A stretch of DNA of 29,262 bases, from positions 1 through 29,262 of IMG/VR virus record IMGVR_UViG_3300032053_007180; one strand, given 5' to 3'. How positions within the stretch are numbered: the first letter of the stretch is position 1; the number at the start of each line of letters is the position of its first letter. Source of the stretch: a virus. The position numbers were made by a program, and so were the translations under genes. Below, one piece after another: positions 1 through 29,262 of this stretch. Below the pieces are notes generated by a model. That model was given only the letters and a program-made list of their open reading frames with translations, was not told the origin of the DNA and made no database searches.

Positions 1-1
1 T

Positions 2-275
2 TATTGTACCGCCTTAACCACTATCAGCCTGCCTGCACTCACCACGGCAGGACGAAGTTGTTTTGATTATTGTACCGCCTTAACCACTATCAGCCTACCT
101 GCACTTACTACGGCAGGAGATTATTGTTTTTATTATTGTACCACCTTAACCACTATCAGCCTACCATTACTTACTACGGCAGGAGATTATTGTTTTTATT
201 CTTGTACCGCCTTAACCACCATCAGCCTTCCTGTACTCGCAGTAGCCGACACTTCGCTTGGAGGGACATCAGGGG
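2..275 (+). repeat. 66-bp coding tandem repeat, block 1
   Basis: Four units with exact 66-bp spacing; the TTAACC/TTAACCAC phase points are at 14, 80, 146 and 212. Each unit encodes one 22-residue leucine-rich repeat. The array probably continues upstream of the window. Confidence 0.9.
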
Positions 276-1249
276 ATGATAATGTATTTCTTAGCATTAC
301 AGGACAGGTGATAAAACTTACAATACCATCTTATTTTATGACAAATAATGGTAGTGCCCCTGATGGAGATATACAATATTTAATAACAAACAACTTAGTG
401 GGGATAAATGGTTACTTGATGATGGAGTTTGATTTACTTGCTAATGCTTCGGGCATGATAGGTGGCGATGCTACTTTACTTGCTGACTGGAATTTAGCCT
501 TTGGTTCTCCTGTTAGTCCATTTACTTCCATTTATGTTTCAGGCAATAAAGTGTATTTGACAGGCGGAGCAAATATTGTTGTCCCTGATTCATTGTTCTC
601 AACTGATTGGGATGACTACGGACATTTAATTAGCATTGTAGATACAAATTGTATTATTGAAGCAGGATATAACTCGTTTGGTGATTATGATGTGGATAGT
701 AATGGAACGATACTTGAAACGGCTATATTACCTGCTTTAGTTACGGCAGGTGAAGGATGTTTTTATTATGGATATTACTTAACCACTATCAGCCTACCTG
801 CACTTACTACGGCAGGAAATTATTGTATTTATTATTGTGACGCCTTAACTACCATCAGCCTACCTGCACTTACTACGGCAGGAAATGCTTGTTTTCAGTC
901 TTGTACTGCCTTACCCACTATCAGCCTACCTGTACTCACTACGGCAGGAAATTATTGTTTTTATTATTGTGACGCCTTAACTACCATCAGCCTACCTGCA
1001 CTCACTACAGCAGGAAGTGGTTGTTTTCAGTCTTGTACTGCCTTAACCACTATCAGCCTACCTGCACTCGCAGCAGCAAACACTTCACTTGGAGGGACGT
1101 CAGGGGATGATGGTGTATTTAATCTCATTACAGGACAGACGATAACACTTACCGTACCTGTGTATTTCGAAACGAACAACGCAGGCGGTCCAGATGGGGA
1201 TATAGTTTATTTGGCAGCGAATAATAACGAAACGATTATATATGTTTAG
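2..1249 (+). CDS. BspA-type leucine-rich-repeat adhesin/tail-fibre protein, 5' end outside window
   Basis: The reading frame is open from base 2 without a stop, so the gene starts upstream and 415 C-terminal residues are visible. The ATG at 308 is only an internal methionine. The protein has two modules. Each holds 22-residue leucine-rich repeats of the pattern LTTISLPALTTAG..CF.YC.A (four copies, then about five), followed by a cap with SLGGTSGDD.VF, ITGQ.I.LT.P and PDGDI.YL..NN. The cap occurs at about residues 79-125 and again at the very C-terminus. A linker of about 110 residues separates the modules. This repeat belongs to the BspA/TpLRR class, common in surface-binding proteins of Bacteroidetes and their phages. 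Inference: a receptor-binding or fibre-tip protein. The repeat DNA is visibly richer in G+C than the flanks, which suggests transfer or recent expansion. Sure of the repeat class, less sure of the role. Confidence 0.75.
   Translation, partial: YCTALTTISLPALTTAGRSCFDYCTALTTISLPALTTAGDYCFYYCTTLTTISLPLLTTAGDYCFYSCTALTTISLPVLAVADTSLGGTSGDDNVFLSITGQVIKLTIPSYFMTNNGSAPDGDIQYLITNNLVGINGYLMMEFDLLANASGMIGGDATLLADWNLAFGSPVSPFTSIYVSGNKVYLTGGANIVVPDSLFSTDWDDYGHLISIVDTNCIIEAGYNSFGDYDVDSNGTILETAILPALVTAGEGCFYYGYYLTTISLPALTTAGNYCIYYCDALTTISLPALTTAGNACFQSCTALPTISLPVLTTAGNYCFYYCDALTTISLPALTTAGSGCFQSCTALTTISLPALAAANTSLGGTSGDDGVFNLITGQTITLTVPVYFETNNAGGPDGDIVYLAANNNETIIYV
740..1108 (+). repeat. 66-bp coding tandem repeat, block 2, with 132-bp higher-order period
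   Basis: Units are phased at 779, 845, 911, 977 and 1043, again exactly 66 bp apart. Alternate units share their ends: YYCDA at 845 and 977, QSCTA at 911 and 1043. A two-unit, 132-bp block therefore seems to have been duplicated recently. Confidence 0.88.
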
Positions 1250-1322
1250 ATTTGGTATAAATAATAAACTTTTATAAAATTGAAAAAATTAATGATGATT
1301 TTCATTATAAAATAATAAACCA

Positions 1323-1524
1323 ATGCAATATTTAACATATACAGATCCGGGATACAGGACTTTTTGTACGAAATGGCGCAAGGGATGGTAATTTTGTTAC
1401 TAATGTGGAAACTACCGTATATAATAATAACACACCTATTCCTTTAATAACAGATGCTAGTTTATGGTTAGCAGATGTTACTGGAGCAATGTGTTATTAT
1501 AATAATAACTCAAATAACGCATAA
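1323..1524 (+). pseudogene. Small tail-module protein, apparently frameshifted
   Basis: An ATG at 1323 opens MQYLTYTDPG and then runs into a stop (1389-1391). The next frame is open from 1336 to a stop at 1522-1524 and reads like real protein: DTGLFVRNGARDGNF, then VETTVYNNN, PIPLITDASLWLADVTG and an Asn-rich tail. It has no start codon of its own. Removing one G from the GGG at 1349-1351 joins the two halves into one protein of about 66 residues. The gene lies between the LRR protein and the BppU-like gene, so a small virion or fibre-associated role is plausible. Function not recognised. The break could be a real mutation, a +1 recoding event or a sequencing indel. Confidence 0.5.
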
Positions 1525-1530
1525 CATATA

Positions 1531-1538
1531 TATTTATA
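1531..1538 (+). promoter_or_regulatory. Late-type motif TATTTATA
   Basis: Exact octamer 4 nt before the ATG at 1543. It is the same element seen before several other structural genes in this window. If it acts as a -10 box, the transcript would start at or inside the start codon. Confidence 0.4.
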
Positions 1539-1542
1539 ACAT

Positions 1543-1911
1543 ATGGATTTTTATATAAGACAAGGGGCAACAGACCCAATATTAAAGATGAGATTGATTG
1601 ATGATGGTAAAAACGACAAATCATCATTCAATGATTTATTGGAAAATTCCGAAATAACATTTGAAATGTCGGATGTTAAAACAGGAACGCCTGTTATTTT
1701 GGGGGCAACAGCTTCATTAGCATTAAGAGTAAAAAAATATAATCAGACAACAGACGAATATTATATTGTATATAGATTTACTGAAGAACAAACAGCCGAA
1801 ATTGGTAAATTCGAAGGTAAGTTTACAATTCAATTTACAGATGGAGTAGGAAATAATACAACAAAACTAATTGTTCCTATCAGAGAAAAACTTTATATTC
1901 ATATTAATTAG
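1543..1911 (+). CDS. Small baseplate/fibre-associated protein, BppU N-terminal-like
   Basis: 122 residues. It opens DFYIRQGATDPILKMRLID, has a central stretch ending in ASLALRVKKY, then YIVYRF and G.F.GKFTIQFTDG, and closes with LIVPI. This resembles the N-terminal beta-sandwich domain of lactococcal BppU and related tail proteins, which attaches receptor-binding proteins to the baseplate. The resemblance is by pattern only. It lies just after the LRR adhesin, which fits a linker or adaptor in the host-recognition module. The stop codon overlaps that of the convergent polymerase gene by 4 bp. No Shine-Dalgarno is visible; a TATTTATA motif lies 4 nt before the ATG. It could instead be an unrelated small beta-protein. 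Confidence 0.6.
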   Translation: MDFYIRQGATDPILKMRLIDDGKNDKSSFNDLLENSEITFEMSDVKTGTPVILGATASLALRVKKYNQTTDEYYIVYRFTEEQTAEIGKFEGKFTIQFTDGVGNNTTKLIVPIREKLYIHIN

Positions 1912-4904
1912 ACATTGGTTGCGTGATAGGCCAAATCTCTACCATCATTAGAGATAATTTCATCCTCTTCAATAATTTTACTGGCTTCGGCTTCTAAATG
2001 AACAACTTTTTTATTATGCTCAACCCAATATTGATCAACTAGAGATAAACTATCTTCTACATACATAAAATATGGGTCTTTCTCCACACGATTCCAAAAT
2101 ATCACTTCTCCATCGGATAATGTCATAACTTCTTCTATATCATCCTGTCCTTTTTTAACAATTATTTTCTTTTTTGGTACAACTGGTTTATTACTATATT
2201 CTTGTACTTTTTTAATTGTTCTTTTCTCTTTCGGAATTAATGGATGGCCACTATCAAGTTCACATTGTAATGTGGTGAAATATTGTCTATTTTCGGGATT
2301 TTCAACTAAAATATCGTTTCTAATTTCAGGTTTAAACACTACAAGTAGTGGTTCGATTCGTTTATTAAAATTGGTAATGTATTTCTCGATATTATATTCG
2401 CCTGTCATATTTGGGTTATTTAGAATATCGTTCTCTGAAATTCGATAACATTTTATTTCAATATGAAATTTCTTTGGGGGAAGTTTTCCGTTATGAGAAT
2501 CCTGATATTCAACTAATTCTTTTCTCGTATATTTTCTATCATAACTTGAAACTTTTTGAACATCACCGTCGGATTCTTTTGTACCATTGTTAATGTAATA
2601 TATTGTTTCTCCAAGTGATGCTGGATATTCATCTTGCAAAATAAGTTCCATATGTGCTTGTCTGGCCATAAGAGATCCGGATTTTGTGGTTTTTTTAATA
2701 TATTTTTTATAATCATCAATACTTTGTTTAACGCGAGCTTTATTTGCTATTTTTACTAACGGAATTTGATGATTATATAGTTTTTCAATATAAGAATAAT
2801 ATAAGTTGATAAAAGATAAGCCATCGCCATCTAATAGATATTTAAATCCTTCATCTAAGAATTCGACTATATATTGTTGTAATTTTTTGGATTTAAGGGT
2901 GTTTCCTACTACTTTTATTTTTATTTTACCGTTTTTTTCCATCTTCAATATGTAGTTCTTTTTAGATACATTAATCATTGATAAGGCGGTATAGTCAATA
3001 TCCAAACCCATCTCATTTCTCATGAATATGTCATTAAATTCCGCTGTATCAGCATAGATGCTAGTATATTCTTTACCCTTTTCAACCAGTTCGTTATTTC
3101 CCTTACCGATATAAATATGATCATCAATATCGTAAGGCGTTGAGAAACAGACGCCATCGGTGTCCATCGTGAGAGGAACATATCCTTTTTTTGAATAAAA
3201 CATAATCATCATACGAAGAAATTGCCTTCCAATACAGGTTGTCATTTCGCCTAAATTCATGTCGCCCCAATGAAAAACTTTAGGCGCCGATAATGAACCA
3301 AAATAAGCGTTAATGAATATTTTAAGAGGTAATTGTTTTCTATCGTACATTTCGGATAAAACAAGATTTATTTTTTCATTGTCCTCTTTAAGTCTTTTAT
3401 ATTTAATACGAATATTACGAAAATATTTTAACATTGCTTTTTGAGCGCCCAATACGTCGCAAGCGGGAAATATATCATATACGAGGTCAATAGATGGGTA
3501 AAGAGATGCGAAGTCGAATTTTACTATGTCTTTTGAATATCCGACACGTAATAATCGAGATAATCCACCAACAAAATCTCTTTTTTCGTCTTTTTCGGGA
3601 ATTGCGAGATTATTTTGATATGACCATGCACACATAATTAGTTTCCACAATGTTGCTGTACCCATTGTTGCAATTCTTTCATATGTGGTTGGAATTAATT
3701 TTGAAAGTAAAAATGTTGATTGACTAAATGAATCATCTACGATCATTGTTTCATATAGGTCATCATCAAGATATTGCTCTATTACTTTTCTTCCTGGCCA
3801 TATTTCATATTTTCCTGGATATTTTTCTAAAAGGCCATTAGTTCCCGGATCGCCAATTTTTCGAAACCCGCCTGATTTAGGATTTACATAAAAACTTTCG
3901 TTTTCTAAATAAATTTTGGAAATATATGCGGGATCAACATAAACTCGATTTGGCTTCTCTTTTTCCAGATATTTTGTTATATATTTTAATCCCCAACTTT
4001 TAATTTCGGAATTGATGGCCTGAGCTCTACGAACTGGATGTGAAGTATCCATAACATTAAATCCCCATAGAAGATATTGATTATATGGTTCAATTTCATT
4101 GGCTAATTTTAAAATCCCTTCTTTTACTTTAATACCTTCAGTTGATAATATTTGGGTTATTCGTTGAATATCAACTTTTAAAATTTCGGCTCTTTTAAGA
4201 ATGAATGGAAAGTCAAAAGATGCAGAATTGTGTCCAGCTATAATGGTTGGATTTAATTCTCTAATTATATTAAAAAATTCTTCAATACATCTTTTTTCTC
4301 CATTTTCACCTGTTGCATCGAAAAGTTTTTTATATCCATGATTAGTTTTAACACCAATTAATATTATTTTATCTGTTTCTGGATTTAATCCTGTAGTTTC
4401 GATGTCAAACATAAGTCTATAGACATCAGAATAATCTTCGATACCTTTAAATAATCTTTTCTTTTTTTGTACTAGATATTGCTCTGATACCGATAATATC
4501 TGAAAATATTTTTTATATTTTTCTCCCCACGGATCAATCCCGCCTTGTTTAAAAAAATTAATAAGGCTTGTATATCCTTTATATGATTTTACAATAAATC
4601 TAAGTCCAGCTTCAAGTCTTATATCATCATAGGTTTTTAATGGCTCAATTGTGATACTATGTTCGGCCATTTTTTGTTTTTGAGTGGCTTTACTCCTCTT
4701 ATAAAAATCAAGACCTGTTAAATCTCCTACCCATAAAAATGGAACAAATGTATCCTGTTTAACAATTTTACCTTTTTTGGGGTCTTGTATTATTTTAAAG
4801 ATTGTGTTGGTTCTGTAATCATATTCGATGCCAACAATATATTCTTCGGGATCTTCTCCATTAAGAAAGCTTCCGATAGCTTCCTGTGAAATAACTTCAT
4901 TCAT
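1908..4904 (-). CDS. Family B DNA polymerase (T4 gp43-like)
   Basis: 998 residues; replicates the phage genome with 3'-5' proofreading. Exonuclease motifs: Exo I FDIETTGL (D167, E169), Exo II AGHNSASFDFP (N226, D231), and an Exo III candidate YLDDD (Y378, D382). Polymerase motifs: A DFASLYPS (D464), B K528-x3-NAYFG, C MDTDG (D581, D583), then KKNYILK. All catalytic residues expected for family B are present. It is about 100 residues longer than T4 gp43, with a Lys-rich stretch near residues 900-920 and an acidic C-terminal region. It is transcribed against the flanking late genes and has its own upstream -7 box and a leader palindrome, so it is probably an early gene. The 3' end overlaps the convergent gene by 4 bp. 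Confidence 0.96.
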   Translation of the reverse strand: MNEVISQEAIGSFLNGEDPEEYIVGIEYDYRTNTIFKIIQDPKKGKIVKQDTFVPFLWVGDLTGLDFYKRSKATQKQKMAEHSITIEPLKTYDDIRLEAGLRFIVKSYKGYTSLINFFKQGGIDPWGEKYKKYFQILSVSEQYLVQKKKRLFKGIEDYSDVYRLMFDIETTGLNPETDKIILIGVKTNHGYKKLFDATGENGEKRCIEEFFNIIRELNPTIIAGHNSASFDFPFILKRAEILKVDIQRITQILSTEGIKVKEGILKLANEIEPYNQYLLWGFNVMDTSHPVRRAQAINSEIKSWGLKYITKYLEKEKPNRVYVDPAYISKIYLENESFYVNPKSGGFRKIGDPGTNGLLEKYPGKYEIWPGRKVIEQYLDDDLYETMIVDDSFSQSTFLLSKLIPTTYERIATMGTATLWKLIMCAWSYQNNLAIPEKDEKRDFVGGLSRLLRVGYSKDIVKFDFASLYPSIDLVYDIFPACDVLGAQKAMLKYFRNIRIKYKRLKEDNEKINLVLSEMYDRKQLPLKIFINAYFGSLSAPKVFHWGDMNLGEMTTCIGRQFLRMMIMFYSKKGYVPLTMDTDGVCFSTPYDIDDHIYIGKGNNELVEKGKEYTSIYADTAEFNDIFMRNEMGLDIDYTALSMINVSKKNYILKMEKNGKIKIKVVGNTLKSKKLQQYIVEFLDEGFKYLLDGDGLSFINLYYSYIEKLYNHQIPLVKIANKARVKQSIDDYKKYIKKTTKSGSLMARQAHMELILQDEYPASLGETIYYINNGTKESDGDVQKVSSYDRKYTRKELVEYQDSHNGKLPPKKFHIEIKCYRISENDILNNPNMTGEYNIEKYITNFNKRIEPLLVVFKPEIRNDILVENPENRQYFTTLQCELDSGHPLIPKEKRTIKKVQEYSNKPVVPKKKIIVKKGQDDIEEVMTLSDGEVIFWNRVEKDPYFMYVEDSLSLVDQYWVEHNKKVVHLEAEASKIIEEDEIISNDGRDLAYHATNV

Positions 4905-4933
4905 GTTTATATTCTTTAATTTGACACATTAAT

Positions 4934-4950
4934 TTACGGATCTTCCGTAA
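4934..4950 (-). promoter_or_regulatory. 17-bp palindrome in DNA polymerase leader
   Basis: On the coding strand it reads TTACGGA-AGA-TCCGTAA, a perfect 7-bp inverted repeat with a 3-nt centre. It starts 29 nt before the polymerase ATG and lies just downstream of the -7 box, hence inside the mRNA leader. It could be an RNA hairpin operator, since T4 gp43 represses its own translation through a leader hairpin. It could equally be a DNA operator for a dimeric repressor. Confidence 0.5.
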
Positions 4951-4965
4951 TTTGTCTTAATGCCA

Positions 4966-4973
4966 CAAATATA
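4966..4973 (-). promoter_or_regulatory. Bacteroidetes-type -7 box for DNA polymerase
   Basis: On the minus strand it reads TATATTTG, matching the TAnnTTTG -7 consensus of Bacteroidetes housekeeping promoters. The upstream sequence is T-rich but has no clear TTTG at -33. The predicted start lies near 4958, giving a leader of about 50 nt. Confidence 0.45.
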
Positions 4974-5003
4974 AACAAAAAAATTGAAATTAAAAAATAT
5001 TTT

Positions 5004-6119
5004 TTAAATTACTTGAATCGGATAAACCATTGCTCTGTATTTGAGACTCTTATTTAAAGATTCGGCTTCGTTTGCCGTTCTCTCAAGCATTTTATCTGGA
5101 CGAAGTCTTTCTAATCTGGCTAATAATTCTTCAATCATTTTTAATTTTTCATCTTTTGCCTCAGTAAGTAAACTTAGATAATCTAATTTAATTTGACTAT
5201 CTGGAACTTGTAAGTCGCCTGAAAATTTACCCCAAATTCTCGCCAGAGCTTCTTTACAATAAGCAATAAAATATTTTCTTACCCAATTTCGAGCTGGTCC
5301 ATTTAAAGCGTTCCAAGTAAGAATTTCTGTATCTACATCTGATGGTAGTTTAACAATATCTTTATTTTGATCTAGACAATCATCATGACTAACTGTATCA
5401 TAATACCAATACCAAACAGCATAATTGTTACTTCTTATGGATCCAAAATCAAATCTTCCGCCTGGCGTGTTATATAAATGAACCAATTTTTCGCCAGTCT
5501 CAAGTGCTGTAATTCTATATGTTAATTCTCCACCAATCAATCTGTTTTTTATATTTCTGTCTTGCATCCTTAATAAAAGGTCGTATGCTGGTAACATAAA
5601 ATATGAACCTGATACCCCAACCTGAGCAAATCCGCCAACACCACCAAATCCAACACCACCAAGTCCGCCAAAACCACCTAAAAATGGATCAATGATTGAA
5701 TCGGTTAATTCTGCTCTTGTAAACCACAATAGTTCATTTATTTCACGACCAGCGGGAATCACATATGTTTGTTGTCCTGAAACTAATTGAAAACTATCTT
5801 TTTTTAATACATAATCACCGCCGGCTTGTAGTCCAACAATTTTAGAATATGCATATGTGTATTGTGTTTGATAGCTTAAGCTCCTTGTTGTAAACGCTCT
5901 TGTTAAAGATTGTGTATCAATATCAAGTCCTGCTAATGTTGGCCATTGTGATTCTATTAACCAATCGTTTACATATTGTTCATATTCGGATATTGACAAC
6001 TCCAAAAGTGAATCCATTTGTTCTTCTGTAATCTCAACTCCACGAACAGGCATTCCTAAAAGATGAAGAACTTGGGTAAAAAGTTTTTCGCGATCGGTTG
6101 AACTAATAACTGTTGCCAT
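5004..6119 (-). CDS. Neck protein, T4 gp13-like head-tail connector
   Basis: 371 residues from the ATG at 6119 (MATVISSTDREK). An in-frame ATG at 6176 is less likely because it would include the promoter-like region. The N-terminal pattern (LLGMPVRGVEITEEQMDSLL, then Y.QYVNDW) and the C-terminal part (residues 265-340: YFIAYCKEALARIWGKFSG, then P.SQI..DYL.LL.EA..E) match the layout of T4/cyanophage gp13 neck proteins, which close the filled head and join it to the tail. An unusual glycine-rich segment occupies residues 148-164. The gene is on the minus strand, opposite the other neck genes. A TATTTATA motif lies 14 nt before the start, which fits late expression. The assignment is by pattern and position, without alignment. 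Confidence 0.65.
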   Translation of the reverse strand: MATVISSTDREKLFTQVLHLLGMPVRGVEITEEQMDSLLELSISEYEQYVNDWLIESQWPTLAGLDIDTQSLTRAFTTRSLSYQTQYTYAYSKIVGLQAGGDYVLKKDSFQLVSGQQTYVIPAGREINELLWFTRAELTDSIIDPFLGGFGGLGGVGFGGVGGFAQVGVSGSYFMLPAYDLLLRMQDRNIKNRLIGGELTYRITALETGEKLVHLYNTPGGRFDFGSIRSNNYAVWYWYYDTVSHDDCLDQNKDIVKLPSDVDTEILTWNALNGPARNWVRKYFIAYCKEALARIWGKFSGDLQVPDSQIKLDYLSLLTEAKDEKLKMIEELLARLERLRPDKMLERTANEAESLNKSLKYRAMVYPIQVI

Positions 6120-6121
6120 AA

Positions 6122-6153
6122 TTTGACTTTTTCTATAAATATTTGTATATTTG
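6122..6153 (+). promoter_or_regulatory. Bacteroidetes-type early promoter for the gene at 6189
   Basis: TTTG at 6122-6125 and TATATTTG at 6146-6153 are 20 nt apart, matching the TTTG/TAnnTTTG arrangement of Bacteroidetes housekeeping promoters. Predicted start is near 6160, about 29 nt before the ATG. Confidence 0.6.
6134..6141 (-). promoter_or_regulatory. Late-type motif TATTTATA for the gp13-like gene
   Basis: Minus-strand TATTTATA, 14 nt before the ATG at 6119. It lies inside the spacer of the plus-strand promoter at 6122-6153. Confidence 0.45.
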
Positions 6154-6188
6154 ATATAATAACAAAACAAACTCAAATATCTAATAAT

Positions 6189-6425
6189 ATGACAAAAAAT
6201 GTAATTGATGAGATAACTGACCTTCTGCTTGAATTAAATCGATATTGTTTCGAAAAACATATTGATCTTGAAATTGAAAATGTAACAGATGATAGAAAAA
6301 GTACTATAAAAAAAACAAAAAAAGATGGAAAGCTTCATGTTAAAATAGTGGTTGGTAAATATGAGGACAATGTTTTTATGAATCGTCTTGCAAAATTTTT
6401 AATGAGACTTAAAACAACTCCTTGA
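6189..6425 (+). CDS. Small protein of unknown function
   Basis: 78 residues, starting at the ATG at 6189 (MTKNVIDEITDLLLELNRYCF). An in-frame ATG at 6123 lies upstream of the -7 box and is rejected. An N-terminal amphipathic helix is followed by charged strands (LEIENV, KLHVKIVV) and a basic C-terminal helix (NRLAKFLMRL). No known family is recognised. A good host-type promoter sits directly upstream, so it is probably an early gene. The 3' end overlaps the convergent helicase gene by 17 bp. The small size, charge and promoter would suit a regulator or host-takeover protein, but that is a guess. Confidence 0.7.
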   Translation: MTKNVIDEITDLLLELNRYCFEKHIDLEIENVTDDRKSTIKKTKKDGKLHVKIVVGKYEDNVFMNRLAKFLMRLKTTP

Positions 6426-8202
6426 GTAATTCTTTACCAAACCCTTCTGAATATTCTCCATCTCCTATTGCTTGGTCTATAATATCTTTTTTCCTTTGTA
6501 AAATATTGTAAATAATCTGCTCAATAGTATTTTCAAATATTGGGTAGTATACAAGTACGTCTTTTTGCCGACCTTGTCGATATGCCCGATCTTCAGCTTG
6601 ATTATGATGCGAAGGAACAAATGATAAATCATTCATTATTACAACATCTGCAGCTGTTAAATTTATACCGATTCCAGCAGCAATAATATTCCCAATTAAT
6701 ATTTTTATCTTGGGATCGTTTTGAAATTTCTCTTTTGCTTCTTCTCTTTTTGTCTGATTCATTCTACCGTCATAAATTACTGAATTTTTTGGGTATTTTT
6801 CATGTAACATATCCAATGGCATCGTAAAATTAGTGAAAACAATAACTTTTTTGTCTAATTCGAAACATTTATCAATTAATTCACAGGTATATGGTATTTT
6901 TTCAAATGCAAGAACCTGTCTGACTTTCATAAGACGGCCCAAAACTGCAACAACATTTTCGGGATCTGGTTCTTCTTCCTGAGTATTAATATTAAGAGTT
7001 GTTCGATGTTTATTTTCTTCAGTAATTCTCATAAAATCTTCCAGCTCTTCATTATAATACGTACTCTTTAATTCAAGATATATTGGTGAGATTGTTTTTT
7101 CAGGTAATCCAGGTATTTCTGATTTTAGTCTTCTCAACATTACACTTTTGGTTCTTTCTCTTAATTCATCTAAATTACTATGTCCACTTGTATTCCATAT
7201 TGTTCTACCATTGACTTTCATTCTAAATCCTTTACAATATCTTTTGACATAGTGTTGCCAATTCAATGCTACTGGTGAATCAACTAATTTTAAGAGGTTA
7301 TAATAGTTAATTGGCCTGTTAGTCATCGGCGTACCTGTTAATAACCAGACTTTTGGCATTGTTAAAAGAATATCTCCTAACAATTTTGATCTGATACTTG
7401 AATTGTTGCTCAAATAATGAGCCTCATCTATTATTGCCAGGTCGAATTTTTCATTAACTATTAATTTATAGTCATCGCTATCTTCTGATTTCTCTGTTGT
7501 GTGATAATTTTTAAGAATGTCATAATTTATAATATAAAAATCAAATGTTGACCCCCATTTCCGACCCTCTACTATCAAAATTGGTCGATCTGTATAGTTC
7601 TTTATCTCTTTTTTCCAATTAATTTTGACACTTGCGGGACAAACTATCAAAACCTTCTTAGCGTTTGACTCTAAAGCCGCAATAATGGCCGAAGTGGTTT
7701 TCCCGACCCCCATGTCGTCCGCTAAAATGAATCGATCATTAGCTAAAAGTTTCTCGATTGCAAGCGGTTGCCATGGTTTTGGGGGTCGATGACTATATTT
7801 TGAATAATCAATAACACGATTTAACTTTTTTTCGGGTTGTAACACTGCTCCTTTTGGTAACCATATCCCGTGGTTCTGTTCTGTATCAAAAATTTTACCC
7901 CAAATATGAAAAGCTTTGTCTGATTCACATAATAATTTCTCACACCATATTTTTTCAACTGGTTTTGGTAATAATTTTTCTTCTTGTATCTTTTCTCCAA
8001 ACGACGCAACAATGTCAATGTATTTTCTGGCAACTTTTGGCGTTGTTTGATAATATTTCAATACATAATCAGCTTGAGGTCTTGTTAATTTAAAACTTTT
8101 ATTATTAATAAATTTCATTTTCCATTCTATTAACTGATTATTGGCTCCATCATATGTCAATAGAATGTTTCTCGCCTCAATTTCAGGTATCTTTGTCTCC
8201 AT
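6409..8202 (-). CDS. SNF2-family DNA helicase/translocase
   Basis: 597 residues. The helicase core has motif I DDMGVGKTTS (162-171), Ia IVCPASVKINW (186-196), II DEAH (259-262), III LLTGTPM (287-293), a C-terminal RecA domain with KVIVFTNF, and motif VI QAEDRAYRQGR (535-545). This is the SNF2 class, closest in style to SMARCAL1-like annealing or fork-remodelling enzymes. The roughly 140-residue N-terminal region has no domain I recognise. In T4 the comparable role of remodelling forks and recombination intermediates is played by UvsW, which belongs to a different SF2 branch. It lies among neck genes but on the opposite strand, like the polymerase, which suggests separate early or middle expression. 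The start has no clear ribosome site, typical of this window. Confidence 0.93.
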   Translation of the reverse strand: METKIPEIEARNILLTYDGANNQLIEWKMKFINNKSFKLTRPQADYVLKYYQTTPKVARKYIDIVASFGEKIQEEKLLPKPVEKIWCEKLLCESDKAFHIWGKIFDTEQNHGIWLPKGAVLQPEKKLNRVIDYSKYSHRPPKPWQPLAIEKLLANDRFILADDMGVGKTTSAIIAALESNAKKVLIVCPASVKINWKKEIKNYTDRPILIVEGRKWGSTFDFYIINYDILKNYHTTEKSEDSDDYKLIVNEKFDLAIIDEAHYLSNNSSIRSKLLGDILLTMPKVWLLTGTPMTNRPINYYNLLKLVDSPVALNWQHYVKRYCKGFRMKVNGRTIWNTSGHSNLDELRERTKSVMLRRLKSEIPGLPEKTISPIYLELKSTYYNEELEDFMRITEENKHRTTLNINTQEEEPDPENVVAVLGRLMKVRQVLAFEKIPYTCELIDKCFELDKKVIVFTNFTMPLDMLHEKYPKNSVIYDGRMNQTKREEAKEKFQNDPKIKILIGNIIAAGIGINLTAADVVIMNDLSFVPSHHNQAEDRAYRQGRQKDVLVYYPIFENTIEQIIYNILQRKKDIIDQAIGDGEYSEGFGKELLKELF

Positions 8203-8248
8203 ATTTAAATTATAGTATAATATACATAATTAGATTAAAATATTAAAG

Positions 8249-8256
8249 TATTTATA
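8249..8256 (+). promoter_or_regulatory. Late-type motif TATTTATA
   Basis: Exact octamer only 3 nt before the ATG at 8260, so if it acts as a -10 box the mRNA would be leaderless. Confidence 0.4.
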
Positions 8257-8259
8257 GGT

Positions 8260-8775
8260 ATGGCAGAAAATAGATTACCTATAACGAGGCTAAACAAGTT
8301 TTTTTCGGAGGACGATTTTGATTTGCATATCCAGATGGGTATGGAGTATCTTCATGGAGATCTGAATATGAAACTTGTTCTCTATTCTGTTGACAGAACA
8401 ACAACGGATACAGACGATGTTTATGGAGAAGTTGGAAAAGACCAAATTAAGTATAAACCACCTGTTGAGTTTCATGGTATAGTTAATATTGTTCAGGCGG
8501 AAACAAAATCATATAAAACAGGTATGTTAAGGTATCTAGAACCTGGCAATATGATTTTATCAGTATATACAAAAGAACTTGAAGACTTGAAGATAGATAT
8601 AAGATTTGGCGATTATATTGGGTATCCCGATAGTGAAAGCAGAGTGAGATTTTATACTGTTGCAAATGATGGTAAGGTTAATGCTGATAATAAACATCAT
8701 CATTTTGGATATAAGCCATCGTATAGAACAATACTTTGCGTTCCAACACAAGAAAATGAATTTAGAGGAATATAA
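8260..8775 (+). CDS. Putative neck/head-closure protein, T4 gp14-like
   Basis: 171 residues. An N-terminal helix (LNKFFSEDDFDLHIQMGMEYL) leads into strands, then TTDTDDVYGE, PPVEFHGIV and a C-terminal beta-rich part (FGDYIGYPDSESRVRFYTVAND) with a His cluster HHH near residue 146. The DVYGE region and the following beta layout recall gp14 neck and stopper-type proteins, but the similarity is weak. The main support is position: it precedes the gp15-like gene by 1 bp and follows the gp13-like gene across a divergent region. Expected role: sealing the portal after packaging and docking the tail. It could instead be another small adaptor. Confidence 0.5.
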   Translation: MAENRLPITRLNKFFSEDDFDLHIQMGMEYLHGDLNMKLVLYSVDRTTTDTDDVYGEVGKDQIKYKPPVEFHGIVNIVQAETKSYKTGMLRYLEPGNMILSVYTKELEDLKIDIRFGDYIGYPDSESRVRFYTVANDGKVNADNKHHHFGYKPSYRTILCVPTQENEFRGI

Positions 8776-8776
8776 A

Positions 8777-10024
8777 ATGACACTACCAAAAAAAAATAAT
8801 ATTAATGTTTATAGACAGGTTGGGACAGAGCCATCATCCGAAGAGCTAGTTCCTAGAAGGCAAGAATTATTGGATAGGATAACTAAATCTGACACCTATT
8901 TACCCGATGAGATATTACACGATGATTTAGATATGGGAATGTTAGAGTTCGTTAAATCGAATCTAAAGGTGATTTCTGACGGTGTTCAAATTCCTATTAT
9001 TCCAAAAATTTTAACTGTTCAAAGATGGGGCGAAATTACAAATAACTGGACATTTTCCGATGAGGACGGAAATATGAAAGTTCCATTTATTGGCGTTATA
9101 AGAAAGCCCGATGTTCAGCCCGGAACTAACCCAAATATTCAAAGGACAATTCCCGATAGAAGACAGATTTATTATGCGACTGTTAAAACATGGAATGGTA
9201 ATATGGCAGGAGCGGATGTTTATAAAATGCCACAGCCAGTTGCCATTGATATAGGATTTGAGGTAATAATAGTTTGTCAAAAATTTAGAGATTTGAATAA
9301 ATTTAATAAAGTTGTGTTACAAAAATTTTCATCAAGACAATCTTATACAACAGTAAAAGGACATTATATTCCGATTATTTTAGATAGAATTAGCGACAAC
9401 TCTCCAATTGATTCTCTAGAAAACCGTAGATTTTATTTACAATCATATGAATTTACAATGTTAGGATTTTTAATTGATGCTGAAGAATTTGAAATTAAAC
9501 CAGCAATAGCTAGAGCAATGTTGTTGTATGAATTCTTGGATACAAAAAATTATACAAAGAAATTTGCGAATAGAACCATTGAAGTTACGACCGCAACATT
9601 TACTGCTAATGGAACTCAAACTACTTTTAATGTTGGCGAAAGTATAGGATTTTTATTTTTTGTCGCAATTAATGGATTAGTTCAACAAAGAGATATTGAT
9701 TATTATTGGATAACTGGAACGCCAAGAATAACTTTTGTAACTGCTCCCGTTGCTGGAAGTCTTATTACAATATTATATTATGCAGGTAAAAGTAATGTAT
9801 TTCAGGATTCTCATGGAAGACTATTATTCTTAGCAACACAATATTTTATATATGATGATTCTTTAACCTTTACCGTTGATCATCAGATAGCTGATGTAAT
9901 CTATGTTGAAACTAATGGGCTTGTAGAAGAAGATGGCAACGGATTTACTTGGACAGGAAATCAAGTAACATATCAATACACACCTATTGTTGGATCTAGA
10001 ATTGGAATTGTGTATTTAAGATAA
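8777..10024 (+). CDS. Tail terminator / sheath-stabilising protein, T4 gp15-like, with C-terminal beta repeats
   Basis: 415 residues from the ATG at 8777, one base after the preceding stop. An ATG at 8756 overlapping that gene is an alternative start. Residues 140-265 (PVAIDIGFEVIIVCQKFRD, then NKFN..V..KFSSRQ, HYIPI.LD, LENRRFYLQSYEFTMLGFLID) follow the layout of T4 gp15, which caps the tail tube and sheath and docks to the neck. T4 gp15 is 272 residues. Here about 145 residues are added, holding two similar beta units (268-337 and 353-415). Their pattern is TF.V, I..V.VNGLV, DY, ITF..P..G..I.I.Y, common in phage structural proteins. The gene is likely co-transcribed with the one at 8260. 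It ends 1 bp from a convergent small gene. Confidence 0.6.
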   Translation: MTLPKKNNINVYRQVGTEPSSEELVPRRQELLDRITKSDTYLPDEILHDDLDMGMLEFVKSNLKVISDGVQIPIIPKILTVQRWGEITNNWTFSDEDGNMKVPFIGVIRKPDVQPGTNPNIQRTIPDRRQIYYATVKTWNGNMAGADVYKMPQPVAIDIGFEVIIVCQKFRDLNKFNKVVLQKFSSRQSYTTVKGHYIPIILDRISDNSPIDSLENRRFYLQSYEFTMLGFLIDAEEFEIKPAIARAMLLYEFLDTKNYTKKFANRTIEVTTATFTANGTQTTFNVGESIGFLFFVAINGLVQQRDIDYYWITGTPRITFVTAPVAGSLITILYYAGKSNVFQDSHGRLLFLATQYFIYDDSLTFTVDHQIADVIYVETNGLVEEDGNGFTWTGNQVTYQYTPIVGSRIGIVYLR

Positions 10025-10025
10025 A

Positions 10026-10199
10026 TTATATTTCATCATATATATCTTTGTCTCTTCTTGTTTTAAACCCCTCTTTTTTTGATTTGTCGAGCTCATCAAT
10101 CCATTTCTCTATCACACGATACATCCTTAATCCTGTTTTGTCACAATAGGATTTTAGTATCTGATGATGTTTTTCGCTGATTTTAATGTTTTTAGTCAT
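10026..10199 (-). CDS. Small ribbon-helix-helix-like DNA-binding protein
   Basis: 57 residues, from the ATG at 10199 to a TAA at 10028-10026. The sequence begins MTKNIKISEKHHQILKSYCD and continues KTGLRMYRVIEKWIDELDKS with a charged tail. The layout is one short beta strand (KNIKIS) and two helices joined by a TG turn, as in MetJ/Arc-type ribbon-helix-helix proteins that bind DNA as dimers. The net charge is basic. It lies in the gap between the gp15-like and sheath genes, on the strand used by the polymerase and helicase. Inference: an early transcriptional regulator, possibly acting on palindromic operators such as the one at 4934. The gene call rests on sense-like sequence filling the gap; the fold is a pattern judgement. 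Confidence 0.6.
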   Translation of the reverse strand: MTKNIKISEKHHQILKSYCDKTGLRMYRVIEKWIDELDKSKKEGFKTRRDKDIYDEI

Positions 10200-10231
10200 G
10201 TTGTTTATATATATAGATAAATAATAGTAAA

Positions 10232-10253
10232 AAAAGATAAAATACTATCTTTT
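10232..10253. other. A+T-rich inverted repeat upstream of the sheath gene
   Basis: AAAAGATA and TATCTTTT, 8-bp arms around a 6-nt loop, lie between the minus-strand small gene and the plus-strand sheath gene. It could be a weak terminator or a regulatory palindrome. Too A+T-rich to be sure. Confidence 0.3.
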
Positions 10254-10290
10254 AATTTTTTAATGACTAATTCTTTGATAAAAATAAAGA

Positions 10291-10298
10291 TATTTATT
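10291..10298 (+). promoter_or_regulatory. Late-type motif variant TATTTATT
   Basis: One mismatch from TATTTATA, 41 nt before the sheath ATG. The longer leader is A+T-rich with no Shine-Dalgarno, usual for Bacteroidetes. Confidence 0.35.
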
Positions 10299-10339
10299 AG
10301 TAATAAAAGCAATAAATAATTAACTAACTATAAGAATCA

Positions 10340-13180
10340 ATGGCAACATCAAACAGAGTATTTGTTTCTCCAGGTGTATATACATCTGAGAAAGATCTAA
10401 CATTCGTTGCACAAAGTGTTGGTGTAACAACTTTGGGCATGGTGGGTGAAACACTGAAAGGACCAGCGTTTGAACCCGTACTAATAAAGAACTTTGACGA
10501 GTTCAGAACATATTTTGGAACAACATCACCAGAAAAAGATGGTAATGATAACCCATCTTATGAACTTCCATATTTTGCTAAATCATATCTGGCGGAATCA
10601 AATCAATTATTTGTAACAAGAATACTTGGTTTAACAGGATATCTACCCGCAACAACATATGGTATTGCAACATTAGGTAGTCTTGATTTCGACTCTACCG
10701 CAACTCCAAATGAAGATGCGCCAGAAACACTAATACCGACAACAACAGGTATAACTGGCAGTACTATGTATTCTGAATTATCAGGAAAAACTGCTACAGA
10801 TGGTAGTTCTGTTACTGAATTTATCGCCAGTGATACATATGCTGATGGCGAATGGTTTACTATAGGATTAGTTCCTACAGCATCAACATCAGGATTATCC
10901 GCAGCATTAGAAATTACAGGACCAATTGGCGATGTTACAAATTTTGCGTGGTATAATTATTTCTTTGACGGAACAAGTCCTAATATTAATGTATATTCAT
11001 ATCTTTTTGTTTATTCTGCATCCACAACAGAATTTGGAGTAACAAAATTTACATATACTGGTGTTACTGTAAATGCATATGATAATATTGTACTTGCCGC
11101 TTTGAGGTCAAGAGGATCTTATCATATATCTACACTAACATTACAAGTAACAGAACCAACTGGACTAACTATGTCAGGAGCAGTTGTTGCAACAGATCCA
11201 TTAGAAGAATTTACCCTTACTGTTACTACAGATGGTGCTAGTGGTGAAACAAGATCGTTTGTGTGTTCTTTAGATAACACATCAACCAAATATATAACAA
11301 AAGTATTGGGAACTAGCGTCTTTGATAAGAGCGAAACCAATTATCCAATATATGTTTTTGAATCATATCCAAAATTTGCTGAAGCATTGAAAGACCGTGG
11401 ATTAATTAGAGGATTAAGCGTAACACCAATTTATCATAGTGTTGACGAAGACTTTTTAACTACATGGCAAACTGCTGCTTCACCATATGTTGTATCTGAA
11501 GTACGAGGCGGAATTGTTGCAGACTTATTTAGAGTGGTTGCAATTTCCGATGGAGACGCATCAAATGTTCAGGTAAAGGTTAGTATAATAAACATTGACC
11601 TTGACACAGCAGAATTTGATATTCTTGTTCGTGATTTTAATGATACAGACGAAAATATGGTTACACTTGAAAGATTTTCAAGATGTTCTATGAATCCCGA
11701 TGTACCTGGATATGTAGCATTAAAAGTTGGAACATCTGATACCGAATATGAATTAAGATCAAAATATATCATGTTGGAAATGGCTAATGATCATCCAACC
11801 GATGCCGTTCCTGCAGGATTTAGAGGATTTACTACTGACCAACTTGATACATCAGTATTGGGGGGCGTTTTATTTAAAACCGAATATTATAATGCTGGGG
11901 CTGCTGTTACATACACATGGGACGGTATTCAAGAAGACTATTCAGGTGATAAACTTAGAAGAGTTATGTTAGGATTATCAACTCAAATAGGTTATGACAA
12001 CAGCATGTTTAGATTTAAAGGTAAAAATGCCAACACAACAACGCCCGGATTCCATTTATCATCTCAGGCAGCAACATTAACAGGTAGTACAATTACAGGT
12101 TTTGAATTTGATTGTACACCATATGACCTAGAAGGGCAAACAGGAGTTAATAATAAATTAATAGAAATTACATATCGCAAATTTACATTTGCATTAAATG
12201 GAGGATTTGATGGCTGGGATATCTACCGAGATGTAAGAACATTCGGAGATGAATTTAAATATGGTAAAGCAACTTATGATGATAATAATACAGATAATGG
12301 TGGTTGTTTTAACCCTACTGTTGGAAACTCAGACTATTATGCATATTTTGCAGGTATTACAACATTTGGTAATGCTGAAGCTATCGACATTAATGTTTTT
12401 GCAACCCCAGGTATTAACTTCTATGACCATTCTTCATTAACTGAAGAAGCAATTGATATGGTTGAAGAAGATAGAGCAGACTCACTTTACATAATTTCAA
12501 CACCAAATGTTCAGACTGTTCTTGAGATTACTGACTTGGTTGATACGATTAATCTTGACTCCAATTATTCGGCTTTATATTGGCCATGGATACAGGTGAG
12601 AGATAATGAAAATTCAACACAACTTTATGTTCCTCCAACTGGCGAAGTTTTAAGAAATATTGCTTTAACAGATAATGTTTCTTATCCTTGGTTCGCTGTA
12701 GCAGGATATGCAAGGGGTATTGTAAATGCAATTAAAGCATCCAAAAAATTAACTCTTGATGAAAGAGATGACCTTTATAGAATGAGAATTAACCCAATCG
12801 CTACATTCTCCGATACTGGTCCAATTATTTGGGGTAACAAAACTCTTCAGATTAGAGAAAGCGCTTTGGATAGAATTAATGTCAGAAGATTGTTACTAAG
12901 AGCAAGGAAACTGATTGCCGCTGTCGCTGTAAGATTATTGTTCGAACAAAACGATGAACAAGTAAGAGCCGAATTTGCAAGATTGGTTAATCCAATTCTT
13001 GAAGCAATTAAGAAAGAAAGAGGATTATATGACTTCCGTTTGGTTGTTTCTAATGACCCTGAAGATATCGATAGTAATACTCTTAGAGGTAAGATTTACA
13101 TCAAACCAACGAGATCTCTCGAATTTATAGACATAGAATTTATAATCACACCAACAGGAGCATCATTTGAGAATATTTAA
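10340..13180 (+). CDS. Contractile tail sheath protein (T4 gp18-like)
   Basis: 946 residues; forms the contractile outer layer of the tail. The N-terminus has the sheath signature FVSPGVYTSEKDLT, then GMVGETLKGPAFEPVLI, FDEFRTYFG and LPYFAKSYLAES..LFVTRILG. The C-terminal domain (about residues 770-940) has PWFAVAGYARGIV, KLTLDERDDLYRMRINPI, IWGNKTLQ, the LDRINVRRLLLRARKLI helix and a final GKIYIKPTRSLEFIDIEFII strand pair, which in sheath proteins links neighbouring subunits. It is nearly 300 residues longer than T4 gp18 (659). The extra length is mostly Thr/Ser/Gly-rich beta sequence between about residues 110 and 480 and probably forms surface domains. It is a single-gene unit ending in a strong terminator. 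Confidence 0.96.
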   Translation: MATSNRVFVSPGVYTSEKDLTFVAQSVGVTTLGMVGETLKGPAFEPVLIKNFDEFRTYFGTTSPEKDGNDNPSYELPYFAKSYLAESNQLFVTRILGLTGYLPATTYGIATLGSLDFDSTATPNEDAPETLIPTTTGITGSTMYSELSGKTATDGSSVTEFIASDTYADGEWFTIGLVPTASTSGLSAALEITGPIGDVTNFAWYNYFFDGTSPNINVYSYLFVYSASTTEFGVTKFTYTGVTVNAYDNIVLAALRSRGSYHISTLTLQVTEPTGLTMSGAVVATDPLEEFTLTVTTDGASGETRSFVCSLDNTSTKYITKVLGTSVFDKSETNYPIYVFESYPKFAEALKDRGLIRGLSVTPIYHSVDEDFLTTWQTAASPYVVSEVRGGIVADLFRVVAISDGDASNVQVKVSIINIDLDTAEFDILVRDFNDTDENMVTLERFSRCSMNPDVPGYVALKVGTSDTEYELRSKYIMLEMANDHPTDAVPAGFRGFTTDQLDTSVLGGVLFKTEYYNAGAAVTYTWDGIQEDYSGDKLRRVMLGLSTQIGYDNSMFRFKGKNANTTTPGFHLSSQAATLTGSTITGFEFDCTPYDLEGQTGVNNKLIEITYRKFTFALNGGFDGWDIYRDVRTFGDEFKYGKATYDDNNTDNGGCFNPTVGNSDYYAYFAGITTFGNAEAIDINVFATPGINFYDHSSLTEEAIDMVEEDRADSLYIISTPNVQTVLEITDLVDTINLDSNYSALYWPWIQVRDNENSTQLYVPPTGEVLRNIALTDNVSYPWFAVAGYARGIVNAIKASKKLTLDERDDLYRMRINPIATFSDTGPIIWGNKTLQIRESALDRINVRRLLLRARKLIAAVAVRLLFEQNDEQVRAEFARLVNPILEAIKKERGLYDFRLVVSNDPEDIDSNTLRGKIYIKPTRSLEFIDIEFIITPTGASFENI

Positions 13181-13201
13181 TCTTTAATATAGATTTAAAA
13201 G

Positions 13202-13227
13202 AAAAGGGTAGGAAACTACCCTTTTTT
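13202..13227 (+). terminator. Intrinsic terminator after the sheath gene
   Basis: AAAAGGGTAG, loop GAAA, CTACCCTTTT: a 10-bp stem with a GNRA tetraloop, followed by T residues. It lies 21 nt after the sheath stop, so the sheath is probably transcribed largely on its own. Confidence 0.9.
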
Positions 13228-13618
13228 ATTTTGAAAAATTTCACCCAGGATCATACTAGTATACTTCTAGTATATATATGTGCTAGCAGATCTCTGGTCC
13301 ATTTATGCTTTTGGGCCTATTAATAAAAAATATTTTACTGGATTCTAGTATTTGATCCTCTATGGTTGGGCCGAAAAATACGAAAATTTTTTGACAAAAT
13401 CAAGTAATTGTAAAAATATTTTTAATTTTTTTATATTTTTTTCTACTAACGCGATAGCAATATAAGATTATTTCGATCTGATAGTATTTATATTAAACAT
13501 ATGATCTATTTACTGGGCCACAAATTTACAAAAAAAAATCGGAAAAGTCAAATAAATAATGTTTTTTAAAATTTAATATATTTATAATAAAACAATAAAA
13601 CGAATTAACTGAAATAAA
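13228..13618. other. Long non-coding gap between sheath and tube genes
   Basis: About 390 bases with no convincing gene. It holds four CTAG sites in 93 bp (13256, 13267, 13283, 13345) and nested inverted repeats (ATACTAGTAT at 13253-13262, ATACT-TCT-AGTAT at 13261-13273). TGGGCC occurs three times (13312, 13367, 13514), and TATTTATA twice (13485 and 13579). A 22-codon reading frame at 13501 looks fortuitous. It is the longest empty stretch in the window and could encode a small RNA or a regulatory region. Confidence 0.5.
13579..13586 (+). promoter_or_regulatory. Late-type motif TATTTATA
   Basis: Exact octamer 32 nt before the tail tube ATG at 13619. A second copy lies at 13485-13492. Terminators on both sides of the tube gene imply that it has its own promoter. 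Confidence 0.5.
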
Positions 13619-14107
13619 ATGGCAGATTTACTAATGAAGATGCCGGTTCCTTATGAACCGAAAAGAAAGAATAGATTTATTCTAAGATTCCCATCGAGTT
13701 TAGGTATCAATGAATGGTATGTATTCTCAGCAACAAGACCAAGTGCAAAAATTAATCCTGTGGAAATTCAATTCCTAAATACATCAACATATGTTGCTGG
13801 AAGATTTACATGGGAAGAATTAAAAGTACAATTTAAAGACCCAATAGGTCCGTCTGCGTCACAAGCCCTAATGGAATGGTTCCGTCTACATGCGGAAAGC
13901 GTTACAGGTAGAATGGGATACGCTGCTGGGTATAAGAAAGATGTTGAATTAGAAATGCTCGACCCAACGGGCGTTGTAGTTGAAAAATGGATTCTTCAAG
14001 GTACTTTCTTATCAACTCTCAATTTTGGAGATTTGGACTATGGAAGAGACGATTTAGCAACTATTGATGCTACCTTGCGCATGGATCGTTGTATACAGGT
14101 GTATTAG
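13619..14107 (+). CDS. Tail tube protein (T4 gp19-like)
   Basis: 162 residues, against 163 for T4 gp19; polymerises into the inner tube through which DNA passes. Seen: an N-terminal RKNRFILRFPSSLGI strand, W.VFSATRPSAKINPVEIQFLN, the ELKVQFKDPIGPSAS..L..W loop, ETV/ESVTGRMGYAAGYKK, and a C-terminal LSTLNFGDLDYGRDDLATI, all in the order typical of gp19 proteins. It is flanked by terminators on both sides, giving a one-gene transcript suited to a protein needed in high copy number. Codon use is slightly less A+T-biased than its neighbours, as expected for a highly expressed structural gene. Confidence 0.96.
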   Translation: MADLLMKMPVPYEPKRKNRFILRFPSSLGINEWYVFSATRPSAKINPVEIQFLNTSTYVAGRFTWEELKVQFKDPIGPSASQALMEWFRLHAESVTGRMGYAAGYKKDVELEMLDPTGVVVEKWILQGTFLSTLNFGDLDYGRDDLATIDATLRMDRCIQVY

Positions 14108-14172
14108 TACTTGATAATCAGATATTTACATAGATTAGAATTAAAATACATCTATCCATTTACAATTTAGAG

Positions 14173-14212
14173 AAATTTCCATATATTTTTATACATATAT
14201 GGAAATTTTTTT
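14173..14212 (+). terminator. Intrinsic terminator after the tube gene
   Basis: A 14-bp stem (14173-14186 with 14195-14208, core TTTCCATATAT/ATATATGGAAA) around an 8-nt loop. The 3' arm runs into seven T residues (14206-14212). It lies 66 nt after the tube stop. Confidence 0.9.
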
Positions 14213-14218
14213 GTATAA

Positions 14219-14226
14219 TACTTATA
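14219..14226 (+). promoter_or_regulatory. Late-type motif variant TACTTATA
   Basis: One mismatch from TATTTATA, 15 nt before the ATG at 14242 and just after the tube terminator, where a new promoter is expected. Confidence 0.35.
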
Positions 14227-14241
14227 TTAAAATAAAAAGAC

Positions 14242-14994
14242 ATGGAAGAATTTAAAATTGACCCTTCAATAGCGTATGATATTGTTGAGTTACCAAGTAA
14301 GGGAATTATGTATCAAAACAACAAAAAATCAGTTAGAGTGGCTTATTTAACCGCAGCGGATGAAAATATTTTAGCATCACCAAATCTAGCATCTACCGGA
14401 GGTGTCGTTATGGAACTATTAAGAAGAAAAATATTAGATAAAGATCTATTAGTTGAGGATATTGTAGAAGAAGATAAACAAGCAATATTAATTTTTTTAA
14501 GAAACACTTCTTTTGGATCTGAATATAATATGACAGTAACAGACCCCAAAACCAGAGAAAAATTTGAAACAGTTATAGATTTATCTCGTCTTAAAATAAA
14601 AGATTTTTCGTTGGTTGCGGACGCAAATGGTGAATATCCATATTATCTCAAAAAGAGCGGAATTGATATTACTTTTAAATATTTAACGCAAAAACAGGAG
14701 ACAGAACTTAAAAAGATAGAAGAAAGTTGGAATGGAGTTGGCCCAGCACCTATAGTAACAAAAAGACTCGAAATGATGATTAAATCTCTTGGAGGAAATA
14801 GAGACATTATGCAAATACATAATTTTATTGAAAGTAAAATGCCAATTACGGATTCTCAAGATTTTAGAAAATATTCGATTGAAAATAAGCCAGGAGTTGA
14901 TTTATCACAGAAAGTAACCACCCCATCAGGAGAAGATATCCAAGTTGAGATTGGGTTCGGGGTGGAGTTTTTTCGTCCTTTCTACGGAATATAG
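14242..14994 (+). CDS. T4 gp26-like baseplate/tail-assembly protein (zero-frame product)
   Basis: 250 residues. N-terminal VELPSKGIMYQNNKKSVRVAYLTAADENIL, then VVMELLRRKILDKDLLVEDIVEEDKQAILIFLRNTSFGSEY and a DLSRLKIKDF segment match the T4 gp26-type baseplate family. The Cys pair I expect in some relatives is absent (TDPKTREKF). It ends GFGVEFFRPFYGI; an FFxP end is, as I recall, usual in this family. It lies between tube and tape measure, the standard place for tail-assembly chaperones. The run TTTTTTC at 14968-14974 is followed by an open +1 frame, so a longer product is likely (next entry). A distant role as hub-assembly factor or tail chaperone is inferred. Confidence 0.72.
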   Translation: MEEFKIDPSIAYDIVELPSKGIMYQNNKKSVRVAYLTAADENILASPNLASTGGVVMELLRRKILDKDLLVEDIVEEDKQAILIFLRNTSFGSEYNMTVTDPKTREKFETVIDLSRLKIKDFSLVADANGEYPYYLKKSGIDITFKYLTQKQETELKKIEESWNGVGPAPIVTKRLEMMIKSLGGNRDIMQIHNFIESKMPITDSQDFRKYSIENKPGVDLSQKVTTPSGEDIQVEIGFGVEFFRPFYGI

Positions 14995-15124
14995 GGAGAG
15001 TCAATTAAAAGAAATTTTATATTTAATTAAACAGGGATTTTCTTATGGAGACATTCTTGTAATGCCTATTTTTGTAAGAAGATATTATATGACATACATA
15101 AGTGAATTGAAAAGTAAAGAATAA
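14242..15124 (+). CDS. gp26-gp51-like fusion made by predicted +1 (or -2) frameshift at TTTTTTC
   Basis: Zero frame through the second TTT (14971-14973), then +1 from GTC at 14975 to TAA at 15122-15124: 244 + 49 = 293 residues. The +1 frame reads VLSTEYRESQLKEILYLIKQ, then GFSYGDILVMPIFVRRYYMT and a short charged end. It has no ATG before 15059, so it cannot readily start alone. The G-F-(S/T)-Y-.-D-.-.-.-MP-.-.-R pattern is typical of gp51-like and tail-chaperone C-terminal parts. Slippage of tRNA-Phe from UUU to UUC, with a CGT codon waiting, is a good +1 site. Xu, Hendrix and Duda showed that frameshifting at this tube/tape-measure position is widespread in long-tailed phages. A sequencing indel in the T run is the alternative. 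Confidence 0.6.
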
Positions 15125-15126
15125 TC

Positions 15127-15134
15127 TATTTATA
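15127..15134 (+). promoter_or_regulatory. Late-type motif TATTTATA
   Basis: Exact octamer 5 nt before the ATG at 15140 and 2 nt after the frameshift-product stop. Confidence 0.4.
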
Positions 15135-15139
15135 GTATT

Positions 15140-17128
15140 ATGGCAGGTATTACTTCTAAATTAATAGACATTGCAAAGGGAGGAAAATCTAATTGGGGAA
15201 AATTTCTTTCTGAATGGACGAGTGGTATAGATCGACACGATACTCAATTATATGAGGCAGAAACAAGAAATGCTCGAGCAGCTTTTAATGCTTTATCAGC
15301 TGAAGAAAAGGGGGACACCGCAGCCCAGGGCTTATTAAAACCGCCAAGTGTGGGAACAGGAGGATTTATCAGTAAGTCAATGGCTGCTCAGTATGCCCCA
15401 TCAACAATGAATTTACCAGAATTTGGAACGATAGAAGGAGGAAAAGATATTATTGGGGGGCTTGTTGATATATTTTCAGGAAGAGCGGCTATGGGTTTTA
15501 AAAAATTAGTAGGTATTCTTGAAAACGAGGTTCTTATATATCTAACACAAACCAACAAGCTTTTTCGAGAGATTAATGAAAAAGCTATGATGACAGGGGA
15601 ACTTGCAGGCGCGTTTAGAGAAGAAATTATGGATGCGTCTCCTTGGGCAACAAAATTGGGTATAGGATTTGAAGAATTTGCGGAATCTGTTGGAAATCTA
15701 GTTGCCGAATCAGGAAAGTTTAAATTACTTAATGAAGATACAATGAAAGAAATGGCTTTGGCAAGTAAATTTACCAAAGATATGTCAACTTTTGTTGCAA
15801 TGGGAAAAGATTTTGAAAGAATTGGATTGGGTGTTAAAGATATGTCTAGTTTAATTGAAAAAATGTCAATGAGATCTCTAGCTCTTGGGTTAAATGGAAA
15901 AACAACAGTGGCTATGGTTGCTGAAAATTTAAAAAAGATTAATCAATATGGTTTTAAAGATGGCGTAGATGGTTTAGCTAAAATGGCCCAAAAATCGGTA
16001 GAATTCAGAATGAACATGAAAAATGTGTTCGATTTGGCCGAAAAAGTCTGGAGTCCAGATAAAGCACTTGATATTGTTGCAAATTTACAGGTTATTGGTG
16101 GAGCATTTGGAGATTTAAATGATCCAATTAAATTAATGTATATGGCAACAAATAATGTTGAGGGATTACAGGGTGCAATAATTGGAGCAACAAAATCATT
16201 AGTAACATATAATGAAGAACAAGGTAGGTTTCAGGTAACTGGAGTTCAACTTAGAATGGCAAAAGCTATGGCTGACGAATTTGGTATGAGTTTAGAGGAG
16301 TTAAGCGATGTTGCAATTGCGCAGGCAGAACGAACTGAAGCCGCCTATGATTTATCAGGATTAAACTTTAATATACCAGAAAAAGAGATAGAATTTTTAA
16401 CTAACCTAGCTCGAATGGAGGGTGGGAAAATGATTATCGATATTCCAAAGACACTGCGAGATGATTTAAATATGGGTGTTGGCGAAACTCAGTTAGCACT
16501 AGATAGTATGACAGAATTTCAAAAAGAAACAATTTTAAGTCAACAAGACGCTTTTGAAAAAATGGATCCAAAAGATATACCAAGGCAACAAGTTATGGCT
16601 CTCGAAAACATCCAAAGAGATATGTCTGCATTAAGAGGATATATGAGAATTACAGTTGGCCAAAATGCTGCAGATTTAGTAGAGAAAGCTTTAGGAGTAA
16701 ATGGTGAATTTGTTGGAAAATTATCTGATGCCGTTTCAAAACTAGGAATGACAGGAGTTGGAGAATTGGATAAATATGCAAAAGAGGCAATTAAACAATT
16801 TGATGGGCTTGTAAATATTGGAGAAGGCGTAGGAGCAGATATGATTAATGGTATTAATAATTTAAATGAAAAGTGGAGTAAATCGTCAGAAGAAAAACAA
16901 AAAGGAGAAATAAATACAGGCGCCAAGTCAATGAGTTTTGCAGAAGCAGAAAAATTAGGACGTTCAGAAAAAGTAACATCAGCAGCACCCACAGTTGAAA
17001 GAAAAATTATTGATGTAAATATTAATCCTATGGCAGCATCAATGGATCGAATTGCACAAATATTTTGGGGAGATGCAAGATGGCAGGACGATTTTAAGAA
17101 TAGTTTTATAAATCCAAATTCAAATTAA
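15140..17128 (+). CDS. Tail tape measure protein (probable)
   Basis: 662 residues, mostly alpha-helical, with a hydrophobic Gly/Ala-rich patch near residues 103-135 (GGKDIIGGLVDIFSGRAAMG). Long helical stretches rich in Met, Ala and Lys follow (MKEMALASKFTKDMSTFVAM, then KDMSSLIEKMSMRSLALGL and AKMAQKSVEFRMNMKNVFDL). The size is near that of T4 gp29 (590 residues) and would fit a tail of about 100 nm using the usual 1.5 angstrom per residue rule. It follows the predicted chaperone directly, the standard gene order for tape measures. No lysozyme or peptidase domain is visible. The function rests on position, length and helicity. Confidence 0.75.
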   Translation: MAGITSKLIDIAKGGKSNWGKFLSEWTSGIDRHDTQLYEAETRNARAAFNALSAEEKGDTAAQGLLKPPSVGTGGFISKSMAAQYAPSTMNLPEFGTIEGGKDIIGGLVDIFSGRAAMGFKKLVGILENEVLIYLTQTNKLFREINEKAMMTGELAGAFREEIMDASPWATKLGIGFEEFAESVGNLVAESGKFKLLNEDTMKEMALASKFTKDMSTFVAMGKDFERIGLGVKDMSSLIEKMSMRSLALGLNGKTTVAMVAENLKKINQYGFKDGVDGLAKMAQKSVEFRMNMKNVFDLAEKVWSPDKALDIVANLQVIGGAFGDLNDPIKLMYMATNNVEGLQGAIIGATKSLVTYNEEQGRFQVTGVQLRMAKAMADEFGMSLEELSDVAIAQAERTEAAYDLSGLNFNIPEKEIEFLTNLARMEGGKMIIDIPKTLRDDLNMGVGETQLALDSMTEFQKETILSQQDAFEKMDPKDIPRQQVMALENIQRDMSALRGYMRITVGQNAADLVEKALGVNGEFVGKLSDAVSKLGMTGVGELDKYAKEAIKQFDGLVNIGEGVGADMINGINNLNEKWSKSSEEKQKGEINTGAKSMSFAEAEKLGRSEKVTSAAPTVERKIIDVNINPMAASMDRIAQIFWGDARWQDDFKNSFINPNSN

Positions 17129-17149
17129 TATGAATTTTCAGATAGTTGG

Positions 17150-17157
17150 TATTTATT
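17150..17157 (+). promoter_or_regulatory. Late-type motif variant TATTTATT
   Basis: One mismatch from TATTTATA, 14 nt before the ATG at 17172. Confidence 0.35.
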
Positions 17158-17171
17158 ATTAAAAGTATAAG

Positions 17172-20100
17172 ATGCCAAGCTATGTAGATTTTAATGCTAG
17201 TAAGCGTTTCAGGGATTTTGTTTTAACTAAGACATTAAAAGCCCCAAATGGACCTCAAACATTTAATGCAAGTAATTATAGTGTTAGTAATTTAAACACA
17301 TTTGCCAATACTGATCCTGGAGATGTTGAGGATACTCGTTCTCCTGAATTATTAAGATCTCAGAGTATAAATACTTTTAAACCAATAGAATATTTTGTAA
17401 ATGAAAATCTTAATACTTTTGCAAGAAGGGCAAATCTTTCTTTATATCCATATTTTGTAGGACAAACGCACAATTTAATTGGTATAATGAATGCTGCCGA
17501 TTATGAAAATGAGTCAGAATTAATGAAATTTGCCTCATGGTACATAAGAGAAGCTGAAAATGGCCCATTTTATTCAAGATTACAACAAAATTTGTATACA
17601 ACAACATATGGTAGGCTTAGAATACTTGATGCATTAGAGGGTAATACAACAACAGCAATAAATATATTAACAGGTAGGGAGCCTTTAATTGAAAGTAATC
17701 CACGAATTACGGTTGCAGGTAAATTACTTGGAAAGGGTATTGACTTTTTACAGACGGTAGCTGGTGTTGAATTTCCATGGGCTGAAATTCCTGGCGATTA
17801 TTTATCCAATCCACGCAATCCAGTTGGTGATGGAAATGTTAGACTAAATAATCAAAATCTAGGAGAGGCACTTAATTCAGCGGTCGGAATATTTAGAAGA
17901 CCAACTACAACAAAAAAGCCATCCGATTTGTTTATTGAATATATGGGTCAAAGACAAAGAACAACATTATTTGATAATCTTTCGTATTCAAAATATGCCC
18001 CCAACTATACAACAACTGCAAGATCACAAAGCACATCGAAAATATTAAATTTTGTTAATAGAACAGCGCAATCAGTAAAGAATTTATTAGGTGTTGAGGC
18101 GCCAGAGGGAGTTGCATACATTGGTGACGATAGAGGTAATGATGTTAAAAATGCAATGAACATTGATGATAGACCTGTAAAAAGTAATTATTATCTTTCT
18201 TTAATGTTCGATCCCGCACAAGCAGTATTATTTCAAAGGACTAAAAATGTTATTGATGGCGGAGGTGTTGCAGGCAAATTAACATGGATTAGTACAAAAT
18301 CAAAAAATTTATTAGATAATACAAAAACATATGTTGGAATATCAACAGACAAAGGGGAATCAACTGAATCATATGTAAGAACACACGGCATATCACAATA
18401 TGACGATTCGTTATCAACAAAACATAGTTTCAAAGACGGTTCAATTTTAGGATTAACACAAGAAATACTTGAATCAATGCCAAATAATGGTGGGGAGGCA
18501 CGATCTCATGTTGCTAATGTTATTGATCAAACAAGTAGAATTTTTAGAGAGGGTGACACTATGTTATCAAGGGGATCTGCTATAAAATATATTGATCAAT
18601 ATAACGGACAAGAGAGAGGTGTTGAATATTGTAGAGTTTGGACAAAAGATCTTTCTTATATGAATTATTCAGATACAATGAAGAAATCTGGTAATTATAG
18701 GAAATTTGAAAGTAGTGTTTTAACAAACGCATGGAATTTAAATATATATCCCAATTCAAACGCAAAGGGTGAATTTGATGCCAGCTCATCTAATATGGCG
18801 CAAAGAGAAGGAGGATTTTTTGCTAAAAAATATATGTTTTCAATAGAAAATCTCGCATGGAAAGCATCTAATACGCCTGGATTTACATATACAGATTTAC
18901 CTTATTGTGAAAGAGGTCCAAATGGTGGTAGAGTTATGTGGTTTCCACCGTATGATTTAAAAGTTTCAGAACAAAACAATGCAAAATGGGAAGAAAATTT
19001 CTTTTTAGGTAGACCCGAACCAATTTATACATATAATAACACATCTAGAAGTGGTCAAGTGTCATTTAAAGTTATTGTAGATCACCCAAGTATATTAAAT
19101 CTTTTAGTAAAAAAACATTTTGAAGGTATGTCGGATGCAGAAGCTGATAATTATATTAATGCATTTTTTGCTGGATGTCAGGATGTTGATTTTTATGGAT
19201 TAATAAGAAAATATACAACATTAACACCTGATGAAGTTAAGGCGCTTATGGCATATTTAAATCAAAATAAAGATTCACAGGTTGTAACAAAAAATAAATC
19301 GGTACTTATTGATCCAGTTTCAGATACGCCAGTTCCAAAAAACGCGCCATCGCTACCAGGATTTAATATAGATTTTTATTTTCAAAATGCGATGCCGCCA
19401 ATAGCTTGGGGACAAACTAATAGTATGGTGGCGTCAGATCCAACATTATATACTAATGACAATTGTACTGGCTTATATAGTGAACATTCAGATAATAAAT
19501 CTTTAATTTTTGAAGATTTAAATTTGGGATTGTATAATTTAAGATCAGGTACTACTTGGGGATTGCCACAAATTAATGATTATAAGGTATTAATGGGAGT
19601 TGAAAAGAAAATCAAATCGGAAATAGATTTTGATGCAATGGATGCCTATGTAAATAGTGAATTAAATAAGTGTTTTGACAGAATGACAAGTGAGTATAAT
19701 AACTATGCATCAAATATTAATACATTAAGAGATTTATTAAAAAACGGAGAAATTAAAGAAATAAATATTCGAGTAGGATCGAGTGCAAGCTCTCCCGACG
19801 ATGCAAATGATAATTTGAGACTATCTTTTCGTAGAAGTTTTAGTGTTTTAACTGATATTGTATTTAAATTATGTAAGGATTATGAACTACTTCCAGAAGC
19901 AAAGAGGCGTAATTATTATGGTGGTTCTATAAGTATCTATGATAATATAGTTGAAAAATATCTTAAATGGGGAGTAACTGTTACAAATAACGATACAAGA
20001 CTAGTTGTGCCAGGAGTTAAAATTCCACTTAAAGAATTTGGTTATGATACAGATGGAATGTTCATAATAAATCCTACTTTTAATGTTGGAGAAACACGAA

Positions 20101-22094
20101 CAGACAGTCCGTTGAGTCCTATTGCAAATGTAAATTGTTCTGATGCGTTTGCTCTCTTATCCTCAGAGAACCTTCAGAGAACGGCGCCATCCACATTTTA
20201 TTGTAGAAATACTAGCCTTGCTGTTGTATATGAAACAAAAAGTCCTAATGATGAAACAGCAAAAGCTAAGGAAGAAGCTGCTGATCAACCACCAGCATCA
20301 CAACGACAATTAGTTGAGGTCGAGGAATCGCCATCAGGAGTCAAATTGGCACCACCAATTGATGAAATAAAAAAAATGATAATGAAAACATTATCAGAAT
20401 GTTATTATTTTAAAAAACTTGAAGAAGATTCACCATTACAATTTTCATCATTAAAAGAAAAATTAAAATATTTTCATCCCGCATTTCATTCAATGACGCC
20501 TGAAGGATTAAATGCAAGATTAACATTTTTAAATCAATGCATCAGACCTGGGGACACGCTACCAATCAAAGGAATATCAGATGATCGTGATTTAAATGCA
20601 AGAAACACAACATTTGGGCCTCCACCAATATGTATAATGAGAATAGGAGATTTTTATCATTCTAAGATAGTCATTAGGGATGTAAATATAACATTTGATG
20701 AGAATATTTGGGATTTAAATCCCGACGGAATTGGGGTTCAACCAATGATTGCTGAAGTTACTTTACAAATAAGCTTCATTGGTGGACACGGATTAGAAAA
20801 ACCTGTAGAAAGATTACAAAATGCATTGTCTTCTAATTTTTATGCCAATACTGAAATGTACGATCCAAGGTCAAGAGCAACAGAAGACAGAACAGAATTT
20901 TATAAGAAAACGTTTACAAAAGAATTTCTCGATGATTTAAATCGAAGAACAAATCCAATAGGTACAAATTCAAATGATTTATTAACATCAACAGATAATG
21001 TTATTGACGGCCCATATATAGGAAAGCCAACCATATCTAGCTTTCAGACACTGGGATTTGGAATGGGAGCGGTTACCGTTCCGGTTTATGGAACATTAGA
21101 CTATGCATCAGTAGTTGAAGATGTTTTTTATAATACTCAATATTATACTAGTACATTTATGACGACATATAATATGGCATTTACTTCATATGACGCAAAA
21201 TTGGCAAGCATGATATTATCACCAACATATAGAACCATAAAAGATTATAATGTTCAAATAGGAGCAAGTACAACCACAATCGAATTGTTAGGTAATTATC
21301 CTACGCGCACCGAATTAGAAACATTATCATTAAATTTTAGAAATGTAATATCAGGTAAAACACAAACGGAAAATATTACCACATTGATGACTATTAGTAA
21401 TGATATGACGCCATCTGTAATTACAAGATCGGAAGAATTATTAAAGCCATATGTTACAACAACCATTGTGGGTATAATTGATAATATACCAAGTAGCACG
21501 ACATATTTGAAAACTGTTGAAACAAGACGAAATGAGCTTATTAGAGCATTAGATAAGTTAAATTTTATTGTTGAATATGGGTATGATGGTAAAATAGAAA
21601 AAAATGTTTATACTGGCGCCAATTTTACAGGATTTTCTGCCAGCATATTTTATGGAAATTATAGTAATGCAATAACATTTATTCAACAAAATTACACTAA
21701 GTTTACAGAGGATTTAGATGAAACATACAATTTTTATGGAGCCACAATGACATCAGAGGATTTAACATATTTTCTAAAAGTGTTGTTAAGAGATAAGAAG
21801 CAAGAAATTTTGGCTTTATATAAAAAGGATACAATTTTTACCACAAATATATTACGAAATATTGAAAAAAGACTAGATAAATTTTTAGCAACAACCCCAG
21901 AAAGTAAAGATTTTGGAATAACTAAGTACCCAACAAGAAAAGACGGTAATGCTATTGCATTCGGTACAACTACCGAATTTCCAATTACTAATCCAACAGT
22001 AATCGAAAATTTAACGAATGTGCATAGAACAAGAGGTAATAAAACCACGGCTGTACTAAATTATCATAGGCCAGTTACTGGTACAGGAGGATAA
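17172..22094 (+). CDS. Giant baseplate protein 1 (tube-initiator/hub-like domains)
   Basis: 1640 residues. Two stretches look like conserved core. Residues about 585-645 hold RVMWFPPYDLKVSE, NFFLGRPEPIYTYNNTSRSG and VSFKVIVDHPS, a beta pattern like tail-tube-type domains of baseplate initiators. Residues about 1150-1220 hold PPPICIMRIGDFYHSKIVIRDV, then WDLNPDGIGVQPMIAEVTL and ISFIGG, resembling hub or gp54/LysM-linked tail domains. Near residue 1080 there is a charged, Pro-rich linker (KAKEEAADQPPASQRQ). The repeat motif FQTLGFGMGAVTVP is at residues 1291-1304. It lies downstream of the tape measure and 14 bp before the gp53-like gene, in the position of T4 genes 48/54. Membership in the baseplate is fairly safe; the exact counterpart is not. 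Confidence 0.7.
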   Translation: MPSYVDFNASKRFRDFVLTKTLKAPNGPQTFNASNYSVSNLNTFANTDPGDVEDTRSPELLRSQSINTFKPIEYFVNENLNTFARRANLSLYPYFVGQTHNLIGIMNAADYENESELMKFASWYIREAENGPFYSRLQQNLYTTTYGRLRILDALEGNTTTAINILTGREPLIESNPRITVAGKLLGKGIDFLQTVAGVEFPWAEIPGDYLSNPRNPVGDGNVRLNNQNLGEALNSAVGIFRRPTTTKKPSDLFIEYMGQRQRTTLFDNLSYSKYAPNYTTTARSQSTSKILNFVNRTAQSVKNLLGVEAPEGVAYIGDDRGNDVKNAMNIDDRPVKSNYYLSLMFDPAQAVLFQRTKNVIDGGGVAGKLTWISTKSKNLLDNTKTYVGISTDKGESTESYVRTHGISQYDDSLSTKHSFKDGSILGLTQEILESMPNNGGEARSHVANVIDQTSRIFREGDTMLSRGSAIKYIDQYNGQERGVEYCRVWTKDLSYMNYSDTMKKSGNYRKFESSVLTNAWNLNIYPNSNAKGEFDASSSNMAQREGGFFAKKYMFSIENLAWKASNTPGFTYTDLPYCERGPNGGRVMWFPPYDLKVSEQNNAKWEENFFLGRPEPIYTYNNTSRSGQVSFKVIVDHPSILNLLVKKHFEGMSDAEADNYINAFFAGCQDVDFYGLIRKYTTLTPDEVKALMAYLNQNKDSQVVTKNKSVLIDPVSDTPVPKNAPSLPGFNIDFYFQNAMPPIAWGQTNSMVASDPTLYTNDNCTGLYSEHSDNKSLIFEDLNLGLYNLRSGTTWGLPQINDYKVLMGVEKKIKSEIDFDAMDAYVNSELNKCFDRMTSEYNNYASNINTLRDLLKNGEIKEINIRVGSSASSPDDANDNLRLSFRRSFSVLTDIVFKLCKDYELLPEAKRRNYYGGSISIYDNIVEKYLKWGVTVTNNDTRLVVPGVKIPLKEFGYDTDGMFIINPTFNVGETRTDSPLSPIANVNCSDAFALLSSENLQRTAPSTFYCRNTSLAVVYETKSPNDETAKAKEEAADQPPASQRQLVEVEESPSGVKLAPPIDEIKKMIMKTLSECYYFKKLEEDSPLQFSSLKEKLKYFHPAFHSMTPEGLNARLTFLNQCIRPGDTLPIKGISDDRDLNARNTTFGPPPICIMRIGDFYHSKIVIRDVNITFDENIWDLNPDGIGVQPMIAEVTLQISFIGGHGLEKPVERLQNALSSNFYANTEMYDPRSRATEDRTEFYKKTFTKEFLDDLNRRTNPIGTNSNDLLTSTDNVIDGPYIGKPTISSFQTLGFGMGAVTVPVYGTLDYASVVEDVFYNTQYYTSTFMTTYNMAFTSYDAKLASMILSPTYRTIKDYNVQIGASTTTIELLGNYPTRTELETLSLNFRNVISGKTQTENITTLMTISNDMTPSVITRSEELLKPYVTTTIVGIIDNIPSSTTYLKTVETRRNELIRALDKLNFIVEYGYDGKIEKNVYTGANFTGFSASIFYGNYSNAITFIQQNYTKFTEDLDETYNFYGATMTSEDLTYFLKVLLRDKKQEILALYKKDTIFTTNILRNIEKRLDKFLATTPESKDFGITKYPTRKDGNAIAFGTTTEFPITNPTVIENLTNVHRTRGNKTTAVLNYHRPVTGTGG
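21041..21082 (+). repeat. In-frame dispersed repeat, copy A
   Basis: 42-bp core from CTTTCAGACA to ACCGTTCC, encoding FQTLGFGMGAVTVP. By hand alignment it differs from copy C at 5 of 42 positions. The inverted arms GGAATGG (21060-21066) and CCGTTCC (21076-21082) are identical to those in the other copies. Confidence 0.85.
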
Positions 22095-22108
22095 AAATAT
22101 TATAAGCA

Positions 22109-22432
22109 ATGAACAATCAATATTTTGACAGATATCAATATTTTATAAATGAGGGCGATTTTAAAATCGTTCCAGGAATTGAAATACCAATCAAATCAAC
22201 TGATAGATATATTCAATTTAGACGCAATAAAGATAGATTAGATAAATTATCACAGGAATATTATAATTCTCCTTTATTTGGATGGATAATATTACAGGCA
22301 AATCCAATTGTTGGCGGTGTTGAATTTGCAATACCTGATAATTTTTTACTTAGAATACCGTTTCCTCTTATTCCATCTTTACAAGATTATAAAAAAAGCA
22401 TAGAATTGTACAAACTATATTATGGGGAATAA
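22109..22432 (+). CDS. Baseplate wedge protein, T4 gp53-like (LysM-like)
   Basis: 107 residues. The layout YF..YQYFINEGDFKIVPGI, then DRYIQFRRNKDRLDKLSQEYYNSPLFGWIILQANPI, then FAIPDNFLLRIPFPLIPSL is typical of gp53 wedge proteins. The central part, with a rapid Leu-Leu-YY-WIIL.AN progression and a final LRIP, is the LysM-like fold used there. gp53 joins wedges around the hub during baseplate assembly. The gene begins 14 bp after one giant baseplate gene and overlaps the next by 11 bp, so the three are probably translated together. No Shine-Dalgarno; the leader is A+T-rich. Confidence 0.78.
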   Translation: MNNQYFDRYQYFINEGDFKIVPGIEIPIKSTDRYIQFRRNKDRLDKLSQEYYNSPLFGWIILQANPIVGGVEFAIPDNFLLRIPFPLIPSLQDYKKSIELYKLYYGE

Positions 22433-25400
22433 TAATTTAAAAACAACAAATGATATTTTAGTCAAGGTTGATCATAATAATCTCATATATCTTGATCCTA
22501 ATAGTGTATTGGTTAATGGCATTGTTGAGCCAAGAGCAGTCGAACCCGAAAATTTGGTTATGTATGTTAATTTGGAGGCGGATTTAATTCCTCGCTCAAC
22601 TTTAATTGCTAATGATGCTCAAAGTACTTTAATATCAGTGGCCGAAGGAACATTAAATTTTATGAAAAATGCAGATGGTACAGATTACGATACTAAATGG
22701 ACAGATACATATACAAATAAAACCCCTAATATATCTGGCTTTCAGACATACGGATTTGGAATGGGCGCGATTACCGTTCCAACCATCAATGGATTTGTTA
22801 CAAATGACACATCAGCACAAAGCTTTGGAATTGATAATATATCGATAAAAGTTATGGGAGCAAATTTTATACCTAGGGTGGATATAAAATTTATTGATGT
22901 TCGAGGAAAGACATTATTTGAATCTCCAGCAAATTCTCCATATGCCGCATTTTTTCATATACCATGGCCAATATTTTATTTAACAGTTAAAGGATATTAT
23001 GGAAAGGCAATAAAATATAGGCTACATATGATTAAATTTAATTCAAAATATAATTCCAGTAATGGTAATTTTGAGATCGAATGTAATTTTGTTGGTTCGA
23101 CATATGCATATTTAGCTGATATATCATTAGAATCGGTATTAAATGCTCCATATTTTTATTTGTCAGAATCAAGTGAAGATGCAAAATATAACGAAAAAAC
23201 CGAACAATATGAAAAAATAGTTTTTAAAACAACAAAAGGATATAGGGTTTTAAGATCAGTCTATCAGGAATATATTAATAAAGGATATTTACCAAAAGAT
23301 TTTCCAGTAAGAACTCTTCGAGAAGTTATTGTTCTTGCGGGTAGATTAAGTAAAATATTAGAATTTAAAATCTTTTCACAATTTATCAGTCATCATACAT
23401 TAGCGGCAATTAAAGAATATGAAGATACTGTTACTACATTCAGAAAAAATATTGATATATGGTCGAACAAATACAAATCGGGATCAAGTCGAATATTACC
23501 AGATGTCCTACAACGACCAAATCCTACTAGTCCAGGAAGTATGGAAGATGTAATATGGTATACATTAAATCAAAACGATAAAAGTAGCACTAAACCAATA
23601 GAAATACTTACAAATCACGTAAATTCCGCAGTAGGAAAAATGGAAAGTAACGAGGCTTTTGGTATTAATGCAGGAAAAAATGATGATAAAATTACAACCA
23701 ATACCATATCATGTGCCGAATTAAAAAACATAAACACATATTATAGAACAATTACAGAAATTGATGGAAATATTATTGTGGTTGATATTGATGGAATAAT
23801 AGACCAAATTGACACTATTTTTAGAAATTATAAAGAACAGAGGAATAAAGTAGAATTGGAAGTTGAAAAAATAATGAATGACGTTATTGAAGACAAAAAA
23901 GAAATTGGAATTGGATTTAAACCATCAGTTAGAAATCTTGTGGCTATACTTCTTGCTAACGCCGAGACATATATTAGATTAATGAAAGAGGTTCATGAAA
24001 AAGCGTTTGATAAAGCAGAAGAAAGAAAAAAAATATTTGAAGAAAACACTGTAAAATCATCAGGAATATTTAGAGATGGCGGTAATACGATTTTTCCTTG
24101 GCCAGAAGTTAAATTATCGTCACAAAAAGGTAAAGAAATGGTTTTAGTATATCCAGGTAGTAGGGAAATGGAACAGAAATTAAGATCGAATGATAAAAAT
24201 TTATGGCCAGAAGTTGATTTTGTTGAAAATTTTTACGGAATTGCGCTTAAAATCAAAGATAATCTTGAATCAAAAGAAGGTAGTGTTGATAATGTTCAGT
24301 ATATTTTTGGCGATTCAGTTAATGACACTAAGAAAGATATAAGTGTACTCACAAACATGATGAATTATATTCCATATACTAATAAATCAATAGCATCAAT
24401 TTTATATGAAATATATGAAAGGGCAAAATACACAACATCATTAAGTCCTTTTGATACTCCTTCAATACGCGAGTTAGCAGATGTTGAATATTCGAATTTA
24501 AAAAATCAAATTGCTGGCGATGTTGATGTTGTTGACACATTAAAGAGAAATGTTACATCTTATTTATCATTAATTTCACAGATGGAGTCAATTACAACAA
24601 AATACCCATATTATTTAGATCAAATACCAACAACAGATTATATAGCAGATGGTCTTGAACATGATTTTAGTATTTCGAAATATACTCCATTAACAAGCAC
24701 AATAGGTAATGCTAATGATTATTTAAAACTATCAAATTTTTTAAAAAACTATAAACCCGAAGAATATAGAAAAGACATATATCCTTTTAATTCGCCGACA
24801 TATCTTTCTTCTTTAAGCGCAACAAGTACAAGTGTGAATAATTTACAGTTAAACAGTATGTTAAAAGTTAATCCGCCAAATGATTTTATTTCTTCTCCTT
24901 TAAATTCTGTGATGTGGATTAAAGATGGATTTATAACAAATATGTTTACGAACACAATTAAAATAAATGGTATTAATAAACACATTTTAAATACTCCTTA
25001 TTTTCATAAACAATTGTATGACGATTTTATTAAAATTCCGCCACTCGAAAAATATGTTGGATCGGCATATCTACTCTTGAATTCATTACCATATAAGGAT
25101 TTAGATGATGTTGTTAGCTCGAATACTACCTTTCAGACATATGGATTTGGAATGGGAGCAATTACCGTTCCAACCATCAATGGATCTGTTACAAACGATA
25201 AATCAACAATAATATCAAGTATTTTTAGAGAAATTGGTGCAACGCATTATATTCCATATCATTTAATGTTAAAATGGGGATCAATATATCATCGATATAA
25301 AAAATATATAAATGACGGAATTGATATTATTGGAGGTATCACCGACAGAATTGATGGTGAGTTATTTTTTGATAATAATAATGGTTTAACATTTAACACA

Positions 25401-28208
25401 ATACTGGATATTAATACTGGAATTGTTAAAACAGTAAATATAACCGATCAATCAGACATTGGATTTCATCCATATTATGAAACTGTTTTTCATCAAATTG
25501 CCAATGGATATGGATTTTTAAATATTGATTCACAAGTCGACAATTATTCGGAGGGATTATCAAGCGGACTCGTTAAATTACATAATGGAAGCGCCATTGG
25601 AATGAATACATGGACAAGTTTGGTAGATCAATCAAAATTTGATACAAATGATCAAAGATATGTGTTATTGCCAACTAATGGGGTTAATATGATTATTGGA
25701 GATGATTTTACATTATCAGAACAAGAAAACTTTAGAATTCTTTGGAGTATAGGAACAGACTATACTGATAATATTGATTACACAGGATATACCTTCCCAA
25801 CATATAAAGAATATTTAAAAACAACAACAAATGAATTTTCATTATCAACAAATTATAAAAAAGTTATTGATTTGATTGCAACATTTAAGCCCGAAATATT
25901 GGAGTCATTTGAATTGGCGTTTTTAGATTTTTCTGCCGAAAAATTAAATGAGGCCGAAACATATAAGCCATATGAAGCGACATACACTAAATTTCAAGAT
26001 TTATTAAAGGCAATTACTTCAGTTAAAAAAGATACGAATGATCCCACAAATAATTTTGATTTTTATAATACAATTAAAAACAAACAAACATCGGAATTAA
26101 TTAATATAACCACAACACTTAAATCCAAGGATAACATGATAAAATTAACATTGGCAAATCCAAGGGAAACCAATGATTATGTATTTGGAGGATTTACAAA
26201 AATAGATGTTGAACATTTTTCAATTGATCCATATGATCCAACTCAACTTAGTGCAAATCTGGGTAATATTGAACTTTATTTAGGGGAAGATATGGATGGA
26301 TATTATAGCAATTTCTTTTCCGTAAATGATGTTGCATTAAATGAGGACAACATTAAACAATTTAGGCCATTAATTTATATGTATGCAGGACAGAGAGCCA
26401 AAGGAAAAAATCCAACAAAATTGGAATTTATTGAATATTTGAAAAAAAATGTTATGGAACCGCCGATGAATGAGACAACTAAAGTAAAATCCCCGCCAGA
26501 AAGATTAATAGATTTTTTAGATGAAATAACTTTTAAAATACGAGACGATCTTAAAGCAGAAACACAGGGTCAACAAATATCTGGAATATATAGGGGACGG
26601 AACGATGACCCAACTCTTAAACTAGAATTATATAATTATTTTAAATCATTTAATGATAAATGGACAGCAGGAAATTCTATAGGACAAAGAACATTAATAG
26701 AAGAGTTTTTATTTTTAGATAGAGCAAATAAAGATATCGGTGACGAAGTATATCTTAGTCTTGACAAAATGTTAAGACTTGGAATGAAAGAAAACGCAAA
26801 AATTAATTTGTATAGCGCAATTTCTTTATTAATACAAGATACTGGATTTGATATTAGAGCATTACCAGCATATATTAATTTTTATGGAACAAATGTTTCT
26901 AATGCAGCAAAAATCATACCCTCTAAAGATGTTGCAAGAAATATGTTTGGTTCTTTTTTGGATGTTGATTATCAAGAAGCATCCCCAAAAATTATATTAC
27001 AATATGTTGGGCCCAGCTCGCGACATCCAGAAATGTCAGACATTAGTAAAAGGAAATATCTATTTGAAAACGATGGATTTGATATTAGTAATGTAAATAA
27101 TAATCCTGTTATTGTTTCTCCTAATATTTTTACAACAATAGATTTTACTAAATCAAATAAAGTGGTAGCATTTGAAGTGAGTTTTGGAGATCAAAATCAA
27201 TCTATTTTTAAAACGGTAGAATTAGACCAATCAACAATAAGAAACACATCAGAATCTTTTTATGTTTTAGAGAATTTAGGAAGAAGTGAAGGTGGTGATA
27301 GTGTTGCTCAGGTTGATATTGGATTATGGAATATATACAGACAAGCATCATATCAATGTACTGTAACTTGTATGGGTAATGTAATGATACAACCGACAAT
27401 GTATTTTTATTTAAAAAATGTTCCGTTGTTTAGAGGTTCATACTGGATTACTGAAGTGACGCATAATATTAAATCAACAGGTATTGAGACATCATTTAAA
27501 GGCTCAAGAATTCCACAACGAGCATTACCTGATCTTAAAGACACATTTATAATGGCATATCGACCATTATTTGATAAAGTCATAAAAGACGCAATTCGTA
27601 AGGTTAAAGATGAAAGTAAAACATCAACAACTACTGAGCAAACAACTGTAACTAATTCAGGAGCATATTCTACCGATACTGGTGGTAAAAGATTTACAAC
27701 TGAAGAACAAATACATAAACAATCTGTAGAGGAATATGGTATACCATATAATGGATTTGATGATGAACCAAATATAGAAAAAGTTAAATATAAAGGACAA
27801 GAATGGTTACGAGCAAAAGCCATTGAAATGGGTAATAGTAAATATCCAATACCTGATAATCGTACCATGGGTATTATTTCAAGAACAAGGTTAGCTCCAG
27901 ATATAAAATGGGGTGACATTAAGAATTTAAAAAGTGATTTTTATGAAACTAAGTTTAATCCGAAAAGATTACCAAATGAAGATGCTAATATTTTTACAGA
28001 CAAATATACAACAACCGAATTTTTAAATCCTGAAAATAGTAAATCTTTGCGTGTAACAACAGTTGTTAATCATTATGTCAAAGCATATCAAGGTCCAGTA
28101 AGTATTGGACCCGCGATTACTGGATATGGCATCGGAATGTCACATTCGTTAATGACGAAATTAGGATTATACGATGGCGCGATAGTGTTTTTTAGATTAA
28201 CACAATAA
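22422..28208 (+). CDS. Giant baseplate protein 2 (hub-like C-terminal region)
   Basis: 1928 residues, one of the longest virion proteins expected in a phage of this type. Residues about 155-208 (IKFIDVRGKTLFES, SPYAAFFHIPWPIFYLTVKG, YYGKAIKY) and about 928-970 (SSIFREIGATHYIPYH, LKWGSIYHRYKKYINDG) look strongly constrained. Near residues 1652-1698, GNVMIQPTMYFYLKNVPLF, GSYWITEVTHNI and TSFKGSRIP follow the pattern of hub proteins related to T4 gp27 or Mu gp44. A charged, helical stretch lies at about 470-545. Repeat copies B and C encode FQTYGFGMGAITVPTING at residues 107 and 904. The start overlaps the gp53-like gene by 11 bp, so translational coupling is likely. A combined wedge and hub scaffold is an inference. 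Confidence 0.7.
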   Translation: MGNNNLKTTNDILVKVDHNNLIYLDPNSVLVNGIVEPRAVEPENLVMYVNLEADLIPRSTLIANDAQSTLISVAEGTLNFMKNADGTDYDTKWTDTYTNKTPNISGFQTYGFGMGAITVPTINGFVTNDTSAQSFGIDNISIKVMGANFIPRVDIKFIDVRGKTLFESPANSPYAAFFHIPWPIFYLTVKGYYGKAIKYRLHMIKFNSKYNSSNGNFEIECNFVGSTYAYLADISLESVLNAPYFYLSESSEDAKYNEKTEQYEKIVFKTTKGYRVLRSVYQEYINKGYLPKDFPVRTLREVIVLAGRLSKILEFKIFSQFISHHTLAAIKEYEDTVTTFRKNIDIWSNKYKSGSSRILPDVLQRPNPTSPGSMEDVIWYTLNQNDKSSTKPIEILTNHVNSAVGKMESNEAFGINAGKNDDKITTNTISCAELKNINTYYRTITEIDGNIIVVDIDGIIDQIDTIFRNYKEQRNKVELEVEKIMNDVIEDKKEIGIGFKPSVRNLVAILLANAETYIRLMKEVHEKAFDKAEERKKIFEENTVKSSGIFRDGGNTIFPWPEVKLSSQKGKEMVLVYPGSREMEQKLRSNDKNLWPEVDFVENFYGIALKIKDNLESKEGSVDNVQYIFGDSVNDTKKDISVLTNMMNYIPYTNKSIASILYEIYERAKYTTSLSPFDTPSIRELADVEYSNLKNQIAGDVDVVDTLKRNVTSYLSLISQMESITTKYPYYLDQIPTTDYIADGLEHDFSISKYTPLTSTIGNANDYLKLSNFLKNYKPEEYRKDIYPFNSPTYLSSLSATSTSVNNLQLNSMLKVNPPNDFISSPLNSVMWIKDGFITNMFTNTIKINGINKHILNTPYFHKQLYDDFIKIPPLEKYVGSAYLLLNSLPYKDLDDVVSSNTTFQTYGFGMGAITVPTINGSVTNDKSTIISSIFREIGATHYIPYHLMLKWGSIYHRYKKYINDGIDIIGGITDRIDGELFFDNNNGLTFNTILDINTGIVKTVNITDQSDIGFHPYYETVFHQIANGYGFLNIDSQVDNYSEGLSSGLVKLHNGSAIGMNTWTSLVDQSKFDTNDQRYVLLPTNGVNMIIGDDFTLSEQENFRILWSIGTDYTDNIDYTGYTFPTYKEYLKTTTNEFSLSTNYKKVIDLIATFKPEILESFELAFLDFSAEKLNEAETYKPYEATYTKFQDLLKAITSVKKDTNDPTNNFDFYNTIKNKQTSELINITTTLKSKDNMIKLTLANPRETNDYVFGGFTKIDVEHFSIDPYDPTQLSANLGNIELYLGEDMDGYYSNFFSVNDVALNEDNIKQFRPLIYMYAGQRAKGKNPTKLEFIEYLKKNVMEPPMNETTKVKSPPERLIDFLDEITFKIRDDLKAETQGQQISGIYRGRNDDPTLKLELYNYFKSFNDKWTAGNSIGQRTLIEEFLFLDRANKDIGDEVYLSLDKMLRLGMKENAKINLYSAISLLIQDTGFDIRALPAYINFYGTNVSNAAKIIPSKDVARNMFGSFLDVDYQEASPKIILQYVGPSSRHPEMSDISKRKYLFENDGFDISNVNNNPVIVSPNIFTTIDFTKSNKVVAFEVSFGDQNQSIFKTVELDQSTIRNTSESFYVLENLGRSEGGDSVAQVDIGLWNIYRQASYQCTVTCMGNVMIQPTMYFYLKNVPLFRGSYWITEVTHNIKSTGIETSFKGSRIPQRALPDLKDTFIMAYRPLFDKVIKDAIRKVKDESKTSTTTEQTTVTNSGAYSTDTGGKRFTTEEQIHKQSVEEYGIPYNGFDDEPNIEKVKYKGQEWLRAKAIEMGNSKYPIPDNRTMGIISRTRLAPDIKWGDIKNLKSDFYETKFNPKRLPNEDANIFTDKYTTTEFLNPENSKSLRVTTVVNHYVKAYQGPVSIGPAITGYGIGMSHSLMTKLGLYDGAIVFFRLTQ
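22739..22814 (+). repeat. In-frame dispersed repeat, copy B (extended)
   Basis: 76 bp, 69 of which match copy C in a hand alignment. The first 42 bp are the core shared with copy A. It encodes FQTYGFGMGAITVPTING followed by FVTNDTS. Confidence 0.88.
25130..25205 (+). repeat. In-frame dispersed repeat, copy C (extended)
   Basis: 76 bp, matching copy B at 69 positions. It encodes FQTYGFGMGAITVPTING followed by SVTNDKS. The same inverted arms GGAATGG and CCGTTCC are present. Confidence 0.88.
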
Positions 28209-28225
28209 TTTAATAAAATGTTAGA

Positions 28226-28233
28226 TATTTATA
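28226..28233 (+). promoter_or_regulatory. Late-type motif TATTTATA
   Basis: Exact octamer 13 nt before the ATG at 28247, in the 38-bp gap after the giant baseplate gene. Confidence 0.45.
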
Positions 28234-28246
28234 TAAAAATATAAAG

Positions 28247-28447
28247 ATGGATAACATAGACAAGACATTAGATGACTTTTTGGATAAAGGAACAATAACC
28301 AAAACAGTTTCGCCTGACGGAAAAGAGGAAGAAGTTTGTGATCTAACAACTGGTGAGTGTTATATTATTAGATCTAGAGACGGTATAGTTGAAAGAATTA
28401 ATAAAAGATATGTCACTGAAGACGGAAGACAATTATTACAAGACTAA
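28247..28447 (+). CDS. Small conserved-looking phage protein, unknown function
   Basis: 66 residues: a short acidic helix (MDNIDKTLDDFLDKGTI), then beta-like segments VSPDGKEEEVCDLTTGECY and IIRSRDGIVERINKRYV, ending DGRQLLQD. Two Cys residues 7 apart (CDLTTGEC) sit in a turn and might bind metal or be structural. The regular strand-turn pattern suggests a real folded protein. It has a late-type motif upstream and is followed by another gene 13 bp away, so both are probably late. No family is recognised. Confidence 0.7.
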   Translation: MDNIDKTLDDFLDKGTITKTVSPDGKEEEVCDLTTGECYIIRSRDGIVERINKRYVTEDGRQLLQD

Positions 28448-28460
28448 TAAAAACAAAAAT

Positions 28461-29147
28461 ATGGAAATGAAAAATATAAATGAGGAATTGAAGCGTTTCA
28501 GAGCAATAAACAGATATGCTGAGAAATTAATAATTGAACAAGAACCACCACTTCCTGGCGCGCCACCCGCAGGTGCTGCTGTTCCGCCACCGCCTGGAGG
28601 AGATGCTCCAATGGATATGGGTGCTATGCCTCCAGAAGGCGCTGAAGAATTTACGCCGCCAACTGGTAACACCGAAACTCCCGAAGCTTCTGCTGAAACA
28701 TCTGGCGAAGACGACACAACCGAAGAATTGGACATTACTGATTTAGTTAATATGACTAAAAGTATAAAAAAACAACTTGATGATACTCAGGGTCAAGATA
28801 AAACAGGAGCAGTAACTCAACAAATGGATGATGTTTTTAACAAACTGGGTGAATTGGAATCCAAATTGGGTGAAATGGACAATGTTTTGGCTAAAATCGA
28901 TCAGCTGGGAGCAGAAATTCAACAGATGAAGCCAAAAACGCCAGTAGAAAAACTTGAAATGAGATCTTTAGATTCATATCCATTTAATCAAAATCCTGCA
29001 GAATTTTTTAACGAAAAACAACAGGAAATGAAGGCATCAGGAAAAAACGAGTACATATTAACTAAAAATGATGTTGAAAATTATGGAAAATATGAAATCA
29101 TGAAATCATTTAATCCAAAAGCCGAAGAAAACGACTATATGTTTTAA
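28461..29147 (+). CDS. Acidic, Pro/Ala-rich coiled-coil virion or scaffold-like protein
   Basis: 228 residues from the ATG at 28461 (MEMKNINEELKRFRAINRYAE); an in-frame ATG at 28389 lies inside the preceding gene and is rejected. Order: N-terminal helix 1-28; low-complexity Pro/Gly/Ala linker about 31-60; acidic Thr/Glu stretch about 62-90; coiled coil about 92-160 (DLVNMTKSIKKQLDD, LGELESKLGEMDNVLAKIDQ); and a compact C-terminus (EKLEMRSLDSYPFNQNP, EFFNEKQQEM, GKNEYILTKNDVENYGKYEI). The C-terminus looks the most constrained. Such helix-linker-coiled coil designs occur in scaffold, prohead-core and linker proteins, but no family is recognised. It is the last gene before a terminator. Confidence 0.8.
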   Translation: MEMKNINEELKRFRAINRYAEKLIIEQEPPLPGAPPAGAAVPPPPGGDAPMDMGAMPPEGAEEFTPPTGNTETPEASAETSGEDDTTEELDITDLVNMTKSIKKQLDDTQGQDKTGAVTQQMDDVFNKLGELESKLGEMDNVLAKIDQLGAEIQQMKPKTPVEKLEMRSLDSYPFNQNPAEFFNEKQQEMKASGKNEYILTKNDVENYGKYEIMKSFNPKAEENDYMF

Positions 29148-29164
29148 TATTTAAAAATATTTTG

Positions 29165-29203
29165 AAAAAAAAGAGAGTCTGGTTTTGTAATCAGACTTTT
29201 TTT
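29165..29203 (+). terminator. Intrinsic terminator closing the tail operon
   Basis: AGTCTG (29176-29181) pairs with CAGACT (29192-29197) around a 10-nt loop. It is extended by A-U and G-U pairs from the preceding purine run, and followed by T residues through 29203. It lies 18-50 nt after the last stop. The remaining bases end with an ATG at 29255 that may start the next gene. Confidence 0.88.
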
Positions 29204-29262
29204 ATGTATATTTTGATTAATAAACTTTTTTTAATAAACTAAATTACATTTTTTATGGGAAC

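Follow-up and report, generated by a model that had tools for sequence, protein, structure and literature searches.

A gp26-like gene in a viral DNA sequence of 29,262 nucleotides (IMG/VR record IMGVR_UViG_3300032053_007180, the whole of which is called the window) is followed by an open stretch of codons in the +1 frame that begins inside a TTT TTT C run near the end of the gene. The locus raises the question of whether the gene and this stretch encode two parts of one protein, and what that protein does. The evidence points to a G/GT-type TAC-N/TAC-NC tail assembly chaperone of a T4-type contractile phage, predicted to be made by a programmed +1 frameshift at UUU_Y, and we place the probability of this reading at roughly 0.87.

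Results

Organization of the locus

All features of the locus are on the plus strand. The gene 5' of the chaperone gene (13619-14107) encodes a gp19-like tail tube protein that matches the tail tube family phrog_4542 in a profile search (E = 1.4e-25) and PF06841 at E = 3.5e-4, a match under the curated cut-off of that family. The 0-frame gene (14242-14994) encodes the putative short tail assembly chaperone TAC-N, a gp26-like protein of 250 residues that matches phrog_150 (E = 2.8e-10) and PF12322 (E = 4e-8), the latter with 33.6 bits against a curated cut-off of 24.5, which it passes. The 3' neighbor of the chaperone gene (15140-17128) is a probable tape measure gene assigned by position only, and a search with Pfam and phrog profiles found no family match for its product. 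A tape measure is annotated right after the equivalent frameshift locus in Flavobacterium phage immuto and Bacillus phage SP-15, and the order tube, chaperone, tape measure is seen in both phages. The tube/chaperone intergenic region of the window holds a terminator-like hairpin (14173-14213) with a 14-bp perfect inverted repeat, an 8-nt loop and a following T run. A terminator is annotated at the corresponding position in the SP-15 record.

The gp26-like gene ends in GTG GAG TTT TTT CGT CCT TTC TAC GGA ATA TAG. The slip site TTT TTT C occupies 14968-14974, with the T run at 14968-14973 and C14974 as the base that would be skipped. The +1-frame extension (14975-15124) consists of 49 codons (14975-15121) and a TAA stop at 15122-15124, as the original prediction had read it; its pN/pS and profile matches mark it as the gp51-like TAC-C part and not a separate gene. 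When TTTC is read as a single Phe step, the computed fusion has 293 residues and the junction VEFFVLSTEYR, identical to the product that had been foreseen.

Two other features of the window were recorded outside the locus. Three copies of a 50-79 nt coding segment (about SGFQTYGFGMGAITVPTINGFVTND), 82-90% identical in DNA, lie at 21033-21082, 22731-22817 and 25122-25208 within the large genes 17172-22094 and 22422-28208, and the segment seems to have been copied or moved recently. An ORF of leucine-rich-like tandem repeats (CTALTTISLPALTTAGNYCFYY) at 1-1249 runs off the contig start and could encode a host-binding or surface protein.

Conservation of the +1 frame

A scan of viral contigs gave 28 loci of the window clade, and 26 of these plus the window supplied 27 sequences that span the site. 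In the alignment of relatives that the original prediction had proposed, all 27 sequences keep the +1 frame open over 48-50 codons, the 0-frame stop lies 6-7 codons 3' of the slip codon in each, and TTY TTT followed by C is present in all 27 loci. Substitution and codon statistics were calculated from 17 non-redundant members. Past the 0-frame stop, the +1 frame has pN = 0.248 and pS = 0.676 (pN/pS = 0.367), and the remaining two frames have pN/pS values of 0.94 and 1.48 and about 3.5 stops each.

More distant relatives were collected by tblastn (named phages) and by scans with immuto and Microcystis phage Mel-JY01 (sister groups). All readable loci have an open +1 join, 79 of 79 in the immuto group and 78 of 78 in the Mel-JY01 group, and all carry the conserved +1 tail FFGL...YR; three Mel-JY01-group loci have a longer +2 frame, and in these the conserved tail is carried by the +1 frame. 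The sites of the named phages are TTT CTT TGG CCT in immuto, TTT TTT TGG in Mel-JY01 and Rhodothermus phage RM378, TTT TTT CAC in SP-15 and TTC TTT CGT in phage SagM-GXN1 (labelled Streptococcus), and the +1 frame opens from the same FF point in all five. Judged from these alignments, the pattern of open +1 frames in the window clade and the two sister groups is far beyond chance. The extension is annotated in the named-phage records at most as a fragment or as a separate ORF; the long product is thus absent or cut short in current annotation. When bacterial genomes were scanned in search of the host, no relative turned up.

The slip site and a candidate stimulator

Every site in the window clade and the sister groups has a UUU codon followed by a pyrimidine (C or U), an arrangement in which re-pairing in the +1 frame works. 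Among the 95 conserved degenerate codon columns of the gene, nine are codon-invariant in the window clade; the last eleven codons hold five of these (GGG240, TTT244, CCT246, TTC247 and GGA249). CCT246, TTC247 and GGA249 sit where both frames may be read. GGG240 is invariant in 17 of 17 non-redundant relatives compared with 19 of 187 Gly codons elsewhere in the gene, and it lies 5' of the shift, in a part read in the 0 frame alone; the constraint on this codon therefore suggests a signal. Arg245, the A-site codon, is CGN in 16 of 16 relatives and in 16 of 133 cases elsewhere in the gene; CGN makes up 79 of the 326 Arg codons of the window and is thus uncommon without being very rare. The sole other in-frame TTY TTT C among the window genes examined is TTT TTT CAT at codon 177 of 22422-28208.

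The invariant GGG codon belongs to an SD-like element, GGGGTGGAG (14959-14967), which is a candidate stimulator 5' of the slip codon. The consensus GGGGYGGAR pairs with the anti-SD 4-6 nt 5' of the slip codon, and the duplex is among the best 0-2.4% of gene positions in every relative when calculated with the E. coli anti-SD, which may not be that of the host. The Mel-JY01 group has not retained the GGGG element, which is therefore not essential everywhere. Downstream RNA structure, assessed over 60 nt, gave no signal (z from -0.9 to 1.2).

Other routes into the +1 frame

The original prediction held that the extension has no usable start codon. The window alone does not prove this because its +1 frame contains two TTG codons, 8 and 10 codons 5' of the extension; this part of the claim stands on relatives L017, L019 and L021, which have a +1-frame TAG just 5' of the slip site. 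A separate overlapping gene, translated from an internal TTG, ATG or near-cognate start or by translational coupling, would agree with the +1-frame TTG found shortly upstream in many loci (the window included), with the annotation of such an ORF in the Mel-JY01 record and with an ATG at extension codon 4 in L010, L011, L019 and L020. However, that ATG is replaced by ACG in most relatives, the first ATG, GTG or TTG of L017 is extension codon 30 of 49, and 19 of 58 distinct Mel-JY01-group sites and 5 of 42 distinct immuto-group sites lack a start codon as far as 18 nt beyond the 0-frame stop. These observations make an independently started gene quite improbable. The LR756511 locus, with an ATG of its own and the other frame, was left unassigned. 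Slippage of RNA polymerase on the T run would give mixed mRNAs that encode the fusion, and the six T's of the window and seven at many sister sites are suited to it, but L020 and 39 of 79 immuto-group loci keep the frame relation with no T run longer than three, and we regard this explanation as very improbable. A ribosomal -2 shift, as in phage Mu, leads to the same frame as +1 and had been left as an option in the original prediction. TTTTTT in the window permits re-pairing at -2, but re-pairing is impossible at TTC TTT in L020 and at TTT CTT or TTT CTA in the 39 immuto-group loci. The -2 shift is rejected because of these sites and retains hardly any probability.

Relationship to T4 gp26 and gp51

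T4 gp26 and gp51 each match PF12322 over their full length, and gp51 adds a C-terminal extension. The phrog_150 profile spans both parts, T4 gp51 matching 3-281 and T4 gp26 matching 10-236. The two are separate genes in T4, RB43 and CP220. Judged by these matches, T4 gp26 (short) and gp51 (long) are paralogues that differ by the same C-terminal extension. The tails of the window clade match the +1 tails of the immuto and Mel-JY01 relatives in profile comparison (98%), the sister-group tails match the cyanophage tails (93%) and the cyanophage tails match the T4 gp51 C-terminus (95%). Direct comparisons of the window tail with cyanophage tails and of sister tails with gp51 are weak, and the homology of the window extension to the gp51 C-terminus is established indirectly, by this chain of profile matches through the sister group and the cyanophage tails. 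The window profile gave no significant match to a narrow gp51 alignment, so the link between the window and gp51 is carried by the Pfam and phrog profiles.

In a sister clade of cyanophages, a pelagiphage, KVP40 and Aeh1, the homologous tail follows UUUUUUY in the -1 frame. The second part of phrog_150 is matched in the -1 frame in S-PM2, P-SSM2, HTVC008M, Cr30 and phiM12, and reading the sequences of KVP40 and phiW-14 reveals the same -1 arrangement; UUUUUUY lies at or just 5' of the stop in all seven. The site in 80 of 80 cyanophage-like contigs is TTT TTC followed by one codon and the stop, with the -1 frame open. Many cyanophage-like loci have an ATG at the junction, so translational coupling is possible there, and 19 of 52 distinct cyanophage-like sites have no start up to 18 nt past the stop. 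Aeromonas phage Aeh1 (locus L353, 118700-119900), which was reported to lack gp51 (PMC3037559), has a gp51-type tail in the -1 frame behind GAT TTT TTC GAC TGA, and a search for a start codon at this junction found none.

The +1 rows cluster together in a 64-row tree with long deep branches and an arbitrary root, as do almost all -1 rows, and KVP40 is placed beside the T4 paralogues with weak support. The tree requires 4 changes of frameshift mode compared with 23 in shuffles. We consider it likely that a homologous recoding site switched direction, so that one deep clade shifts -1 at UUUUUUY and the other shifts +1 at UUU_Y with a sense codon next, and that gene duplication replaced the shift in the T4-like coliphages. 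The +1 form would then be a widespread bacterial programmed shift without a stop codon in the A site.

Chaperone or baseplate hub component

The AlphaFold2 model of the 0-frame product is of good quality (pLDDT 86.7). After realignment, the PDB entry closest to it is 2ob9, the HK97 tail assembly chaperone, with Z = 5.1, which is in the range of a common arrangement, and the next match has Z = 2.7; Foldseek alone gives the HK97 chaperone a probability of 0.08, which is not significant, and on its own the HK97 match is weak. A model of a gp51 relative gave no tail chaperone match among structures. The viral models that match the 0-frame model belong to the same family with the baseplate name. 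The frameshift could be real and its products parts of the baseplate hub rather than tail chaperones, as the baseplate names of PF12322 and phrog_150 and a proposal of T4 gp26 as a hub component (PMC3004832) would have it. The same source, however, counts gp26 and gp51 among the hub assembly chaperones and describes gp51 as absent from the final particle (PMC3004832), and the position between tube and tape measure together with the short/long pair fits the chaperone pattern. We judge the hub assignment unlikely and the tail assembly chaperone the better description of the locus.

Discussion

The comparative evidence (site, frame and missing starts) strongly supports two products, the long one arising by a programmed +1 frameshift near the 3' end of the gene. 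The gp26/gp51 assignment of the original prediction gains support from PF12322, phrog_150 and the chain of tail profiles, its +1 shift at TTTTTTC agrees with the conserved frame and the comparison of sites, and its G/GT analogy fits the upstream tube gene and the short/long pair. The slip itself, its efficiency, its stimulator and the chaperone function are predictions from sequence. In the proposed mechanism, most ribosomes would terminate at 14992 and release the short chaperone TAC-N. A fraction would slip +1 with the P-site tRNA-Phe on UUU (14971-14973) and CGT waiting in the A site; the tRNA would re-pair with UUC, one base would be skipped and reading would continue in the +1 frame to 15124 to give the 293-residue TAC-NC. 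The SD-like GGGGYGGAR just 5' probably assists the slip, as in prfB. As in lambda G/GT, the tape measure would be coated by many copies of the short form and few of the long one, and these would recruit tube subunits.

Xu, Hendrix and Duda reportedly described a conserved tail frameshift in dsDNA tailed phages in 2004. Vladimirov, Gautam and Davidson are said to have identified T4-type tail chaperone genes in 2022, under a title that proposes a mechanism other than frameshifting. Judged by that title, T4-type chaperone genes are already published and are not new here. A passage in a 2025 paper gives Vladimirov et al. as the source for T4-like TAC-N genes with poly-T -1 signals (PMC12846349). 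A limited literature search turned up no description of a +1 shift in the gp26/gp51 chaperone family. A 2016 recoding review describes G-T tail frameshifting as conserved in long-tailed phages "except T4" (PMC5009743), and the 2010 comparison by Sullivan et al. left unexplained why cyanophage gp51 lacks the first ~200 residues (PMC3037559). Both observations would be accounted for if the T4 superfamily has a short/long chaperone pair made in three ways, by a +1 shift, by a -1 shift or from two genes. The locus would also supply a naturally occurring, abundant +1 signal that acts at a sense codon, and cultured phages, immuto and SP-15 among them, would allow it to be tested.

The locus resembles lambda G/GT in having an abundant short product (as predicted) and a frameshifted long one, in lying between tube and tape measure genes and in the position of the shift near the 3' end. 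Lambda shifts -1, the direction that is usual for G/GT but not a strict requirement, whereas the net shift is +1 in the window clade and its sisters. T4 gp26 and gp51 share the family PF12322, the short and long forms and the homologous C-terminal extension, but T4 has two separate paralogous genes where the window has one gene and a +1 shift. The gp26 and short "gp51" of the cyanophages, pelagiphage, KVP40 and Aeh1 are a homologous pair with the same FF shift position and differ in a -1-frame tail that follows UUUUUUY, with a junction ATG in some members. The chaperone of Pakpunavirus phage Adele is likewise a programmed frameshift assigned on comparative evidence with a poly-T site at the end of TAC-N, but the Adele shift is -1 at GTTTTT (PMC12846349). 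The haloarchaeal myovirus HSTV-2, in a passage of the 2016 review, very likely uses +1 rather than -1 and has a contractile tail (via PMC5009743); unlike the window phage, it is an archaeal virus. Bacterial prfB provides the parallel for a +1 slip in which the P-site tRNA moves along a pyrimidine run that follows an SD-like element (PMC12421855), with CUU before a UGA stop in prfB and UUU before a sense codon (CGN or UGG) here.
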